Shown here piece by piece: positions 1 to 64,000 of a stretch of DNA of 64,000 nucleotides. The stretch comes from Streptomyces tendae (lineage in GTDB: Bacteria > Actinomycetota > Actinomycetes > Streptomycetales > Streptomycetaceae). The notes beneath the pieces are model-generated. The model ran no database searches. It was not told the DNA's origin and was given only the letters and a program-made list of their open reading frames with translations. The translations under genes and the position numbers were made by a program. The stretch is taken from NCBI RefSeq assembly GCF_008632955.1, contig NZ_CP043960.1, positions 310,001 to 374,000 on the forward strand, in the 5' to 3' direction. Numbering within the stretch: position 1 is the stretch's first letter; each line of letters opens with the position of its first letter.

Positions 1-39
1 CGGGGCTGGGGCGACTTCGTCCGGCCCGGTAGCCGCTGA
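1..39 (+). CDS. C-terminus of an OYE-type flavin oxidoreductase, cut by window edge
   Basis: Reading from base 1, thirteen codons end in TGA and give RGWGDFVRPGSR. This closely resembles the last residues of the intact OYE at 10545-11633 (RGWPSFVQRFSV), so an OYE paralogue appears to end here, 40 bp upstream of the hydrolase on the same strand. Only the tail is visible, so the assignment rests on that short similarity and on the OYE-to-hydrolase order repeated in the relic at 16251-16665. It implies that OYE and hydrolase form an operon. Confidence 0.5.
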   Translation, partial: RGWGDFVRPGSR

Positions 40-79
40 GCAGCGGACTGATCGTACGCAGAGGGAAAGGAGCGCGGCG

Positions 80-880
80 ATGGAACTGAACTGGCTCGGG
101 GAGACCTTGCGCTACACCGACGAAGGCGCCACGGACGACGCGATCCTGTTCCTCCACGGTCTGGGCGGCAACGCGAACAATTGGCTGCACCAGCGCCGAG
201 CCTTTGCAGAGCATCACCGGGTGATCACCCTGGACCTCCCTGGCCACGGGCGATCCACGGGCACGAAAGTCCCGTTCAGGCTGTACGCGGATGCCGTCCA
301 AGCAGTACTCGATCACCTTCGAGTGAAGGAAGTGTCGGTCGTGGGGTTGGCGATGGGTGCCAGAGTAGGGATCACGCTCGCGGCACGATCGCCACGCCGT
401 GTCAGGCGTCTGACGGTCGTGAACGGGTACCTGGAGCTTCCGCCGCGCGAGCACGAACGACGCGTCGAGCTCTATGATCTGCTCCTGCGTCCGGGCGGCG
501 CTCGTGAATGGGCCCAGCTTCTACTCGAAGGCATGGGGGTTTCTGCACACGCAGGCATAGTGCGTGGCTTTCTGGCATCGGCAGATCGCATAGATCCCGA
601 GCATGTGAATACCGTCTTTCACCAGGTTGACGAGGCCGATCAGGCGGAGGAGTTCCGCGGACTGGTCATTCCTGTTCAGCTGATCGTGGGAGAGCGAGAT
701 CAGCTGGTCCCCTCATCCTCCACCGAGCATCTGATTGCGCTGGCCGGGGGTGCGACGATCACCCGCCTCCCGGAGAGCGGACATCTTCCCTACCTGGAGG
801 ATCCGGCAATGTTCAATCGCGCGCTTGAGGACTTCTTACACCGTCAAACGGGGTTATGGACGGCGCGTCCTGGGACATAG
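80..880 (+). CDS. Alpha/beta-fold hydrolase with alanine at the nucleophile position
   Basis: A 266-residue protein of the MhpC-like alpha/beta hydrolase fold. The oxyanion-hole segment (LHGLGGNANNW), strand-turn LDLPGHGRS, the acid loop VGERDQLVP and the histidine loop ESGHLPYLEDP are all present. The nucleophile elbow, normally G-x-S-x-G, reads G89-L-A91-M-G93: the serine codon is GCG. Such a protein should not work as an ordinary serine hydrolase unless another residue substitutes. The start ATG is preceded by AAAGGAG with 7 bases of spacing. It follows the OYE tail and is probably co-transcribed with it. A relic paralogue lies at about 16520-16665. The fold is certain; the substrate is unknown. 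Confidence 0.85.
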   Translation: MELNWLGETLRYTDEGATDDAILFLHGLGGNANNWLHQRRAFAEHHRVITLDLPGHGRSTGTKVPFRLYADAVQAVLDHLRVKEVSVVGLAMGARVGITLAARSPRRVRRLTVVNGYLELPPREHERRVELYDLLLRPGGAREWAQLLLEGMGVSAHAGIVRGFLASADRIDPEHVNTVFHQVDEADQAEEFRGLVIPVQLIVGERDQLVPSSSTEHLIALAGGATITRLPESGHLPYLEDPAMFNRALEDFLHRQTGLWTARPGT

Positions 881-984
881 GGAGCAGTCGGTAGTCGAAG
901 AGCTCGGGGTTTTCGCGTCAATACGCAGACATGCCACGAGTCGGTCCCGTGCCGCCTTGATCCACGAACGAAGAGGGACGGGCT

Positions 985-1224
985 TCAGACCGTGTCATAC
1001 GTGATCAGGCGGGCGAGCCGTTTGTAGCAGCAGAGGGCGGCGGCAAGGCCGAGGAATGCCAGGTAGTTGCGGGGATCGCGTTCGTGGCGGGGGCTGAGGG
1101 GGCGGTAGGCGGACAGCCAGGACATTGTCCGCTCGACGACCCACCTGCGGCGCCCTAATCGTTCGCTGGACTCGATTTCCTTGCGGGCGATCCGCACGCC
1201 CATCCGCTTTCCTCGCAGCCATCT
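985..1224 (-). pseudogene. IS5-family transposase, C-terminal fragment
   Basis: About 72 residues match the end of an IS5-type DDE transposase: RRWVVERTMSWLSAYRPL carries the catalytic glutamate region and DPRNYLAFLGLAAALCCYKRL is the usual final helix. The N-terminal two thirds are missing, and the fragment abuts the IS701 remnant to its right. It is a dead remnant. Confidence 0.75.
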
Positions 1225-2350
1225 GCGCGGCTGACCAGTTCAGGGACTGTGTCCGCGTTGCTTGTAGTGACTGACGCGGGCTTGGTGCTGGCATCGTCGT
1301 CGCCAGGTCGACCAGTGCAGGATGTGATCGACCGGGGTGGGCCGGCGGTCGGCGAGGCGGGTGATCAGGCGTCTGATCTCTGCGAGGCTGAGGTGGATGA
1401 GCTGGGAGGATCCGTTTCTGCTTGGTCCGCGTCCAGCTGTCGGGCCCGCAGGACGGTCAGGCAGGCGTGGGCGGCCATGGCCAGGGTCATGTGGCGGTGC
1501 CAGCCGGGATAGCGGCGGACCTGGTAGTCGTCCAGGCCGCATTCCTGCTTGGCGGTCTGGAAGCATTCCTCGACCGCCCAGCGGCTGCCCGCGATGCGGA
1601 TCAGCTCGTCCAGCGTGGTGCCGGCAGGGCAGTAGGCGATGCAGTAGGAGATCTCCTCGGGCCTGCTCACGCTGCGGCGGCGGGCCAGCACGCAGTGCCG
1701 GCGGTCCTCGCGGTGCCAGGGCCGCACCTCGACGCGGGCCCAGTCGTAGATCCGCCGACCGTGGGCCCCTTCACCGCAGGAACGGCGTTTCCACTTCTGC
1801 CTCGGCAAACCGGGAAACAGGTCGTGCACGGGGTGATCGAGTGCCCATCGGGTGACGACGGTGTCGTGCCGGGTGGTGGCCATCACATGGAAGACGTCCG
1901 CCTGCTCGAGTTCGTAGCGCCAGCCCTTGGAGAAGCCGTAGGCGGCATCCGCCGTCACCCAGCCGAACGGGATCTTCTCGGCGACGGCCCGGCGGACCAT
2001 CGCTTTGGCCATGGCCACCTTCGTGGCGAAGCCGACCGTGTCGTCGATGCCCGCCCGACGGCAGCGCTCCCGGTCATCCGTCCAGGACGTAGGCAGATAC
2101 AAGCGGCGGTCGATCAGGGTGCGTCCGCGGCTCGTGGCGTAGGCGAGGAACACGCCGATCTGGGAGTTCTCGGTGCGTCGGGCGGTGCCGGAACACGGCC
2201 GCTGAACGCTGGCCGAGCGGACGCCCTTCTTCAGGAACCCGGTGTCATCGACGATCAGGACGGCATCCGGATCTCCGAGGTGTTCCACGACGTAGTCGCG
2301 CACGTCGTCCAGGACCTCGTCGGCGTCCCACTCGATCCGGTTCAGCATCC
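1225..2350 (-). pseudogene. IS701-family transposase, 5'-truncated
   Basis: The reading frame 1365-2348 (327 residues) is a DDE transposase of the IS701 family. VLIVDDTGFLKKG holds the first Asp, VTADAAYG the second and GSRWAVEECFQTAKQECGLDDYQVRRYPGWHRH, split as in the family, the Glu block. The family is usually about 390-400 residues and the first 60 or so are absent, the frame starting abruptly at MLNRIEWDAD. The sister copy at 19124-20497 keeps that N-terminus. The outer end beyond 2350 carries no recognisable inverted repeat, so this copy is immobile. Confidence 0.8.
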
Positions 2351-2483
2351 GGTGGATGCATGATCAGTTGCATCATGATCTCATGCAGGTCATGGCGCAC
2401 GAGCAGCCAAACCGGGCCCGGTCCAACGGGCTCACCACACGGCGAACACCGGCTCGATGAGCAGCTCCGATGGAGCCAGGATA

Positions 2484-3341
2484 CTAAATACTGCGGTCGA
2501 GGAAGTCGCGCATGATCGGAACAGCGACGTCGAACTTGTCTTCCAGTAGGAAGTGGCCGGTGTCGAGCAGATGGAAGTCTGCCTTGGGCAGGTCTTCGAG
2601 GTAGGGGTATGCACCGTCCGGCGGGAAGATGAAGTCATGCCGGCCCCAGACGATCAGGGTCGGGGGCTGGTAGTTCCGGAAGTACTCCTGGAACTGTGGG
2701 TAGAGGGTGACATTGGTGCCGTAGTCATGGAACAGGTCGAGCTGGATGTCCCAGTTTCCCTGGCGGTCAAGCTGAGTGCTGTCGTGAAGCCAGCTGTCCG
2801 GGTCCAGGCGAGCCAGGTCCCGCACGCCGGTTGTGTACTGCGACTTGATCGCCTCGTCGGCGAAAACAGGTGTAAGCGCCCTGCGGTTCTCCTCGGTGTC
2901 CTCGCCCCAGTACTTCTTGATCGGATCCCAGAACTCGCGCAAGCCCTCTTCGTAGGCGTTGCCATTTTGCACGATCAGCGCGCTGACCTTCTCCGGTGCC
3001 TGGAGGGCAAGGCGGAAGCCGACGGGTGCTCCGTAGTCGAACACGTAGACCGCGTAGCGATCAATCCCGAGTTGGTCGACGAGGCCCTTCATGAGGTCCG
3101 CGTAGTTGGCAAAAGTATAGTCGAACTCGGACCTGTCAGGAACGGCCGAATGTCCGAAGCCGGGGTAATCCGGCGCAATGACCCTATACCTGCCGGCCAG
3201 TGCGGGGATCAGATTGCGGTACTGCCAGGACGATGTCGGGAATCCGTGCAGTAGCAGAACCGCCGGCCCGTCAGTGGGGCCTGCTTCCCGGTAGAAGATA
3301 TCGAGTCCGTTGATCTTGGTTGTATGGAAGCGCGTGGACAT
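2484..3341 (-). CDS. Alpha/beta-fold hydrolase, epoxide hydrolase / dehalogenase type
   Basis: A 285-residue protein starting MSTRFHTTK behind a GGAGAGG ribosome site; the longer frame to 3446 has no such site. The oxyanion motif is HGFPTSSW, the nucleophile elbow reads VFDYGAP with Asp in place of Ser, the acid/turn segment is VWGRHDFIFPP and the histidine loop DTGHFLLEDK. An Asp nucleophile with HGFP is typical of epoxide hydrolases and haloalkane or fluoroacetate dehalogenases. The gene stands alone between an IS701 remnant and an IS5 remnant. Substrate is not predictable from sequence. It may be controlled from the inverted repeat upstream of it. Confidence 0.85.
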   Translation of the reverse strand: MSTRFHTTKINGLDIFYREAGPTDGPAVLLLHGFPTSSWQYRNLIPALAGRYRVIAPDYPGFGHSAVPDRSEFDYTFANYADLMKGLVDQLGIDRYAVYVFDYGAPVGFRLALQAPEKVSALIVQNGNAYEEGLREFWDPIKKYWGEDTEENRRALTPVFADEAIKSQYTTGVRDLARLDPDSWLHDSTQLDRQGNWDIQLDLFHDYGTNVTLYPQFQEYFRNYQPPTLIVWGRHDFIFPPDGAYPYLEDLPKADFHLLDTGHFLLEDKFDVAVPIMRDFLDRSI

Positions 3342-3379
3342 ACATCCACCCTCTCCGCGAAGAAACCGGGTCAGAAATC

Positions 3380-3404
3380 GAGCGAGACATAGGTGGCCTC
3401 GCTC
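3380..3404. promoter_or_regulatory. Inverted repeat upstream of the hydrolase, possible operator
   Basis: Arms GAGCGAG and CTCGCTC are separated by 11 bases, 39 bases upstream of the hydrolase start. The layout suits a dimeric repressor site, but no regulator gene adjoins it. About 270 bases further left-to-right (3405-3676) hold no gene I recognise. Confidence 0.25.
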
Positions 3405-3676
3405 TGAAAACCTAGTCTCAATCGCCATTTGGCCAGTTGGGGGCAATTCGTGCGCCCATTCGATCTCGCTAGTTGGCTCAGGCCGAATTGCCTCGCAGGC
3501 CTCACCGCAAGCGAATACTCACCCTCCCATGGGTCGACTACTCCACCGTAAGGCCGTACGGTCCGACCCGCTCGTCGGCGCACGCCGCGTCCTGTCCACG
3601 ACGAGGCGCCCTCGAGGCCAAGCGGCACCGCCTACTCGAGGGTCCCGCTTCCGCACCGCTCCGCGACACTGAGCTC

Positions 3677-3960
3677 ATTCAGAGTGGCCACTGATTGGGT
3701 GACGGGCTGGCGTTCCGCAACGCACGAGTCTCCTGGGCCGTTGAGAGAGGTGTTCGACGTCCCAAGTCATCAGCGCAGGAGCCTCGTTGGTTCCATATCC
3801 TGCCGCTCTCGACCTGCCGCACGCCCTGGTCGAGTGGGTATCCATGCTCATCGGCACCCGTGAGGGTGACCGCCGCTGCAAGCTCCCGCCCCACCAGCGT
3901 CCCCTCGCTGGCCTGGTCCACCTCGGCCAGGCCTCCAAGGCCGATTTCCATGGTCTATAG
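3677..3960 (+). mobile_element. IS5-family remnant (left end and transposase start)
   Basis: The stretch begins with CAGAGTGGCCACTGATTGGG, the left end also seen in the complete copy at 12438-13321. It then encodes [20 protein letters not shown] and [20 protein letters not shown], the first 55 residues of the same transposase, before a stop at 3958. The rest is gone. It belongs to the group represented by the copies at 9123, 12438, 14735 and 33236. Confidence 0.75.
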
Positions 3961-4029
3961 GTGATCATCGACGACAGGGGCCACGTCGGCGTGTTTGCCT
4001 ACTGTCCTCATCAATGCTGACTGCAGCAA

Positions 4030-4530
4030 GGGACCCCGTACTGGTGTGAGTGGCCGTGGCACGTTTCGTAGTGTTGGGTGTGCCACCTTGCGGCACTGTC
4101 GGCGAGTGTGATGGCCCCATATGAATCATGTCTCCGCATCTCGATGCGGTGTGGGGAGACGAGTATGGGTGGTGGGTGGCGTAGTCCGCATCGCGGCCCG
4201 CACTCGCGAGTTGATGGTGGCGTGTCCGGACGCGATCGCGGTTCCGCGCGGGTGCACTACCGCTACGGCCGCGCTGGCCGATGTCGCTGTGGGTGGCCGA
4301 CCGATGCTGATCGAGCTGTCGGTGTGATGGTTGTTCTGTGACGGTTCGCCGGGACGGCTCGCTGCCTGTCGGCAGGGCATCGCCGACGGCGCCCCGTCGC
4401 GGTGCAGGTCAGCGACGGCTTCCACGTGCGGCAGGGACAATCGAAGCGAGGCAGCGATGTTGCCGCGGCTCCGATGAAGAGCACGGTGCCAGTTTGTGGT
4501 CGTGGCGGTCGATGAGTTCGCCCGCGAGCC
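4030..4530 (+). pseudogene. ISL3-family transposase relic
   Basis: Degenerate frames retain the pieces RVHYRYGRALADVAVGGRPML, broken before a CD-type cysteine motif (WLFCD), and later GAPVAVQVSDGFHVRQG. These resemble the zinc-finger segment and the VQVSDRFHLWQ block of ISL3-type transposases. Frameshifts and stops separate them. No ends were found. Confidence 0.5.
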
Positions 4531-4539
4531 AGGGTGCTG

Positions 4540-4743
4540 ATGAGAGACGATGCCGAAGTGAAGGATTCGCTGAATCTGATCCTGGAGTCCGACCTCGTTA
4601 AGATCGCCCTACCGAACAACATGCCGATGTCACTCCGCAACAGGACCGCGGGAGTGCCGGTCATTGTGAACGCCATCGCCCGACCCCCTCGGCCCGGGCC
4701 CGGTGAGACTCACTACGTAGCCACAAACGCGGTGGCTCGGCTA
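4540..4743 (+). pseudogene. Unrecognised open-frame fragment cut by the IS at 4744
   Basis: The frame from ATG 4540 reads MLMRDDAEVKDSLNLILESD followed by LVKIALPNNMPMSLRNR and runs into the left end of the element at 4744. No ribosome site or family is evident. It may be the start of a gene interrupted by that element, or chance. Confidence 0.2.
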
Positions 4744-4805
4744 AGGGCTGTCCCACAAAGATCTTGGCTCCGAGTGCGGAGCGGCCTGCAGAGCTGGCGA
4801 GATGC

Positions 4806-4949
4806 TCAGCCGATGGTTCGTGAGGTGTCCTGGGACCGGGCGAAGTCGGCGAGCGTGTGGAAGCCGTTCTCCCGGAGGCCGATCCGCGGGTTGACGTGGT
4901 GGAGGAGCCCGGGCCCGTGGTGGTGGACGGTCACGTAGGTCTGATCCAG
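4806..4949 (-). pseudogene. HAD-family protein, C-terminal part (severed)
   Basis: Reading leftward from the IS630 border gives LDQTYVTVHHHGPGLLHHVN and PRIGLRENGFHTLADFARSQ, then DTSRTIG and TGA. This matches the expected end of the actinobacterial HAD proteins whose N-terminus lies at 7032-7432. The phase is right: joining the two pieces after removing both ISs keeps the frame, with one TAG (part of the CTAG at the junction) between them. Confidence 0.7.
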
Positions 4950-4952
4950 CTA

Positions 4953-6074
4953 GTGACCTGAGTCGGAGATTCGTCGTTGGTTCGGTATGAGTCGTCCGGG
5001 TCCGAAGATTCCGCCGTTGTCTGTGACCGATGCCCAGCGGGCTGTGCTGGAGGGTTGGGTGCGTCGCCGCTCGACGGCTCAGGCTCTGGCTCAGCGGTCG
5101 CGGATCGTGCTGGAGTGCGCAGACGGGCACTCGATCATGGAGGTGTCGCGCCGGTTGGGTGCCTCTCCGGACACGGTCCGCACCTGGCGGCGGCGTTTCA
5201 TCGAACGCGGCCTGGACGGCCTGTCCGACGAGCCGCGGCCCGGTGTCCCACGGAAGATCACTGACGCGGACGTCGAGCGCGTCATCGTCAAGACGCTGGA
5301 GGAGAAGCCGAAGAACGCCACCCACTGGTCGACCAGGTCGATGGCAGCGGCCACGGGCATGTCGCAGTCCGCGATCTCGCGGATCTGGCGGGCGTTCGCC
5401 CTGGCCCCGCACCGCTCGCAGACCTTCAAGCTGTCCACGGACCCTTTGTTCATCGACAAGGTCCGTGACGTCGTCGGTCTCTACCTGGATCCGCCGGAGA
5501 AGGCCCTGGTTCTGTGTGTGGACGAGAAGTCGCAGATCCAGGCCCTGGACCGGTCCCAGCCGGTGCTGCCCATGATGCCCGGGGTTCCCGAGCGCCGCAG
5601 CCACGACTACGTCCGGGCCGGCACCACCACCCTGTTCGCCGCACTGGAAGTCGCCACCGGCAAGGTGATCGGCTCCCTCCACCGACGCCACCGGGCGTCG
5701 AGTTCAAGAAGTTCCTGACCAAGCTCGACAAGGAAGTCCCCGCCGACCTCGACGTGCACCTGATCCTGGACAACTACGTCACCCACAAGACGCCTGCCAT
5801 CAAGCAGTGGCTGCTTGCGCACCCACGCTTCCACCTGCACTTCACACCGACGAGTTCGTCCTGGCTGAACCTGGTGGAGCGGTGGTTCGCCGAGCTCACA
5901 CAGAAGAAGCTCAAGCGCGGCGTCCACCGCTCCGTCCAGGCCCTCGAACGCGACATCAGGTCCTGGCTCGCCGACTGGAACGAACACCCCAGACCGTTCG
6001 TCTGGACGAAGACCGCCGACGAAATCCTCGACAAAGTCGCCGCCTACTGCCGACGAATCTCCGACTCAGGTCAC
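4953..6074 (+). mobile_element. IS630-family insertion sequence
   Basis: Perfect terminal inverted repeats of about 27 bp, counting the flanking CTAG, start GTGACCTGAGTCGGAG on the left and mirror this on the right. TA is duplicated at 4951-4952 and 6075-6076, the signature of IS630. The element is about 1.12 kb and sits inside the HAD gene. Its right border supplies the CTAG used by the neighbouring IS5. Confidence 0.9.
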
Positions 6075-6077
6075 TAG
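4987..6077 (+). pseudogene. IS630-family transposase with one frameshift
   Basis: The N-terminal part carries the winged-helix region ([19 protein letters not shown]), then [17 protein letters not shown] with the first Asp. After HRRHRA the frame is lost and continues one base back as [31 protein letters not shown] (second Asp) and SSWLNLVERWFAELTQKK (Glu). A single base is missing near 5698 in GCG-GTC. No A-rich slippery heptamer is present, so a simple deletion is more likely than programmed frameshifting. Everything else is intact. Confidence 0.85.
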
Positions 6078-7027
6078 GGTCTGTCCGGCGGATCACTGGC
6101 GGAGCCAGAGCCGGATCGCTGCGGCGGTGACGGTGCCGTGGAAGACGTAAGCCCTCTTGTCGTAACGGGTCGCGACTGCGCGGGAGTTCTTGAGCCGGTT
6201 GATGGTCCGCTCGACCTCGTTGCGGCGCCGGTAGCACTCGCGGTCGAAGCCTGTGGGCCGGCCGCCCGCGCTGCCTCTGCGCCGGCGGTTGGCCCGCTGA
6301 TCCCTCGGTTCCGGGATCGTGTGCCGTATGTGGCGTCTTCGCAGGTAGCGGCGGTTGCGGCGGGAGCTGTAGGCCTTGTCGCCGCTCACGTGGTCCGGCC
6401 TGGTTCAAGGGCGGCCGCCCAGTGGGCGGGGCACCCGGATCCGGTCCAGGACCTCGATCAGCTGCGGGGCGTCGCCCCACTGGCCCGGCGTGAGCAGGAG
6501 GGCCAGGGGACGGCAGCCGCCTTCGCCGGCGAGGTGGATCTTGCAGGTCAGGCCGCCCCGGGACTGTCCGAGTCCCTCGTCGGGGCGGTGGTGCCGGGGC
6601 GTTGTCCTTTTTTTCGGGACCCGCGGCCGGGTCTTGCGGGCGCCGGCCGCGTGCTGGTGGGCCCGGCAGGACGTCGAGTCGATGCCGACCATCGACCAGT
6701 CGATCCGGCCGGCCAGATCGGCGTCAGCCTGGACCGCGTGCAGGAGCCGGTCCCAGGTACCGTCCGCCGACCAGCGGCGATGCCGCTCGTAGACGGTCTT
6801 CCAGGACCCGTAGCGTTCCGGCAGGTCACGCCAGGGAATACCGGTCCGGACCCGGAACAGGATCCCGTTGAGCACGGTGCGGTGGTCGTTCCACCGGCCG
6901 CCCCGGCCACCCGGAGGTGGCAGATGCGGCTCCAGTAACGACCACTCGCGATTCGTCAGATCCCCCCAACCCATGACCGAACCAACGAGCGACCGGTCAG
7001 AAGGTCACATGATCCGCCGGACAGTGC
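6078..7027 (-). mobile_element. IS5-family (IS427-like) insertion sequence
   Basis: The ends GGTCTGTCCGGCGGATCA and, inverted, GCACTGTCCGGCGGATCA are flanked by CTAG on both sides (6074-6077 and 7028-7031), a typical IS427-group target duplication. The left CTAG is also the right border of the IS630, so this element landed in the junction made by the earlier insertion. Confidence 0.9.
6093..6974 (-). pseudogene. IS5-family transposase with a single in-frame TGA
   Basis: The frame starts MGWGDLTNREWSLLEPHLPP and runs through LFRVRTGIPWRDLPERYGSW, GIDSTSCRAHQHAAG (first Asp) and QSRGGLTCKIHLAGEG to a TGA at 6405-6407. It then continues in the same phase with TRPDHVSGDKAYSSRRNRRY (second Asp) and RRRNEVERTINRLKNSR (Glu). 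Related proteins have Arg at the stop position, so CGA to TGA is the simplest explanation. One substitution inactivates an otherwise full-length gene. Confidence 0.85.
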
Positions 7028-7031
7028 CTAG

Positions 7032-7432
7032 CTCTGCTCGTCGTCCACCCAGGCGAAAGGACGGCCGCCTGCGTAGTCCACTAGCGGTCCGGTCTTCCAG
7101 TGGACTCCATCAGGGCGTTCTCGGAGCAGGACGTCGCCGAAGTCCACGAAGGGAAGTTCCGGCAGGCCGAGGACCGGTGCGATCCACCGGTTGGCGTCGT
7201 CCATCCACGTGGTGGCCCAGCACAGCTCGAAGCCTAGCCGGAGCAGGATTCGTCCGTGCTCTGGGTTGAGCCAGACCCGCAGGGGGCGTCGTCGGGATGA
7301 TAGGCCCCTGTCGTCCTGATGGGCGTCATTCCGGGGGACTTGGAGTGTGGTGTAGCCGTCGGGCCTCTCCGGCTGGGCTGCATAGTGGTTGAGTGGCCCG
7401 TCCACGTCGAGGAACAGCAGAGGTCGGTTCAC
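7032..7432 (-). pseudogene. HAD-family hydrolase, N-terminal part, passenger of the 4744-8360 element
   Basis: The first 134 residues begin MNRPLLFLDVDGPLNHYAAQ, whose DVDGPLN is the HAD motif I with the nucleophilic Asp and general-acid Asp. Later segments are LGFELCWATTWMDDANRW (motif II region) and GRPFAWVDDEQS (motif IV acidic pair). The frame ends at a TAG created at the CTAG border with the inserted IS5. The missing end is at 4806-4949. HAD proteins are mostly phosphatases; substrate unknown. It is transcribed away from the transposase, with about 55 bp between the two starts. Confidence 0.75.
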
Positions 7433-7486
7433 GGTTTCCCCCGGTTTTGCTCACTGCGGACTGCCCCGATCAGCGTAGCTGTGGGA

Positions 7487-8293
7487 ATGCCTCGGCATGA
7501 GGCTGGCCTGAGTGATGATCACGATGTGGCGAGTGTGATCACGGCATCGGAGCCGTCCTGGATAACCCCGTTCGCGGGGCTGAGCCCGCGCTGCTTCGGC
7601 AAACTGCTGACCGCGCTCCGGCGCGATGGAGCAGATGTGGTCCACCGAGGCCGGCCATGGAGTCTGCCGCTGGAGGACCGAGTGCTGGTCACGGCCTACT
7701 GGCGGACGAACCTGACGTTGCGACAGCTCGCTCCGCTGTTCGGCGTCTCGAAGTCCACGGCCGGCCGAGTCATCAACCACTTCGGCCCCGTGCTAGCACT
7801 CCAGCCCCGCAAGCGGTTCGCTAAAGACACCGTGCTCATCGTGGACGGCACCCTGGTACCTACCCGAGGCCACACCATCGCCGAGCAGTCCAAGAACTAC
7901 CGGCACTCCACCAACCACCAGGTCGTCATCGACGCCGACACCCGCCTGATCGTCGTGGTCGGCCGACCTCTCGCCGGGAACCGCAACGACTGCAAAGCAT
8001 GGGAAGAATCCGGCGCCAAGGCCGCCGTCGGCAGGACCACCACGATTGCCGATGGCGGCTATCTGGGCACCGGCCTCGTCATCCCGCACCGTCGACAGCG
8101 AGGCCAGAGCAACCTCCCGGACTGGAAGGAAGATCACAACAAGTCCCACAAGCAGGTCCGGGCCCGGGTCGAGCACGTCTTCGCGCGCATGAAGACATGG
8201 AAGATCCTCCGCGACTGCCGTCTCAAAGGCGACGGTGTCCACCACGCCATGCTCGGCATCGCCCGCATGCACAACCTCGCCGCCGCCGGATAG
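7487..8293 (+). CDS. IS5-family DDE transposase (HARBI1-like), intact
   Basis: ATG at 7487 gives about 268 residues; the open frame extends further upstream into the HAD start region but family members begin near SEPSWITPFAGLS. Domains: helix-turn-helix (LTLRQLAPLFGVSKSTAGRV), catalytic LIVDGTLVPTRGH (Asp), TTIADGGYLGTG (Asp) and RARVEHVFARMKTWKILRDC (Glu). No stop or frameshift is visible, so it could still mobilise the element at 4744-8360. Confidence 0.85.
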   Translation: MPRHEAGLSDDHDVASVITASEPSWITPFAGLSPRCFGKLLTALRRDGADVVHRGRPWSLPLEDRVLVTAYWRTNLTLRQLAPLFGVSKSTAGRVINHFGPVLALQPRKRFAKDTVLIVDGTLVPTRGHTIAEQSKNYRHSTNHQVVIDADTRLIVVVGRPLAGNRNDCKAWEESGAKAAVGRTTTIADGGYLGTGLVIPHRRQRGQSNLPDWKEDHNKSHKQVRARVEHVFARMKTWKILRDCRLKGDGVHHAMLGIARMHNLAAAG

Positions 8294-8368
8294 GTCCTGG
8301 GCAGCAGAGTGGCTGACCCGCTTGCCCGAGGCGACTCCAAGATCTTTACGGGACAACCCTTAGGCTCT

Positions 8369-8393
8369 AACCTTGACATTAGTGTGAATGCAA
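8369..8393 (+). promoter_or_regulatory. MerR-type operator copy a, upstream of MerR 1
   Basis: Contains AACCTTGACATTAGTGTGAA, a dyad with arms CTTGACA and TGTGAA that recurs at 10443, 13358, 17025 and 20572. It also supplies a TTGACA-like hexamer for a rightward promoter. It lies 20 bases before the MerR start and only 8 bases from the right end of the IS element, so whatever gene once faced MerR on the left has been lost. Confidence 0.6.
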
Positions 8394-8412
8394 TCGCTTC
8401 AAAGGAGATGTG

Positions 8413-8775
8413 ATGAGGATCAAGGAGGTGTCCGATCGGACTGGCGTGTCCGCTCGGCTGCTGCGCTACTACGAGGAGCAAGGCCTCCTTAGTCCAGGGC
8501 GACAGGAGAACGGGTATCGCGACTACGGCGAGTCCCACGTTGCGAGGGTGCAACAGATTCGCAGCCTGCTGGATGCAGGCCTGACAACCGAGATCATCAG
8601 AGCAGTGCTGCCTTGCTTGGCCGAAGCGGCGAGCTCTAAGTACCCCGCCCCGGACTTCTTGGCCCGAGTTAGACAAGAGCGCAGCCGTATGGTCGAGCGT
8701 CGTGACTGGCTGTCGAAGAACCTGCAGGCCCTAGACGACTACCTGGGCGCCCTAGCAAACGGTAGCAGTAAGTGA
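8413..8775 (+). CDS. MerR-family transcriptional regulator 1
   Basis: A 120-residue protein starting MRIKEVSDRTGVSARLLRYY behind AAAGGAG; GTG 8410 would sit too close. The winged helix (VSARLLRYYEEQGLLSP, NGYRDYGESHVARVQQIRSLL) is followed by a coiled dimer helix and a short effector tail with one cysteine (AVLPCLAEAA). It matches the relic at 10180-10442 and the second regulator at 16633-17007. MerR proteins usually sit between -35 and -10 of their target promoters and respond to metals, oxidants or drugs; the effector here is unknown. Probably autoregulated through the adjoining dyad. Confidence 0.9.
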   Translation: MRIKEVSDRTGVSARLLRYYEEQGLLSPGRQENGYRDYGESHVARVQQIRSLLDAGLTTEIIRAVLPCLAEAASSKYPAPDFLARVRQERSRMVERRDWLSKNLQALDDYLGALANGSSK

Positions 8776-8789
8776 CGGAATCGATACTG

Positions 8790-9119
8790 ATGGAGAGCGG
8801 GTCGGTGGGGTACGCCCTTGCGGGGGATCATCGGTGTGATGCCGCGAGCACGGAGGAGCAGGCGGTACTTGTCATAGTCGTAGCCGCGGTTCGCGAACGG
8901 CGCAGCGGTCGGTGACGGGCCGCCTGTCCACCAGGCACGGATGCGTTCCCGCTGGTCAACAACACTGCAAGCGGTGTCCCGTGGCGGTCGGTGATCACAT
9001 GGTGCTGGCGGGCGCGGTCGACTGGCGCAGGACCGGTGTGATCGCCTTTTCAGACCCCGGGCATGCGAGCCGTCGATCGCGGCGTCGTCCATCTCCAGCG
9101 GTCCCACCGTGCGGAGTTC
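8790..9119 (-). mobile_element. IS5-family (type B) remnant, left piece
   Basis: The minus strand encodes scraps LEMDDAAIDGSHARGLKR, and FANRGYDYDKYRLLLRARGI with IPRKGVPHR, matching the relic at 24703-25585. The copy is interrupted at 9120 by the IS at 9123-9996 and resumes at 10000. Both outer ends are degraded. Confidence 0.7.
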
Positions 9120-9122
9120 AGT

Positions 9123-9996
9123 GAGCTTCTTCGAGATGGCCACCGATCAGGTGACTGCCTGCGAGCCGCAACGAGCGAGGCCCCCAGGGCTGTTGATCGA
9201 GATGTCTGACGTCTTAATCACGTTGCTCGGGGGCCTCGTTGGTCATGCATCCTGCCGCACTCGACCTGCCGCATGCACTCGTGGAGTGGGTCACCATGCT
9301 GATCGTCACCCGTGAGGGCGACCGGCGCTGCAAGCTCCGCCCGCCACAGCGCGCGATGGTGGCACTGGTGTACCTGCGTGAACACACCACTCTGGCGAAG
9401 ATCGCCGCCGGGTTCGGGATCAGCGAGTCCACCGCCCATGCCTACACCAGCGCGGTCATCGGCCTGCTCGCCGCACGTGCACCTGGCCTGCTCAAGACAC
9501 TGCGCGACCACGAACCCGACTTCGTCCTGCTCGACGGCACTCTCGCCGAATGCGACCGGGTCGGCGACGGCCGGGCCGACTCCTCCCACAAGCACCGGCG
9601 CCACGGCGTGAACGTGCAGGTTGTCACCGATCCCGGCGGCCGGCTGCTGTGGCTCTCGCCCGCCCTGCCCGGCCGCACCCATGACCTGACCGCCGCCCGC
9701 ACCCACCGAATCATCCGGATCTGCGAGCGCCAGGGCGTTCCGATCGTGGCCGATCTCGCCTACCAAGGCGCAGGACCGTGGCTGACCACGGGCATCAAGC
9801 GCAAGCCCCTGCAGGAACTGACCCCCACCGACAAGACCCGCAACCGTGCCCTGGCCGCAGCACGCGCACCCGTCGAACGCGGCGTCGCCCGCCTGAAGTC
9901 CTGGCGGATCTTCCGCAGGTCCCGATGCAGCCCCAACCGCATGACGTCAATCGCCAAGGCCGTCCTCACACTGGAGCTGCAACGCTGAAGAAGCTC
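9123..9996 (+). mobile_element. IS5-family insertion sequence, complete
   Basis: Inverted repeat GAGCTTCTTC at both ends, with AGT duplicated at 9120-9122 and 9997-9999. The host sequence on both sides rejoins into a type-B IS5 relic (compare ...AACTCCGCGAGGAGGATCTCG near 25250, written here in two parts), confirming the boundaries. Confidence 0.85.
9239..9988 (+). CDS. IS5-family transposase, intact
   Basis: About 249 residues from TTG 9239 (or ATG 9245). It shows [20 protein letters not shown], a helix-turn-helix at [35 protein letters not shown] (Asp), [13 protein letters not shown] (Asp) and [20 protein letters not shown] (Glu). All catalytic residues are present without frameshift, so this copy may be active. 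Confidence 0.85.
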
Positions 9997-9999
9997 AGT

Positions 10000-10178
10000 G
10001 AGGAGAATCTCGTGCAGAGCCGCACGGTCATCCGTCGCCAGCCGGCCCGGATACCGCCGCAAGGGCAAGCGAGGAGGGAGTGGCGGGGCGACACGTTCTT
10101 ACAGATCATCAGGCACAAGATCATCCGATACCGAATAACCCTGCCGCCCACCAGCCCAACTGCCAAGCCCTTGAATCG
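10000..10178 (-). mobile_element. IS5-family (type B) remnant, right piece
   Basis: Continues the interrupted relic: GAGAATCTCGTGCAGA, CAGATCATCAGGCACAAGAT and GCCCAACTGCCAAGCCCTTG correspond in order to the sequence near 25255-25560. Large internal parts are deleted. It ends where the MerR relic begins. Confidence 0.65.
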
Positions 10179-10179
10179 A

Positions 10180-10442
10180 ATGCCCTTGCTGGACTCCGCT
10201 CAAGAAGTCGGTGCCAGGGCACTGAGGGCTCGCCGCCTCGGCCAAGCAGGGCAGCATGGCCCTGATGATCTCAGTCGTCAGGCTGCATCCAGCAAGCTGC
10301 GAATCGCGCAATCCTCGCGACCTGGGATTCCTCGCAGTTCCAGCACTCGCCCTCCTCGCGCCTCGGTCGCAGGAAGCCCTGCTCTTCATGGTTCCGCTCG
10401 ACAGCTACTAATTGATCCGCACCGCAACTCCTTGACGACAAT
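10180..10442 (-). pseudogene. MerR-family regulator relic, divergent from the OYE gene
   Basis: Minus-strand sequence preserves GCSLTTEIIRAMLPCLAEAA and CPGTDFLSGVQQGHS, equivalent to the C-terminal half of MerR 1. Upstream, out of frame, lie recognisable traces of the EEQGLL...RREE wing region and a start region reading VKELR just inside the operator. Several indels and stops make it non-functional. Its layout (MerR facing away from OYE across a shared operator) is probably ancestral. Confidence 0.75.
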
Positions 10443-10467
10443 TTGCCTTCTCATATATGTCAAGGTT
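10443..10467 (+). promoter_or_regulatory. MerR-type operator copy b, between MerR relic and OYE
   Basis: Carries TTGCCTTCTCATATATGTC followed by AAGGTT, the same dyad as the other copies with a variant centre. It lies about 78 bases upstream of the OYE start codon and directly abuts the decayed MerR start. Confidence 0.6.
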
Positions 10468-10544
10468 GGAGGATGGTGTGGCCACCGCGTCCGCGGAGCT
10501 CGAGGTGAGCAACGGCCCCCAGTTTTGACCTGTAGGAGATCCGC

Positions 10545-11633
10545 ATGTCCGTTACTGAATTGTTCGAACCCCTCACTCTCCGTCACGGTCCGGCGATGAG
10601 GAACCGATTCATGCTGGCGCCGCTCACGAACCAACAGAGTGAGAGTGACGGTTCCGTGTCGAAATTCGATCAGGACTGGATGGAGCAGCTCGCGCAAAGC
10701 GGCTACGCCTTGATACAAACCGGTGCCGCTACAGTCGAGGCCAGCGGAATTGCATATGAGCGGCAGTTGGGCATCCACTCCGATGAACATCTGTCCGGGC
10801 TGACACAGATGGCCAACGTGATCCGCACCGGAGGGGGTCTTTCCGCGGTGCAGTTGCATCACGCCGGGCATCGGGCCAGTCCAGAATTGGGGGGAGTGCC
10901 GGCTCCGGCTTCCAGCCTCACGCTTCCGGGCGTCATGGCGCTGACAACGGACGAGGTAGAGCGAATCCGTGACAGCTTCATCGCCGCAGCGAGAAGGGCA
11001 GAGCTGGCGGGCTTCGACGGCGTCGCGCTCCACGGCGCTTTCGGCTGGATCCTCTCAGAATTCATGTCCCCTCTCTTCAACAATCGCACCGACAAGTACG
11101 GTGGTAATACCGAGAACCGGGCTCGCCTCACGATCGAGGTGATCGAAGGAATTCGCAGGAAATGCGGCCCGGACTTTCAGATCGGTTGGCGCTTGTCAGT
11201 CGAGCGATACGGGCTGCGTCTGGAGGAGCTGCGTGAAATAACCGCTGAGATTCTCGACCGAGAACTGATCGACTACCTCGACCTGGCCCTGTGGGACTCA
11301 GCCCAGATCGTGCGAGAGGGAACCTTCAGCGGGCAGACAATGCTCAGTATCTTCACGAGCCTTCCCCGGAAGGGTGTACGGCTGGGAGCCGCAGGAAAAA
11401 TCATGAGCGCCCAGCGTGCAGGGCAGCTATTGGATGAAGGTTGCGACTTCGTGCTGATCGGTCGTGCCGGAATTCTCCAGCGAGACTTTCCCCTGCAAGT
11501 AAAGAAGAACCCAATGTATGAAAGCCCAGAGCTGCCGGTCAGGGCGCAGTACCTGCGCGACGGAGGAATGAGCGAGTTCTTCATCAACCACATGAGGGGA
11601 TGGCCGAGCTTCGTTCAGCGATTCAGCGTGTGA
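10545..11633 (+). CDS. OYE-family NADH:flavin oxidoreductase with altered active site
   Basis: A 362-residue TIM-barrel flavoprotein, ribosome site TAGGAG. The N-terminus is ELFEPLTLRHGPAMRNRFML with APLTN, the substrate/FMN segment is VQLHHAGHR (Gln103, His105), followed by HGAFGWILSEFMSP, NNRTDKYGGNTENRARL, IGWRLSVERYG and VLIGRAGILQRDFPLQVK. Classical OYEs have H-x-x-H/N-G-Y in the HGA block, with Tyr as proton donor and the second His/Asn anchoring the substrate carbonyl. Here these are Phe166 and Trp168. FMN-binding residues look retained, so it should bind FMN and perhaps reduce or isomerise an unusual substrate. Regulated probably by MerR through the upstream dyad. Confidence 0.9.
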   Translation: MSVTELFEPLTLRHGPAMRNRFMLAPLTNQQSESDGSVSKFDQDWMEQLAQSGYALIQTGAATVEASGIAYERQLGIHSDEHLSGLTQMANVIRTGGGLSAVQLHHAGHRASPELGGVPAPASSLTLPGVMALTTDEVERIRDSFIAAARRAELAGFDGVALHGAFGWILSEFMSPLFNNRTDKYGGNTENRARLTIEVIEGIRRKCGPDFQIGWRLSVERYGLRLEELREITAEILDRELIDYLDLALWDSAQIVREGTFSGQTMLSIFTSLPRKGVRLGAAGKIMSAQRAGQLLDEGCDFVLIGRAGILQRDFPLQVKKNPMYESPELPVRAQYLRDGGMSEFFINHMRGWPSFVQRFSV

Positions 11634-11758
11634 GCTGAACCCCATATCGGGGACTACACCTCCAGCCCGGCATTCGCTCCCACAGTGCGACGGGTGCCGG
11701 CAAGTGGACCGGACCCCGTCGCCAGGGCAGCACACAGCCCGGTGTGCCGGGCGGCGGA

Positions 11759-12437
11759 TCAGGAGGTCAGTCGGAAGGACTGGGACGCCGAGCCGGAGCA
11801 GCTCTGCTGGGAGAGCTTAGCCCCGTTGGCGGTGGAGGAGTCGTCCACCGCGAGGCACTTCTGCTGTGCCGTGCCACGAAGCGGTACTCCCCGGAGTCGA
11901 GGGACTCGGCACGCCACTGCTGGTTGGTGCCGCCGACGTAGTCCCACAGGTGCACCCGTCCGCGGTCGCGCCCGAACCGCCGTCCACATCCCAGGACTTG
12001 CTGTTGTGCTGGTTGACGACCTTGTAGTAGCCGTCGCCGGTGGAGCGGAACTGCCACTTCTCGTTCGCGCCGTCACCGCACGACCACTGCTGGAGGAGGG
12101 TGCCGTTGATGGTGCCCCAGTCGGTGGCGTCCAGGCAGGCACCGCTGTTGGTGTTCGCCACTCCATACCAGGCGATGGTGTCGATCGGGCCCGTCGGTTC
12201 ACCGCCACCGGACAGATTCCACACGAAGGTCGCGACCGCTCCGGCGGGCAGGGTGTAGGCGAGGGAACGGCCGTTGTCGGTGAGGGAAAAGCGCTGGGTA
12301 CCGCCGGTGTTCACCACGTAGGCGACACGCGTGCCATCCGGGTTCTGGAACGAGACGTTTCTGGATGCCGCCGGAGCCTTGGTCCTTGCCGGTGTCGTAG
12401 ACCTGCTGCTGGGCGGAGGGATTGCCGCCGTAGCAGT
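11759..12437 (-). pseudogene. 3' remnant of a GH30-like glycoside hydrolase with ricin-B lectin domain
   Basis: From the IS border leftward the frames give NPSAQQQVYDTGKDQGSGGI, NVSFQNPDGTRVAYVVNTGG and SLAYTLPAGAVATFVWNLSG, the C-terminal beta-sandwich of GH30-type enzymes. These are followed by a ricin-type beta-trefoil (IDTIAWYGVANTNSGACLDA, LLQQWSCGDGANEKWQF, TNQQWRAESLDSGEYRF) and a final SASQSFRLTS stop. At least three indels separate the pieces, and the catalytic domain is missing, removed at the IS junction. A secreted polysaccharide hydrolase once, now dead. Confidence 0.7.
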
Positions 12438-13321
12438 GAGCGTTTTCAGCGTTGCCTCTCCGGGGTGAGGACGGCTTTGGCGATGACGCTCATGCGGTTG
12501 GGGCTGATGCGGGATCTGCGGAAGATCTGCCAGGACTTCAGTCGTGCCATACCGCGTTCGACGGGTGCACGGGCCGCGGACAGGGCCCGGTTCGCGGTCT
12601 GCTCGATGGGTGTGAGTTCGCCGCCTGGCGGGCGGCGCTTGGCGGTGGTGACCCAGTCGCCGGCACCGATATAGGCCATGTCGGCGAGGACGGGGATGCC
12701 CTGGCGTTCGCAGATCCGAAGGATCCGGTGGGTGCGGGCGGCTGTCAGAGCGTGGGTCCGGCCCGGGAGTGCCGGCGACAGCCAGAGGATCTCCCCGCTG
12801 GGATCTGTGACGACCTGCACGTTCACCCTGTGCCGCTCGTGTTTCGAGGAGTTGTCGGCCCTGCCGTCGCCGACGCGGTCGCACTCGGCGAGCGTGCCGT
12901 CCAGGAGAACGAACTCCGCATCATGTGCGCGCAGCGTCTTCAGCAGGCCCGGTGCCCGCTCGGCGAGCAGGCCGGTAACCGCGGTGACGTAGGCATGGGC
13001 GGTGCCGACGGATATCCCGAAGGCGGCGGCGATCCGGGCCAGGGTGTCGTGGCGACGCAGGTACACCAGTGCGATCAGCGCCCGCCGGTGCGGCGGGAGC
13101 TTGCAGCGGCGGTCACCTTCACGGGTGACAATGAGCATGGTTACCCACTCGACCAGGGCGTGAGGCAGTTCGAGTACGGCAGGATATGGAACCAACAGGG
13201 CTCCTGTGCTGCTGAGTTGAGGCGTCGAACACCCCCCTCAACGGCACCGGAGCCCTGTCCGTTGCGCACCCCGAGCCCACACCGCACCGTCACCCGATCA
13301 GTGGCCACTCTGAAAACGCTC
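12438..13321 (-). mobile_element. IS5-family insertion sequence with mismatched flanks
   Basis: Both ends read GAGCGTTTTCAG inward. Unlike the copies at 9123 and 15351, the 3-bp flanks differ (AGT at 12435-12437, ACT at 13322-13324), and the two sides are unrelated genes (GH30 relic, MerR stub). This suggests recombination between two copies or an adjacent deletion rather than a single clean insertion. Confidence 0.8.
12446..13195 (-). CDS. IS5-family transposase, intact
   Basis: A 249-residue protein, about as long as the copy at 9239 and clearly related. Start TTG gives [20 protein letters not shown]. Motifs: [18 protein letters not shown] (helix-turn-helix), [18 protein letters not shown] (Asp), [14 protein letters not shown] (Asp), [20 protein letters not shown] (Glu). 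No interruption seen. Confidence 0.85.
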
Positions 13322-13337
13322 ACTGCTCGATCCTCAT
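13322..13337 (-). pseudogene. MerR-family gene stub (first codons only)
   Basis: ATGAGGATCGAG on the minus strand is the characteristic MRI(K/E) start of the MerR genes here. It lies the expected distance from operator copy c, and the IS at 12438-13321 follows immediately. The rest of the gene was lost with the rearrangement at that IS. Identification depends on these few codons plus context. Confidence 0.45.
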
Positions 13338-13357
13338 CACAACTTCGTATCAGCGTC

Positions 13358-13382
13358 TTGCCTTCTCACTGATGTTAAGGTT
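13358..13382 (+). promoter_or_regulatory. MerR-type operator copy c
   Basis: TTGCCTTCTCACTGATGTT followed by AAGGTT, nearly identical to copy d. It lies between the MerR stub and the hypothetical gene at 13449, in the same divergent arrangement as copy b. Confidence 0.6.
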
Positions 13383-13448
13383 GGAAGCTAGTCTAGTAAC
13401 AGTGCTGGAGAGTCAACCCATTCCAATTTTTTAGGGGGTACAGCACAG

Positions 13449-14483
13449 ATGCATCGCGTTCAGCCGCTTGCTAACGGCCTGCACACAGACCACCCAGTTC
13501 CCGGACTGCCCTTCATCGACGACAGTCACATTCCGGTCGATGACCCCACTGCCGTGGAAGCCATCGCTCGTCGAGAAGAAGGTGGTTCGAGGGGACGTTG
13601 GGAGCAAATGCCCGAAGCTGAAGGGGCTTGGATCGCCTGCACAACAGACCCGATACGCCAAGACCTTGCATGGGTCATACGTCACCACCCTGAGCACGGC
13701 CGCACGATTCTGCTGGTTCGGGACAAGGACGCTGTGATATGGCACAGCAGCTGGAGAGGCCCCAAACTTCTATTTCGACAGGGTGGATATTGGTGGGACG
13801 GCACCACCTGGTACCGACCAGACCAGTCATGGGACGCTGCTTGTAAGAACTTCTACCACAGGCCGGTCGAGGACGCAGCCACCGTCACAGCCGCAGATCT
13901 ACTAGACGAGAACTCTCAGCTCAGCGGCGTCCGTCTGTTGAGCGTCTCCGAGTTCGACCTCAAGGCTGCGCCACCGGAATCGTGGAACAATCACCTGGCC
14001 CTGTGGGCGTCACTACGAGCCGCCGACACACGGCCCCTCTCGCAGTGCGTAGTACGACTCTCCGCACCGGAGCTCGCCGCCGACCAGCTCATTGGGGTAC
14101 CAGAGATGTCGAAGATAGGAAACATAGTAGCTCCAACGCTGCGCGCCTACATTGCCCGAGTTCAGCGCGAAATGCCACCACCCCAGGTGAAGGCCAATGG
14201 CCGAAGTCTTTGGGCCCGTACCGTCGCCAACGACTGGGCAGAGGCACGTGATTGCTCCCACAAAAACGCGGTCGAGGAACTCAGCTCCAGCGATGGGAAC
14301 TTGAATCCTGTCAACCCGTCTGGACAGGAGCTGTCCAGCTCGAATCTTCGCTTCCCTACCGCCTGTCTCCATGAACGCCGCCGGGCGCACGTGTTTGTCA
14401 ACCCAGCTGGATTGGACCTGTCCAGCTCGAATCTTCGCTTCCCTACCGCCTGTCTCCATGAACACCGCCGGGGCGATCGATAG
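13449..14483 (+). CDS. Hypothetical protein with a C-terminal 29-residue tandem repeat
   Basis: A 344-residue soluble protein, start ATG behind AGGGGG. I do not recognise a family. Notable segments are WIACTTDPIRQDLAWVIRHH, LLVRDKDAVIWHSSWRGP and GGYWWDGTTWYRPDQSWDAA, rich in aromatic residues. The last 60 residues hold two copies of a 29-residue unit (N-P-x-G-x-x-LSSSNLRFPTACLHE), encoded by an 87-bp tandem duplication, so the native C-terminus may be extended. No signal peptide or membrane segment. It lies under operator copy c but may simply have been brought there by IS activity. Confidence 0.65.
   Translation: MHRVQPLANGLHTDHPVPGLPFIDDSHIPVDDPTAVEAIARREEGGSRGRWEQMPEAEGAWIACTTDPIRQDLAWVIRHHPEHGRTILLVRDKDAVIWHSSWRGPKLLFRQGGYWWDGTTWYRPDQSWDAACKNFYHRPVEDAATVTAADLLDENSQLSGVRLLSVSEFDLKAAPPESWNNHLALWASLRAADTRPLSQCVVRLSAPELAADQLIGVPEMSKIGNIVAPTLRAYIARVQREMPPPQVKANGRSLWARTVANDWAEARDCSHKNAVEELSSSDGNLNPVNPSGQELSSSNLRFPTACLHERRRAHVFVNPAGLDLSSSNLRFPTACLHEHRRGDR
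14311..14472 (+). repeat. 87-bp tandem duplication, two units
   Basis: Two units start 87 bases apart; a 46-base core (from CTGTCCAGCTCGAATC to CTCCATGAAC) is identical in both and flanking bases are similar. The unit length is a multiple of three, so the duplication stays in frame at the end of the hypothetical gene. Confidence 0.85.
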
Positions 14484-14499
14484 CCGGTAGTATCAGCTG

Positions 14500-14695
14500 A
14501 AAGCTGGCGGCAGGTCCTGCTCGCGCTCGCCCGCCTGCGCCAGGTCACCCGTACACGCATCGGAACCACGATGGCCTATGGGTACATCGTCGAGGCCGTG
14601 GAAGTCCTGGCCGCGTACGCTCCTGCCTGGCGGAAGCAGTACGGACCGCACCGTCGAAGGCATTCGTAGTGCTGGACGGGAGGCTTCCTGCCGAC
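14500..14695 (+). mobile_element. Small transposase scrap (IS5/HARBI1 type)
   Basis: The frame reads GRQVLLALARLRQVTRTRIG and TTMAYGYIVEAVEVLAAYAP, resembling the pre-catalytic helical region of IS5-like transposases. It breaks off before any catalytic motif and joins the next relic. Confidence 0.5.
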
Positions 14696-14734
14696 CGTAA
14701 GAAACGTGCATCGGGAGTGTAGTTGGCTGCTGGC

Positions 14735-15347
14735 ACGTCAGGGGCGGTCTTGCCCGAGATCGCCGGCTTCGGCATATCCGTCGGCACTGCCCACGCCTAC
14801 GTCAGGGCCGTCGTCCAGCACCTGTCCGGAAGGACACCCGGTCTCCTGCGGGTGCTGCGAGAGACCGATCTTGACGTCCTGCTCGACGGAACACTTGCCG
14901 AGTGCGACTGCGTCGGCGACAGCCGGGCGGACTTCTCGCAGAAGCACCGCCGTCACGGCGTGAACGTGCAGGTCGTCGCAGGTCCCGCGGGCAATCTGCT
15001 GTGGATCTCGCCCGCCCTGCCCGGCCACACCCATGACCTGACCGCAGCCCGCACCCACCGCATCATCCGGATCTGCGAGCGCCAGGGCGTTCCCGTTCTT
15101 GCCGACCGCGCCTACATCGGCGCCGACCCCTGGGTGACCACACCCATTTGACGGCTTCCCGGCCGGGACCTCATCGCGACCCAGCAGACGACCAACCGGC
15201 ACTGTCAGCGGCACGAGCACCGGTCGAACGAAGCATCGCGAGACTGAAGTCCTGGCGAATCTTCCGCAGAGCCCGCAACAGCCCCAACCCCATGACCGTC
15301 ATCGCCGCAGCCATCCTCACCCTGAAGTGTCAACGCTGAAAACGCTC
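14735..15347 (+). pseudogene. IS5-family transposase relic
   Basis: Related to the copies at 9239 and 12446 but lacking the first 45 residues. Present are [56 protein letters not shown] then a TGA in place of Lys. A one-base deletion follows, after which [20 protein letters not shown] resumes. The right end CTGAAAACGCTC is retained and is followed by AGT, which is also the left target duplication of the next IS. Confidence 0.8.
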
Positions 15348-15350
15348 AGT

Positions 15351-16247
15351 GAACCTCTTTCATCCTGCGCTGGAGTGTGAAACAGGCTGGTCAGAGGGCG
15401 TAGTGACGAAGCAGGGCCCCTCGTCGTTGGCGTGGTGATTCCACTCAGCACACCGGCGACCGAAGGGGCCCTGTTGGTTCCGTATCCTGCCACGCTCGAC
15501 GTCCCGCACGAGCTCGTCGAGCATGTTGCCTGGCTGCTGTACGAACACCGCCGCGTCCGCAACACCCGCTGGCGGAAGCTCGGCTGCTTCAAGCAGGCGC
15601 TGCTCACGCTGGTCCACCTGCGCAAGAACGAGACGTTCTCGCAGCTCGGAGCCGGTTTCGGGATATCCCAGGCCACCGCCTGGCGGTACGTCGACGAGGC
15701 CCTGGACGTTTTGGACTCCTGGGCACCCGGCCTCCATGAAGCCCTCACCGGCCTCGGTGAGGGCGACCACGTCATCGTTGACGGCACCCTGATCCCCACC
15801 GACCGCGTCCGCGCGGACGAGCCGTACTACTCGATGAAGCATCGCAGGCACGGCATGAACGTGCAGGTCATCGCACGGCCGGACGGAACCCCGCTGTGGT
15901 TCTCCCGCGCGACGCCGGGCCGCACCCATGACCTGACCGCCGCGCGTGCCCACAGCATCGTCCAGGCCTGCCTGACCCGGCAGATCCGCGTCCTCGCGGA
16001 CCGCGCCTACCAGGGCGCCGGCGCCACCTTCCGCACCCCGTACCACCACCACAGCGAACAACCCGAGCACTACCTGCAGTTCAACCGCGACCACGCCCGA
16101 CTGAGGGCTCCGGTAGAGCGCGCCTTCGCGCAGTTGAAGTCCTGGCGGCTGCTCCGGCGAGCCAGATGCTCTACCCGCCGCATCGGCACCATCGTCCAAG
16201 CCGTTCATACACTGCTGACCTGCAACTATTCAGGATGAAAGAGGTTC
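15351..16247 (+). mobile_element. IS5-family insertion sequence, complete
   Basis: The ends GAACCTCTTTCATCCTG and its inverse are flanked by AGT at 15348-15350 and 16248-16250. It lies between the relic on its left and an OYE remnant on its right, which it may have disrupted. Confidence 0.85.
15432..16238 (+). CDS. IS5-family transposase, intact
   Basis: A 268-residue protein of a subgroup different from the 9239 copy. Motifs: VPYPATLDVPHELVEHVAWL, FSQLGAGFGISQATAWRYVD (helix-turn-helix), HVIVDGTLIPTDRVRADEPY (Asp), RVLADRAYQGAGATF (Asp), APVERAFAQLKSWRLLRRAR (Glu). Uninterrupted and possibly active. Confidence 0.85.
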   Translation: MVIPLSTPATEGALLVPYPATLDVPHELVEHVAWLLYEHRRVRNTRWRKLGCFKQALLTLVHLRKNETFSQLGAGFGISQATAWRYVDEALDVLDSWAPGLHEALTGLGEGDHVIVDGTLIPTDRVRADEPYYSMKHRRHGMNVQVIARPDGTPLWFSRATPGRTHDLTAARAHSIVQACLTRQIRVLADRAYQGAGATFRTPYHHHSEQPEHYLQFNRDHARLRAPVERAFAQLKSWRLLRRARCSTRRIGTIVQAVHTLLTCNYSG

Positions 16248-16250
16248 AGT

Positions 16251-16665
16251 GACAAGCACCTGCCAGGACTGACAGAGGTGGCCAACTCAATTCGCGAGGG
16301 CGGCGGCTTGTCAGCGGTCCAGCTTCACCACGCGGGGCATCGCGCGAATCCCTACTTTGGAGGGGTACCCTCGCCCGCCTCCAGCCGCACGTTGCCCGGC
16401 ATCTCCGCGTTGTCGACAGCAGAGGTGGAGCGCATCCGTGACAGCTTCATCGCAGGCGCGAAGAGAGCCGAGAAGGCCGGGTTCAACGGCGTCGCAGTCC
16501 ACGGCGCCTTCGAGTGGCCGTGGGAGAGCGAGATCATCTGGTCCTCTCACCCTCCACCAAGCAGCTGACGCGCTCGCCAAGGTCGGCGACATCTGGCAAC
16601 GTTCAATCGAGCGCTCGGGGACTCCTACACGGTCAGGCGGCATCAGCGGATGGTGCACCTTGGGA
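16251..16665 (+). pseudogene. Deletion chimera: OYE middle fused to alpha/beta hydrolase end
   Basis: The frame first reads DKHLPGLTEVANSIREGGGL, VQLHHAGHRANPYFGGVPSP and VERIRDSFIAGAKRAEKAG, then FNGVAVHGAFE, the same segment as residues 87-166 of the OYE at 10545. At 16512 it jumps into sequence matching the hydrolase at 80-880 (bases GTGGGAGAGCGAGAT, VGERDHLVL), and bases near 16595 resemble that gene's last codons. So an OYE-hydrolase operon once stood here and lost its middle. The 5' part is cut by the IS at 15351-16247; the end runs into the opposing MerR gene. Confidence 0.8.
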
Positions 16666-17007
16666 CACAGCGCTCAGATAGTTGTCTAGAGCATTGATGT
16701 TCTGCGTCAGTATGGTTACGCGTTCCTGCAACCGGTCTCGTTCTGCTGCGATCCGGCGAACGAACTCAGGGTCGTCATATTGGGAGCACGCTGCGGCACC
16801 CAGGCATGGGAGAACCTCCCTGATGATCTCCGTGGTAAGCCCAGCCCCGAGCAGGCCGCGAATCTGCTCAACCCGCTCCACAGAAGCTTCGTCGTAGCGG
16901 CGATAGCCATTCTCTTCACGACGCGGGGTGATAAGACCCTGCTCTTCGTAGTAGCGCAAAAGGCGGGTGGATACACCGACCCGCTCCGAAAGCTCCTTGA
17001 TCCTCAT
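16633..17007 (-). CDS. MerR-family transcriptional regulator 2
   Basis: A 124-residue protein from ATG 17007, ribosome site GGGAG (the frame opens two codons earlier at a GTG). MRIKELSERVGVSTRLLRYY, EEQGLITPRREENGYRRYDE and LTTEIIREVLPCLGAAACSQ parallel MerR 1, with an extra cysteine in the tail. It faces the chimera tail to tail, and its own start lies beside operator copy e. Effector unknown. Confidence 0.9.
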   Translation of the reverse strand: MRIKELSERVGVSTRLLRYYEEQGLITPRREENGYRRYDEASVERVEQIRGLLGAGLTTEIIREVLPCLGAAACSQYDDPEFVRRIAAERDRLQERVTILTQNINALDNYLSAVSQGAPSADAA

Positions 17008-17024
17008 CGTCACTCCCTGTCACC

Positions 17025-17049
17025 GGCAATCACACGGATGTGAACCTTT
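17025..17049 (-). promoter_or_regulatory. MerR-type operator copy e, upstream of MerR 2
   Basis: On the minus strand AGGTTCACATCCGTGTGATT precedes MerR 2. It shares the ACAT-nn-GTGTGA core and distance with copy a (TTGACATTAGTGTGAA) but is the most divergent of the five. Confidence 0.45.
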
Positions 17050-17857
17050 CTCGCCAAGTGTAGCGCTCAACGGTGCGAGGTCAAGCAGTATGGCCAGATA
17101 GAAATTTCAATGGCACTGACCATACTGTCAAGGCCGCCGTGCAGTGCGAAGGTCGATGGGAATTTGAACGCGCTGAATCACTACTCGTCATTTCGTCGGT
17201 GCCGTTATTCGGCACGTCTATGTACATGGAGTACACGAACTTTCGCCCACAGGTTGCTACCTGATGTGGTCGGAGACGATTGCTGCGAATCTTCAGATAG
17301 CAAGCAGAGTGTCACGGTGATAAGTGGAGCGGATGGAAATATCTCTAGCGCTTGTGGCCAGATCAAGTATGCTCAACATGCTGTGGCTTCGAGGAGCCAT
17401 CAGGGGGGCCACCCTTTTTCCGTGACCGCACATATTTCCGGTAATTGCGGCGTTCTTTGGATATCGAAGTCGACCATGCACCGCTGCTTCGCCGACTGGT
17501 GCCACGGCAGGTCTGGGCGGTTTCGTTTAAGACCTCCACAGGTCCTGGGAACGTCCTGACTACCAGGGACGGCTCACCCATACTCCGCCGAAGATTTCGC
17601 CGCCTCCCCAGCAAAGCCCACCAGCCGACCAGTGCACCGGAATTCAGTATCGCCCGCCCAGGCCGACCCATCGGCATGAGGAACAAGCACCGCACACGCG
17701 AACACGCCGTCGGTAAACAGCGCTACCCGGACCTCACAGAAACCGTCATAATTAGTTGAGCTGGAAATACTCCAAGCTTAGATCCTGACTGTGACGGATT
17801 GGGGCCTGCAGGGTCATGTCCGACGGATTTTCCGCGTCGTTCGAGGAGCATGATCTA
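17050..17857. other. Region without a recognised gene, possible transposase tail
   Basis: About 800 bases of lower GC than the surroundings. No convincing start or family was found. The frame ending at 17757 finishes with a basic tail, ARPGRPIGMRNKHRTREHA, of the kind seen at the end of some DDE transposases. Whatever gene once faced MerR 2 across operator e has gone or decayed. Confidence 0.3.
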
Positions 17858-18204
17858 GTGCTGTGACCGGAAAGGTTCTCCGGGTCAGGCGCGGATAAGC
17901 AGTTTAAATGGACTGGGCAGTCTGTGTGCCGAGGGTGGGAAGATCGCGGCGTGACTATCACCCTGCAACAGACCATGACGACCGTGCGGAAGAAGACGTA
18001 CGTGATCCTCGACGGCACCGTGCTACCGATCGACCACATCGCTGCTGACCAGCCCTACTACTTGGGGAAGAAGAAGCACCACGGCATGAACCTGCACGTC
18101 CTCGCAGATCCAGCCGGCCATCTGATCTGGGCCTCGGACGCCCTGTCCGAAGCTGTCCACGATCTGACCGCGGCCTGCTTTTCGCGCCGCTCCTTGCGGA
18201 GCTA
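17857..18204 (+). mobile_element. IS630 end plus IS5-type transposase scrap
   Basis: It starts with an IS630-like terminus (CTAGTGCTGTGACCGG) also found at 52134. From about 17985 it encodes KKTYVILDGTVLPIDHIAAD, QPYYLGKKKHHGMNLHVLAD and EAVHDLTAA, the first catalytic block of an IS5-type transposase, then stops at the CTAG used by the IS5 at 18206. Confidence 0.65.
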
Positions 18205-18205
18205 G

Positions 18206-19119
18206 GGTCCGTCTTCAAAGATCATTCAGGTGGTAGATCATGGTGTCGTGGTACGTCGTCATGAACTCACTGACCAGGAGTGGGAGTTACTCGCTCCGCT
18301 GATACCCCGGGCCGCGACAGGGCGGCCTCGCGTGGAGGACCGTCAGGTCATCAACGGGATGGTTTACAAGATCCGTACCGGGATCTCCTGGCGTGACCTG
18401 CCGGAACGCTACGGGCCGTGGAAGACCGTCTACACCCGTTTCCGCCGCTACGCCCTCGACGGGGTGTTCACTCAAGCCCTGCAGCAGATCCAGGCCCACG
18501 CCGACGCGGCCGGCGACATCGACTGGCTGGTCCAGATCGACTCCACCATCGTCCGCGCTCACCAGCACGCCGCCGCCACGGGCCGAAAAGGGGGCGGCAC
18601 CGGCAGGACGAACCGGGCGATCACGCCCTCGGTCGATCCCGAGGCGGACTGACCACCAAAATCCACCTCGCCTGCGACGGCAAGGGCCGCCCGCTCGCGA
18701 TCCTGGTGACGCCCGGCCAACGCCACGACAGTGTCTGCGCACGCCCGCTGCTGGAACGGATCCGCGTTCCCCGGACCGGCCCGGGCCGGCCACGCTGCAG
18801 GCCCGACCAGGTCATCGCAGACAAGGCTTACAGCTCCCGCGGCTTCCGCGCCTACCTGCGACAACGCGGCATTGCGCACGTCATCCCCGAGAAGGCCGAC
18901 CAGCGACGGCACCGACACAAACGCGGCCGCTGCGGCGGCAGGCCGCCAGGTTTCGACCTGGAGACCTACCGGCGGCGCAACGTGATCGAACGCTGCTTCA
19001 ACCGGCTCAAGGGCTTCCGCGGCATCGCCACCAGATACGACAAGACCGCCACTTCCTACGAAGCGGCGGTCACACTCACGTCGTTCCTGCTCTGGGCAAG
19101 ATCCGTTTGAAGACGGACC
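18206..19119 (+). mobile_element. IS5-family (IS427-like) insertion sequence
   Basis: Ends GGTCCGTCTTCAAA and its inverse; CTAG duplicated at 18202-18205 and 19120-19123. The right CTAG is simultaneously the left target duplication of the IS701 that follows, so the two insertions share a landing site. Confidence 0.85.
18230..19110 (+). CDS. IS5-family transposase in two frames (-1 shift)
   Basis: The first frame (18230-18652) carries the N-terminal domain (ELTDQEWELLAPLIPRAATG, YKIRTGISWRDLPERYGPWK) and the first Asp (VQIDSTIVRAHQHAAA). The second, one base back, supplies GRSRGGLTTKIHLACDGKGR, QVIADKAYSSRGFRAYLRQ (Asp) and RRRNVIERCFNRLKGFRGIA (Glu). The frames overlap for over 200 bases. 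An AAAAGGGGG run at 18586-18594 is a plausible slip point, and IS427-group elements are known to use -1 frameshifting, so this copy may be functional; a plain indel is the alternative. Confidence 0.75.
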
Positions 19120-19123
19120 CTAG

Positions 19124-20497
19124 TACTGCAAAGTCCTTATGGGCTGTGGCCTCGTCGTTTGTAGTGGCAGGTGCGGGCCTGGTGTAGGCGTCGTCGACGC
19201 CAAATCGACCAGTGCAGGATCTGTTCGACGGGCGCGAAGCGGCGTTGGGTGAGCCGGTGGATGAGACGGTGTATCTCGGCGAGGCTCAGGGCTATGAGCT
19301 GGGAAAATCCGTTTCTGCTTTCCCGAGGTCAAGCGCTCGGGCCCGCAGAACGGTCAGGCAGGCGTGGACGGCCATGGCCAGAGTGATGTGGCGGGGTGCC
19401 AGCCGGGGTAGCGGCGGACCTGGTAGTCGTCCAGGCCGCACTGCTTCGCGGTCTGGAAGCTCCCCCGATCGCCCAGTGGCTGCCCGCGACCCGGATGAGC
19501 TCGTCCAGCGTGGTCTCGGTGGGGCAGTAGGCGATGAAGTAGGAGATCTCGTCGGGCCTGCTGATACTGCGGCGGGCGAGGACCCAGTGCCGCCGGTCCG
19601 GGCGGTGCCAGGCACGGACCTCGACGCGGGCCCAGTCGTAGGTTCGGAGGCCGGTGGGGGCCCTTGCCGCAGGAACGGCGTTTCCATTTCTGGCGGGGCA
19701 GATCGGTGAAGAGGTCGCGAACGGGGTGGTCGAGGACCAAACGGGGGACGACCGTGTCGTGGCGGGTGGTGGCCATGACGTGGAAGACGTCGGCCTGCTC
19801 GAGTTCGGTCCGCCAGCTCTTGCTATAGCCGTAGCCGGCGTCTGCCCTCACCCACCGGAACGGGAGCTGGTCAGCGATGGCCTTTCGGAGCACCTGCCTG
19901 GCGATGGCGATCTTCGTGGCGAATCCGACCGTGTCCTCGATGCCGACGCTGCGGCATCGTTCGCGGTCGTCCGTCCAGGAGGCGGGCAGATAAAGACGCC
20001 GGTCGATCAGCGTTCGACCTGGCTCTGTGGCGTAGGCGAGGAAAACGCCGACCTGGCAGTTCTCCGTGCGTCCGGCGGTGTCGGAGTACTGCCGCCGGAC
20101 ACTGGCCGACCGGTCGCCCTTCTTCAGGAACCCGGTGTCGTCGATGATCAGGACCGCGTCCCGGTTTCCGAGATGCTCGACCACATAGCTCCGGATGTCG
20201 TCGAGGACCAGGTCGGCGTCCCACTCGATCTGGTTCAGCAGCCGGTGGAGCCGGTCCGAGCCCGCGTGGCTGGCTTCCTCCGCCAGTGTCCAGCCGTTCT
20301 TCCGCTGCAGCGGGGCTATCAGCCCGCGCATGTATGCCAGAGCCGACTCCCGCGACTCCGATCGGCTAAAACGACGAGCGAAACGGCCATGCTGGACATC
20401 CAGTTCACCGCCCATGTCCGAACCTCGGCAAGGTCCCCACCCATGCCCAGGACAACGACGGACCCGGTCTCCCGTCACGTTAAGCACCGTTGCAGTG
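19124..20497 (-). mobile_element. IS701-family insertion sequence, complete outline
   Basis: Ends TACTGCAAAG and, inverted, CACTGCAACG; CTAG duplicated at 19120-19123 and 20498-20501, the usual YTAR-type target of IS701. The length of 1.37 kb fits the family. Confidence 0.8.
19285..20415 (-). pseudogene. IS701-family transposase with several frameshifts
   Basis: The likely start is MGGELDVQHGRFARRFSRSE. AVLIIDDTGFLKKGDRSASV and WVRADAGYGYSKSW carry the Asp residues. After WKRRSCGKG an extra base shifts the frame; the family sequence resumes as SFQTAKQCGLDDYQVRRYPG and shifts again before the C-terminus (ITLAMAVHACLTVLRARALD in another frame). Three indels make it inactive as read. Confidence 0.8.
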
Positions 20498-20571
20498 CTA
20501 GGGAACAGCAGGAGAACGCAGGCTCAGAGACCCCTGGCGGGCACCTCTGTGTGTGTCGTTCGCGGTGTGGT

Positions 20572-20596
20572 TTGCCTTCACACTGATGTCAAGGTT
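20572..20596 (+). promoter_or_regulatory. MerR-type operator copy d, upstream of the MFS gene
   Basis: Best copy of the dyad: arms CCTTCACA and TGTCAAGG around CTGA. A CACTAT hexamer about 20 bases after TTGCCT fits a long-spacer MerR promoter reading rightward. It lies 90 bases before the MFS start. No MerR gene adjoins it; the left side is the end of the IS701. Confidence 0.6.
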
Positions 20597-20686
20597 GCAC
20601 TATCGTCTGCGTCCCGCAAGAGCGGTGCATTGAGACGTGGTGAGCCGACAAGCTGCGGCTTCGGCGTGCCAGAGAGGGAAGTAGAA

Positions 20687-21888
20687 ATGACCAAGGTTCA
20701 GGACCCGATAGTGAGGGCGCCGGGACAAGACCGCCTCCCCATCGCAGCTCTCATCTCGCTCTTTATGGCAGGCTTCATCACCACGCTCACTGAGGCTCTG
20801 CCCGCTGGGGTGCTTCCCCAGATGAGCGATGCACTCGGCGTTTCCGAGTCGATGGCCGGACAGACGGTGACCATCTACGCCGTTGCAACGCTGCTCACAG
20901 CGATCCCTGTGGCCGTCGCCACCACGAACTGGCCCAGGCGACACCTTCTTGTCGTCGCGCTCATCGGATTCCTCGTCGCCAACCTCGTGACAGCGGTCTC
21001 CGTCAACTACACGATCACGATGGTGGCGAGGTTCGTTGCCGGCGCAGCGTCGGGTGTGACGTGGAGCATCCTGGGTGGCTATGCGCAGCGCATCACCCGG
21101 ACGCCCTGAAGGGCAGGGCCATGGCCTTCGCTTTCGCCGGCACGCCCGTCGCGCTCGCCCTGGGTGTTCCAGTCGGAGCGTTCCTCGGTCAGATTGTGGG
21201 CTGGCAGCTGACCTTCGGCCTCATGTCGGTGCTCGCCGCGCTGCTCATCGCCTGGACGATGTGGAAGCTGCCGAACGTCCCCGGCCAGAAGGCCGCCGAG
21301 CGGCTGCCCCTTCCTCACCTCCTTCGTATCCGAGGCCTTCGCACCATCCTGATCGTCACCGGCGTGTATGTGCTCGCTCACACCATCCTCTACACATACA
21401 TCGCACCCGTGCTGGCGGGCGTGGGGCTCGAGGACCAGGTGCAGTGGATTCTGCTGGCCTTCGGTGTCGCCTCGATCCTGAGCATCTGGCTCACCGGGTT
21501 GTTCGTCGACCGGCATCACCGCCGCCTCGTCATCCTGAGCACTGTGTTCTTCGCCGTGGCGGCGGTCGCGCTGACCCTCTGGTCGGAGAACGTGGTCGTG
21601 GACTACGTCGCAGTGACGGCCTGGGGGCTCGCGTTCGGCGGGGCCGCGACCCTGTTCCAGGGCGCGCTGATGTCAGCGTCGCGTGAACACGCCGACGCCG
21701 CCCAGCCGCTGATGGTCACGATGTGGAACGGCGGAATCGGCCTCGGCGGGCTGATCGGCGGCATCCTCCTCGCCAGCCTTGGATCGGCGTCGCTCATGAT
21801 CGCCGTCGCAGTCCTCGTCATCTTCACAGTCGTCGTCGTGGTCCTCGCACGAAGTCACGCATTCCCCGGACCCAGCGCCAAGTCTTGA
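20687..21888 (+). pseudogene. MFS drug-efflux transporter (DHA1-like) with one-base frameshift
   Basis: The first 141 residues (LPIAALISLFMAGFITTLTE, LGVSESMAGQTVTIYAVATL, VARFVAGAASGVTWSILGGY) form the start of a 12-helix major-facilitator exporter. After AQRIT the frame is lost in an ACCCGG run that should read ACCCCGG. It resumes one base back as PDALKGRAMAFAFAGTPVAL through to VFTVVVVVLARSHAFPGPSA-type C-terminal helices. Apart from the missing C near 21102 the roughly 400-residue protein is complete. It would export a small toxic compound with protons. It heads the MFS-FrnE-peptide group and lies under operator d. Confidence 0.85.
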
Positions 21889-21922
21889 CGGGCCCCGACG
21901 TATCGAACTGAACGTGAGAGAA

Positions 21923-21944
21923 AGCGGGACATGACCGTCCCGCT
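21923..21944 (+). terminator. Small hairpin after the MFS gene
   Basis: Stem AGCGGGAC / GTCCCGCT with a six-base loop, 35 bases after the MFS stop. It may attenuate read-through into the FrnE gene. No U-tract. Confidence 0.35.
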
Positions 21945-22026
21945 CCGTCCCTTCACCAGTGCTCGGGCTCGTGATCACCGCCTAGAGCACCGGTGAAGGC
22001 CCACCGGTTGCGAGAAAGAAGAGGCC

Positions 22027-22737
22027 ATGACCACTGACCAGAACACTGCCCCCACACCGACACCCACATCCACGCCCTCGGCTGGGATCGATCCGATCCG
22101 AGTCGATGTGTGGTCGGACATCGCTTGCCCCTGGTGCTACATCGGTAAGCGGAAGTTTGAAAAGGCTCTGACCGTAACCGGCATCCCGGTGGAGATCGAG
22201 TACCACGCGTATGAACTCGCGCCGGATCTGCCAGAGGAGTTCGAGGGAAGCGAGCAGGACTACCTGGAGATCCGCGGATTCACGGCCGATCAGGTTCAGC
22301 CCCTGCTCTCCAGGATCGTTGCCGCGGCAAAGGCTGTTGGACTGGACTTCAACTACGACATCCTCCGGCACACGAACATGCTCAAGGGACATCAGCTGAT
22401 CCGGTGGGCCAAGGCGGAGGGGCACCAGCTCGACATGGTCGAACGAATCCTCGCCGCTCACTTCGAGGAGGGGCGACACGTCGGCCGGGACGAGGATCTC
22501 GCCGAGCTCGCTGCAGAGATAGGACTCGACCGCGAGAAGGCGCTCAGCGCACTCAGGGAGGGCCGGTATGCCGACGATGTACGGGCCGACGAAGCCAAGG
22601 CACGACAGCTCGGGATCCAGAGCGTCCCCTTCTACGTGTTCGAGAACACCTATGGAGTCGCAGGAGCACAGGATCCAGCGGCATTCGCCGACATCCTGCG
22701 CCAGCTAGCCGAGAAGAAGCAGGAGACCACTCAATGA
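22027..22737 (+). CDS. FrnE-like DsbA-family thiol oxidoreductase
   Basis: A 236-residue thioredoxin-fold protein. After a Pro/Thr-rich N-terminal 20 residues comes IRVDVWSDIACPWCYIGKRK with the CPWC active site (Cys34, Cys37). Then follow YHAYELAPDLPEEF, HTNMLKGHQLIRWAKAEG and the cis-Pro loop IQSVPFYVFENTYGVAGAQ. There is no export signal, so it is a cytoplasmic disulfide oxidoreductase/isomerase as FrnE proteins usually are. Its stop overlaps the start of the next gene (ATGA), so the two are translationally coupled. It follows the MFS gene, suggesting a shared stress or detoxification role. Confidence 0.9.
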   Translation: MTTDQNTAPTPTPTSTPSAGIDPIRVDVWSDIACPWCYIGKRKFEKALTVTGIPVEIEYHAYELAPDLPEEFEGSEQDYLEIRGFTADQVQPLLSRIVAAAKAVGLDFNYDILRHTNMLKGHQLIRWAKAEGHQLDMVERILAAHFEEGRHVGRDEDLAELAAEIGLDREKALSALREGRYADDVRADEAKARQLGIQSVPFYVFENTYGVAGAQDPAAFADILRQLAEKKQETTQ

Positions 22738-22934
22738 CCGAGGAAAAGCCCAGCCCGCTCACCCAACTACCCGTCCCCACGGCCGCCACCTGCATCGACG
22801 GCGTGTGCACAATACCCGAGGAAGAATCGAGCCCCATCGTCCAACTACCGGCGCCGGCAGCCGCCACCTGCATCGACGGCCTGTGCACGATACCCGACGT
22901 CACTGATCACTCGGAGAACCAGCCAGCGAGCTGA
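22734..22934 (+). CDS. Small protein with two CIDGxC repeats, coupled to FrnE
   Basis: A 66-residue protein starting inside the FrnE stop. It consists of two copies of a 26-residue unit: PSPLTQLPVPTAATCIDGVC-TIP and SSPIVQLPAPAAATCIDGLC-TIP. These give two Cys-x4-Cys pairs in an otherwise Pro/Ala-rich, cysteine-free chain. Some FrnE-like proteins are thought to end in a short CGPDGC-type tail; this looks like such a tail detached and doubled, which is my inference. It could be a thiol relay, a metal-binding peptide or a substrate of the FrnE partner. No known family assigned. Confidence 0.75.
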   Translation: MTEEKPSPLTQLPVPTAATCIDGVCTIPEEESSPIVQLPAPAAATCIDGLCTIPDVTDHSENQPAS

Positions 22935-22939
22935 TGGCT

Positions 22940-22965
22940 GCCGCCTGTGGACACCCACAGGCGGC
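22940..22965 (+). terminator. Strong hairpin terminator after the FrnE/peptide genes
   Basis: An 11-bp perfect stem (GCCGCCTGTGG / CCACAGGCGGC) with loop ACAC, starting 5 bases after the stop codon. Streptomyces terminators often lack a U-tract. It marks the end of the transcription unit. Confidence 0.75.
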
Positions 22966-23590
22966 ACCGACGCATAGACACATGGGCCGCGCGGCGCCGG
23001 GGCCGGCCGCGCTTGCCCCGCACTGGTGGTACGGCCTGGAGCAGCGGGATCAAGCTGGGTGACGTCGTTGCGATTGCCGCCGGTCAGAGTAGCGGCGAGT
23101 GGGATGCCGGTCGCGTCGGTGATCAGGTGGTCCTTTGCTGCCCGTCCTACCCCGATCGACAGGGCTTCGTCCCGTCTTGGGGCCTCCTTTAACACGCGGA
23201 TGTGGGAGCCGTCGACAGCCGCGCGGGAGAAGTCCAGGGCGTTCGCGCCGCGGAGCTCGGCGAGGAGGACCTCGTGCAGCAGTGGCCACACCCCGCCTCG
23301 GTCCATTCGGCCAGGCGGCGCCAGCAGGTCATGCCGGAGCCCGAAGCCGAGTTCCTGCGGAAGGTGTTCCCAGGCGATCCCGGTGTGCAGCACGAACTGA
23401 TCCCCTGGAACACCAGCCGGTCCAGATGCCGCTTGCGCCCTGGGTGCCGAGCCCGACGCTCCACCTTGGGCAACAACGGCTCGATCACCGCCCACAGCTC
23501 GTCACCGACATCCCACGGCTTCGGTCGCGCCACCCCACACCCCCGGGTCATCCAGTCCCGGAGTGATCCAACCACCTCGAAGATTATTTC
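22966..23590 (-). pseudogene. IS5-family (type B) transposase remnant
   Basis: Minus-strand frames give KPWDVGDELWAVIEPLLPKV and HPGRKRHLDRLVFQGI, then shift to QFVLHTGIAWEHLPQELGFG, LDFSRAAVDGSHIRVLKEAP and DHLITDATGIPLAATLTGGN. These are the N-terminal domain and first Asp of the transposase; the part with the second Asp and Glu is missing. At least one indel. Its far end adjoins the IS630. Confidence 0.75.
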
Positions 23591-23603
23591 GTTAGCAGTT
23601 CTA

Positions 23604-24640
23604 CTGATCTTTTCGTAAGTTCGGTGGGTGTGGCGGACGGATGGTCAGGCTGGTATGCGCGAGGAATGACCATGGCAGTCGGGGGTTGGCGTCGAGGTTG
23701 GCGAGTTCACACTTCTTGAGCCAGGGCCACAGCAGTTCCACCGGGTTCAGCTCGGGAGCGTAGGCGGGTAATCGTTCTAGGCTGAGCCAGTCCTGTCCGG
23801 CGACCCAGGCCCGCATCGCCCGGCTCCAGTGGGCGGACAGGCCGTCCCAGACCAGGACCACTCGCTCGCCGCGGTGGAACACCTTCACCTGCTCAAGGAC
23901 CTCGATGAGCCTGGCGGTGTAGCTGCCGGGCTTGAGGTGGAAGCACAGGCGGGCCCCGCGATCGGGGTCGGTGGAGTGGTAGCCCAAGGCTCCGGCCATC
24001 GACGCGCGCTTCCAGTTCAGACGGTGCCGCAGGAGCGGAGTCCGCCATCGAGGCCAGTAGGCGCGGCGGATCTGAGGGAGCAGGGAGACGCCTGATTCGT
24101 CGAGGAAGACGATGCAGGCATGTGTGTTCACGGCCCCTTCTTGATGCGCGGCCACTCGTGCGCGATCCAGCGGGCGATCTCCGACTCGTCCCGCTCGACC
24201 GCCCGCCGCTCGGGCCGTTGCAGGCTCCATCCGAAGCCGGCCGGTCAGCAGCCGCCACACCGACGCCCTTGACAACACCACCCCCGTTGCCCGGGTGACG
24301 ACCGCGCCGACTCGTTCCAGGGTCCACAGGTCGGCCTCGAAACCATGAGCCTGGGCACCTTGCTCCAACGCGGCCCGGACCATCTCGACCTGGGTGTCGT
24401 CCAGCTTGGGTGGGCGTCCGGTGGCTGCCCGTCGCCGCAGGCCCGAAGCACCGTCTTGCTCCCACACCCGCCGACAACGCCGCACACTCTCGTCACACAC
24501 CCCCACCGCCCTCGCGATCTCCGCATTCGAGACGCCACCCTCGAACAACTCGACTGCCGAATACGACGCGCCTCTGCCAACTGAGGCCGCGACAAAGGAG
24601 GAAGGGAGAAACCGGCAACCGAAGGGGAAGGTTGATATGC
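23604..24640 (-). pseudogene. IS630-family transposase with compensating frameshifts
   Basis: Helix-turn-helix region (ELFEGGVSNAEIARAVGVCD) and linker, then VVLSRASVWRLL. From there about 40 residues are read out of frame: a neighbouring frame gives the expected FGWSLQRPERRAVERDESEI and ARWIAHEWPRIKKG. The frame returns at AVNTHACIVFLDESGVSLLP (first Asp), VVLVWDGLSAHWSRAMRAWV (second Asp) and PAYAPELNPVELLWPWLKK (Glu). A third shift affects the N-terminus. Long open frame, but probably not a functional enzyme. Confidence 0.75.
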
Positions 24641-24700
24641 CACCCTGACAGCCTCCCACCCACACGGCCACCACACTCACCGAACTTACGAAAAGATCAG
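23604..24700 (-). mobile_element. IS630-family insertion sequence
   Basis: About 30-bp inverted repeats starting CTGATCTTTTCGTAAGTTCG with one mismatch. TA is duplicated at 23602-23603 and 24701-24702. It separates two type-B IS5 remnants. Confidence 0.9.
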
Positions 24701-24702
24701 TA

Positions 24703-25585
24703 ACTGATCGTTTCAGAATGAGGTTGGGAGTCGTCTCAAGCAGATGATGGTGCAGACGAGTTGGAGCAGACCGAGGTGCAGGTCGGCGCGTGTCTCGTAG
24801 CGGGTCCGCAGGCGTTTGAACTGGAGGAGCCAGGCGAAGGTCCGCTCGACGAACCAGCGGGTCTTGCCAAGGGCCGGATCCGTGGGCGGGTGCCCTTGCG
24901 GGCGATCTTCCGCGTGATGCCACGAGCGCGCAGGAGGTGACGGTACTTGTCGTAGTCGTAGCCGCGGTCGGCGAATAGCCGCCACGGCCGGTGACAGGGC
25001 CGAACCCACCAGGCCACGGATGCGGGGGATCGCGTTGAGCAGGTGCATGAGCTGGGTGACGTCGTGACGGCTTCCGCTGGTCAGCGATACCGCAAGAGGT
25101 GTTCCGTGCCGGTCGGTGATCAGATGGTGCTTACTGCCGGGGCGGCCGCGGTCGACCGGAGGAGGTCCGGTGTGAGCCCCCGCTCAGGACCCGGACGTGC
25201 GAGCCGTCGATCGCGGCGTCGTCCATGTCCAGCAGGCCCGTCGCGCGGAACTCCGCGAGGAGGATCTCGTGCAGACGGGGCCAGACGTCGGCTTCGGTCC
25301 AGTCCTGCAGGCGCCGCTAGCACGTCACCCCACTGCAGCCGATCGTCTGGGTCGGCACGTCCGCCCAGGTCACGCCCGTGCGCAGGACGTAGACGATCCC
25401 GCGCAGAGCCGCAGGGTCATCCGCCAGACAGCCGACCTGGATACCGCCGACGCTGCGGTCGGCGAGGAGGGAGCAGCGGAGCGACGCGTTCCCACAGATC
25501 ATCAAGCACAAGATCATCCGATACCTGCAGAACTCTGCCGCCCGCCAGCCCAACTGCCAAGCCCTTGACTCAAACTCATTCTGAA
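24703..25585 (-). pseudogene. IS5-family (type B) element, decayed transposase
   Basis: Terminal sequences TTCAGAATGAG at both ends outline the element. The transposase is scattered over frames: DMDDAAIDGSHVR-like and RDPPRG pieces, then RGYDYDKYRHLLRARGIT, GKTRWFVERTFAWLLQFKRL (Glu block) and HLGLLQLVCTIICLRRLPTS. Multiple indels, immobile. Confidence 0.75.
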
Positions 25586-25654
25586 TGATCAGTAAGCACG
25601 GCTCCGACGCTGCCCGCAGGGATTGGCCAGTCGCTACGGCCGGTCCTGCGGCTG

Positions 25655-26134
25655 ATGGGCCCGATGCTCGACATCCCTAAACTGCACAGCGCTGCGGGGC
25701 TCGCCGATGGTGGTGTGCCGGGCCGGCTCGTGCGTCGCCAGGTGGCGGCGAGCTGCACGGCATACGTCGGATGTACAGCCGCCGCAGGTGGCCGGTACGT
25801 GGGCAGCGTGCGCCGCCAGGGATCAGGCCTGGTCGGCGACCGGCTGGCCGAGCACTACGCCCACCACAGGGCCAGGATGACCCGGCGGACGCCATGGTGC
25901 CTGCTGCCCGTGTTCCCACTGCCGGAGAGAGTGCTTTTGGGGCCGGTCCGCATCACCGAGGGATGGACGGCCCAGCTGCGGAATCCGGCGGACGGGTCCG
26001 CTCACCCGCGCGTGCAGTACGGAAGACGGCGCATCTGCCATCGAAGTCTGGGCAGCGATCTCGGCGTACATCGCTCCCGGGCCGCTGTACCGGCCGCAGG
26101 ACGTGCGCAGGAATCGGTCTCAGCCAAGGGATAA
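25655..26134 (+). CDS. Hypothetical protein, possible GIY-YIG-like nuclease fold
   Basis: A 159-residue frame. CTAYVGCTAAAGGRYVGSVR resembles the paired Tyr strands of GIY-YIG domains. It is followed by GLVGDRLAEHYAHHRARMTR and, further on, VRITEGWTAQLRNPADGSAH, where Arg and Glu could fill the remaining active-site roles. GIY-YIG enzymes cut DNA in repair, restriction or mobile elements. Start uncertain, no ribosome site. About 200 bases beyond it hold nothing I recognise. Confidence 0.35.
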   Translation: MGPMLDIPKLHSAAGLADGGVPGRLVRRQVAASCTAYVGCTAAAGGRYVGSVRRQGSGLVGDRLAEHYAHHRARMTRRTPWCLLPVFPLPERVLLGPVRITEGWTAQLRNPADGSAHPRVQYGRRRICHRSLGSDLGVHRSRAAVPAAGRAQESVSAKG

Positions 26135-26332
26135 CCGCAGTCCCCGGGGAGCGTCCGACGGTGGTGAAGCTGATCTCCGATTGCTCTGAGCTCGTGGAGC
26201 CGGTCGACAGCCCTTGAAGTACCCGCGCCGACCGGTGCCAGCTGGAGCACGGATGGGGCACAGCGGCGGTCTCGGCCGGACCACTTTGGCATAGATCTTG
26301 CCGACGCCGTGCTCGGCTACGAGCCGTCCGGA

Positions 26333-28216
26333 CTACTGTCGGCTGCCTCCCCGTTCAACCAGCACTTGCTGGCGTGCAAGCTGCACCGCCCGGGTCAGCG
26401 ATGCAATGTCGTACGCACCGTGATGTCGCCGACCGTTGATGAAGAACGTCGGCGTGCCCGAAACTCCGCTCAGATCGGCCGAATCCACATCTTCGGCTAC
26501 CCGCCGTGCACTGACGTGCTGTTCCAGTGCACGGCGGAACCGTTCCACGTCCAGACCGAGCTCCTGCGCGTAGCGCAATAGGTCTTCTCCGCCCAAGGCA
26601 TCCTGCCGGTTAAGGAGTAGGTCATGCATCTCCCAAAACCGGCCCTGTTGTGCCGCCGCCTCCGCAGCTTCCGCTGCTAACTGTGCGTTGGGGTGCACGT
26701 CTGTGAGAGGCAGATGCCGCCACACGTAGCGAAGATCGGTTTCGGCTCCTAGCAGCTCGCGCACCACCTGCTCAGCCTGCCCGCAGTACGGGCAGGCAAA
26801 GTCGCCGTACTCGACCACCGTCACGGAAGCCTTCTGTGGTCCTCTGATGTGGTCATCGTGAGCGTCGACAACTACCGCAAGATCTGTGAGCTGCTCGGAG
26901 TTGCCCAGCAAGGCTCTAGCTTGCCGGGTGGCAGGCAGCAGCTGGATAAACCCCGTTACTGCCCAGCTGAGGCTGAAGGCGCCGATGAGCGTGGCGAGAA
27001 TGCCGATGCGGGCACGTTCTAGATCCTTCCCTTCGAAGGCAAGCGCGGCGATCAGCAGCGACACCGTGAACGCCGCGCCGGTGATGGCGCCGCTGGCGGT
27101 CACCGAACCCCAGCCCACGTTCGGCTTCAGTCGGCCGCCGGACAGGATTTGCGCGGCAGCCATAGATCCCGTGACCCCGACCAGCTTGCCGCCTGCGAAG
27201 CCACACAGGATGCCGAGCGTGATGGGTGACGTGAACGCGTCTGCCAACTTCTCGCCGCTCAACTCGATGCCAGCATTGGCCAGGGCGAACAGTGGAACGA
27301 TGAGGTAGCTCACCCAAGGCAAGAATCTCTGCTCCAGTCTCTCGTTCGGTGAGATCGCCGCCGACAGTCCCTGGAACGCGCTGCGCTGCAGTTTGGGCGT
27401 CGGTTGCTCGCGGAACAAACGGAACAGTCGACTTGCCCGCTCTAGGTCTTCCCGTGGAGCCGGGTAAGCGACCACCAGGGCGCCGACCGCCAGGCCTGTC
27501 ACTACAGGGTCCACCCCGGCTTCATGTAGCGAGATCCACGCCACTACCGACAGCACCGCGCAGTACACCGCGCCGCGCACCTTCAACATCCGGAGCAGAA
27601 GGATTGACAGTAGCGCCCCTACCGCAACAAGGAGGGCCGGTAGGTGAATCGAGTCGCTGTAGAACACTGCAATCACTACCAGAGCGACAAGATCGTCAAC
27701 TACAGAGATTGAGAGAATGAATGCTCGCAGTGATGCTGGCAGCCTCCTGCCGAACACAGCCAAGATACCCAACGCGAACGCGGTGTCGGATGACATTGCC
27801 ACGCCCCATCCGTGCACCGTCCCATGTCCTGCGTTCAAGGCTACAAAGATCAAGGCTGGAACGATCATGCTCCCCAGGCCCGCAATGGTGCTAAGCAGCA
27901 CCCACCTGCGGTCGCGCAACGCGCCCATGTCAAACTCGCGACGCGCTTCCAGTCCGATGACGAAGAAGAACAGGCTCATTAGCCCGGCATTGATCCATTC
28001 ATGCAGGGTGATCGACAGATGAAAGGCATCGAAGCCGATCACGAAGTGCGTTTCCCAAGCAGAAGTGTAGGAGCGCACGTCGATGTTGGCCCACAGCAAG
28101 GCCGCCGCGACCATCGCCAGCAGCAGGGCGGCGCTGCCGGTCTCGGTCTGCAGAAAGCTGCGCCAGCGTGCTGCGCTCTGAGCGGTAAATCGCGCGTCGC
28201 TCTCATTGTGGCTCAT
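26333..28216 (-). CDS. nhaA: Na+/H+ antiporter NhaA fused to a DsbA-like thioredoxin domain
   Basis: A 627-residue protein. Residues 1 to about 430 are Nha[61 protein letters not shown] (the Asp matching E. coli Asp133) and [20 protein letters not shown] (the Asp163-Asp164 pair for cation exchange), with about 11-12 helices. The last 170 residues are a DsbA/DsbG-type domain with [20 protein letters not shown] and [20 protein letters not shown]. Such fusions occur in actinobacteria; the role of the thiol domain is unclear, possibly redox control of transport. It exports sodium for protons across the cell membrane. Single gene, start [10 protein letters not shown]. Confidence 0.95.
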
Positions 28217-29015
28217 TCGCCTGATTGTGAAGGCATGAACGCACCCAAGGATCCTTTCTCACCCCCGTGTTCCGTCTCAAATCGGAGGAAACCGCTCCGT
28301 TGCCTTGCCTGCTCCGCTGAAAGGGACGCAGCCCTTGAAGGGGACCGCGTACACATAATTGAGCTTTGAGTACCCACCCGAAGGCACTCTCGATGAGGTG
28401 TTCGACTGTGTTGGCCTGTTCGGGCAATCCGTAGTCGCCACGGGGCGAGGTCACCCTCGCCGTGAGCCGCCTGGAGGTCTGCGGGCCAGCGAACGTGAAT
28501 CTTCGGATAGGGCCGCCGGTGACCCCGATCCGTGAGGCCCGACCGAACATGTCCGACCTGGAGTCGGTAAGCACTTTCACCGCTATTTGGTACGGCCCGA
28601 CTCCGCTTGCGAAGTTGCTCGGCTTCCCTGGCCCGGGCCAACCCGTCAGTTGGCAAGCGTGCAGCGTCGCTGACGTGCGAGTAGCTCTACGCTCCTTGGC
28701 GCCATCGCCCCGGACCCGGTTGTCGCCGGCCGGTCGGGGCTGCCCGTGCCACCGTGTTGGAGGCCGCGCATCAAGGGTTCACAAGCCATGGAGCCGGAGT
28801 GCGCACGGCGGACGGTGGGTTTGTGGCCGTAGACGAGTACCTCGCTACGGAAGGTCGCAGAGAAGCGGCTGCACGCCACCGTCGCGGGTGTCGCCCGGCG
28901 GGTGGACCCGGCGCTGCTGGGTGACCCGGTGGCGACGCTGAAGACGCCGGAGGGTTCGCGGTCCTCGGAGCCGGAGCGGCTACGCCTGCCGCCGACGCGG
29001 CCGTATCTTTGCGGG
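28217..29015. other. 800-base stretch without a recognised gene
   Basis: Several open frames exist on both strands but none shows family motifs, a good ribosome site or consistent codon bias. The plus strand near 28755-28860 reads VEAAHQGFTSHGAGVRTADG out of any complete frame and may be a relic. Confidence 0.4.
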
Positions 29016-29964
29016 ATGACCGACACGCCCTTGGACGCCGAAGCGCCGGACGTGCAGCTCCTGTGGGCCGCAAGGGCCGGCGACGCCGGTTCCCTCGGAC
29101 TGCTGCTGGCCAGGCACCGGGCCGGCATGCACGCAGTGGCGGGCATCCTGCTCGGGTATGGACCGGATGCCGAGGACGCGGTTCAGGAGGTGTCGATCGT
29201 CGCCCTCCGGCGGATCGGCGACATTACGGGACCCGGGCGCCGTGGGGCCGTGGCTGCGCACAGTGGTGCGCAATGTCTGCCGGGCCATGCTGCGCCGCAC
29301 GTCGGCGGTTCCTTTGGAGACCGACGCGCTCGTCCGGCTGGAGCGGTCCACCGCGCCTGACCCGGCGGAGCTGATCGAGCAGTACGCGCTGCGGGACTGG
29401 ATCGGGACCGCCCTGGCGCAGCTCTCCCCGGGGCTCCGGCTCGCCATGCTGCTGCGCTACTTCACCGAGATCGCGTCTTATGAGGACATCGCCGCGGTGT
29501 CGGCGGTCCCCATCGGCACCGTCCGCAGCCGGCTGCATCAGGGCCGGGCCAAACTCGCGGAGGCCCTGCTGGCCGCGGCGGACGGCGCGCACGGCGACAT
29601 GGCGGCGCTGACCGGGCGGCACCGCGGGCTGGGGGAGGAGGCGATGCTTGCTGCCCACCGCGGCGAGTCCGCCTCCGTCCTGAGGGAGCACTGGTCGCCG
29701 AAGCTGGAGGTCGTCTGGCCGGACGGTCGGCGGACCGGCCGGGACCGGTTGGTAGGCGCGCTTGGCCGCGATCTGTCCGCTGGCGTGCGGCACTCCTTGG
29801 TCAATGTCGTGGCCGGCGGTGACGTGGTGGTGTGGGAGGACGCGATGCGCAATCCGCCGGAGGACCCGTACCACTGCCCGCCCGGCGTGACATGGGTGTA
29901 CTTCCTGGACGGCGGCCAGGCGAGCAGGCTGCACCTCCACCACCCCGCCGACCCGTTTCGCTGA
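29016..29964 (+). pseudogene. ECF sigma factor with SnoaL-like C-terminus, one-base frameshift
   Basis: Region 2 is in the first frame (DVQLLWAARAGDAGSLGLLL, YGPDAEDAVQEVSIVALRRI, GDI). One extra base near 29228 (ATTACGG for ATTCGG) breaks the frame, which continues as RDPGAVGPWLRTVVRNVCRA. Region 4 follows (LRLAMLLRYFTEIASYEDIA, AVPIGTVRSRLHQGRAKLAE), then about 110 residues of NTF2/SnoaL-like domain (VLREHWSPKLEVVWPDGRRT, GVTWVYFLDGGQASRLHLHH). Sigma factors with this tail (SigJ/ECF41-like) use it for self-regulation. No anti-sigma gene adjoins. Full-length apart from the one base. Confidence 0.8.
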
Positions 29965-30008
29965 AACGGTGCGGAGGGGGCAGAGAGAGTGGTGGCTGGG
30001 GTAGCCCG

Positions 30009-30050
30009 GGTCTGTGCGGGTGGCGCTTGCGAGCGCCACCCGCACAGACC
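30009..30050. terminator. Bidirectional hairpin terminator
   Basis: Perfect 19-bp stem starting GGTCTGTGCGGG with a TGCG loop, midway between the converging sigma and acetyltransferase genes, 45 bases after one stop and 16 after the other. It should end transcription from both sides. Confidence 0.85.
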
Positions 30051-30065
30051 GCCGCCGGCCCGCGC

Positions 30066-30914
30066 TCAAGCCTCTTCGCGCCAGACCCAGGTGACCCGTT
30101 CGTAAAGGGGCTCGAAACCGGTCCGCAGCATGTTGCGCAGTGAGGTGTTGCGTTTGCCTTCCCGCTCCGCACCCGTCTCGGCGACTAGCCATCGGCAGCC
30201 AGCCTCGCGGGCTGCGGCAGCCCGGGCGAGGAGCAGCGCGGACTGGGCACCCCGGCCTCGGGCCTCGGGCAGCGTGGCGCCGCCGAACATGTCGGCGCAG
30301 TCTCCGTTCAGGTAGACGCTTCCGACCGCGACGATCCGCTCGCTGTCGTAGACCGCGTACTGCCGCCAGTCCGGTCGGCCGACGCAGGACGCGGCCAGCT
30401 CGATCATGTCGGGCGCACCGAAGCCGAAGGTGGTCATCATGACAGTGGCCCACTCCTTCGCCTGGCGCGGCTCGACCAGGCCGACACGGAGCCCCGCGTC
30501 CAGGGGCGGGAGCCCGTCGGGTGCCGGCGTCTCCGCGGCAAGGTCCCACCCGAGCTTGACGAATGAACTCCCCGCCGTGAGTCCCAGCCGCTTGGCGACG
30601 ACGGGCCAGTCCTCCGACAGGAGCGTGGGCGCGATCATCATCGAGCCCTGCCGCAGGCCCTGTTCGCGGTAGAAGTCCCGAACATGGGTGAGCACGTCGG
30701 CGCCGACGGGCACATCGTCGGCGAATCCTCCGGCCCGGTTGAAGAAACCGCTGCGGTCCTCCCGGACGCAGAGGGCCAGCGCGGGCCCGGTCCGCAGGGC
30801 GGCGGCCCCCAGCCGTTCCGCCGCGGAGCCTGGCACGTCCGCCGCGCCCGCCGCGAAGTCCCCGTACGCCTCGATTTCCGTGCGCTCTGCCAGCCCGAAC
30901 GGCACAATCGTCAT
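30066..30914 (-). CDS. GNAT-family N-acetyltransferase
   Basis: A 282-residue protein from ATG 30914, overlapping the upstream stop (ATGA). The C-terminal half holds the GNAT fold: RIVAVGSVYLNGDCADMFGG, ATLPEARGRGAQSALLLARA (the R/Q-x-x-G-x-A-like acetyl-CoA loop) and the final CRWLVAETGAEREGKRNTSL with NMLRTGFEPLYERVTWVW. The N-terminal 110 residues resemble the first, degenerate domain of double-GNAT proteins. The acceptor is unknown. Coupled to the aminopeptidase-like gene before it. Confidence 0.85.
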   Translation of the reverse strand: MTIVPFGLAERTEIEAYGDFAAGAADVPGSAAERLGAAALRTGPALALCVREDRSGFFNRAGGFADDVPVGADVLTHVRDFYREQGLRQGSMMIAPTLLSEDWPVVAKRLGLTAGSSFVKLGWDLAAETPAPDGLPPLDAGLRVGLVEPRQAKEWATVMMTTFGFGAPDMIELAASCVGRPDWRQYAVYDSERIVAVGSVYLNGDCADMFGGATLPEARGRGAQSALLLARAAAAREAGCRWLVAETGAEREGKRNTSLRNMLRTGFEPLYERVTWVWREEA

Positions 30915-31783
30915 CGTCGTCCTCCGTTCTTCACGCTCCGCACGAAGCCAAGTACGGCGGCGGCGAATTCCTCCGGCTGCTCGATATGTCCGAAATGGCC
31001 ACTTGTCTTCAGAGTTACCACGGTGGAGTTCGGGAGTTCGTCGTCCATTGCCCGCGCCCACCGCGGGCCGCAGATGAAGTCGTACGCTCCGACCACCACC
31101 AGTGTGGGCGTCATGACGGTGTCCAGGCGTCCGCGGTGGTCGAAGGCGCCGCCGGTCACGTGGGTGACCCTCAGCCCGGCCAACCGCGCGAACTCCTCCT
31201 CCCGGCCCCAGTAGTCCGCGAAGTAGGCAGGCAGCAGGGCACGCAGGTGCTCGGTCCGGGCTTCGTCGGTGTCCGCGATGGTGTCGTCCGTCCAGGCCGC
31301 GAGGACGGGTGCCACGCGCGGGTCCCCCGGGAAGCGATCCGCGAACTCCGCCAGCCGGGCGGTGGCCTCCTTGACCAGTTCCTCCGTGTTGTGCGCCAGG
31401 GAGTCGTAGATGACCAGCCCAGCCAGCCGCTCGGGGTACGTCAGGGCGTACCGCTGGGCGAAGAAGCCGCCCGCGGAGTGACCGAGCAGATGTACCCGGG
31501 ATAGGCCGAGGTGCTCCACGACGGCGTGGGTGAAGCGGGCGTAGACGTCCAAGGTGTACCCGTCGGGGTGGCTCGGAAGCCTGCTCTCAGCGGTCGTCCC
31601 GACCTGCGTCGGGTAGACCATCGTGATGTCCTCCTCCAGCAGCGGGAACCGCAGGTAGCCGTCGTCGATCCCGGGGCCCCCGCTCAGCGCTAGGCACACT
31701 GCGGGCCCCTGCCCGCGGACCTCGTACTCCTGGGGGATCCCGTCGACCTCGATGACGTGGTGGCCTGGGGACAGCGGATTCAT
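30911..31783 (-). CDS. Proline iminopeptidase-like alpha/beta hydrolase
   Basis: Start ATG 31783 behind GAGGAA gives about 290 residues; the frame extends 10 codons upstream without a ribosome site. LALSGGPGIDDGYLRF carries the GGPG oxyanion motif of S33 peptidases, LLGHSAGGFFAQRYALTYPE the G-x-S-x-G nucleophile, PTLVVVGAYDFICGPRWARA the acid and LKTSGHFGHIEQPEEFAAAV the His. The family removes N-terminal proline or hydrolyses esters or amides. Two-gene operon with the acetyltransferase. Confidence 0.85.
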   Translation of the reverse strand: MNPLSPGHHVIEVDGIPQEYEVRGQGPAVCLALSGGPGIDDGYLRFPLLEEDITMVYPTQVGTTAESRLPSHPDGYTLDVYARFTHAVVEHLGLSRVHLLGHSAGGFFAQRYALTYPERLAGLVIYDSLAHNTEELVKEATARLAEFADRFPGDPRVAPVLAAWTDDTIADTDEARTEHLRALLPAYFADYWGREEEFARLAGLRVTHVTGGAFDHRGRLDTVMTPTLVVVGAYDFICGPRWARAMDDELPNSTVVTLKTSGHFGHIEQPEEFAAAVLGFVRSVKNGGRR

Positions 31784-31989
31784 GTGTCGTTCCTCAATGG
31801 TGGTGCCGGTCATACCTGCACGATGCGGTGGCGGGCCGGAAAGTTCGACCGGCCGACGATGTTTCTCGGACCGGCGCTCCTGGTGGGGGCTGGTCGCAGC
31901 TGCCGGTGCTGATCAGGCGGCGCGTAGGTGTGTCCCCTCGCGGCGGGGAACCGAGAGGGGGACGCCGTCGCGGGGAGGGCGGATGCTGC

Positions 31990-32330
31990 CCGAGATGACG
32001 GTCACGAAGACCGCCATCGTCCGTCCGGTGTACCTGGTAGGCCGCTCCACCGTGACCCTCGCCCGCGACCACGGCGTCAGTCGTGGGGTGATCCGCACGT
32101 CTGTCGCCGGCCTTCATATCCGACCACACCCCCATCGAGGAGGACGTTCCGGCCCGAAGTCGGCGGTCACCCTGCATCATGTCGGGCAAGGCCGCCGACT
32201 TTCTCCGTGCAGCCGACGTGGAGCCCGCCGAGCGCGGCTCGGCCAGGGGGCAACCGTACGGCGAGCTTAAGGCGTCCGGAGATCAAGACCTTGCCGGGGC
32301 CTGACTTCCTGGGACGGGGACATCCCGGCC
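31990..32330 (+). pseudogene. Relic with a small helix-turn-helix
   Basis: Frames contain LVGRSTVTLARDHGVSRGVI, a helix-turn-helix-like stretch, then in other frames HTPIEEDVPARSRRSPCIMS and GKAADFLRAADVEPAERGSA. The two parts read as one old protein broken by indels. Family not identified. The 150 bases before it (31830-31990) show nothing. Confidence 0.3.
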
Positions 32331-32344
32331 GAGAAAGCCATCGA

Positions 32345-32637
32345 CCAATTCATCGACGATATGGGCGGCATGATGACGGCCGAGGACATGGACAGCCTCG
32401 AGAAGGCATCCGGGAGGCGTTCGACACCGCCTTGATGGAGGCGATGATCAAGCATCACACGGGCGATGGGGAGACGGAGAAGGGCGACTTCTCCTTCTCC
32501 GACGCCAACAAGATGGCGGACGCTACTACCAGGTCCCAGACCGCCGCGATCTCCCGGATGAACACCCCGCTCGGCGAGGACTGCCCCCCGGCACCAGGCG
32601 GCCGTGCACGCCAACCGGCGTGCTGCCGTGCTCTGAT
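32345..32637 (+). pseudogene. DUF305-like protein relic
   Basis: IDDMGGMMTAEDMDSLEKAS, a one-base shift, then EAFDTALMEAMIKHHTGDGE and ADATTRSQTAAISRMN follow the DUF305 pattern (Met/His-rich four-helix protein with M-I-x-HH). DUF305 proteins are extracytoplasmic and often linked to copper. It lacks the signal peptide and the second HH motif. Position just before a copper-type operator fits. Confidence 0.55.
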
Positions 32638-32643
32638 CGCGGA

Positions 32644-32660
32644 ATACCCCATTGGGGTAT
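32644..32660 (+). promoter_or_regulatory. CsoR-like copper operator
   Basis: ATACCCCATTGGGGTAT is a perfect 7+7 palindrome with the TACCC/GGGTA arms typical of actinobacterial CsoR sites, 51 bases before the DUF4396 start. CsoR releases such sites on binding Cu(I). No csoR gene is in the window, so control would come from elsewhere. Confidence 0.7.
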
Positions 32661-32710
32661 CGCGTTTCCGGGGAGGGGGACGGCGTACACCGGACGTACG
32701 AGGGGATGAC

Positions 32711-33232
32711 ATGGACCACAGCGCATACCACGATGGCACCGCGCACGACCACGCCGCGCGCCAGGCGCACGAGGGCCACGGTGGGCACCACACGGGCAGA
32801 GTGACGTGGGGGTCTGCCGCGAAGGCGACGCTGCACTGCCTGACAGGCTGCGCCATCGGCGAGATCCTCGGTATGGCGATCGGCACTGCCCTGCTGTGGG
32901 GCAACGTGACGACCATGGTCCTGGCGATCGTGCTGGCCTTCGTGTTCGGCTACTCGCTGACGCTGTTCGCGATCCGCAAGGCGGGCCTGGGCTTGAAGAC
33001 CGCCCTCAAGGTGGCGCTTGCCGCCGACACCGTTTCCATCATCGTGATGGAACTCGTCGACAACGGGATCATCGCCCTGGTCCCCGGCGCGATGGACGCC
33101 CACCTGTACGAAACCCTGTTCTGGACGTCCCTGCTGGGCGGCTTCGCGGTCGCGTTCCTGCTGACGACCCCGGTGAACAAGTGGATGATCGGCCGCGGCA
33201 AGGGTCACGCCGTGGTCCACGCCTATCACTGA
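32711..33232 (+). CDS. DUF4396 membrane protein, His-rich, copper-linked
   Basis: A 173-residue protein behind GAGGGG. The N-terminal 35 residues are histidine-rich (MDHSAYHDGTAHDHAARQAH, EGHGGHH). About four helices follow: LHCLTGCAIGEILGMAIGTA, MVLAIVLAFVFGYSLTLFAI, VALAADTVSIIVMELVDNGI and FWTSLLGGFAVAFLLTTPVN. DUF4396 proteins occur with copper-handling genes; the conserved CxxG(E) in helix 1 and the Met/Glu helix could bind metal. Likely induced by copper through the palindrome upstream. Confidence 0.85.
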   Translation: MDHSAYHDGTAHDHAARQAHEGHGGHHTGRVTWGSAAKATLHCLTGCAIGEILGMAIGTALLWGNVTTMVLAIVLAFVFGYSLTLFAIRKAGLGLKTALKVALAADTVSIIVMELVDNGIIALVPGAMDAHLYETLFWTSLLGGFAVAFLLTTPVNKWMIGRGKGHAVVHAYH

Positions 33233-33235
33233 GCT

Positions 33236-33708
33236 TTGTCAGCGTGGTCACTGATCGGGTGGGGTCGATGGTGGGCCTTGATGCGGAACGGGCAGGGTTC
33301 CCTGACAGCTGAGGGGGTATCCGACCTCTCACTCTGTTGCCCCGTTGGTTCCGTTCTGTCGTGACACTGCTTACCAGGAGAGCGCCGGGGCTCCCCGTCC
33401 GTGCGAGGTAAGGGCGCGAGCGCGGTACGTGCTGGCCGAGGGAGTCCGCGGTGCGTGACCGAGACAGTGAGATACGTGTGACTACTTGGAAGGCGGAGTG
33501 AACGTTCAGGTCGTCACCGATTCCGACAGACGACCCTGTGGATCTAGGAGGTTGCGCGACCTCACACGATCTCACGGCGGCCCGCAGATACCGCATCGTC
33601 AACGCATGTCGTCGACTGGGCCTCCCGGTTCTGGCCGACCTGAACCGGGGTCGTGGAGGGTGGCGAAGGGGCAGGGCCCCGGGGAGAGCCGGGAACGTCC
33701 GTTTTTGA
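33236..33708 (+). mobile_element. IS5-family remnant
   Basis: Starts with a left end (GAGCTTTGTCAG, then GTCACTGATCGGGTG) like the 12438 and 3677 copies, and near 33497 encodes [17 protein letters not shown]-like and VNACRRLGLPVLADL pieces of the same transposase. The middle and end are deleted. Confidence 0.7.
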
Positions 33709-34180
33709 TCATGGGATGCCGTGGAGGGTGAGGACGTCCTCAGGGCGGGTGTGAGCGCGTCGTGCGCTGGCGATGTTGGCCCAGCCAGCCCGGTGGAGGG
33801 TTGCCCGGGCGAGGTCGCGGAGGGAACTCATGACGGCAGGTGTGCGGTGGCGGCGTACCTGGCTGGCGTCCTCGGCGAAGGTGACGTCTTTGACCCAGTG
33901 GATCTTGTTTTCAATGATCCAGTGTCCCCTGCTCCAGGCGGCCAACTCAGCCGGGGAAGCTTCGTGGGCTTCGAGGTCGGCGACGGCGTAGACGGTCTCG
34001 TTCGACCACTTCCGGGTGCCGATCCGGCGTCGCTTGCGGCGGATGCGGATGACCTGCCGGGCATGCGGGAACAGGAGGCCGTCGACGGTGACGACCTGCA
34101 GTTCGCGGATCTCTTCGCGTCCGTGGCCCCGGTCCCGGGACCGGTCCATGACCGGGTCTGTCAATCGAGCGGTGTAACTC
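33709..34180 (-). pseudogene. ISAs1-family transposase, C-terminal fragment
   Basis: Minus strand: REEIRELQVVTVDGLLFPHA, WSNETVYAVADLEAHEASPA, WSRGHWIIENKIHWVKDVTF and AEDASQVRRHRTPAVMSSLR. These are the HWxIENxLHWxLDVxFxED and following blocks of ISAs1 (H-repeat) transposases. The N-terminal half is missing, and the fragment joins the IS256 piece directly. Confidence 0.8.
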
Positions 34181-34193
34181 GGGTTGTTGAGGG

Positions 34194-34562
34194 TTACTGG
34201 CGTGCTGCGGAGAGTCGGCCGTCGAAGGTGATGTCGAAGGCGTTCAGGGCGGCCTTCCAGCGCATGGTCCAGCGGGCCTGACCACGACCGGTGGGATCGA
34301 GCGACATGATCGCCATGTAGACGCACTTCAAGGCGGCGGTCTCGTTCGGGAAGTGGCCGCGCGCCTTGACCGCCCGCCGGATCCTGGCGTTCACGGACTC
34401 GATCGCGTTCGTGGTGCAGACGATGCGGCGGATCTCGGTGTCGAAGCGGAGGAACGGGGTGAACTCCTCCCACGCGTTCTCCCAGAGCCGGACGATCGCC
34501 GGATACTTCCTGCCCCAGGCGTCTGCGAACTCGGCGAACCGCTCGAGTGCAGAGTCCGTCAA
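34194..34562 (-). pseudogene. IS256-family transposase, C-terminal fragment
   Basis: FAEFADAWGRKYPAIVRLWE, FTPFLRFDTEIRRIVCTTNA and IESVNARIRRAVKARGHFPN (catalytic Glu in TNAIES) with LDPTGRGQARWTMRWKAALN are the last 120 residues of a mutator-type transposase. Everything upstream of the second Asp is absent. About 160 bases to the right contain no gene. Confidence 0.85.
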
Positions 34563-34725
34563 GGTCGGGCTGCTCTGAGCAGCCGGCCGCCGCGGAACTC
34601 ACCCTGCGCCGGTCCATCGCCGCAGCGCGCGGCGGTGAACCGGCACCACCCGGCAGTGGCCCTCTGCCGCACGGCCACGTCGTGGGCCGTGCCCGTCCCG
34701 GTACGACACGCCCTCGCCTGCCTGG

Positions 34726-35721
34726 CTACTTGCGCAGGGCCGCGACGTACGTGTGGGCCATGAAGTCGATGACCTTGGTCCGCCGGGCGTCGGCCGCGTC
34801 GTCCCCGTGCAGCATGAGGGTGCCGTGGGCCTCGCCGTCCACCACGACGAACTGCTTCTCCTTCGCTGGGGAGGCCTCGTAGACCTCGCGGAGCTGCTTC
34901 TCGTGTCTGCCCTGCATGTCCTCGTGCGCGACCATGAAGAGGGAGGGTTGCTCGATGTTCTTCACGGCGGAGACGGCGTCACCGTCACAGCGTGCGGGTG
35001 ACGACAGGAGCATCAGCCCGACGACGGGAATGCCGCTCCTGACGCCCTCGACGACGGCGGTGGTCCCGCCGCACGATGCTCCAGCCAGGAACACGTGCCG
35101 GGCGGGTAGGAGCTTGAGCTCGTCGAAGGCCGCCCTCATGTCCAATGGGCTGGAGGTGTCCGCCGCCTCGGACGCCACGTAGCCGCGGAACTCCGGGAGG
35201 ATCACGCGGTATCCGCGCGCGGCCATCTCCTCGGCGAGATCGAGAAAGTTGCATATCTGTCCGCCGTACTGGTGGCCGAAGTACACGACGTTGGTCCCCT
35301 TGCCGAGGATCAGGGTGGAGAGGTGTTTGCCGTCCTTCGTGGTGAGTGTCCTGACACTGTTCCATAAACGCTTGGGCACACACTTGTTCACCAGCTGACC
35401 GGTGGCGGTTCGGGCGGTCAGCCGGGGGTCAGCCGGCTTGTAGGAGGCGGGGCTCTGTGGTGCCATCGGCTCGTCTGCGGGGGGTTTGGCTGGCTTCGAA
35501 GCCGGCTTCGACGGGGCCGCAGCTCCCTGCGTCTGTGGGGAGGCGGGCGGCGGTGTGTGGTCCGAGGCGCAGCCGCCCAGTGCCGCGACGGCGGCGGCCG
35601 CCAGTGCCAGGACACCTGTGTGCCGCACGAATGAGGAGGATGGGGTGGGCAAGGGCGTTCCTGATCGTTCGAGGGTGGTGGGGGTTTGTTTGCGCAGGCC
35701 GACGTGGACGTCCTGGGTCAT
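34726..35721 (-). CDS. Lipoprotein alpha/beta hydrolase (dienelactone-hydrolase-like)
   Basis: The frame of 331 residues probably starts inside it, at a TTG/GTG near residue 24-30. VLALAAAAVAALGGC is a lipoprotein signal with lipobox LGGC. A Pro/Ala-rich linker leads to the hydrolase domain: NVVYFGHQYGGQICNFLDLA, YRVILPEFRGYVASEAADTS, HVFLAGASCGGTTAVVEGVR (nucleophile in G-A-S-C-G), FMVAHEDMQGRHEKQLREVY and VVVDGEAHGTLMLHG with the His. It would be tethered outside the membrane and cleave esters or similar bonds. It is divergent from the two-component system, which may control it. Confidence 0.8.
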   Translation of the reverse strand: MTQDVHVGLRKQTPTTLERSGTPLPTPSSSFVRHTGVLALAAAAVAALGGCASDHTPPPASPQTQGAAAPSKPASKPAKPPADEPMAPQSPASYKPADPRLTARTATGQLVNKCVPKRLWNSVRTLTTKDGKHLSTLILGKGTNVVYFGHQYGGQICNFLDLAEEMAARGYRVILPEFRGYVASEAADTSSPLDMRAAFDELKLLPARHVFLAGASCGGTTAVVEGVRSGIPVVGLMLLSSPARCDGDAVSAVKNIEQPSLFMVAHEDMQGRHEKQLREVYEASPAKEKQFVVVDGEAHGTLMLHGDDAADARRTKVIDFMAHTYVAALRK

Positions 35722-35947
35722 CGCGCTCGCGGTGAGTGCGGGGCGATGTCCTCGACACGGTTCTGGAACGCCGGTGGGATATCGGGCTGCACCGGGCCGT
35801 ACCCGCCACCCGGGGCCGAGTCCGAGGCCGATTGATCACGGAACTGTGGCGCAGAAATGTGAGGAACTTGTCATGTGGGAGTCAGCAGGAGGTCAGCGTC
35901 CCGGTCCCGGGGACTGACGCGGGGTGCCTCTGTCTATTCTCGGCAGG

Positions 35948-36655
35948 GTGTGCGCATACGTCATGGTCGCGGAGGACGACGCCAAACAGGCCCGTCTCGC
36001 CCGTATCTACCTGGAGAGCGAGGGGCATCGCGTGGTGGTCACGTGTGATGGGCGTGAGGCGCTAGACCACATCCGCCGGGCGGCACCCGACCTCCTGGTC
36101 CTGGACGTGATGATGCCGAGGGTGGACGGTCTCGACGTCGTGCGCATCCTGCGCGCCGAGGACCACCAGCTGCCGGTGCTGATGCTTACCGCGCGGTCAA
36201 CGGAGGACGACCTGCTTCTCGGGCTGGACCTCGGAGCCGACGACTACCTCACCAAGCCCTACAGCCCGCGCGAGCTGGCGGCCAGGGTGCGCACACTGCT
36301 GCGCCGCACTCGCCGTCGGACGGCACCCGACGGCGACGCCGCGGTGTTCACCGTCGGCGCGGTGATCCTCGACCCGCTGCGGCACACGGCGACGGTCGAT
36401 GGACGCCACGTGGACTTCACGTCCGCGGAGTTCCGGCTCCTGTGCGCGATGGCCGCCCAGCCGGAGCGTGTGTTCAGCCGCGGCCAGCTCCTGGAGGAAC
36501 TGCACGGCATCGACCGCTTCGTCTCCAGCCGCGCCGTTGACACGCACATAATGAACCTGCGCAAGAAGATCGAGACGTCGCCGGGACGGCCTAGCCGGCT
36601 GATCACGGTGTACGGCGTGGGCTACAAACTCACTGCCGGAACCTGCCATGGATGA
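35948..36655 (+). CDS. OmpR/PhoB-type response regulator
   Basis: GTG 35948 gives VCAYVMVAEDDAKQARLARI, the usual start of these Streptomyces regulators; the open frame begins 8 codons earlier. Receiver: acidic pair EDD, phosphoacceptor Asp53 in LLVLDVMMPRVDGL, Thr in MLTARS and Lys in YLTKPYSPRELAARV. DNA-binding winged helix: VDFTSAEFRLLCAMAAQPER, SSRAVDTHIMNLRKKIETSP and RLITVYGVGYKLTAG. The stop overlaps the kinase start by 8 bases. Signal unknown. Confidence 0.95.
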   Translation: MCAYVMVAEDDAKQARLARIYLESEGHRVVVTCDGREALDHIRRAAPDLLVLDVMMPRVDGLDVVRILRAEDHQLPVLMLTARSTEDDLLLGLDLGADDYLTKPYSPRELAARVRTLLRRTRRRTAPDGDAAVFTVGAVILDPLRHTATVDGRHVDFTSAEFRLLCAMAAQPERVFSRGQLLEELHGIDRFVSSRAVDTHIMNLRKKIETSPGRPSRLITVYGVGYKLTAGTCHG

Positions 36656-38483
36656 CCGCCGTCCCATGCGGGGACGGTGGCGATGTGCCGCCCGGCGCAC
36701 GGGTTGCCGCGGACTTCTGGTGCGGCTGCTGACCGTCTCCGCCCTCGTCGCCGTCTGTTCGGTCGCGGCCACCACATGGATCGCCGTCCGGACGACCTCG
36801 GGAGCGATCAAGAAGCAGCAAGGGCAGCTCCTCGCCGACGACACTCTGCTGCTGGACGTGCTGACCGGTTACGCGGCCACCCATGCGAACTGGGACGGCG
36901 TCGCACCCGTCGTACGCGACCTGGCGCACCGGACGGGCCGCCGGGTCGCCCTCACCACCCAGAACGGTGCCCTGATTGCGGACAGCTCACCGCAGTCGGG
37001 GGCGCTGCCAGAGCAGGCGTGGGCGATCGTCGATCCCCTCTCCGTCAACCGGGCCGATCCCATCGACCCCCGGGCCACCGGTCCGTTCCGGCTGACGGGG
37101 CGGGAGCGCAGGACCCTGGAGGGCTATGCCCTCCAGCAGGTCCAGTGCCTGCGCGGCTTGGGAGTGGAGACAGCCGTGGCGTACACCCCGAGTGGCCGGC
37201 CCACCATCCGCACCTTCACCGCCTCGAACGACGATTCCGCAGCGGTCTGCGACAGCGGTCGGCTGGCGCGCCCCACCCCTACGGAACGCATCGCACTGCG
37301 ACGCCTCGACTCGCTGGTCAACGGCTGTCTCCATCACACCGGCCTGACAGCCGTGGAGGTGCTCCCCGACTTCTCCTGGCGTCAGGCTCCGACCGAGCCG
37401 GGGCCGGCCAGTAAGGGCGGCGCCCGGCAGATCCAGCCTTGCATCACGGAGGGTCGCAAGACCCTGCTGCGCGCGTGTGTGTCACCGCCAGCCCGGCTGT
37501 TCTTCGCCTCGCCGGAGACCACCTCGCAGCGATTTCGGCCGTCCGGCACCAATCTCGCGCGCGTCGCCGGTGCCGCAGGCCTCGTGCTTGTCCTCGCGTT
37601 TGGCGTCAGCGTCCTGGCCGCCACACGGCTCGTCCGTCCTCTGCACGCGCTCACCGCCGCGGCACAGCGGCTCAAGGACGGGGACGACACGGTACGCGTT
37701 CCCATCACCACGAGCGATGAGATCGGGCGGCTGACCGAGACGTTCAATGACATGGCCGCCCACCGCAACCGGCTGGAGCAGGAGCGCCGGGCCATGGTCG
37801 GTGACGTCGCCCATGAGCTGCGGACCCCTCTGAGCAACATCCGCGGCTGGGTGGAGGCTGCCCAGGACGGACACACCCCGGCGGACGAAGAGTTCCTCAG
37901 CTCCTTGCACGAGGAGGCGGTCCTGCTCCAGCACGTCATCGACGACCTGCAGGACCTGGCCGCGGCGGAGGCGGGGCGGCTGCGGCTGCATCCGGAGCAG
38001 TTTGAAGCGGGTGAGCTGATCGCCCAGATCGCCACAGCCCACCGGGCGCAGGCCGACGCCGCGGGTGTCCGCCTCACAGCGACCGCGCCGGCCGAGTGTT
38101 GGCTCCACGGCGATCCCGTCCGGCTGCGGCAGGCTGTGGGCAACCTGGTCTCCAACGCGGTCCGCCATACGCCGCCGGGGGGCTCGGTTGACGTGCGGCT
38201 CATGATCGCTGCCGACGCCGCGGTCATCGAGGTGGCGGATACGGGTACGGGGATATCGCCGCAGGACCTGCCTCGCGTGTTCGACCGTTTCTGGCGCGCC
38301 GACAAGTCACGCAGCCGCGACACCGGCGGCAGCGGGCTGGGTCTGGCGATCGTGCGGAAGCTGACGGAGGCGCACGGTGGCAACGTTGGCGTCCGCAGCG
38401 AGGTCGGAATCGGTACGACATTCACGCTGCGCCTGCCTGAGGCAGCCGTCGAGCAACGGACTGTCCAGAGCTCCGGTGCCTGA
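36648..38483 (+). CDS. Membrane sensor histidine kinase
   Basis: A 611-residue protein. Helix 1 is LLTVSALVAVCSVAATTWIA, followed by an extracytoplasmic region of about 250 residues with several cysteines, then helix 2 (VAGAAGLVLVLAFGVSVLAA) and a HAMP linker (RLKDGDDTVRVPITTSDEIG). Catalytic boxes are H (GDVAHELRTPLSNIRGW, His about residue 388), N (NLVSNAVRHTPPGGS), G1 (VADTGTGI), F (RVFDRFWRADKS) and G2 (GGSGLGLAIVRKL). It pairs with the preceding regulator. Its cysteine-bearing sensor domain is not a recognised family. Confidence 0.95.
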   Translation: MDDRRPMRGRWRCAARRTGCRGLLVRLLTVSALVAVCSVAATTWIAVRTTSGAIKKQQGQLLADDTLLLDVLTGYAATHANWDGVAPVVRDLAHRTGRRVALTTQNGALIADSSPQSGALPEQAWAIVDPLSVNRADPIDPRATGPFRLTGRERRTLEGYALQQVQCLRGLGVETAVAYTPSGRPTIRTFTASNDDSAAVCDSGRLARPTPTERIALRRLDSLVNGCLHHTGLTAVEVLPDFSWRQAPTEPGPASKGGARQIQPCITEGRKTLLRACVSPPARLFFASPETTSQRFRPSGTNLARVAGAAGLVLVLAFGVSVLAATRLVRPLHALTAAAQRLKDGDDTVRVPITTSDEIGRLTETFNDMAAHRNRLEQERRAMVGDVAHELRTPLSNIRGWVEAAQDGHTPADEEFLSSLHEEAVLLQHVIDDLQDLAAAEAGRLRLHPEQFEAGELIAQIATAHRAQADAAGVRLTATAPAECWLHGDPVRLRQAVGNLVSNAVRHTPPGGSVDVRLMIAADAAVIEVADTGTGISPQDLPRVFDRFWRADKSRSRDTGGSGLGLAIVRKLTEAHGGNVGVRSEVGIGTTFTLRLPEAAVEQRTVQSSGA

Positions 38484-38503
38484 GCGCCTACCCGTCGCCG
38501 ACG

Positions 38504-39823
38504 TCACTTCGGAACGAACGCGGAGACCTCCACCGACACGGCTGGGCCCAGAGGGTGAGTCTCGCCGTTCAGGACGGGGGTCGATGTCGGGTCGCCGGTG
38601 AGGTAGTGCTGGAAGAATGCCGCGGCGTACGTCGTGAGGGCATGGCGCTGGGTGGTCTCGGACAGTTGGGGGATGTCGGTGGCGTCATCGGCGTCACTCA
38701 CGCAGGTGCCGGTCGGGCCGTTGTGCCGTGCGTCGTCCGCCGCGCCCGACACTCCGCTGCTTGGGGACCAGCGGGTGTTGAAGAAGTTATGGTTCCCGCC
38801 GCCCAGGTGGACGGTGCGGACGACGGCGCGCTGATCCGGCCGTGCGATCGCTTCTTTGTAGAAGTAGTCGCCCTCGGAGATGCTGCTGAACCCTCCACGG
38901 TCACAGGTGCCGAAGGTGTTCATGAACGGGATGTCTGGAGCGGTGAGGTACTGATCAGGTGTTCCGTCACCGAGGATCGCCGAGGCGAGCGGCAGAACTG
39001 CCCTGATCCGGACACCGTCCGGCCAGTCCTTGCGGTTGGTCGTGGAGGAGTGCCACTGGACGGCGGCGCCTCCCCGCGAGTGCCCGATCGTGCCGACGTC
39101 CTTTATATCGAGCCGGCCCCGGAAGTCGACGGAGACGGGCTGCCGTGTCCCGGGGCGGGTGAACCTTCCGGCGAGGGGACCGGTTCCCCGCTGGGCGAGC
39201 TGAGCCCACATCGCGAGGTGTCGGTTGACGAGAGCGGCGCGTGCACTCATGTCGTCGTTGCCGAACAGGCCAGCGGCGTTGATGCCGTCGGCGCTGATGG
39301 ACACGGTGACGATGCCCTGCCTGGCTAGTCGCTCTCCGAGGTAGTCGTAGCCGCGGTAGCTCGCCAGTGGGACGGCGCCGTCCCGGCATGGCCACTGGTT
39401 GAGGTAGCCGGCCTGTCTGACGATCTCGGCCTCGTCGCCGGCCTCCTGTGCCTTCTGCAGTGCGGTCCACGCCTGTCGGTCGTCGCAGGAGTTCGCCAGC
39501 CCGTGCAGGATGACCACAACCGGGTGCCTGCCGGTGCCGGGAGAGTTGGGATAGTGCACGATTCCGGTGAGTTCGGAGCGAGCGCCTTCAGAGCCTGGGA
39601 CGGCGAAGGTGCGGTCGCCCAGGTGGTATTCGGCACTGCTGACAACGGCGCTCGGCGCTTTCACCGAGGTGGTGTGTGTGGGCATCACGGCCGCCGGTTC
39701 CTGGGTGGCAGAGGCGGCGCCGGCGGGTGCGAGCAGTGTCACGCCTGCGAGCAGGGCGGCGGCCGACGACCGGAGGCTGGTGCGCGAGCCGGCTCGCGAG
39801 GGGTGTGCGCGGTATGCAGGCAT
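38504..39823 (-). CDS. Secreted alpha/beta hydrolase
   Basis: Start ATG 39823 (MPAYRAHPSRAGSRTSLRSS); the open frame extends upstream without support. A typical signal peptide (AAALLAGVTLLAPAGAASA) ends near residue 40. HPVVVILHGLANSCDDRQAW carries the oxyanion motif, KDVGTIGHSRGGAAVQWHSS the G-H-S-R-G nucleophile, and FFQHYLTGDPTSTPVLNG the C-terminus; FGTCDRGGFSS and VHLGGGNHNFFNTRW probably hold the acid and His. Relatives act on esters or polyesters. It converges on the kinase gene with only 20 bases between stops. Confidence 0.85.
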   Translation of the reverse strand: MPAYRAHPSRAGSRTSLRSSAAALLAGVTLLAPAGAASATQEPAAVMPTHTTSVKAPSAVVSSAEYHLGDRTFAVPGSEGARSELTGIVHYPNSPGTGRHPVVVILHGLANSCDDRQAWTALQKAQEAGDEAEIVRQAGYLNQWPCRDGAVPLASYRGYDYLGERLARQGIVTVSISADGINAAGLFGNDDMSARAALVNRHLAMWAQLAQRGTGPLAGRFTRPGTRQPVSVDFRGRLDIKDVGTIGHSRGGAAVQWHSSTTNRKDWPDGVRIRAVLPLASAILGDGTPDQYLTAPDIPFMNTFGTCDRGGFSSISEGDYFYKEAIARPDQRAVVRTVHLGGGNHNFFNTRWSPSSGVSGAADDARHNGPTGTCVSDADDATDIPQLSETTQRHALTTYAAAFFQHYLTGDPTSTPVLNGETHPLGPAVSVEVSAFVPK

Positions 39824-39976
39824 ACGGTCCCTTTTCGATGAGGCATGGAGTCTCGTATGGCGGGACCGGCAGGTCGAGAGCCAGGGCCGATCCGCAGCGG
39901 GGTGAGTATGCGGGAGGAATGTCAGCGACCTGTTTGCCTCCTGCCAGCTTCTTGTGACTGGTGCGCTCCGCAACCG

Positions 39977-40015
39977 TTGACATGTTGAGCGCGCCTTTCC
40001 ATACTGGTCTGACCA
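39977..40015 (+). promoter_or_regulatory. Promoter with overlapping GntR/FadR operator for the GS-nitrilase operon
   Basis: TTGACA, a 17-base spacer and CATACT form a good sigma-70-type promoter reading right. The palindrome TGGTCTGACCA (40005-40015) begins on the last base of the -10 and fits the FadR-class consensus T-n-G-T-n3-A-C-n-A exactly. A second match lies before the gntR gene. The leader to the first gene is about 300 bases. Confidence 0.6.
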
Positions 40016-40200
40016 CTAGATGACCTGACCAAAGACGGACAGTGCACGCGAAACTCTGGATCGTCCACCCCCGGTGACGTCCGGATGTGAGGCATTGGGG
40101 CGGTGCGGGGGAATCGGCCGGGAACACGCCCTCCGCGGAGCCTGGCGCTGGGCTCATCCGGTGATCTCGGCTACGGCCAGCTCAGCGATGAGGGAACCGA

Positions 40201-40305
40201 GTGAACCGGAAGGCCACGTCACGAGATGCCGTCGCCCTTGACCGACGGACGCATTCCAATGGCATCAGTACGCCTCCCGCGAATCGGCCGCAAGGCAGAG
40301 ACTAG
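40201..40305 (+). CDS. Possible 34-residue leader ORF
   Basis: GTG start preceded by GAGGGA, a 34-codon frame (MNRKATSRDAVALDRRTHSN...), and a TAG that overlaps the ribosome site of the next gene. It may couple translation to the glutamine-synthetase-like gene or may be chance. No family. Confidence 0.25.
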   Translation: MNRKATSRDAVALDRRTHSNGISTPPANRPQGRD

Positions 40306-40313
40306 GAGTGAAG

Positions 40314-41747
40314 ATGGGTTCTTCATTCATTCGGAGCCACGACTTGTGGTCAGAGGAGCAGCAAGAGGCCGCGGAGCGCATTTCCACGGAAGTCGCCGAG
40401 CAGAAGCTGCGCCAGGTGCGACTCAGTTGGAGTGATCAGCATGGCATCCTGCGAGGCAAGACCTTGGAGGTGAATCACTTCTTGTCGGTGCTCCGCAACG
40501 GCAAGGACTTCCAGACGGCGACACTGATCTTCGACACGACGAACCACCCCGTCGTACCCCCCTTTGGTGCCAACGCGCTCGGGGATCCTCGGATGACGGG
40601 GCTGCCCGACGGTGTCCTGGTCCCGGACCCGACGACCTTCACCCTGCTTCCCTGGCTCGACCGGACCGGTTGGATTCTCGCGAACATGCACTACCGGACG
40701 GGCGAACTCGTTCCGTTCGACACTCGAGGAATTCTGCAAACACAGCTCGGTCATCTCGCGGACGACGGATACTCCTATGTCGCCGGCATCGAGATGGAGT
40801 TCTACCTCACTCGCATCGAGGATCCTCGCCTGTCCTTCGAGGACTGCGGTCAACCCGCAGCGCCGCCCACGGTCAGCGCGGTCTCGCACGGATTCCAGTA
40901 CCTCACCGAAATGCGAGGTGATGAGATCGGCGACATTCTCGACGTGTTGCGTGACAACATCGTAGCCCTCGGAATGCCCCTGGCGACCGTCGAGGATGAA
41001 TGGGGGCCGGGCCAGTGCGAAGTCACCTTCGAACCGCTGCCGGGTCTTGAGGCCGCCGACACGGTCGTCCTGCTGCGCAGTGCGGTCAAGCAGCTGTGCC
41101 GGCGCAACGGCTACCACGCCACTTTCATGTCCCGCCCGGCCTTCCCAAACGCCTTCTCAAGCGGTTGGCACCTCCACCAGTCACTGGCCACGGCACACGC
41201 CGGCAACAGCTTCGCAGGCGACGAGGAGAGCGCCCTGTCCCCGACCGGAACCCACTTCATGGGCGGACTGCTCGCACACGCCCGTGCCTGTTCCCTGCTC
41301 ACCACCCCCACCGTCAACGGCTACAAGCGATACCGGCCCGACTCCTTCGCCCCGAACCGGGTGACCTGGGCCGAGGAGAACCGCGGCGCCCTCGTCAGAG
41401 TGGCCGGCGGACGAGGCGACGCCAATACCCATCTGGAGAACCGGGTGGGCGAACCGGCCGCCAACCCCTACCTCTACCTGGCCTCACAGATCATCAGTGG
41501 CCGCGACGGCCTGCACAACAAGCTCCCCCCGGGGCCGTCGGCCGACGAGCCCTATCTCGCCGACGCGCCCTCGCTGCCCGCCAGCCTGGAGCAGGCCATC
41601 CCGCTGTTCCGGCAGAGCGAACTGCTGCGCCGGGAGCTTGGGACCCCGTTCGTGGACTACCTCGCACTGGTCAAGCAGCACGAGGTGAACCGCTTCAACG
41701 CAGCTGTGACTGACTGGGAGCAGCGTGAGTACTTCGAGGTCTACTGA
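40314..41747 (+). CDS. Glutamine synthetase-family gamma-glutamyl amine ligase
   Basis: A 477-residue protein, start ATG behind AGGAG. GS catalytic domain landmarks: AGIEMEFYLTRI (metal-binding Glu pair region), EDEWGPGQCEVTFEPLPGLE, PNAFSSGWHLHQSL (the GxGxHxH-like loop, here SSGWHLHQSL), TVNGYKRYRPDSFAPNRVTW and GRGDANTHLENRVGEPAANP. The N-terminal beta-grasp is short. It resembles GlnA-like enzymes that join glutamate to an amine (polyamine, ethanolamine, anilide) rather than ammonia. First gene of the nitrilase/amidotransferase/GntR cluster; overlaps the nitrilase gene by 23 bases. Confidence 0.85.
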   Translation: MGSSFIRSHDLWSEEQQEAAERISTEVAEQKLRQVRLSWSDQHGILRGKTLEVNHFLSVLRNGKDFQTATLIFDTTNHPVVPPFGANALGDPRMTGLPDGVLVPDPTTFTLLPWLDRTGWILANMHYRTGELVPFDTRGILQTQLGHLADDGYSYVAGIEMEFYLTRIEDPRLSFEDCGQPAAPPTVSAVSHGFQYLTEMRGDEIGDILDVLRDNIVALGMPLATVEDEWGPGQCEVTFEPLPGLEAADTVVLLRSAVKQLCRRNGYHATFMSRPAFPNAFSSGWHLHQSLATAHAGNSFAGDEESALSPTGTHFMGGLLAHARACSLLTTPTVNGYKRYRPDSFAPNRVTWAEENRGALVRVAGGRGDANTHLENRVGEPAANPYLYLASQIISGRDGLHNKLPPGPSADEPYLADAPSLPASLEQAIPLFRQSELLRRELGTPFVDYLALVKQHEVNRFNAAVTDWEQREYFEVY

Positions 41748-42819
41748 CAGGGGCAACGGCGGCCTTGACGCTCCCGAGTTGTCGTTGCTGGCCCGCATCT
41801 GCATCCCCGACCCCGATCCCCGTACGACGCTGACCGTGGCGGCAGCGCAGCTCGGCGGTCCGTGGCTGGACATCGACGCCCGGATGAAGCGGCTCGTTCA
41901 TGCAGCGGAACGCGCCGCAGCCGAAGGCGCGCAGTTGCTCGGGACCCCGGAGACGTATCTCTCCGGCTATCCGTTCTGGCTCACCCGCACTCACGGGGCC
42001 CGGTTCGACGATTCGGACCAGAAGGCTTGCTACGCCGCCTACCTCGACAGTGCTATCGAAGTGGGCGGGCCCGAACACCGTGAACTCGAGCAACTGGCCG
42101 CCGACCTCTCCCTCGCCCTCGTGGTCGGGGTGAGCGAACGAGGACGGGGCACTGCCAGCGGCTCCGTCTTCTGCAGCATCCTCACCCTGCACCCCAAGGA
42201 AGGCCTGGTGGGACATCATCGCAAACTCGTACCAACCTATGATGAACGCCTGGTGTGGGCACAGGGTGACGGGGCCGGACTTCGCACCCACGTGGTGGGC
42301 CCGGCGCGAGTAGGAGCATTGAACTGCTGGGAGAATTGGATGCCGCAGGCCCGGCACGCGCTGTACTGCGACGGTGAACAGGTGCATGTCGGCTCGTGGC
42401 CCGGCGCTAGCAGGATCAGTGCCGACGTCACACGATTCACCGCGCAGGAGGGCCGCGTCTTCGCCATGGCGGTCTCCGGCGTACTTCGGCCGGACGACGT
42501 GCCCGACACCTTCCCTCTCGCGGCCGACATACGTGCCAACTCCGAGGCGATGCCCTTTGACGGCGGTTCGTGCGTCGCTGCACCGGACGGAACCTGGGTG
42601 GTGCCGCCGGTGGTCGGTGCTGAGGGCGTGATCGTGGCGGACCTGGACCTCGGCTGGATCTCCCGGGAGCGCCTCAACTTCGACCCGACAGGGCACTACA
42701 GCCGGCCCGACGTTTTCGGCGTCACCGTGGACCGCCGGCGTCATGAAGCCGGCCTCTTCATCGACGGGGGACCCGCCGCGCCCAGGGGCATGGACGCGGG
42801 GTCAGGAGGTGATCCGTGA
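41725..42819 (+). CDS. Nitrilase / carbon-nitrogen hydrolase
   Basis: A 364-residue protein, GTG start within the previous gene. The catalytic triad is visible: Glu76 in GTPETYLSGYPFW, Lys167 in GHHRKLVPTYDERLVW and Cys201 in ALNCWENWMPQAR. The CWENxMP signature and YDERLVWxxG segment are those of true nitrilases, which turn a nitrile into an acid and ammonia, rather than of amidases. Cytoplasmic spiral oligomer. With a ligase and an amidotransferase in the same operon it probably handles a nitrile-bearing amine or its product. Confidence 0.9.
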   Translation: MSTSRSTDRGNGGLDAPELSLLARICIPDPDPRTTLTVAAAQLGGPWLDIDARMKRLVHAAERAAAEGAQLLGTPETYLSGYPFWLTRTHGARFDDSDQKACYAAYLDSAIEVGGPEHRELEQLAADLSLALVVGVSERGRGTASGSVFCSILTLHPKEGLVGHHRKLVPTYDERLVWAQGDGAGLRTHVVGPARVGALNCWENWMPQARHALYCDGEQVHVGSWPGASRISADVTRFTAQEGRVFAMAVSGVLRPDDVPDTFPLAADIRANSEAMPFDGGSCVAAPDGTWVVPPVVGAEGVIVADLDLGWISRERLNFDPTGHYSRPDVFGVTVDRRRHEAGLFIDGGPAAPRGMDAGSGGDP

Positions 42820-43508
42820 TGCGTAACGACGGAAGGGTCCTGGTCCTACAGCACCAGGACGACGACCCGCCGGGCAACCTTGCTCTGTGGCTAGACGACG
42901 AGGGCATCGACTGGCAGTTGGTCGATCTTGCCGCCGATGAGTTGCCGCCGCTTGCACGACACCGGGCGCTCGTCGTCCTTGGGAGCCGGGAGTCCGTCCT
43001 CGATCCGGTCGAGCCCTGGGCGTTGCCGGAGCGTGCGTTCGTTCGTGCGCAAACCAAGATGGGCACCCCGGTGCTCGGCATCTGCTACGGGGCCCAGTTG
43101 CTGGCCCAGATACTCGGTGGCGCGGTGCACCGTTCCTCCCAACCGGAACACGGCTGGACCGAGATCACGCCCGTGCACCCGGAAGCACCCTTCGCGGAGG
43201 CTGTTCGGGGGTGCTGGTTCGAGTGGCACGAGGATGGAATCTCACTCCCGCCGCACGCGACCCTCATTGCCGAAAACCAGCACGTTCAGGCATTCGGCCA
43301 TGGTCGTCATCTCGGGGTGCAGTTCCACCCCGAGATCACGTCCGGGCTGATTCATGCATGGATGGTGTCCGAGCGACGGCAACGAAAGGTCGCAAAAGTG
43401 GGGGGCAGGCCCGAGCAGATACTCGAGGCAACCCACACACTGCATCGGAGCGCCGAACAGGCCGCTCGACGACTCTACCGCGCATTTCTGGACGGCGCGG
43501 ACGGCTGA
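42816..43508 (+). CDS. Class I glutamine amidotransferase-like gamma-glutamyl hydrolase
   Basis: A 230-residue protein behind AGGAGG, overlapping the nitrilase stop. VLGICYGAQLLAQILGGAVH carries the nucleophile Cys90, and HLGVQFHPEITSGLIHAW the His-x-Glu pair. It is a stand-alone GATase1 domain, as in the proteins that cleave gamma-glutamyl amides in amine and aniline pathways. Together with the GS-like ligase it completes a glutamylation-deglutamylation pair. Substrate unknown. Confidence 0.85.
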   Translation: MMRNDGRVLVLQHQDDDPPGNLALWLDDEGIDWQLVDLAADELPPLARHRALVVLGSRESVLDPVEPWALPERAFVRAQTKMGTPVLGICYGAQLLAQILGGAVHRSSQPEHGWTEITPVHPEAPFAEAVRGCWFEWHEDGISLPPHATLIAENQHVQAFGHGRHLGVQFHPEITSGLIHAWMVSERRQRKVAKVGGRPEQILEATHTLHRSAEQAARRLYRAFLDGADG

Positions 43509-43565
43509 GCAGGATCGCTACCGTCCGGGGCACCGCCGGAGCGAGCGTTACCTGGGACGGCGGTA

Positions 43566-43576
43566 TCGTCAGACCA
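43566..43576. promoter_or_regulatory. Second GntR/FadR-type operator, before gntR
   Basis: TCGTCAGACCA is the reverse complement of the 40005 site with one change and again fits T-n-G-T-n3-A-C-n-A. It sits 47 bases before the regulator's start in the only sizeable gap of the cluster, which suggests autoregulation. Confidence 0.55.
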
Positions 43577-43623
43577 GCAGAACACCGTTTGTGCTAGACG
43601 ATCGAAGCTCACCAAGGAGGGTC

Positions 43624-44355
43624 ATGACCGCCGATCGGCGAGACCTCGCTCCCATGCGTCCAGTCGATCGCAAACCTCTCTACGAGCAGGTCAGTGATCG
43701 TCTCCGGGAATTCATCGACGTCTATCAACTGCAACCCGGCGACCGGTTGATGAGCGAGCGGGAACTTGCCCAGCAGCTGAACGTGGGACGGTCCTCAATC
43801 CGGGAGGCGATTACCGCACTGCGTGCCCGCGGCATGGTGGAAGTCCGGCACGGCGACGGCATCTACCTGCTGGAACGCTCCGACGACCTGCTCGACTCCC
43901 TGGCCGCCGAGCTGGTGCAGACCCACCTCGATCACCCGGCGATCTGGGAGACACGTCAGGCCCTGGAGACGCAGTGCGCGAGACTCGCGGCGACCCGGGC
44001 CTCAAACGACGACATCGCGGAACTGCGGGGCGCGATAGTTCAGATGCAGGCCGAGATCGACAGCGGTGGCGCAGGACTGGCGGGAGACCGGCGGTTCCAT
44101 GCCGGCGTCGCCCGTGCCTCACACAACCCGATCCTGATCCGGCTGCTGGAGAGCATGCGCAAGGCCCTGGACCGGACCTCGGAGACGTCGCTGACCCGTG
44201 CCGGTCAACCTACAAGGTCACTGCGTGACCATCGGGCGATCATCGACGCCATCGAGGCCCGCAATCCGACAGAAGCCGCGGAAGAGATGTTGCGGCACCT
44301 GGTCACTACCACCGACGCCCTCATTGAAGACGGGCAGCTTCGGCCTGCGGACTGA
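43624..44355 (+). CDS. FadR-subfamily GntR regulator of the GS-nitrilase cluster
   Basis: A 243-residue protein behind AAGGAGG. Winged helix: LYEQVSDRLREFIDVYQLQP, MSERELAQQLNVGRSSIREA and GMVEVRHGDGIYLLERSDDL. The C-terminal FCD helical domain has the metal/ligand residues Asp-Arg-Arg-Phe-His (AGDRRFHAGVARAS) and SLRDHRAIIDAIEARNPTEA. Such proteins are repressors released by a carboxylate ligand. Two cognate-looking operators bracket the cluster. Confidence 0.9.
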   Translation: MTADRRDLAPMRPVDRKPLYEQVSDRLREFIDVYQLQPGDRLMSERELAQQLNVGRSSIREAITALRARGMVEVRHGDGIYLLERSDDLLDSLAAELVQTHLDHPAIWETRQALETQCARLAATRASNDDIAELRGAIVQMQAEIDSGGAGLAGDRRFHAGVARASHNPILIRLLESMRKALDRTSETSLTRAGQPTRSLRDHRAIIDAIEARNPTEAAEEMLRHLVTTTDALIEDGQLRPAD

Positions 44356-44403
44356 GCGTGCGCAAGTCCTCCTGAGCAGGGCCCGCGGCGCTCCCGTCCG
44401 TCA

Positions 44404-45064
44404 CCTTCCCAGACGGCCGATCTTTTTGGCCAGTTCCTCCAGTTCCGACGGGGTTCCAGACCAGATGGTGCGCACGTGCTCGGTGACGACCTCGGCGGGC
44501 GAGTCCCACCAGGCGATGCGCAGCATGTGGTCGAATGTCCTCGTCGGGCAGTCGCTTCTTGATCTCCTTCGCGGGATTCCCGCCGACCACGGTGTAGGGG
44601 GCCACATCGCTGGTGACCAGGGATCGGGCTCCGATGACCGCGCCGTCACCGATGGTGACACCGGGCATGATGACCGCCTCCCGTCCTATCCAGACGTCGT
44701 TGCCGACAACGATGTCGCCCTTGCTAGGCAGGGAGGGCAGCAGGTCCGCCGTCTTCTCGAGCCACGATCCGCCGAAGATGAAGAAAGGATATGAGGTGGT
44801 GCCACCGGGCATGTGGTAGTCCGTTCCCGGCGACATGATGAACTTCGTGCCCATCGCCAGACAGCAGAACTTGCCGATGACCAGGCGTTCCGGGCCATAC
44901 GCATAGAGAACGTTGCTGTCCTCGAAGCCGGCGGCGTTTTCGGTGTCGTTGTAGTAGGTGAATTCACCGACCTCGATCTTGGGTGACTTGATGAGCGGCT
45001 TGAGGAAGACAGTGACGTCCTCGGCCGCCTCGACGAGTCCGGGGCGCCGCTCGCTCTTGATCAT
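44404..45064 (-). pseudogene. Vat/CatB-type hexapeptide acetyltransferase, one-base frameshift
   Basis: IEVGEFTYYNDTENAAGFED, RLVIGKFCCLAMGTKFIMSP, PFFIFGGSWLEKTADLLPSL and VVGNDVWIGREAVIMPGVTI with GDGAVIGARSLVTSDVAPYT are the left-handed beta-helix and active-site loop of xenobiotic (streptogramin/chloramphenicol-type) O-acetyltransferases. After RLPDEDI an extra T near 44538 breaks the frame; the expected end DHMLRIAWWDSPAEVVTEHV through KKIGRLGR is in the next frame. Otherwise complete at about 219 residues. Resistance function is possible but not shown. Confidence 0.8.
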
Positions 45065-45139
45065 GCCGGGGATACGCGCGTTCGAGGGATCGGGGAACTG
45101 TACTGAGAGCCATCCTTGGTGCGTGCGCGGGTGGCCCGC

Positions 45140-46345
45140 TCAGGCCGCGGCCATGGCCGCCAGGTCGGCGGCCAGCTGTTCTCTGTACTGGGCGATGCGT
45201 CCCGCACGGTTTGCGGTGACTGCTCCCACAAGTCGCCCGTCGCGGTAGTAGGCCACGTCCAAACGCCTTCGCTCCAGGTCGAGTTCATGGGTCCGAGCCT
45301 GGTCGGCTTCCATTGGCAGTCCCACGGCCCGGAAGCGGACGCCGTACTGGCTGGACCAGAACGATGCGACGGGACGGTAGACGGCCGGGGCATGGGGGTT
45401 GAGGAGTGTACGTGCCGCCGTTCTCGCCTGTTCCACTGCGTGGCTCCAGTGGCCGAGATTGAGGAGTCGCGCCGTGTGGGGGTGGGGAAACCGTGTGACG
45501 TCCCCGGCGCCGACGATCATGTGATGTGGTCGGCCGTCGGCGCCCACGGCCCGGGCGTGGGCGTCTGTGACTAGCCCGCGATCCAGTTGGAGGCCCGAGT
45601 GCGCGAGCCATTCGGTGCGGGGTGTGGCCCCCAGCGCGAGCACCGCTGTGTCGGCGCCCACCCGGTGTGTGTCGTTGAGGGTGGCGGAGGTGACACGCGC
45701 TTCCCCGTGTAGCGCGGTGAGGGTGGCGAAAGGCAGCAGGGACACACCAGCAGCGCGGTGGAGTTCCGCGATGAAGGAGGCCGCGTCCTCACCCATCGGG
45801 CGGTGCAGGGGTGCCGGCCCTGAGTATGCGAGGACCACGTCGTGCCCCAGCTCGCGTGCCGTCGCTGCGGCTTCGCTGCCGATGAATCCGCCTCCGACGA
45901 CGAGGATCCGGCGCCGCGCACTGCGGAGGTCGTGCCGTAGCGCCGTCGCGTCGTCGAGCGTCCGGATGGTGTGCACACCTGCAGCCGGACGCCGAGCGGG
46001 CCAGGAACGGGCTCCGGCACCGGTGGCGATGACGAGACCGTCATACGGGATGACCTGGCCGTCCTCCAAGAGCACCGTGCGTTCACGGGGCTCGAGGTGG
46101 AGTGCTCGCCGGCCGTAAAGCTCCGTCAGCCTAAGATCATCTGTGTTTGCCAAGGCCAGCGCCGCGTGGCCAACGTCTGACGTGAGGAATTCCTTCGACA
46201 GCGGCGGTCTGTCATAGGGGCTATAGGGTTCCTCGCCGACCAGGGTGATCGGTCCTGTGTGTCCTTCGTCCCGCAGGGCCCGCGCCGCGTTGAGCCCGGC
46301 GAGCGAGGCGCCGACGATGACGACGCGCGTGGAGTGCGTGTTCAC
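45140..46345 (-). CDS. FAD-dependent ferredoxin reductase
   Basis: GTG start overlapping the ferredoxin stop. About 401 residues: VVIVGASLAGLNAARALRDE (FAD-binding G-x-S-x-x-G), VGEEPYSPYDRPPLSKEFLT, IPYDGLVIATGAGARSW, ILVVGGGFIGSEAAATAREL (NAD-binding), VLALGATPRTEWLAHSGLQL and IVGAGDVTRFPHPH. The domain plan is that of putidaredoxin reductase-type proteins, which pass electrons from NADH to the ferredoxin encoded before it. The final receiver, a P450 or Rieske oxygenase, is not in this operon. Confidence 0.9.
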   Translation of the reverse strand: MNTHSTRVVIVGASLAGLNAARALRDEGHTGPITLVGEEPYSPYDRPPLSKEFLTSDVGHAALALANTDDLRLTELYGRRALHLEPRERTVLLEDGQVIPYDGLVIATGAGARSWPARRPAAGVHTIRTLDDATALRHDLRSARRRILVVGGGFIGSEAAATARELGHDVVLAYSGPAPLHRPMGEDAASFIAELHRAAGVSLLPFATLTALHGEARVTSATLNDTHRVGADTAVLALGATPRTEWLAHSGLQLDRGLVTDAHARAVGADGRPHHMIVGAGDVTRFPHPHTARLLNLGHWSHAVEQARTAARTLLNPHAPAVYRPVASFWSSQYGVRFRAVGLPMEADQARTHELDLERRRLDVAYYRDGRLVGAVTANRAGRIAQYREQLAADLAAMAAA

Positions 46346-46599
46346 CGCGAGGACTCGGAGCCCTCGGCGGGGGCGTCGCCCTCGGTGCCGTGTTCGATAC
46401 GGATCGCCCGAACGGGACACGCGGCCGCAGCGGCGACGACCCTTTTGTACTGGGAGACGTCGGGATTCGGCTCATAGACGAGGATGTCGTCGTCGTCGAA
46501 GGCGAACACCTGGGGCGCGGCGAAGACACACTGACCGTGGCTCTCGCACAGGTTCATGTCGACGGTCACTTTGAGACCAGTGACGGGGCGCTCAGTCAT
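46342..46599 (-). CDS. 3Fe-4S ferredoxin (P450-type)
   Basis: An 85-residue protein. VTVDMNLCESHGQCVFAAPQ has C-x2-H-x2-C with His in place of the second cysteine, and AAAACPVRAIRIEH supplies the last Cys-Pro, so the cluster is 3Fe-4S. It overlaps both neighbours (ATGA with the PNPOx-like gene, GTGA with the reductase). Soluble electron carrier. Confidence 0.92.
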   Translation of the reverse strand: MTERPVTGLKVTVDMNLCESHGQCVFAAPQVFAFDDDDILVYEPNPDVSQYKRVVAAAAACPVRAIRIEHGTEGDAPAEGSESSR

Positions 46600-47510
46600 G
46601 TGCTTGCTCCTTCATGTGCGATGGGCGGGTTGAACCGGGAGAACTGGGGAGCGGTCCAACGCAGCGGGGAGGCGTTGTTGACGCGCACGAGGCGCTCGAC
46701 GGTGAAGTCGACGACCCGCTGTGCCCCCGGAAGAGCGGCTGCGTGGTCCGGGTCCCAGTCCACCGCTGCCGTGCCCGTGAGGTGCAGGAGAGTGCCCGTG
46801 GTCCAGTCGGGGATCATCAGACCTGCGCGGGGATTGACTTCGAGGTTTCCGAAGGTGTTGAACATGGAGTTGCCGACGTAGTCGGGCCAGCGCAGAAGCC
46901 GGGGTCCGCGGACTTGGAGGAAGCCCGGGTTGCCTCCGCGATGGGAGGCATCGGCGTTGCCGTCCAGGTCTGTCGTGGCGATGAAGAAGGTGTCCGTACT
47001 GTCGACGAGCGCGATGTCCTCTTCGGCGAGCGCGCCTGCTTCCCGTGGGTCGTCGGGGGTGGTGGGATGCCATTGCGGCACCCTCTTCTGGATGTACTTT
47101 GGGCAGTTCGCGTAGATCTGCTCCAGTGTGATCTCCAGTCCGTCGCGGGTGGGACGAGCGGTGCCGTTCATTCGCATGCGCCGCCGTGTATCGGGTTCGA
47201 TGGCGATCATGCCGAGGCGGGTCGGTTCGGCGAGGGTGCGGTACAGGGGGTCACCGGGGGACAGCGCGGCTGCGACGCTCAGGGTGGACGGTCCGGTGAC
47301 GGTGATGAACCCGGGCTCGCCAGCCAGGAGGGAGGACCAGACCTCGCCGCGGCTGTCGGCCGCACCGATGACGAGCATCGGCTGCTCCTCAATGAAGTCC
47401 GCGGCCAAGTCGGGGATCTCGGTCATGATCGCGCCGGAAACCGCCTCGGCCATCTTTGTCAGACCGGCTCTCTCCTGCACCACCAGTTCTCCGCGGTGAT
47501 ACGGCTTCAT
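46596..47510 (-). CDS. Pyridoxamine 5'-phosphate oxidase-like flavoprotein
   Basis: A 304-residue protein with two split-barrel halves: FIEEQPMLVIGAADSRGEVW and GEPGFITVTGPSTLSV in the first, LVDSTDTFFIATTDLDGNAD, ASHRGGNPGFLQVRGPRLLR and NTFGNLEVNPRAGLMIPDWT in the second. These are FMN-binding PNPOx-fold features. It heads a coupled operon with the ferredoxin and its reductase, so it may draw electrons from them. The reaction is not known. Confidence 0.85.
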   Translation of the reverse strand: MKPYHRGELVVQERAGLTKMAEAVSGAIMTEIPDLAADFIEEQPMLVIGAADSRGEVWSSLLAGEPGFITVTGPSTLSVAAALSPGDPLYRTLAEPTRLGMIAIEPDTRRRMRMNGTARPTRDGLEITLEQIYANCPKYIQKRVPQWHPTTPDDPREAGALAEEDIALVDSTDTFFIATTDLDGNADASHRGGNPGFLQVRGPRLLRWPDYVGNSMFNTFGNLEVNPRAGLMIPDWTTGTLLHLTGTAAVDWDPDHAAALPGAQRVVDFTVERLVRVNNASPLRWTAPQFSRFNPPIAHEGAST

Positions 47511-47714
47511 GTCTGCTCCTCACGATCTCGATGTGTCCGCGCTGTTTGAATGCGATGGCCCTCTCCCGCTACCTGGATGGCCCCGGAACGTGATCCCGTT
47601 GGGTCTCGAGCTGAGAGCAGGAGCTCACCCACGTGGCAGTGGTCCACTGGGCCGGGAGGCCCAACACCGGCTAGACCGAGTCAGCGGTAAGACCTCCCGG
47701 CGTCATGGCCCGTC

Positions 47715-48179
47715 TTAGAAGAAGCCGCAGGTCGGCTCCTGGCCGGTCGGCGCGGGTGCACCGTCCGCGCCGGTGGGTACGTAGACCTCCAGACGGAGGC
47801 CGTCGGGGTCCTTGAAGAAGATGCCACCCGAGGCGGCGCCCTCGGCGTGCGCCACGACACCGTCGTAGACGAACTCCGTGTTCAGCTCACGCAGGACAGC
47901 CTCGGTCGCGGCGATCTCGTCGAGGGTGTCCACCTGGAAGGAGAGGTGGTGAAGGCCTGCGGTGGCCGTGGCGAAACCTTCCTGGCTCTGCTGCCACAGG
48001 GCCACGACGATCTCACCGTCGCGGCCGAGGAAGGCCCAGCGTCGGCTGTCGTCCTTGCCTTCAGCAAGGGTCTCGAAACCGAACACCCGTGCGTAGAACG
48101 GGAGCGACCGGTTGAGGTCGGTGACACTGAGGCCGACGTGACCCGTCTTGAGGGTGGCGGGGTGGAAAGAGGTAGTCAT
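47715..48179 (-). CDS. VOC-family (glyoxalase/dioxygenase-like) protein
   Basis: A 154-residue protein. TGHVGLSVTDLNRSLPFYAR, GLHHLSFQVDTLDEI and FFKDPDGLRLEVYVPTGADG hold the His, His and Glu expected as metal ligands of a vicinal-oxygen-chelate fold. Possible ring-cleavage, glyoxalase or resistance protein. It is divergent from the CGNR regulator with a 176-base gap bearing inverted repeats, so it is probably that regulator's target. Confidence 0.85.
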   Translation of the reverse strand: MTTSFHPATLKTGHVGLSVTDLNRSLPFYARVFGFETLAEGKDDSRRWAFLGRDGEIVVALWQQSQEGFATATAGLHHLSFQVDTLDEIAATEAVLRELNTEFVYDGVVAHAEGAASGGIFFKDPDGLRLEVYVPTGADGAPAPTGQEPTCGFF

Positions 48180-48238
48180 CGGGTTCCTTCCAGGAGTGGA
48201 TGCACAGGACCGGTGGGCGCCAACAGGCGGGTACTCCC

Positions 48239-48305
48239 AACCGGCTAAATGAACATTAACGGTTGTCCTCTCACCATGCAACCGCTGAATTTTTTTTAGC
48301 CGGTT
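48239..48305. promoter_or_regulatory. Paired inverted repeats between VOC and CGNR genes
   Basis: AACCGGCTAA at 48239-48248 is mirrored by TTAGCCGGTT at 48296-48305. Inside them TTAACGGTTG and CAACCGCTGAA form a second, looser pair. The spacing suits two regulator dimers controlling the divergent promoters. A run of eight T lies beside the right arm. Confidence 0.5.
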
Positions 48306-48355
48306 ATGCTTCGATGGTGTGATGGCATGGACCCCGACACGAAAGGGCTCACCGC

Positions 48356-48940
48356 ATGCACACTCATCCAGCCCACGCCGCCGACGCGGACCCCCGCCCT
48401 CTTCTTGGGGAGCCGTTGCCGCTGGACCTGTTGAACACACGCTGGGTGGACAACGACGGCGCCCACGACCTGCTTGAGCGCCCGGGCGGACTGGCGATTT
48501 GGCTCTCGTCCGCCGGACTGGCCGACATCGCACCGGACACGCAGGAGACACTCGGTGCCCTCCTGGCAACCCGGACCGCGCTGAGCTGGATGGTGGCCAG
48601 CGAGGGGTCGGAGCTGGAGCTGGCTCGCGAGATGCTCAACGACACACTCGGCCACGGCCGCGTGCGACGCCTGCTGGGATCCGCAGGTCCGGAGTCGGTC
48701 GTGGAGACGGACACGCCGGGCTGGAACGCGGCATGGCGCACAGCCGACCTCTATCTGCGCTTGTTGGAGGAGGGGCCCGACCGCATCCGCAAGTGCGCCA
48801 ACCCCGTGTGTCCTCTGCGCTTCTACGACACGACCAAGAACGGGGGGCGCCGATGGTGCTCCATGGGAGCCTGCGGCAACCGCGCCAAGGCTCGCCGGCA
48901 CCACGAGCGCCACCAGAGCACGCCCAGGCAGGCGCGCTGA
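48356..48940 (+). CDS. CGNR zinc-finger transcriptional regulator
   Basis: A 194-residue protein. The N-terminal ABATE-type stress domain (LLGEPLPLDLLNTRWVDNDG) is followed by the CGNR finger: IRKCANPVCPLRFYDTTKNG and RRWCSMGACGNRAKARRHHE, with four cysteines and the CGNR motif. DNA-binding regulator; likely controls the divergent VOC gene. Ribosome site is weak. The 215 bases after it (48941-49155) carry no gene. Confidence 0.9.
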   Translation: MHTHPAHAADADPRPLLGEPLPLDLLNTRWVDNDGAHDLLERPGGLAIWLSSAGLADIAPDTQETLGALLATRTALSWMVASEGSELELAREMLNDTLGHGRVRRLLGSAGPESVVETDTPGWNAAWRTADLYLRLLEEGPDRIRKCANPVCPLRFYDTTKNGGRRWCSMGACGNRAKARRHHERHQSTPRQAR

Positions 48941-49156
48941 CGGCGCACCGCCCTACGTGCAGCCTTGCCCCCGGAACCCCGGCACCACCTACTCTCCGGC
49001 GGCACTCGCTAAACCGGTAAAGAAATTTTCAATGGTCGCTCGATCGGTGATCATCGCGCGTCTCGACGACCTGCGCTCAGACAAGGCGCCCCGGCGGCAG
49101 TGGGCCCGCTGGCCGAGAACGCCGCAGATGGGCGTGCCAGACCCCGCGTTTTCGGC

Positions 49157-49173
49157 ATGATCCGCCGGACAGG
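49157..49173. mobile_element. Solo IS5 terminal repeat
   Basis: TGATCCGCCGGACAG is the exact inner right end of the IS5 at 6078-7027, here alone next to the IS701 border. It is the footprint of a lost copy. Confidence 0.55.
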
Positions 49174-49177
49174 TTAG

Positions 49178-50587
49178 TAGTGCTTCGTTATGTTCTGGGC
49201 TGTCTGTGGCGGGTTCGTGGGCTGGGCAGGGGGCGGCCGCAGGTGGTGCAGGCACCGGTCCAGGAGCTCAGTAGGTCCTGGAGGAGGTGGAGGACCTGGT
49301 AGAGGGTCAGGCCGGTGTGCGGGCTTTTGGGTCGAGCCGCCGGAGGGTGAGGAATGCCTGGGCGGCGGTGACGAGGGTGACGTGGTGGTGCCAGCCGCGC
49401 CAGGTGGGGCCCTCGAAGTGGTCCAGTCCCAGGCCGTGCTTGCGTTCGCGGTAGTCGTGTTCGATCCGCCAGCGGCTCTTCGCCCACCGCACCAGGTCCG
49501 CGACCGGTGTGACGACGGGCAGATTGATATCCAGTAACCGGTCGGGCTGTCCTGGTCCTCGGGCCATTCGGTCAGGAGTGTCTGGGTGTGCAGGACGCCG
49601 TACCACCGGCTGCGGCCGCCGCCTCTGCGCCGCAGCCATGGACTGCGTGCCCGCGGGCCGGACGGTCAGGACCGCGAACCGTGAGATCATTGCGCCTTTG
49701 CTGCCCTGGCGCCAGGTCACCTCGGTGAACCGGCCGGCACCGGCCTCGGCTGCGAGGGCGGAGACGGCTCGCGGTGGGGTCCGGTAGCGGGGCAGCGTCG
49801 GTGGGCCGAGCCCGCCGTAAGCGCGGTTGGTGCGGCTCGGCGTCCTCCGGGTGGGCGACTTCCTTCCCGGTCAGGGCAAGCACGTAGGTCAGCCCTCGCT
49901 CCTCGAGACCGATCCGGAAGGGCGTGCTGACGCCGTAGCCGGCATCGGCGACCACGACCGGCGCCTTCAACTGCCAGTCGGTGAGGGTGTCGAGCAGGCC
50001 GAGCGCGAGCCGCCATTTTTCCTGGTGGACGACGTCGTTGGGGACTCCCGCCCTGCGGCATCGGTCCGGCTTGTCCGTCCACTCCCGCGGCAGATACCAC
50101 TCCCAGTGCAACGGGCAGGACGCAGCGTCGGTGACGGCGTAGACGCTGACCGCGACCTGGCAGTTCGCCCGTGTGCCAACGGCTCCGCAGTACTGGCGTG
50201 CAACGCCGACCGACGCTCTGCCGCGCTTGGGGAACGACACATCGTCGATCACCCACACCTCGGGCGTGATCACCTCGGTCAGCCGCTCGGCGATCCGCCG
50301 CCGCACCGGCAGCGGATCCCATGGTGACTGGTTCACGAACTGCTGCAGGGCCTGCATGTTCCCGTCCGGCAGACGCTCCGCCATCGGCTGGACCGACTTG
50401 CGCCGGCCGTCCAGCATCAGACCACGCACATAACACGCACCCCACCGCCGCTGATCCCGCCGCGGCAACGAGGCAAACACATCGGCAGCGAACCCCGCCA
50501 ACTCACCCCGGAGCCGTTCCACCTCCCCAACTTCACCTGGAAGACTGCCCACCACCAACCGAGATCACTCAACGTAACGAAGCACCA
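49178..50587 (-). mobile_element. IS701-like insertion sequence
   Basis: Ends TAGTGCTTCGTTATGTT and, inverted, TGGTGCTTCGTTACGTT; flanked by TTAG (49174-49177) and CTAG (50588-50591), both fitting the YTAR target but not identical. The right flank coincides with the stop codon of the GntR gene. Confidence 0.8.
49307..50558 (-). pseudogene. IS701-like transposase with frameshifts
   Basis: From the start: LAGFAADVFASLPRRDQRRW, YVRGLMLDGRRKSVQPMAER and VWVIDDVSFPKRGRASVGVA (first Asp), then VVVADAGYGVSTPFRIGLEE (second). Near 49825 the frame shifts, and the rest (SRFAVLTVRPAGTQSMAAAQ, VRWAKSRWRIEHDYRERKHG with the Glu, LGLDHFEGPTWRGWHHHVTL) is found in other frames. Inactive as read. Confidence 0.8.
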
Positions 50588-51313
50588 CTAGGGGTGAGGC
50601 AGTGCGCTGAGGATGTGCCGGGTGGATTCGTTGTGGTAGTACGCCGCCAGAGCGGCCCTTCCAGCATCCCGGTCCCGCATCGCCGCGAGGATTCCGGCGT
50701 GTTGCTCATTCGACACTCTGAGTGCCTCCCCGGGGCGGCGGATGAGCCGGACCAGCCGGGTAAGCTCCACCTGGGCGCGGGCCACCTCGTCGATCAAGGG
50801 GCCACTCCCGGTGATTTCTGCGATCTTGATATGGAAGCGCACGTCGAGACGCCGGTAATCATCTGCTTCTTCCGCTTCGTCCATCCTGGCGATGAGCGTG
50901 TCGAGTTCGTCGAGATCCGCTTCACCGGCTCGGGTGGCGGCCAGCATGGTGGCACCCATGTCGAGCGATGCGCGCAGGTCCAGCCGCCCCGTCCAGTCGT
51001 CCGGCAGGACGGGGCGCTCACCCCCCAAGCCCTCACTCACGAAGGTGCCGCCCCCTCTGCCCGGACGGGCATGGATGCGACCGGTCTCCTGCAGGGCAGC
51101 CAGCGCTCGCCGCAATGTGGCCCGGGAGACCCCCAACCGGGCGGCGAGTTCGCGCTCCGGTGGGAGTTGCGATCCCGGCAGCAGGAGTCCCAGGGTGATC
51201 GAGTTACTCAGCCGCTCTACCGTCTCCTCAAAGGCGGTGGCAGGCGTGATGGGTCTGAGCGCATGGTTCTCCGACCAGAGGTCCGTCGCGCGTGGCGTCC
51301 CGGCATGTGTCAT
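50588..51313 (-). CDS. FadR-subfamily GntR regulator
   Basis: ATG 51313 behind AAGGAA gives 241 residues. FEETVERLSNSITLGLLLPG, LPPERELAARLGVSRATLRR and GRIHARPGRGGGTFVSE form the winged helix. The FCD domain has DLRASLDMGATMLAATRAGE, RLDVRFHIKIAEITGSG and NEQHAGILAAMRDRDAGRAA. The stop TAG is part of the CTAG at the IS701 border, so the insertion landed at or replaced the end of the gene. Divergent from the ATPase gene. Ligand unknown. Confidence 0.85.
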   Translation of the reverse strand: MTHAGTPRATDLWSENHALRPITPATAFEETVERLSNSITLGLLLPGSQLPPERELAARLGVSRATLRRALAALQETGRIHARPGRGGGTFVSEGLGGERPVLPDDWTGRLDLRASLDMGATMLAATRAGEADLDELDTLIARMDEAEEADDYRRLDVRFHIKIAEITGSGPLIDEVARAQVELTRLVRLIRRPGEALRVSNEQHAGILAAMRDRDAGRAALAAYYHNESTRHILSALPHP

Positions 51314-51444
51314 GGTTCCTTCTCTTCCAGCCGAACCGATCATGATGTCCGTTAAGGTACGTTTAGCGCACCATTGACATATTATCTTCGCACGTGGAGG
51401 ATAAAGGTATGGCAACCAGTCCAAAACGCGTGGAGGGTCGAACG

Positions 51445-51948
51445 ATGCCTTTGCCAGCACGACGATGTACGGCAGCAGGTAGCCTGCGTGTCTCGCACTC
51501 TGAGAGGGGAGACGGGAGCCTCTGCGCGGAACGACGCCACGGACACAGGCTACGGATGCTGTGGGCTCTCCTGTGCCACTCACGCCTCGACGTCCAGATC
51601 CAACCGGACGACTTCGCCGCCGTGCACACCGCGCGCCGGGCGGTGACCCAGCATGCGTTGCACTGGGGTCTGACGCCGGTCAGCGACGACGCGACCTTGC
51701 TCGTGTCCGAGCTGGTCACCAATGCTCTTGAACACTCGATGGGGCCCGCGTCGCTGGCTGTGACACCGCTGAAGTGCGGTGTGAGGGTGGAAGTCTGTGA
51801 CGCGCTTACATCCGTGCCGGTTCGCCGACGCGAGAACTCGGAAGCCACCTCCGGGCGGGGACTGCTGCTGGTCGAAGCCCTCGCCAATTCGTGGGGTGTT
51901 GAGACACGCGAAACCGGCAAACGAGTCTGGTTCGAGATCTACGCTTAG
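51445..51948 (+). CDS. RsbW/SpoIIAB-like ATP-binding regulatory protein
   Basis: Start taken at ATG 51445 behind GGAGGG; starts at 51394 or 51556 are possible. The HATPase domain shows DDATLLVSELVTNALEHSMG (N box), VRVEVCDALTSVPVRRRENS (G1-like DA) and GRGLLLVEALANSWGVETRE (G2). Streptomyces has many such single-domain anti-sigma or signalling ATPases. No partner sigma or anti-anti-sigma gene adjoins. From 51949 to 52133 there is no gene. Confidence 0.75.
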   Translation: MPLPARRCTAAGSLRVSHSERGDGSLCAERRHGHRLRMLWALLCHSRLDVQIQPDDFAAVHTARRAVTQHALHWGLTPVSDDATLLVSELVTNALEHSMGPASLAVTPLKCGVRVEVCDALTSVPVRRRENSEATSGRGLLLVEALANSWGVETRETGKRVWFEIYA

Positions 51949-52133
51949 ACTGACGGGCAATGGAGCCGCGTCGCCCTCTCGCCGCACCTCCGCCCACCGC
52001 CACGAGTGCATCCGGGACCATGCTCCTGCTTCCTGCCCCGGCTGTCCGAATGGTGTGTCCGACGGACCAGAAGGACCTGGGCCCTATTACGGGTGGGCCG
52101 AAGGAGCGCGTGGGTGCTGACTCCCGCGCGTTC

Positions 52134-52410
52134 TAGTGCTATGACCGGGAACGTTTGCCGGGTTGCTCGACACCGAGACGTTCAAGCTGTCCACGGACCC
52201 GTACTTCGTCGACAAGGTCCACGACGTCGTCGGCCTCTATCGAGCGCGCTCTGGTGTTCTGCGTCGACGAAAAGTCGCAGATTCAGGCTCTGGACCGCTC
52301 CCAGCCGGTGCTGCCGATGATGCCTGGGGTCTCGCAGCGGATCATTCACGACTACGTGCGCGCCGGCACCCCCACCCGGTTCGCCGTCCTTTTGAGGGTC
52401 ATGTTGAGGA
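52134..52410 (+). pseudogene. IS630 end and transposase fragment
   Basis: CTAGTGCTATGACCGGGAAC is the same terminus as at 17857. It is followed by [20 protein letters not shown] and, after a shift, [40 protein letters not shown], the central part of an IS630 transposase. N- and C-terminal parts are deleted. Confidence 0.75.
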
Positions 52411-52620
52411 AGTCGCCATACTAAGGTCGTCGAGCAGGAGCTTGCCGCCGGTGGTGTCGTGCACGTTCGCGGCGGTGACCAGGACGCCCAGCACCAGACC
52501 AAGCGTGTCCGTGATCAGGTGCCGCTTACGCCCTTCGATCTTCTTGTCGGCGTCGATGCCCTGGCTGGTCTCGGCGACGTTTGCCGAGGTCTTCACGCTC
52601 TACGCGTCCACCACGGCCGC
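52410..52620 (-). pseudogene. IS5-type transposase fragment
   Basis: VAETSQGIDADKKIEGRKRH, LITDTLGLVLGVLVTAANVH and DTTGGKLLLDDL match the segment between first and second Asp of an IS5-type transposase different from the others in the window. It is truncated on both sides. Confidence 0.65.
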
Positions 52621-52738
52621 AGTCGGCTCCGCCCGGCGGCCATGGAAACCGCTACTTGTCATGACACCTCTGCCAGCTGGCACCGGCGTGGGATCGCTTC
52701 GTCAGTGCCAGGCCGTAGGGTGCCGGGGCACGGCCGCA

Positions 52739-52962
52739 CGGTCGTCACCGCCACCTCGACGGAGAGCAGAGCTCGCGTGTTTCATGAGACGCCCATCTTC
52801 AGCCGCCTGGTCGCCGAGCGCGGAGATGTCCCCGCCCAGGTACGCGGCGAAGCCGAACGCATACGCCGCGACCTGGCCCGGGTACTTCCCCAGGCATCCG
52901 CACCCCAGATGAGTGCGACGCGCACCGCCAGCGGACCGACGTCCCCTTCAGCCTTCCGGTAG
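52739..52962 (+). pseudogene. Unrecognised protein fragment
   Basis: VVTATSTESRARVFHETPIF, SRLVAERGDVPAQVRGEAER and IRRDLARVL read like a genuine helical protein, but there is no start and the frame dissolves after 52900. No family recognised. Confidence 0.25.
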
Positions 52963-53013
52963 GGCAGCCAGCCGGGCGAGGCGACGCGGGCCGCCCCTCG
53001 CTCGCCTGCGGCC

Positions 53014-53397
53014 TCAGATGCGCCAAGAGCGGAGGGTGTCCGCGATGTCGTAGATCTTGAGCCGGGTCTCGCGGGCTTTTCTGATCAGGTCGGACAGCGC
53101 TCCGTACGGTGGGTCGATGCCTTCACCGGACTGGTCGAGGTACTGGGTGGTGATGAAGGCGGCGAAGAGGCTGTTGCGGTGGGGGAGCGGTTCGAGCCGC
53201 ACGATGGTGTGCAGGAGCGCGGCAGCACGCCAGGCGGCGTCGGGGTTGGACTCGGCGAGCGTCGGTGTGCGGGTTTTGTGGCGGGCGACGGCCGCGACAA
53301 GGGCCGAGTAGTCGGTGACCGACACGTCGTCGTGGCCGAGGGCGATGTCCTGAACGTCCAGGAGCCACGAGACATCTACGTACAGGGTCTCGCTCAT
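53014..53397 (-). CDS. Fic/Doc-type toxin of a toxin-antitoxin pair
   Basis: A 127-residue protein: MSETLYVDVSWLLDVQDIAL, DVSVTDYSALVAAVARHKTR, AAWRAAALLHTIVRLEPLPH and EGIDPPYGALSDLIRKARET. It resembles the Streptomyces proteins labelled Fic-family toxin component, where PLPHRNSLFAAFIT stands at the place of the Fic motif (HxFxDGNKR). The motif is degenerate, so AMP-transfer or phosphorylation activity is doubtful. Its start overlaps the antitoxin stop by one base. Confidence 0.65.
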   Translation of the reverse strand: MSETLYVDVSWLLDVQDIALGHDDVSVTDYSALVAAVARHKTRTPTLAESNPDAAWRAAALLHTIVRLEPLPHRNSLFAAFITTQYLDQSGEGIDPPYGALSDLIRKARETRLKIYDIADTLRSWRI

Positions 53398-53636
53398 CAG
53401 GCGGCAGTGGCTCCTCGGTCGCGCTCGGAGGGAGGAATCTCCTCCGGGAACGCCGCGTCGAACTCCTCGCGCAGCCTGTCCGCCCAGGACGCAGCGCCCG
53501 CCACGAACTGCCTGCGGTGCATCTCGCGCACGCCCAGGTCGTGCAGGTACTGCTTGAGGCTTTTGCCCTCAGCGGCGGCAGCAGCGCGCACGCCTTCCAT
53601 CTCTTCCTCGGTGAAGGACACATTCAGTGACGGCAT
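53397..53636 (-). CDS. Antitoxin with ribbon-helix-helix-like N-terminus
   Basis: A 79-residue protein from ATG 53636. MPSLNVSFTEEEMEGVRAAA and AAEGKSLKQYLHDLGVREMH look like a beta-strand plus two helices as in CopG/RHH antitoxins, followed by an acidic tail (LREEFDAAFPEEIPPSERDR) that would cover the toxin. First gene of the pair; probably represses its own promoter. Confidence 0.7.
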   Translation of the reverse strand: MPSLNVSFTEEEMEGVRAAAAAEGKSLKQYLHDLGVREMHRRQFVAGAASWADRLREEFDAAFPEEIPPSERDRGATAA

Positions 53637-53644
53637 ACCCGCAT

Positions 53645-53661
53645 GGTACCTACTTGGTGCC
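53645..53661. promoter_or_regulatory. Candidate antitoxin operator
   Basis: GGTACC and GGTGCC start 11 bases apart, one helical turn, just upstream of the antitoxin start. Tandem small palindromes at this spacing are usual for ribbon-helix-helix repressors. Confidence 0.35.
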
Positions 53662-54330
53662 TGCCGAGGAAGCGGAGTAGACGGCGACGTCCCCGTCTCC
53701 GGTCGCAGGACTGGCCGGGGGTGAACACATTGCCCGCCCGTTTTCTCCCGGATGACGTCCGCAGCCGGGAGGCCACCAGTGCCGCCCCCGGGCACCCGAG
53801 CCAGAGCGCCGTTTGGGAGCAGGCAGCGTGGGCGCGGCCTCGCCGAAGTCGAGGCGGCGGGCACGAAGGCTCAGCGCCGCGAGCGCCAAGGCCAGGGTGC
53901 GGGGCGCGGGGTGGGCCGTGCTCACCTTGACCCGGTTGGGACCTTGCTGCAGTAACGGCAAGCGTGGTCAGCCGTCGCGGCGGCGCAGGGCGCGGCGCCC
54001 GACGTCGTACGCGATCGTGCCGAGGGCGAGGACCACGAGCGGGGATGCCGCCGGGATGGCGCCATGGAGCTGACGGAGCGGCCAGTGGGCTATCCGGCTT
54101 GGAGGCCGCGGGCCGAGTGCCGTTCGGTCGGGAGCCACGCAACCGCCCCGGATAGCGGCGGCGTCGCTCGGGAGCGGGCGGCAGCGTCGGCTTCCGCGAA
54201 GGCGAACTCCAGCACCTCCGGTGCGGGGTGTACGGGGTCGGCGCCGGCGACGACACGTTCCACGGGGGGGTGCCCCTATGTCTTTGGTCAAGGGAAACGG
54301 GGGTGCGTTGGGCCGGGGAGCCGGGGCAGC
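53662..54330. other. Region without a confident gene
   Basis: On the minus strand, near 53968-54080, a frame ends IPAASPLVVLALGTIAYDVG-RRALRR, which resembles a single membrane helix with a basic tail and may be the end of a lost membrane protein. Otherwise nothing recognisable. Confidence 0.3.
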
Positions 54331-54338
54331 ATGGCGGG

Positions 54339-54824
54339 GTGGCCGATCTGCTGTGGGATGACGTGAGCTGTTTCTTCGACCCGGACTTGATGGGGTCGCT
54401 GCCGGACGTGCGTGTCCCGAATACCTCGGTGGAGGACTGGCAGGCGGTGCTCGATCTTGTCGCGGAGAAGGGCTGGAAGTGCCAGTACTCCGAGGGAGTG
54501 ACGGTGCTTCCGGTGCCCCGGGCGGAGGCCGTGCTGTCCCGCTCGGCGGATGCCGAGTGCCCGGACCTGCGGGTCTGGCCGACTGCCGATGCGTTGGCGA
54601 TCTTCCGTTTCCATGCCGACGATGAGGTCGACTTCGACGTCGACCTGCGGGAGTTGCAGGGCCAGGAGCGACTTGATGTGTTCTGCGGCTTCCTTCGGGA
54701 GATCGGGCGGCGGTTGGACAAGCCGGTGCTGATGGACCCGGAGGGCGACTATGGCCATCCGGTGCTCGGCTTCGATGTCGAGGCTGATCGAGTCGTCGTC
54801 CTCGCAGACCCGCAGGTCATGTGA
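54339..54824 (+). CDS. Conserved actinobacterial protein of unknown function
   Basis: GTG start (VADLLWDDVSCFFDPDLMGS) gives 161 residues; the frame opens further upstream without support. LPDVRVPNTSVEDWQAVLDL, FRFHADDEVDFDVDLRELQG and RLDVFCGFLREIGRRLDKPV with GHPVLGFDVEADRVVVLADP suggest a small alpha/beta protein, rich in acidic residues. Similar proteins are common near polymorphic-toxin or unknown loci; no function is established. Its last codons overlap the IS110 transposase, so the C-terminus may be affected by that insertion. Confidence 0.6.
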   Translation: MADLLWDDVSCFFDPDLMGSLPDVRVPNTSVEDWQAVLDLVAEKGWKCQYSEGVTVLPVPRAEAVLSRSADAECPDLRVWPTADALAIFRFHADDEVDFDVDLRELQGQERLDVFCGFLREIGRRLDKPVLMDPEGDYGHPVLGFDVEADRVVVLADPQVM

Positions 54825-56022
54825 TTGAGGCCGATGGCTGCGGTTCGTAGAAGGTTCCGTCGCGGAGCATCGCGAAGAGGACGTCTGCCCGCCGTCTGGC
54901 GAGGCAGAGCAGGGCCTGGGTGTGGTGCTTGCCCTGGGCGACTTTCTTGTCGTAGTAGGCCCGCGACGCCGGGTCGCCCAAGGCAGCGAACGCGGAGAGG
55001 AAGAAGGCCCGTTTGAGCTGCTTGTTTCCCCTCCGGGACGGCTGTTCGCCGCGGATCGACGACCCTGAACTGCGGGTTGCCGGGGCGAGACCGGCGTAGG
55101 CGGCGAGGTGGCCGGCGGTCGGGAAGGTGCTGCCGTCGCCGACCTCGATCAGGATCCTGGCTCCGGTCCTGACGCCGACTCCCGGCATCGAGATCAGGAC
55201 CTTCGAAAGAGGGTGTGCCTCCAGCAGTTCCTCGATTCGCCCGGCCAGTAGTTTGCGCTGGTCCAGGACGGCCGTCAGTGAGCTGGCCAGGCTCGGGACT
55301 ATCAGTGAGGCCGCGTCCGTGCCGGGAACGGTGACGGTCTGCTCGTCCAGGGCCGCGAAGATCTCTTCGACCAGCCGCTCGGCCATCCGCGGCGCCTTCG
55401 GCCGTAACAACGTGACCAGTCGGCGCCTGCCCGCCTTGCGGATCTGGGCGGGTGAGCCGAACCGCTCCAGCAGGGCGAGGACGGCTGGGTGCTGCAACCG
55501 CGGCCCCAGGACCCGTTCCAGCGACGGATGGATCTGGGTGAGCAGGCCGTGCAGCCGGTTGGCGACCCGGGTTGCCTCGCCGGCCAGGTCGTCGTCGAAG
55601 CCGACGATCATCTCCAGCTCGGCGACTGTCTCGTCCTCGCCGTCGATCGCCCGCAGCGTGTGGGGCATCGCTCGGGCGGCGTCGGCGATGATGAACGCGT
55701 CCCTCGCGTCGGTCTTGGCCTCGCCTGGGTAGAGGTCGGCGATTCGCCGCATCGTCAGGCCGGGCAAGTAGGCGACAGGGCAGCCCATGTCCCTCGCGAC
55801 CGCCAGCGGCAGGGCCCCGATCGAGGCCGGCTGGTCGACCACGACCAGCACCGTTCCGTGCTTGGCCTGGAGTTTCGCGAACAGCTCGCGGAGCTTGGGT
55901 TCGGTGTTGGGCAGCCGCTTGTCGAACGCCTTCTTCCCGGCCGGGGTGACGGCGGTGGCGTGGTGTTCGCCCTTGCCGACGTCCAGGCCGAGGAAGACGT
56001 CGATGTCGCCGGTGTCGATCAC
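54817..56022 (-). CDS. IS110-family transposase, intact
   Basis: GTG 56022 behind GGAGTGG gives 401 residues. The DEDD domain has DIDVFLGLDVGKGEHHATAV, VVVDQPASIGALPLAVARDM and GEAKTDARDAFIIADAARAM. The C-terminal Tnp_20 domain has KVLISMPGVGVRTGARILIE, HLAAYAGLAPATRSSGSSIR and RRGNKQLKRAFFLSAFAALG with the catalytic serine. IS110 elements lack inverted repeats, so exact ends cannot be set; the left end lies at the tail of the conserved gene. Confidence 0.92.
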   Translation of the reverse strand: MIDTGDIDVFLGLDVGKGEHHATAVTPAGKKAFDKRLPNTEPKLRELFAKLQAKHGTVLVVVDQPASIGALPLAVARDMGCPVAYLPGLTMRRIADLYPGEAKTDARDAFIIADAARAMPHTLRAIDGEDETVAELEMIVGFDDDLAGEATRVANRLHGLLTQIHPSLERVLGPRLQHPAVLALLERFGSPAQIRKAGRRRLVTLLRPKAPRMAERLVEEIFAALDEQTVTVPGTDAASLIVPSLASSLTAVLDQRKLLAGRIEELLEAHPLSKVLISMPGVGVRTGARILIEVGDGSTFPTAGHLAAYAGLAPATRSSGSSIRGEQPSRRGNKQLKRAFFLSAFAALGDPASRAYYDKKVAQGKHHTQALLCLARRRADVLFAMLRDGTFYEPQPSASIT

Positions 56023-56199
56023 GTGCAGGCCACTCCGCTCACGCTTTCGTCCGGCCTGCCACGGCACCGAGCTGCCACATCCACGTTACGGAGAGCTCTT
56101 CCGGCTCGGGTGAAGCCGGTGCTCAAGCCCCTCATCAGCGGTCCGTCGATGCCTCCGGACCCGGTGACACCACCCCCCGGATCATGAACAACAAGGGGG

Positions 56200-56700
56200 G
56201 GAAGTCATGCCGGACCCGAAGGCCGGAGGCTCCATTGCGGAGCCGTGAAAAAGGTAACGGGGGGGGCGCCGCGGGCGCCGGGCCGGGTCACCAGCAGGGG
56301 GCAGCGGGAATGTGCGGCCGCCTGAAGGCTCACCGAGCCCAGGGCCGCGGGAAGCCGCCTTCGCCCCGATGACCGAGCGCCAGCAGGGACGCCTCCGCCG
56401 AGCGTTCCACGAGCGTCGAGGTGGGATCACCGAAGGACAGTTTGCCCTTGATGGCCAAGCTGGGGAACGCTGAGCGGGCCACGGCCTCGAACCGTCCACC
56501 ACCGCCGCACCCCGCCACGCGAGGGAACCCGGCCCGGCTTCTTCCTCCTTGTCCCACCCAAAGGGCCCTGGCAGCATGACGGCGTGGGCGATGTGCAGGG
56601 CAGTTCCCCTTGTCATGGCCCGATGGGTTGCGTACCGCACCAGGACGTCCTGGTCGTCGGCGTCATCGACGCCGACGATGACAGGTTTGACGTCAGCCAT
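56200..56700 (-). pseudogene. Universal stress protein relic
   Basis: Begins MADVKPVIVGVDDADDQDVL and TRGTALHIAHAVMLPGPFGW, the ATP-binding first strand and helix of a UspA domain. After a frameshift come ARSAFPSLAIKGKLSFGDPT, STLVERSAEASLLALGHRGE and GGFPRPWAR, the G-x-H-R-G loop. Remaining parts are scrambled. Dead gene. Confidence 0.75.
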
Positions 56701-57027
56701 TTCGGCTCCTCTCCGAGGCTTCCGTCACGGACTGCGTGCTCGGCCCCGGCCCACAGCGACGGGCACGGACGCGGACGGAGCCCATCCGTACGATGTCTCG
56801 CTCTCGCTGTTAGGGCGCTCCCACAAGATCGCAGCGAGCAGCGGATCGATGCCGGCCACGGGCACGCCGGGGAACTGCTGGTTCATCGTGGCGACACGTT
56901 GTGCCGTGGCCGGATCTTCGCGGCAGGCATCGCTCGATGAGAGCGAAGGTGTGTGCGTCCGGGAACGTATGTGGGTCACCTGGGCGTCTGGCGAGCGGAT
57001 GAGGTGTGTGGGTCCGGCGAAATCCCG

Positions 57028-57440
57028 TGAGCGACGCGATGACACTCGACCCCATGACGGTCCCGGCCGCCACCACGATCAGCGAGTTCCTCGCCGACCC
57101 CCGTTACCGTTACCGCCGCTCGGCCTTCCCTGTCGTGGACGGCAACAGCATCGCGGCCGGCCTGGTCACCCTCAAGGGCGCCGACGCGGTCGCGGAGCCG
57201 GAACGCGCCTCCACTTCGGTCAACGACGTGATGCGCCCGTCGACGACCTGCCGACGCCCCTCCCTGACGACCCGTTGGCCCGGCTGGTTCCCGAGTTGCA
57301 GGCCAACCCCGCCCACCGGGCACTCGTGCTGGAAAGAGGCCGACTGGTCGGCACCGTCACTTCTTCCGACATCAGCCGGGTCACATCCACTGACGCCTGC
57401 CGACCGGCAGGGTTTGGTGCAGCTACTGGAGTAGCAGCCC
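57028..57440 (+). pseudogene. CBS-domain pair relic
   Basis: VSDAMTLDPMTVPAATTISE, FLADPRYRYRRSAFPVVDGN and ERASTSVNDVMRP, then in the next frame DDLPTPLPDDPLARLVPELQ, HRALVLERGRLVGTVTSSDI. This is a tandem CBS pair as at the C-terminus of actinobacterial site-2 (M50) proteases. No protease domain precedes it; 56700-57028 and 57440-57816 hold no gene I recognise. Confidence 0.7.
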
Positions 57441-57816
57441 GAGAAGCCGCCACCAGCGAGACCGTCACTGCCGTCCAACCGCAACGGCGTGTCCGCGGCC
57501 CGCTCTGGACGGCCGATGCCGTCGGCGCGGTCGTCGAGTCAGCGACGGGATATGAGGGACGTGCGGACCGGCGGGGTCCGGCAAACGCTGCCCAGCGTGA
57601 CGGTGACACCTCTGATGAGTCGTGAACCCGAGGGAAGAATCCAGGGATCCTTCGCACTCCGGGTTGCCCGGCCGCTCACTCGTCCGGAGGCGCTTGCAGC
57701 GCGCGGAGTCCGGCAGCCGTCAGGATGAAGCGGCCGGGGCCACCGTCGCATCGACGGGAGGCTGTGCTGGCGTGATGTGTGACCGTCCTGGCCTCCGTCT
57801 TGGCAAGGGAAGAAGC

Positions 57817-57915
57817 ATGGCCGAAACCGACCTCGACGTGTCTTTTCACCTTGCCGCCGGGCTCAGGCGCAGTCGGTCCTCGAAGCCCGGCGCAGCAGTC
57901 GAGGTTCGGGCATGA
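57817..57915 (+). CDS. Possible 32-residue ORF before the Rieske gene
   Basis: MAETDLDVSFHLAAGLRRSR then SSKPGAAVEVRA, with GGAAGAAG before the ATG and an ATGA overlap with the Rieske start. Could be a coupled small gene or the end of a truncated one. Confidence 0.25.
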   Translation: MAETDLDVSFHLAAGLRRSRSSKPGAAVEVRA

Positions 57916-59055
57916 TCGATCTTCGGCGTGTCGGGGCGCATCCGGACTTCTGGTACCCGGTGGCGGTGTCCAGGCGCTTGCGCCCCGGTCGCGTGGTGGG
58001 AACCGTTTTCGCCGGTGAGCGTATCGCGCTCTACCGGGACAGAGCGGCACCGTTCATGCGCTGGAGGACCGGTGTGCCCATCGTCAGGTGCCGCTGAGCA
58101 TGGGTGTCGTGGACGGCGAGACACTCCGCTGCTGCTACCACGCCTGGGCCTACCGCGGTGACGGCCGTATCTCGCAGATCCCGTACCTGTCCAAAGGCGA
58201 CGGTCGGCCGCCGCGGGGGGTGCGCGGCTATCCGGTCCGTGAGGCGTATGGCCTGGTGTTCGTCTTCCCGGGCGACCCGGACAAGGCGGTGACCACCGCA
58301 TTTCCCGAGCTGCCGGCCTTCGGCTCGCCGAAGTGCAAAACCATGTCCTTCTCCCGGACCGTGCGCTGCCACTACTCGTTCATGCACGAGAACCTCCTGG
58401 ACATGAATCACCAGTTCCTCCACCGGGGCGTCGTCGGCAAGCTTCGCCCCGAGTTGCTGGAATACCGGACCAGCGCGCGGTCGGTGGAGGCCCGGTATCT
58501 GTTCACCCATGCCGGGGGGAAGCGGAACCGGAGCGCCGGTCTGCTGGCCGCCGAGGGGATCGGCGGCCGCGACTCCCGCGATGTCATGACCATCCGCACC
58601 GAATACCCCTATCAGACCCTCGACCTGGTTCCGGAGAACGCCGAACGTCCGGCTTTCTCTCTCTGGGCCGCCTACGTGCCTGAAGACGCCGAGCAGCGCA
58701 CCTGCCACGCTTACGGCCTGCTCATGATCGAGAAGCCCGGAATTCCAGGTGCCATTCATCTCGCCTGGCCGTTCATCAGGCGCTTCACCGAGAGAGTGTT
58801 CGCCGAGGACCGCATGGCCGTCGAAGCCGAACAGCGGGCATGGGAGGAGCAGGGCGAGGACCTCAACCACGAGGTCTTCCCGCTGATCCTGGACGTTCGC
58901 GAGGTGCTGCGTGCCAATGGCGTCCCGCTGAGGACCAGGGCCGCCGGATGCGACTCCGCTGCGGCGAAGGTTTCGCGTCGGCGTCCGGCTGTCGCGCCTC
59001 AGAACCGGTCGTCCCCGCGGGCGCGGAGCCCTCTGTCGAACTGCCGGACGGCTGA
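57912..59055 (+). pseudogene. Rieske non-heme iron oxygenase, one-base frameshift
   Basis: VGAHPDFWYPVAVSRRLRPG, VVGTVFAGERIALYRDRA, then a base is lost near 58043. The frame resumes as GTVHALEDRCAHRQVPLSMG and VVDGETLRCCYHAWAYRGDG, giving C-x-H and C-x2-H for the 2Fe-2S cluster. The mononuclear iron site is SFMHENLLDMNHQFLHRGVV (Asp/His/His with bridging residues). Further: LDLVPENAERPAFSLWAAYV and IHLAWPFIRRFTERVFAEDR. The C-terminus is uncertain because the frame drifts past residue 330. It needs a ferredoxin and reductase, such as those at 45.1-46.6 kb; that pairing is inference. Confidence 0.8.
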
Positions 59056-59289
59056 GACGCCCCGAATTTCGTGGAGCCCGGTGATCGTGTTGAGGCGGCC
59101 TGCGGGGTGGCAAGCCGGGGTCAGCTCATTCCCACATTCGGCGGGGTTTTCGAGCAGGTGGGTCTTTGTCTCTGCCTTGGGCATGTTGCACTCGGGTTCT
59201 CCGCGCTCGAGTACCCGAAGCACCGACGCGCGGCGTCGCGGCGACGCCACGACTGACCGGTGCGGGGCATGCGGGCTCGAACCGCTGCG

Positions 59290-59603
59290 TCACAGTCGAG
59301 ACCTGCTTCGGCGGCTCCTCCCACGGCGCTGCCGCCGATGCAGTCCTCGCCCTCATCCCAGCCGATCGCGCACACTGCGAGGCGGCGTGGGCCCCGGCCG
59401 TGGCTGTCTTGGGTGTCCTGGTGACCGAAAACCCCGGCTACTGCTCGTCCGTCCTGCCGGCTCCTGATCTCAGCACGCTCACCAGTCCATCCACCGACTA
59501 CCCGGCCGCCTACGTTGCGGAGTGGGTCGCCACCAAGCTCCGGTGGGGGCTTGCGGCCGACGAAACCGAGGTGGTGGCCCTGCGTGAGGTGGCGACCGGC
59601 TGA
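59290..59603 (+). pseudogene. Hypothetical protein fragment
   Basis: VETCFGGSSHGAAADAVLAL, LTSPSTDYPAAYVAEWVATK and LRWGLAADETEVVALREVAT form a plausible conserved C-terminus ending at TGA 59601. There is no proper start; the sequence before it (59056-59290) is unrelated. Family unknown. Confidence 0.35.
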
Positions 59604-59869
59604 TAGGCCCAGACCGTGACATACGAGCCAGCTCCATAGCCCCGAGTGGCTGACGCCTGAAACGGCCCGCTGGCGGTGGCCGCCTGTCATGCCCTTGGGC
59701 CCGGCGTGGGCCGGGGAGGCTGGTGGCCCGTCCGGGCGGCGTGCGAAGGGTCCGGACGGGCTCCGCCTCGTATGGTGCCGGTCCAGTCAAGAGCGGCGGG
59801 CGCGACACGCTGCACGGCCGACGTACTCGCAGATGTCCCGCCACACCGTTCCCACTCGTTGACGTTGAC

Positions 59870-60079
59870 GGGACCATTTCTGCAGGTGTGGGAGTCCCGC
59901 CGTTGTCGGGCTAGCCCGACAACGGCGGGAGGGGCCATCCCTGCGGGTGCGGGGAGTAGTTCGCGCACGGCGACAAGCTCCGCGCGGTCACGGGACCATC
60001 CCCGCGGGTGCGGGGAGCAGGGAATCCCGCCAACGAGGCATCCGTCCCGGTCGGGGACCATCCCAGCCCGGCAGGATGG
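59870..60079 (-). CRISPR. Short orphan type I-E CRISPR array (3 repeats plus a half repeat)
   Basis: Repeats begin at 59870, 59931, 59992 and 60054, a period of 61, 61 and 62 bases. The best repeat (59992-60020, 29 bases) starts GGGACCATCCCCGC and ends GGGTGCGGGGAGCAG, the complement of the Streptomyces type I-E repeat, so the array would be transcribed leftward. The 59931 copy differs at 3 positions, the 59870 copy at many, and the 60054 copy keeps only its first half. Spacers are 32-33 bases. No cas gene is in the window, so any activity needs a distant system. Confidence 0.85.
59895..59930. repeat. 36-bp perfect palindrome filling the first CRISPR spacer
   Basis: Arms of 16 bases (TCCCGCCG then TTGTCGGG) meet at a central CTAG and are perfectly self-complementary. 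It coincides with spacer 1 and the last bases of the degenerate repeat. As RNA it would be a 16-bp hairpin with loop CUAG, so it could also act as a terminator. Confidence 0.9.
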
Positions 60080-60131
60080 GCCGAAAGTCGGCAGGGTCCG
60101 GGGGGATGTGTGCCTGTCCCGCGTGTTGCGG

Positions 60132-60905
60132 TCAGCGGAGGGTGGTGGGGTCAAGGATCTGGTCGGGGGGCGGCGGGGTGGTGTCGACGGGTTTGTTGTG
60201 GTCGGTGAAAGTGAGGTCGAGGGGGTCGTTGCCGCCTGTGATCGTGGCTCTCAGGAGGTAGGGCTTGCCCTCCTTGGCGATGTAGACGGTCGTGGTGTCG
60301 GTCGGAGTCCTTTCCGTGAGTACGGCGGTTGGCCGCCCATCCACGGTCGCATCGTTTTCACGGGTTGCGTTCCCGTCAGGTTCGGCGCTGAGTATTTCAA
60401 GCACGGAGTCGAAGCCGTCGCAGAAGCTCCCCAAAGTCTTCGCCATCAGTGTGGGCGGCTTGATCCAGCGGTCCGTGAAGTGGCCGACCATCTTCTCAGC
60501 CTGCTCGACTGTCATCCCGCGGTTGAAGGTTGCCCGCCAGTAGTCCTCCCCGGCTTTGGCGTAGACGAGGGAACCCTTTTTGATGATGTGCAGGGTGCCC
60601 AGGGAGTTGTCCACCGTGCCGTTGCAGGAGCCGCGGACATCGATGGCCAGGTCGATCTCGACCTGCTGTCCGTTGCTGCTGACTTTGCCAGTGAGGCGCA
60701 TGCTCGTGGTGTTTCTGAAGGATTCCCGGGCCTGCTTGTCGATCTGCTCGGACGCCATGGTGTCGAAGGGGTGCTTCGCCTTGGCGGCCGGCTCGGTGTT
60801 GTTCGCGCCAGGCTCGGAACTGTCGGTACCGCAGCCGGTGATGAGCGCTGCGGTAGTGGTACACAGCAAGGCAGTGATGACGCGGCTGGTGGTGTAGTGC
60901 TTCAC
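60132..60905 (-). CDS. Lipoprotein (LppX/LprAFG-like)
   Basis: GTG 60905 behind AAGGAC. VITALLCTTTAALITGC is a lipoprotein signal with lipobox LITGC. The mature domain (about 235 residues) has ARESFRNTTSMRLTGKVSSN, IDLAIDVRGSCNGTVDNSLG, GEDYWRATFNRGMTVEQAEK and DTTTVYIAKEGKPYLLRATI, the half-barrel pattern of the lipid-binding LppX/LprG-type fold. Anchored outside the membrane; ligand unknown. Single gene, followed by the CRISPR remnant. Confidence 0.8.
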   Translation of the reverse strand: MKHYTTSRVITALLCTTTAALITGCGTDSSEPGANNTEPAAKAKHPFDTMASEQIDKQARESFRNTTSMRLTGKVSSNGQQVEIDLAIDVRGSCNGTVDNSLGTLHIIKKGSLVYAKAGEDYWRATFNRGMTVEQAEKMVGHFTDRWIKPPTLMAKTLGSFCDGFDSVLEILSAEPDGNATRENDATVDGRPTAVLTERTPTDTTTVYIAKEGKPYLLRATITGGNDPLDLTFTDHNKPVDTTPPPPDQILDPTTLR

Positions 60906-61031
60906 GTGCGGATGTCCTTCCCCGGTTGAACCTCGCTGACTGTATGCCGTCAAGGCGTGACACGTGCAGTGGGAGCAGCCGATTCTGCAAGTACTCCTGC
61001 CGAGCGACTTCTCGTTGCGGGACAAGGACTA

Positions 61032-61902
61032 AAGGGTGTTGCACAAGACTGTGAACTGGGCATCTCCGGTGTATGGCTGGGGTGTTGAGGGCTGAACGCG
61101 TGTGGGTGGAGACGTTCACGGGGCTGCGGTTGGAGCAGTTCGAGCGGCTGCTGAAGGCGGTCCGTGACCGCGGTGGCAACGGGACTCTGCGGGGCCGACC
61201 GTGGTGTCTTCCGCTGGCCGAACGGGTCTTGGTGGTGGCCGTGTACTACCGCACGAATCTGACCATGCGGCAGCTCGGGCCGCTGTTCGGGATCTCGTCG
61301 TCGACGGTGTGCCGGGTGATCCAGCGGCTCGGTCCGCTGCTCGCACTGGAGCCCGTCTCCCGACCAGGCGATGCGGCCGACCGGTTGTGGATCGTGGACG
61401 GCACCCTCATCCCGGTCCGCGACCGGAAGGTCGGCTCCTCGTCACGCAACTACCGGTTCTCGGCAAACGTGCAGGTCATCGTGGGCGCCCACACCCGCCT
61501 GGTCATCGCCGCGGCCCGGCCGGTGCCGGGCACCACCGCGGACGCGCATGCCTGGCGTGCCTCCGGCCTGGCCGGGCACTGCCAGGACGTGACCGTCCTG
61601 GCGGACGGCGCCTACCTCAACTGCGGCATGGTCACCCCACACCGCAAACGCCCCCGACGCGAGCTGCTGCCGGGCGAGGAAGACGACAACGCGGCGCACC
61701 GCAAGGTCCGTGCAAGGGTGGAGCATGTGATCGGCCGGATGAAGAACTACAAGATCCTCCGCGACTGCCGGCAACACGGCGACGGCCTCCACCACGCCGT
61801 CCAGGCCGTTGCCCACATGCACAACCTCGCCCTCGCATCATGACCAGAGGACCGTCTCCACCCGCCCTGGCCTGCCCAAACACAGTCTTGTGCAACACCC
61901 TT
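61032..61902 (+). mobile_element. IS5-family (HARBI1-like) insertion sequence, complete
   Basis: Ends AAGGGTGTTGCACAAGACTG and its inverse, with TA at 61030-61031 and 61903-61904. At 0.87 kb with the transposase starting 41 bases from the left end, it is the compact version of the element at 4744-8360. Confidence 0.9.
61073..61843 (+). CDS. IS5-family transposase, intact
   Basis: A 256-residue protein. FTGLRLEQFERLLKAVRDRG, YYRTNLTMRQLGPLFGISSS (helix-turn-helix), LWIVDGTLIPVRDRKVGSSS (Asp), VTVLADGAYLNCGMVTPHRK (Asp) and RARVEHVIGRMKNYKILRDC (Glu). No interruption; a likely active copy. Confidence 0.88.
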   Translation: MAGVLRAERVWVETFTGLRLEQFERLLKAVRDRGGNGTLRGRPWCLPLAERVLVVAVYYRTNLTMRQLGPLFGISSSTVCRVIQRLGPLLALEPVSRPGDAADRLWIVDGTLIPVRDRKVGSSSRNYRFSANVQVIVGAHTRLVIAAARPVPGTTADAHAWRASGLAGHCQDVTVLADGAYLNCGMVTPHRKRPRRELLPGEEDDNAAHRKVRARVEHVIGRMKNYKILRDCRQHGDGLHHAVQAVAHMHNLALAS

Positions 61903-61908
61903 TAGGGG

Positions 61909-62400
61909 TTATCGGACCGGTCCTTGCTCATCGACCAGCACCGTGGGCGGAGACAAGAACACGTCAGCTTCCACCGGTCCGTAAGCGATGTTGAAGGTGT
62001 CGAGCCAGTACGACCAGCCCCGCACTCCCGCCGCGCTGCTGAAACGGTAGTTGAGCTGCCAGCGGACCCACTGTCCGGGAACAAGCCGTACGGCCGGGGG
62101 CCGTCGTGGTCGAGGAGGTATGGCAAAGAGGGGCTGGACCCGGGGCAGGACTCGCAACCGACCCTTGTCTTCGCGGAGCTGGACGTCGACCTTGCGCAGG
62201 TCTTCCTGGCCGTCGAAGGGGTCGAAGCCGTCGCTTTCATGCATGCGGACCACGTGCGCGACCGCGGGCTGCATTGGCGGGACGCGAAAGCCGACCGGGA
62301 CGGCGTTCCTGCGAGCCGCGGCCTCCCCTCCACGAGACTCCTTCGTCCAGGACGTCCGTATCCATTGAACGGTGACCTCCACAACGCTCCCCCCTGCCAC
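61909..62400 (-). CDS. Hypothetical protein
   Basis: A 163-residue frame from GTG 62400: VAGGSVVEVTVQWIRTSWTK, PPMQPAVAHVVRMHESDGFD, VDVQLREDKGRLRVLPRVQP and QWVRWQLNYRFSSAAGVRGW followed by YWLDTFNIAYGPVEADVFL. The regular beta-strand pattern suggests a compact beta-rich protein. No family recognised. Its stop lies 5 bases beyond the IS5 target site, and its start abuts the Tn3 scrap. Confidence 0.5.
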   Translation of the reverse strand: MAGGSVVEVTVQWIRTSWTKESRGGEAAARRNAVPVGFRVPPMQPAVAHVVRMHESDGFDPFDGQEDLRKVDVQLREDKGRLRVLPRVQPLFAIPPRPRRPPAVRLVPGQWVRWQLNYRFSSAAGVRGWSYWLDTFNIAYGPVEADVFLSPPTVLVDEQGPVR

Positions 62401-62487
62401 CTCGTCGAGAGCTTCACCCTATGTCCGCTCGACCTGACAACCCTCGGAGGAAGATCGACTTGAACTGTCCACATAAAGTCGTTCCCG

Positions 62488-62642
62488 GTCTTCGCGCTCG
62501 CCCACCTCCTGGGCTTCGACCTCATGCCCAGGATCAGGAACTGGAAGGACCTGACCTTCTACCGGCCCACCAAGCAGACCGAGTACGTCCACATCGACGC
62601 CCTGTTCGGGGGGCCCGGCCGCAACTCAATCGACTTCGACCC
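62488..62642 (+). pseudogene. Tn3-family transposase scrap
   Basis: VFALAHLLGFDLMPRIRNWK, DLTFYRPTKQTEYVHIDALF and GGPGRNSIDFD match the DDE-domain segment of Tn3-type transposases. About 50 codons of a protein of nearly 1000. Confidence 0.8.
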
Positions 62643-62648
62643 CACGGC

Positions 62649-63127
62649 ATGCCCGTTCCCTACGAGGACACGGCCCGACGGAAGATCATGCCGGAGCAGG
62701 CCGAACAGCGCATCCTTGACGCCTTCGACTCGCCCAAGGCCGACGGCGGGACCGAGTGGGGCACGCTGTTCCGCAAGACGAGCTGCGGAGTCGCCTACGC
62801 CTGGGGTGAGGCCGACTACAACGGCCACTACGGCGTTCGAGAACTGTGCGACATCTGCCCGCCCGAACAGATCGCGCTGTGCGAGAAGGCATGGGTGAAG
62901 CCCTCGCTGGAGGCTGTCGAACGCGAAGCGCGCGTCCTCGGCGTGACCGGCGACATTGAGGTCAACGACCGTGCCATCGTCGTCGAGGGACTGGACGAGC
63001 CGCCCCGCTACTACCTGCAGCACGGCTTCGGTTACCAGTGCCACAACCGGAACAAGCCCCACCACTACCACCAGCACGGCCGGGCCCCATCGGCTGGGAA
63101 GCGGAGGACGGAGCCCAGACAGCATGA
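62649..63127 (+). pseudogene. Cys-rich conserved protein, 5'-truncated, one frameshift
   Basis: MPEQAEQRILDAFDSPKADG, TLFRKTSCGVAYAWGEADYN and GVRELCDICPPEQIALCEKA, with four cysteines (C, C-x2-C, C) that could hold a metal or Fe-S site. Then VEVNDRAIVV-type strand, PPRYYLQHGFGYQCHNRNKP and HHYHQHGRA. A base is missing near 63086; the correct frame ends IGWEAEDGAQTA with TGA overlapping the next ATG. Family not identified. It runs out of the Tn3 scrap, so the N-terminus is probably lost. Coupled to the exonuclease. Confidence 0.5.
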
Positions 63128-63725
63128 ACTTCGCCACCTGGCCCGCGCTACTCGTCGTCGACGTCGAAGGCAACGGCGCCAACCCGCCCGACCTCGTAGA
63201 AGTCGCTGCGCTGCCCATCCGGGAGGGGCGCTCCGACAAGAGCACCGCAGGCTGGTGGCTGACACGTCCGAACCGTCCCGTCACCCCCTTTGCCACCCGG
63301 TGCACGGCCTGACCAACGACGCCCTGGCCGACAAGCCGGCGTGGGCCGAAGTCGCGAGCCGGGTACACGCCTTTCTGGGCAGCACCTGGATCTCCGCCCA
63401 CAACACGCACACCGACTACCGCGTGCTCAGCGCGCACCTGCCCGGCTGGAAGCCCGCCGGCGTCCTGGACACGCTTCGGCTGGCCAAGAGCACCTTCCCG
63501 GGCCTTGGCAAGTACAGCTTGGACAGGCTCATCGAGCATGTGCAGCCCGATCTCAGCGAAGCCCCCGGTGCCCGGCACCGGGCCACCTTCGACGCCTACG
63601 CCGCGGCACAGCTCCTCATCGCCATGGCTTCCCGTTACGACACCTGGGACCAGATGGTCGCTGCGGCGGTACCGCACGGCCTGCCTGGCGCCCCCGAACC
63701 AGAAAAGGACCCCACGCTGTGGTGA
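63124..63725 (+). pseudogene. DnaQ-like 3'-5' exonuclease, one-base frameshift
   Basis: MNFATWPALLVVDVEGNGAN has the D-x-E of exonuclease motif I. After TPFATR a G is missing near 63298 and the frame resumes as VHGLTNDALADKPAWAEVAS, STWISAHNTHTDYRVLSAHL (motif II), FPGLGKYSLDRLIEHVQPDL and ARHRATFDAYAAAQLLIAMA (motif III H-x4-D). About 200 residues, complete apart from the one base. DEDDh exonucleases trim DNA or RNA 3' ends. Overlaps the Cys-rich gene by ATGA. Confidence 0.75.
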
Positions 63726-63744
63726 CTTCCTCCGCCCGGCCGCT

Positions 63745-63825
63745 ACGAGAAGCGCTCTACCCCTACCCGGACCATATTCTGATCGCCACGAAAGTCGGCA
63801 TGGTCCGCCCCGCCCCCGGGCGTCG
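63745..63825 (+). pseudogene. Aldo/keto reductase scrap
   Basis: LREALYPYPDHILIATKVGM and VRPAPG match the segment after the catalytic region start in aldo/keto reductases. Sequence on either side is unrelated. The last 175 bases of the window contain no recognised gene. Confidence 0.5.
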
Positions 63826-64000
63826 GTTGGCACGGCCGGCTCGGTGGTGTCGGCGCCCTCGGCGATGCCGCCGCGCACCGGCTCGTCGGAGGCCCGCCAG
63901 AAGAGGTCGTTCTCGGGGCCTGGGTGCGGTCGCCGCTGAGCAGCCGGGTGCCGGTCACCCGGTTCGGGTCGACATAACTGCTGCCGCCCGCGCCGCTGCC

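What the first reader, a model, noticed from the sequence alone, without database searches (positions are those of the whole stretch)
20572..22965. MFS exporter, FrnE oxidoreductase and a twin-CIDGxC peptide form a small redox/export unit
A 66-residue protein made of two 26-residue units, each with one Cys-x4-Cys in TCIDGxCTIP, is translationally coupled to a CPWC thiol oxidoreductase, follows an exporter and ends in a strong terminator, all under operator d. The peptide has only those four cysteines. It may be a dedicated FrnE substrate, a detached duplicated FrnE tail acting as thiol relay, or a metal scavenger. I know of no described family.
Basis: partly seen in the sequence, partly recalled or inferred. 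Interest (0 to 1): 0.7.

Follow-up and report, generated by a model that had tools for sequence, protein, structure and literature searches.

The report
Detached, doubled redox tail of FrnE
The small protein is the two-cysteine tail of a known stress-defence enzyme (FrnE) that has become its own gene and been doubled, and relatives suggest that many soil bacteria make this tail as a separate helper protein.

Summary
The 66-residue peptide (22734-22934), with two 26-residue C-x4-C units, overlaps the FrnE stop by ATGA. The exporter's frame is broken in this assembly, probably by a sequencing error, and exporters are not generally linked. Peptide and FrnE recur on a Streptomyces griseorubiginosus plasmid and, with one unit, in Herbiconiux. 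Of 154 FrnE loci kept, 63 carry a separate ORF with C-x4/5-C beside FrnE, 32 carry the motif as FrnE's own C-terminal tail, 0 carry both, 59 neither. All separate forms fall in one clade without fused forms. A profile of separate modules has, as best hit among 177,635 PDB sequences, residues 225-248 of Deinococcus FrnE (E 0.034): its CXXXXC tail, which a review says sits at a partner molecule's active site and helps regenerate it. Best reading: the peptide is a detached, tandem-duplicated FrnE tail that exchanges disulfides with CPWC in trans. Homology is well supported; in-trans function is inferred. The review expects tail-less FrnE to be regenerated differently; here the missing tail is a neighbouring gene, in two genomes the gene before FrnE, and in one genus apparently an unlinked gene. 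New variant of a known kind.

The parts
20576..20593 (.). Dyad CTTCACACTGATGTCAAG, likely operator of a MerR-type regulator, before the exporter
   Evidence: 4 sites in window, 0.4 matches expected; also before the unit in S. griseorubiginosus. Regulator type inferred from a MerR-family gene in the window
20687..21888 (+). MFS exporter gene, frame broken by a single-base indel near 21.1 kb in this assembly
   Evidence: intact relative P0003
22027..22737 (+). FrnE-type DsbA-family oxidoreductase, 236 aa, tail-less (no Cys after CPWC)
   Evidence: D. radiodurans FrnE E 6.9e-46; PF01323 E 6.8e-36
22126..22137 (+). CPWC active-site motif of FrnE
   Evidence: sequence
22734..22934 (+). Detached FrnE-tail protein, 66 aa, start codon overlapping the FrnE stop (ATGA)
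   Evidence: dN 0.15 and dS 0.68 against the S. griseorubiginosus homologue
22752..22829 (+). Unit 1, SPLTQLPVPTAATCIDGVCTIPEEES
   Evidence: separate-module HMM 22.1 bits, 0 of 200 Cys-fixed shuffles reach it
22830..22907 (+). Unit 2, SPIVQLPAPAAATCIDGLCTIPDVTD
   Evidence: 17.8 bits, 0 of 200 Cys-fixed shuffles reach it
22936..22968 (+). Strong hairpin after the peptide, no T-run; possible terminator
   Evidence: -28.8 kcal/mol, z -6.5

Best explanation
The peptide is the C-terminal CXXXXC module of FrnE, encoded as a separate, translationally coupled microprotein and duplicated in tandem in this Streptomyces plasmid lineage. FrnE (CPWC) exchanges disulfides with stressed cytoplasmic proteins or thiols; the C-x4-C dithiol of the peptide docks at CPWC in trans, as the fused tail of one Deinococcus FrnE molecule does at the active site of another, and takes over the disulfide (or passes electrons in), regenerating the active site. 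Shown here: homology, conservation of both Cys, coupling, mutual exclusion with fused tails, purifying selection. Inferred: binding, disulfide transfer, and that the two units give two dithiols per chain or bind two FrnE molecules. The setting (MerR-type operator, old-yellow-enzyme-like genes nearby, exporter) suggests defence against thiol-reactive or electrophilic compounds.
For: Fused and separate forms exclude each other: of 154 loci kept, 63 separate, 32 fused, 59 neither, 0 both. All 64 separate rows (63 plus window) lie in one branch set of 93 rows with support 99 and 0 fused rows. 57 of 63 start at -4 (ATGA/GTGA-type overlap), 5 at -8. Profile of separate modules: best of 177,635 PDB sequences is D. 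radiodurans FrnE 225-248 (E 0.034), the 239-CXXXXC-244 tail. Fused-tail HMM puts 51 of 64 separate peptides above the 99th percentile of shuffles, 44 of 64 above Cys-fixed shuffles; profile-profile probability 95%. The separate-module HMM, trained on 61 without window, L004 and L016, gives the window peptide 32.4 bits. Peptide dN 0.15, dS 0.68. Gene order can be reversed: in two genomes of one genus the module gene ends at the start of a tail-less FrnE. The own chromosome carries two FrnE with fused tails. Review PMC8945050 (passages): tail of one molecule at the active site of another, Cys244-Cys22 disulfide, tail Cys needed for full TrxR-coupled activity.
Against: The window peptide scores only 1.0 bit against the fused-tail HMM, below the shuffle threshold of 4.5; its link runs through the separate-module family. 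In the reverse test only 11 of 32 fused tails pass. The PDB hit is not significant on its own, and 3 of the 29 profile rows come from this peptide or its plasmid homologue. The hhalign inputs were cut around the motif by me. In S. griseorubiginosus unit 1 has lost its first Cys, so doubling is not essential there. 29 of 93 rows in the clade have no module nearby, so FrnE of this type can do without an adjacent one. No binding, expression or redox data.
Confidence: 0.74

Rival explanations
1. Dedicated substrate: FrnE oxidises or reduces the peptide, which then acts elsewhere (signal, carrier to another enzyme), rather than serving FrnE's own regeneration.
For: Unlinked module genes in a Microbacterium-like genus (17 of 59 genomes at E 0.01; motif ORFs read in 13 of the 17 loci) and a module at the N-terminus of a glutathione S-transferase family protein beside FrnE in Paracoccus show that it can occur away from FrnE's own chain.
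Against: Homology to a tail that in solved structures sits at CPWC; overlapping start with frnE in 62 of 63 loci.
Confidence: 0.12
2. Decaying remnant: tail cut off by a frameshift, duplicated by chance, no function.
For: Unit 1 of the S. griseorubiginosus copy has lost a Cys; modules absent in 29 of 93 clade rows.
Against: dN/dS about 0.22 for the whole peptide and about 0.16 for the unit 2 region; same arrangement kept across Microbacteriaceae, Gordonia, Williamsia, Cellulomonas and Solirubrobacter.
Confidence: 0.07
3. Not separate in practice: a -1 frameshift joins tail and FrnE in some molecules.
For: The ORFs overlap in the -1 frame in 57 of 63 loci.
Against: ATG or GTG stands at the overlap (37 and 25 of 63); Shine-Dalgarno-like sequence in 39 of 63 (a loose pattern); 5 loci use the other frame; the gene can lie upstream. 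Slippery sites not tested.
Confidence: 0.04
4. Metal scavenger or metallothionein-like peptide.
For: Cys-containing small protein; MerR-type operators can be metal-responsive (recalled).
Against: One C-x4-C per unit, no CxC or CxxC; family homologous to a redox tail.
Confidence: 0.03

Closest known systems
C-terminal CXXXXC tail of Deinococcus radiodurans FrnE (DR_0659; PDB 5cnw and others)
   Same: PLTMLG...C-x4-C...VP layout; aligns to residues 225-248; belongs with a CPWC DsbA-type FrnE; acts across molecules in crystals (review passages)
   Different: Fused to FrnE there; here a separate coupled gene with two units
Fused tails of the host's own chromosomal FrnE (L127, L128)
   Same: C-x4/5-C near the C-terminus (AGCDADGSCAVP; PLTLV...ACGPDGCEVP)
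   Different: Single, fused; the enzymes are 36-39% identical to the window's FrnE
FrnE/DsbA in allicin-resistance clusters (Pseudomonas PfAR-1, PMC7119367)
   Same: FrnE-like gene with an old yellow enzyme gene; confers thiol-stress resistance (passages)
   Different: No separate tail described in the passages seen; no exporter of this kind mentioned there

Membership tests
FrnE subfamily of DsbA oxidoreductases (22027-22737) | DsbA-type thioredoxin domain | tested here: met
   PF01323 E 6.8e-36; D. radiodurans FrnE E 6.9e-46
FrnE subfamily of DsbA oxidoreductases (22027-22737) | CPWC/CPFC active site | tested here: met
   CPWC at residues 34-37
FrnE subfamily of DsbA oxidoreductases (22027-22737) | C-terminal CXXXXC in the same chain (many, not all, members) | tested here: not met
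   No Cys after CPWC in the chain; the motif is in the next gene
Separate FrnE-tail module (defined here) | Hydrophobic stretch, A, C-x4-C, hydrophobic, P | tested here: met
   Both units pass the HMM trained without them
Separate FrnE-tail module (defined here) | Exchanges disulfides with CPWC | not testable with these tools
Metallothioneins | Many Cys in CxC/CxxC clusters | tested here: not met
   4 Cys in 66 residues, none in CxC or CxxC
Curated families in Pfam and NCBIfam | Match to any model | tested here: not met
   Window peptide: no NCBIfam match, two weak Pfam matches below cut-off; 25 relatives: only single weak matches

The most novel reading that the evidence does not exclude
The FrnE C-x4-C tail is a portable dithiol microprotein, a small soluble redox carrier that bacteria attach to FrnE, place beside it on either side, fuse to a glutathione S-transferase-like protein, or keep as an unlinked gene; doubled forms such as this one bridge two FrnE molecules or carry two disulfides. 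Tail-less FrnE enzymes would then be one half of a two-component thiol reductase.
Probability: 0.35. Interest if true: 0.78.

Novelty: new variant of a known kind. Interest (0 to 1): 0.62.

Why it matters
A review of Deinococcus thiol reductases (passages read) takes the lack of the CXXXXC tail in some FrnE to suggest a different regeneration mechanism. Here the tail of many tail-less FrnE is found as a separate small gene (annotated 'hypothetical protein' in the one annotated record seen). That makes the regeneration question directly testable by adding the peptide back to the enzyme, offers a natural split system for studying tail-to-active-site disulfide exchange, and gives a likely function to an unnamed small-protein family.

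Tried and rejected
Exporter as part of a peptide-export unit: rejected as a general feature, because it is adjacent in only L004 and L016 of 63 separate-module loci. Duplication as the key feature: no locus among the 63 has two full motifs, and the sister copy has lost a Cys, so doubling is a local elaboration. Phages: no match for the unit or the peptide. Genus-wide peptide search: 2 of 199 genomes, one of them the own genome and the other a spurious 38% match with a stop. CIDGxC DNA pattern: only the own genome among 394, which only shows that the exact motif is rare. Genome-contig scan with the peptide: no relatives found; the FrnE scan succeeded. Erwinia GST-family gene (H67): the stretch upstream of its annotated start has no C-x4-C. 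Loss of the module in Microbacterium was first assumed; unlinked copies were then found in part of that genus. Alignment A2 with short peptides beside full FrnE was misaligned and not used. Loci classed by a looser rule gave 67 separate, 57 none, 34 fused of 158; the stricter rule (start at -8 to +2 and a D or G in the motif), set after seeing those rows, gave 63, 61 and 34, and set aside non-fitting ORFs in 8 loci. Dropped before the final count of 154: L011 (truncated), L127 and L128 (same genes as L145, L146), L129 (stop inside). L096 and L126 (the window's own two copies) and L130, L131 (no FrnE match at 1e-15) were never classed.

Full report
WHAT IS THERE. The window is bases 310001-374000 of contig C2 (408 kb) of a 7.3-Mb genome in three contigs (contig length). 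FrnE (22027-22737, 236 aa, CPWC) overlaps by ATGA a 66-residue protein at 22734-22934 made of two 26-residue units, each with C-x4-C. The exporter upstream is split by a single-base frameshift near 21.1 kb. A second copy of the whole unit lies on the same contig (peptide at C2:293558-293755); over 2.45 kb the two copies differ only by two single-base homopolymer indels, each breaking the exporter of one copy at a different place. Assembly error is the simplest reading; peptide and FrnE are identical in both.

CLOSE RELATIVES. The same order, with an intact exporter, lies on S. griseorubiginosus plasmid NZ_CP107767.1; its unit 1 has lost the first Cys (TGIDGTCTTP), unit 2 is intact. Peptide dN is 0.15 and dS 0.68 (unit 1 region 0.21/0.74, unit 2 region 0.10/0.64), FrnE 0.03/0.29. 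Herbiconiux ginsengi (Microbacteriaceae) has exporter, FrnE (80%) and a coupled one-unit protein (AAACVDGVCEMP), with a divergent gene upstream that matches old-yellow-enzyme-like genes of the window (that family name is by eye, not scanned). I infer transfer from Microbacteriaceae-like donors and later duplication of the unit.

THE MODULE IN FrnE GENES AT LARGE. I examined FrnE loci from genome contigs (80, chosen by similarity to the window's FrnE, so enriched for its clade), from whole genomes of the class (30 loci, 6 own-genome loci, 40 stretches) and six plasmid records. Of these 162, four were not classed and four more were dropped as duplicates or broken; 154 remained: 63 with a separate C-x4/5-C ORF, 32 with the motif as FrnE's own tail, 59 with neither, 0 with both. 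Start offsets of the separate ORF are -4 in 57, -8 in 5 and +2 in 1. As a control without motif selection, every ORF of 20 or more residues starting at -8, -4, -1, +1 or +2 after a tail-less FrnE was read: 73 ORFs, 77 neighbouring Cys pairs, of which 63 have spacing x4 and 3 have x5. Of the 63 separate modules 60 have C-x4-C and 3 have C-x5-C.

TREE. On a tree of 155 FrnE domains without tails (quick IQ-TREE), all 64 separate rows lie in one set of 93 rows, support 99, with 29 'none' rows (26 of them one mostly Microbacterium branch) and no fused row. Long branches exist and the tree is a quick one; gain and loss are not distinguished.

HOMOLOGY TO THE KNOWN TAIL. An HMM of 32 fused tails scores 51 of 64 separate peptides above the 99th percentile of shuffles, and 44 of 64 above shuffles that keep the cysteines in place. 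The window peptide itself reaches only 1.0 bit there. An HMM of 61 separate modules trained without window, L004 and L016 gives the window peptide 32.4 bits, unit 1 22.1 and unit 2 17.8, none reached by 200 Cys-fixed shuffles each. In the reverse direction 11 of 32 fused tails pass. Profile against profile gives 95% (inputs cut around the motif by me). The more independent check is the PDB search: the profile of 29 modules (2 from the window, 1 from S. griseorubiginosus) finds D. radiodurans FrnE first of 177,635 sequences, E 0.034, residues 225-248, APLTMLGQDAPAEGCEDGQCAVPQ; the only two further hits up to E 10 are small neurotoxins matched over eight residues.

WHAT THE TAIL DOES. From review PMC8945050 (passages only): drFrnE has 22-CXXC-25 and 239-CXXXXC-244; in all crystals the tail of one molecule lies at the active site of another; a Cys244-Cys22 disulfide was seen; tail cysteines matter for activity with NADPH and TrxR; FrnE without the tail (D. 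maricopensis, S. roseofulvus) are said to suggest a different regeneration mechanism. PMC11164402 (passages) repeats the tail's proposed role. The original structure paper was not held. A tail that works across molecules is just what could be encoded separately.

OTHER ARRANGEMENTS. In a scan of 197 class genomes with the module profile, 17 had a match at E 0.05. FrnE lay in the matched locus in 11 of them, counting the own genome (tblastn): the module follows FrnE in 9, and in 2 genomes of one genus (G302, G359) the module gene sits just upstream of a tail-less, 34-35% identical FrnE, its stop overlapping the likely GTG start. The other 6 were unlinked or weak. In the Microbacterium-like genus of G298 the module is unlinked: a profile of five such proteins finds 17 of 59 genomes, with motif ORFs read in 13 of the 17 loci, while FrnE is in 55 of 59. 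Unlinked modules occur in 15 of 18 genomes whose FrnE is at most 70% identical to L086 and in 2 of 36 above; counted by me, with 5 genomes left out (4 without FrnE, 1 with only a distant one); Fisher p 1.1e-8, not corrected for kinship within the genus. In Paracoccus a module (CDGGLC) opens the glutathione S-transferase family gene that overlaps the end of FrnE. Among eight further plasmid FrnE looked at by eye, five have fused C-x4-C-type tails and three have none.

SETTING. The dyad before the unit occurs at four places in the window and, with at most one mismatch, at seven places on C2 and one on the 6.9-Mb contig C1; an intact old-yellow-enzyme-like gene (by eye) follows one of them at the window's left edge, and a MerR-family gene lies at 16633-17013. 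FrnE-like genes accompany old yellow enzyme in allicin resistance clusters (PMC7119367, passages) and OsmC, thioredoxin and flavin oxidoreductase genes on Bacillales plasmids. Thiol-reactive stress is the likely occasion; the inducer is unknown.

PRIORITY. Searches of the held library for FrnE with CX4C, Deinococcus and disulfide, CXXXXC, small protein, mycothiol and related words, operon and electrophile, and for drFrnE showed no report of a separate tail in listings or passages read; subscription papers are mostly not held. Pfam and NCBIfam hold no model that fits it.

LIMITS.

Noticed in passing
C2:293502-295954 of the own genome (in L005), copy of window 20536-22988: Second copy of the exporter-FrnE-peptide unit, identical but for two single-base homopolymer indels, in unrelated flanks.
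   Followed up: yes
window 26333-28216 (-): 627-residue protein joining an NhaA-type Na+/H+ antiporter to a C-terminal DsbA/thioredoxin domain.
   Followed up: no
window 8372, 10447, 13362, 20576: Four copies of a CTTcACAtnnnTGTnAAG dyad; the set is on this contig and nearly absent from the 6.9-Mb contig.
   Followed up: partly
L012:4648-5427 (Paracoccus sanguinis plasmid): FrnE-tail module at the N-terminus of a glutathione S-transferase family protein coupled to FrnE.
   Followed up: partly
L215-L219 (Microbacterium-like genus): Unlinked FrnE-tail proteins in a conserved neighbourhood; in L216 it holds an MFS gene, an ABC transporter and a DUF6328 gene.
   Followed up: partly
L068 (Gordonia jinhuaensis) after FrnE: Module ORF reads on into a longer protein that looks like a tyrosine phosphatase (family recalled, not scanned).
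   Followed up: no
window 15-25 kb: Several transposase-like ORFs and a fragment of an old-yellow-enzyme-like gene; the region looks much rearranged (families by eye).
   Followed up: no

Follow-up and report, generated by a model that had tools for sequence, protein, structure and literature searches.

The 64-kb window (the whole stretch of DNA analysed) belongs to C2, a 408,250-bp contig of a 7.34-Mb, 99.99% complete Streptomyces tendae genome. It contains a short CRISPR array whose repeats start at 59870, 59931 and 59992, i.e., at spacings of 61 and 61 bp, followed by a half repeat at 60054, in agreement with the 61-base period and the decayed type I-E array described in an earlier note on this DNA (Table 1). 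In crRNA orientation, which is that of the minus strand, repeats 3, 2 and 1 read CTGCTCCCCGCACCCGCGGGGATGGTCCC, CTACTCCCCGCACCCGCAGGGATGGCCCC and GGGACTCCCACACCTGCAGAAATGGTCCC, respectively. The assignment to type I-E is based on 28–29-nt repeats with a CTCCCCGC...GCGGGGATG stem, matching those of cas-associated I-E arrays, and on ~32-nt spacers at a 61-nt period. Repeat 3 is, base for base, the consensus of Streptomyces plasmid arrays with type I-E cas genes annotated in their records (loci L196 and L197), and blastn finds similar DNA, mostly these CRISPR repeats, on 92 Streptomyces plasmid records.

Table 1. Features of the array and its surroundings, in window coordinates.
Feature	Start	End	Strand	Description
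Duplicated flank	59515	59877	+	93% over the scored stretch against C2:399.6–400.0 kb; homology stops 8 bp into repeat 1 (GGGACCAT)
Repeat 1	59870	59898	-	Leader-distal terminal type I-E repeat, decayed; 10/29 positions unlike repeat 3
Perfect palindrome	59895	59930		36 bp, strandless; arms TCCCGCCGTTGTCGGGCT / AGCCCGACAACGGCGGGA
Spacer 1	59899	59930	-	32 nt, palindromic
Repeat 2	59931	59959	-	29 nt
Spacer 2	59960	59991	-	32 nt; protospacer searches gave nothing convincing
Repeat 3	59992	60020	-	29 nt, CTGCTCCCCGCACCCGCGGGGATGGTCCC
Spacer 3	60021	60053	-	33 nt; protospacer searches gave nothing convincing
Half repeat 4	60054	60067	-	GGGACCATCCCAGC, 14 bp, broken
Lipoprotein gene	60132	60905	-	3' end faces the array; LppX_LprAFG match weak, below cut-off

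The duplicate of the left flank lies 30 kb away and comprises the 3' part of a gene and its downstream region. Since the homology stops 8 bp into repeat 1, a rearrangement broke within the repeat at this point. On the other side of the lipoprotein gene, an insertion sequence occupies 61029–61905 of the window, with a DDE transposase (61073–61843) and 25-bp perfect terminal inverted repeats.

Profile searches of the whole 7.34-Mb genome detected neither Cas1 (PF01867) nor Cse1 (PF09481), confirming for these two proteins the earlier observation that the array lacks cas genes. No intact leader-side repeat is present, as repeat 4 breaks off after ~11–14 bp, and the predicted folds show a Cas6e-type stem that is kept in repeat 3 and lost in repeat 1. 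An Rfam scan of the window returned no match. With no leader, breakage or decay in its outer repeats and neither Cas1 nor Cse1 in the genome, the array is a type I-E relic or orphan rather than a CRISPR-Cas system. Three spacers are left; of the repeats, two are sound, the terminal one is decayed and one is reduced to a half. Relic arrays of this kind are probably ordinary. The I-E arrays of Streptomyces plasmids (e.g., pLBRS, NZ_CP059899; S. anulatus, NZ_CP108693) have the 29-nt sequence of repeat 3 as their repeat, along with spacers of 32 nt and the 61-bp period, whereas the relic lacks Cas1/Cse1 and an intact leader-side repeat, retains only two sound repeats and carries one fully palindromic spacer. 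It likewise resembles solitary repeat units and RNA anti-CRISPRs (PMC10651486) in having CRISPR repeats away from cas genes, yet it is a three-spacer array remnant on a bacterial replicon and not a phage unit.

Other CRISPR traces were also observed. Near its right end, C2 has a further decayed I-E-like array with repeats of a different type (GGAACATCCCCGCGTCGGCGGGGAGGAC; C2:407045–407219; L162 11046–11220), and the chromosome (C1) holds a lone intact I-E repeat at C1:6441710 (L163 ~3708–3737), with a further perfect 36-bp palindrome (GGCCGTGTCCGGTGTCGTACGACACCGGACACGGCC) at a distance of 340 bp. In Streptomyces phage Piccadilly (OL455886, ~34590–34905; L188 ~1500–1815), the gap separating genes 53 and 54 contains about six type I-E-like repeats. 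This cluster, also matched by eleven further records of the Piccadilly phage group, is a candidate RNA anti-CRISPR or viral mini-array.

The palindrome of the S. tendae relic is built of two 18-bp arms (59895–59912 and 59913–59930) with 0 nt between them, 100% complementary and centred on CTAG, which confirms the perfect 36-bp palindrome of the earlier note. The note had also placed it exactly in a spacer position, which is true of its right edge, shared with spacer 1, but not of its left edge, which enters repeat 1 by 4 bp. The last 4 bp of this repeat (TCCC on the + strand) are thus part of the palindrome, in line with the note's remark that the palindrome takes over the end of repeat 1. Counted inside spacer 1 alone, the palindrome measures 14+14 bp; with the bases of repeat 1 it measures 18+18 bp. 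Two findings that, according to the earlier note, would undermine this picture, a palindrome recurring elsewhere in the genome or a first repeat that is not a repeat, were looked for: the palindrome is unique, and repeat 1 stands in the 61-bp phase with 19/29 positions identical to repeat 3.

Could the palindrome be functional today? A self-complementary crRNA or mini-array RNA with a working or regulatory role might draw on the Cas6e-type stem that repeat 3 is still predicted to form; however, Cas1 and Cse1 are missing from the genome, the stem of repeat 1 is destroyed, the leader-side repeat is not intact and the guide would, by prediction, be shut in a 16-bp hairpin. We regard such an RNA as exceedingly improbable, and the concern that spacer 1 would yield a self-complementary crRNA is moot where Cas1/Cse1 are absent and the Cas6e stem of repeat 1 is broken. 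Apparently, the array has no activity and the palindrome is a curiosity in a dead array.

The palindrome might instead serve now as a bidirectional terminator or RNA-stabilising hairpin, by accident or by selection, with selection keeping its arms perfect. The predicted RNA hairpin is very stable on both strands (−34.3 kcal/mol, z −7.5), the site lies between converging genes (on the + strand a gene remnant that ends near 59.6 kb, on the − strand the lipoprotein gene, whose 3' end is at 60132), and the genome has other 36-bp loopless palindromes. Like bidirectional intrinsic terminators, it forms a GC-rich perfect hairpin between converging genes; unlike them, it has no U-tract flanking the hairpin on either strand and sits in CRISPR phase. 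A terminator scan gave no call at the palindrome, no second copy that would mark it as a repeated terminator or protein-binding site exists in its own genome, no homologous palindrome was found at another locus there or in 392 other Streptomyces genomes, and the flank has an inverted repeat of its own at ~59722–59766 (seen by eye). Maintenance as a terminator is therefore unlikely in our view, and it can overlap with either origin of the palindrome considered below, capture or template switching.

To place spacer 1 among its kind, we compared it with 994 deduplicated I-E spacers from Streptomyces and related genome regions and plasmids. In this set, perfect arms are at most 9 bp long with loops of ≤8 nt and 11 bp with loops of ≤14 nt (the latter found with a 9-nt loop), and shuffled controls (n = 19,880 spacers) reach 10 bp, as against the 14-bp arm and loop of 0 in spacer 1, which bears out the earlier judgement that such a spacer is unexpected from ordinary acquisition. 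Arms of ≥8 bp occur in 13/994 natural spacers and in ~0.4% of shuffles; one hairpin-like natural example, a 32-nt spacer of a cas-associated array, reads CGCCTCCCGCC-9 nt-GGCGGGAGGCG. For the genome itself, a scan covering C2 completely and a 440-kb sample of C1 revealed 5 loopless palindromes with arms of ≥16 bp in ~0.85 Mb (~6 per Mb), of which three are in the 440 kb of C1 and one, besides the array palindrome, is on C2 (408 kb). The size of the palindrome is thus ordinary for its own genome; unusual are its in-phase position in an array and its reach into repeat 1. Four of the seven loopless palindromes in the fetched DNA lie near CRISPR repeats, an apparent bias that, by our estimate, is not significant once loci picked for it are removed.

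The abundance of loopless palindromes in the genome, the canonical length of spacer 1 and the mild over-representation of hairpin spacers among natural spacers would all accommodate direct capture, in which a perfect phage or plasmid palindrome (a terminator or operator) supplied Cas1-Cas2 with a 32-nt protospacer and the 4-bp extension arose by coincidence or drift. No protospacer of spacer 1 was found in phage collections, plasmid collections or IMG/VR, although absence is not proof, and spacers 2 and 3 gave none above chance in the same phage, plasmid and IMG/VR searches; the searches of phage and plasmid sequences proposed in the earlier note, run with the arms and with spacers 2–3, thus yielded no convincing protospacer. 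Across the 1.07 Mb of viral loci inspected, arms of ≥13 bp do not occur in any loopless palindrome. The best near-match from a virus, L274, agrees at 28/32 positions; it was rejected because 16 bases had been set in advance by the search pattern and because the site is part of the coding sequence of a gene in a Caulobacter-like phage. One viral hairpin with the same arms is a coding, chance match, and the 15-bp arm gave at least 120 matches in IMG/VR, which is chance level. Among all GTDB contigs, the core occurs in five Bacteroidales contigs, one of which (L158) was inspected and proved to be unrelated, AT-rich context. As capture also requires the extension into repeat 1 to be a coincidence, we consider it a possible but rather doubtful origin.

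A separate palindromic element, such as a ParB- or regulator-binding site or a mobile-element end, might also have been inserted or recombined into the array. In two other Streptomyces loci, long perfect palindromes built on TGTTGTCCGCGGACAACA (L175 1074–1145, 72 bp; L177 10573–10600, 28 bp) are located at the leader-distal end of an I-E array or close to it, and the array palindrome likewise contains GTTGTC...GACAAC. The 18-bp core of these palindromes, of which there are many further copies in the vicinity, may represent a parS-like site of a plasmid. A parS reading of the array palindrome is not backed by its own genome, however: GTTGTC-N(0–14)-GACAAC is present at three places only and the exact palindrome site and its arm once each, unlike a repeated binding site. 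Furthermore, the inner 10 bp differ from those of L175 and L177, and an insertion would break the 61-bp period. Such an element is very unlikely, and insertion of a terminator, one of three origins put forward in the earlier note, is unlikely as well because the period is kept. On the chromosome near its contig end (C1 ~6.881 Mb), two GTTTCACGTGAAAC sites, which we take to be chromosomal parS, lie within 36- and 34-bp perfect palindromes (L238 948–983 and 992–1025).

Of the other two origins in that note, capture would be a possible first step whose source was not found, and the best fit is inverted duplication inside the spacer, understood as a template-switch correction. In crRNA orientation, the spacer-facing end of repeat 1 is GGGACTCCC, as compared with CTGCTCCCC in repeat 3 and CTACTCCCC in repeat 2; CT(G/A)CTC has become GGGACT, a cluster of transversions with an indel-like shift that completes the palindrome. 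The remaining five changes of repeat 1 (positions 9, 14, 17, 19 and 20) are all transitions, G-to-A or C-to-T. Each of the four spacer-facing positions is altered in just 6–10% of 81 comparison terminal repeats. The unchanged 61-bp period means that existing sequence was rewritten and nothing was added. Type I-E spacer acquisition duplicates a repeat, so repeats 1 and 2 were once identical. They are 67% alike today and yet no pair of the palindrome is broken, which speaks for arms that were corrected recently or repeatedly.

These features suggest that template switching (quasipalindrome correction) perfected the spacer 1 palindrome in place, an explanation to which we give about an even chance. 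Under it, spacer 1, the furthest from the expected leader, would at first have been a normal 32-nt spacer that had some inverted symmetry, as is seen in hairpin-derived spacers. During replication, the nascent strand would have folded back, copied one arm and rewritten the other; copying would have perfected the palindrome and then run 3–4 bases into the neighbouring repeat 1, so that the same template switch overwrote the spacer-facing end of that repeat. Natural hairpin spacers able to seed template switching do exist (the 13 with arms of ≥8 bp described above), and perfect loopless palindromes with a short palindromic core nested in them, in related DNA (L175 and L177) and on the own chromosome (L238) also count in its favour. 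In E. coli, it is established that template switching at quasipalindromes turns them perfect (PMC7202029), and hairpins are inferred to arise and be maintained by this process during evolution (PMC8794818). With the mutations described in these studies the present case shares a perfect inverted repeat and clustered changes templated by the other arm, whereas it concerns one locus at a CRISPR spacer-repeat junction, read without an ancestral sequence. We infer the imperfect ancestor, the template switch and the lack of function today. At the end of repeat 1, the clustered changes fit a template switch. No imperfect ancestral or sister version of spacer 1 was found; the search of related strains suggested in the earlier note, extended to 392 other Streptomyces genomes, was negative for the 28-bp core at ≤3 mismatches. 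Against template switching, the match of TCCC to the far end of the spacer could be chance, at ~1/64 to 1/256 if the bases drifted. An inter-repeat deletion could also have placed a younger spacer beside an older terminal repeat, which would weaken the argument from unbroken pairs despite the divergence of repeats 1 and 2.

We found no mention of a "palindromic spacer" in connection with CRISPR among 5.39 million open-access papers, which is weak evidence of novelty. Tentatively, and with clear doubt, we suggest that spacers with inverted symmetry are hot spots of template switching, which would convert them into perfect palindromes that invade the neighbouring repeat, an unrecorded route of array decay by which a spacer and a repeat are lost, the former through a self-blocked guide and the latter through a broken Cas6 site. 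If the template-switch explanation is true, spacers derived from hairpins would be subject to a mutational path of their own, by which a spacer and its repeat are inactivated jointly, and this path is testable in any large strain-level collection of CRISPR arrays.
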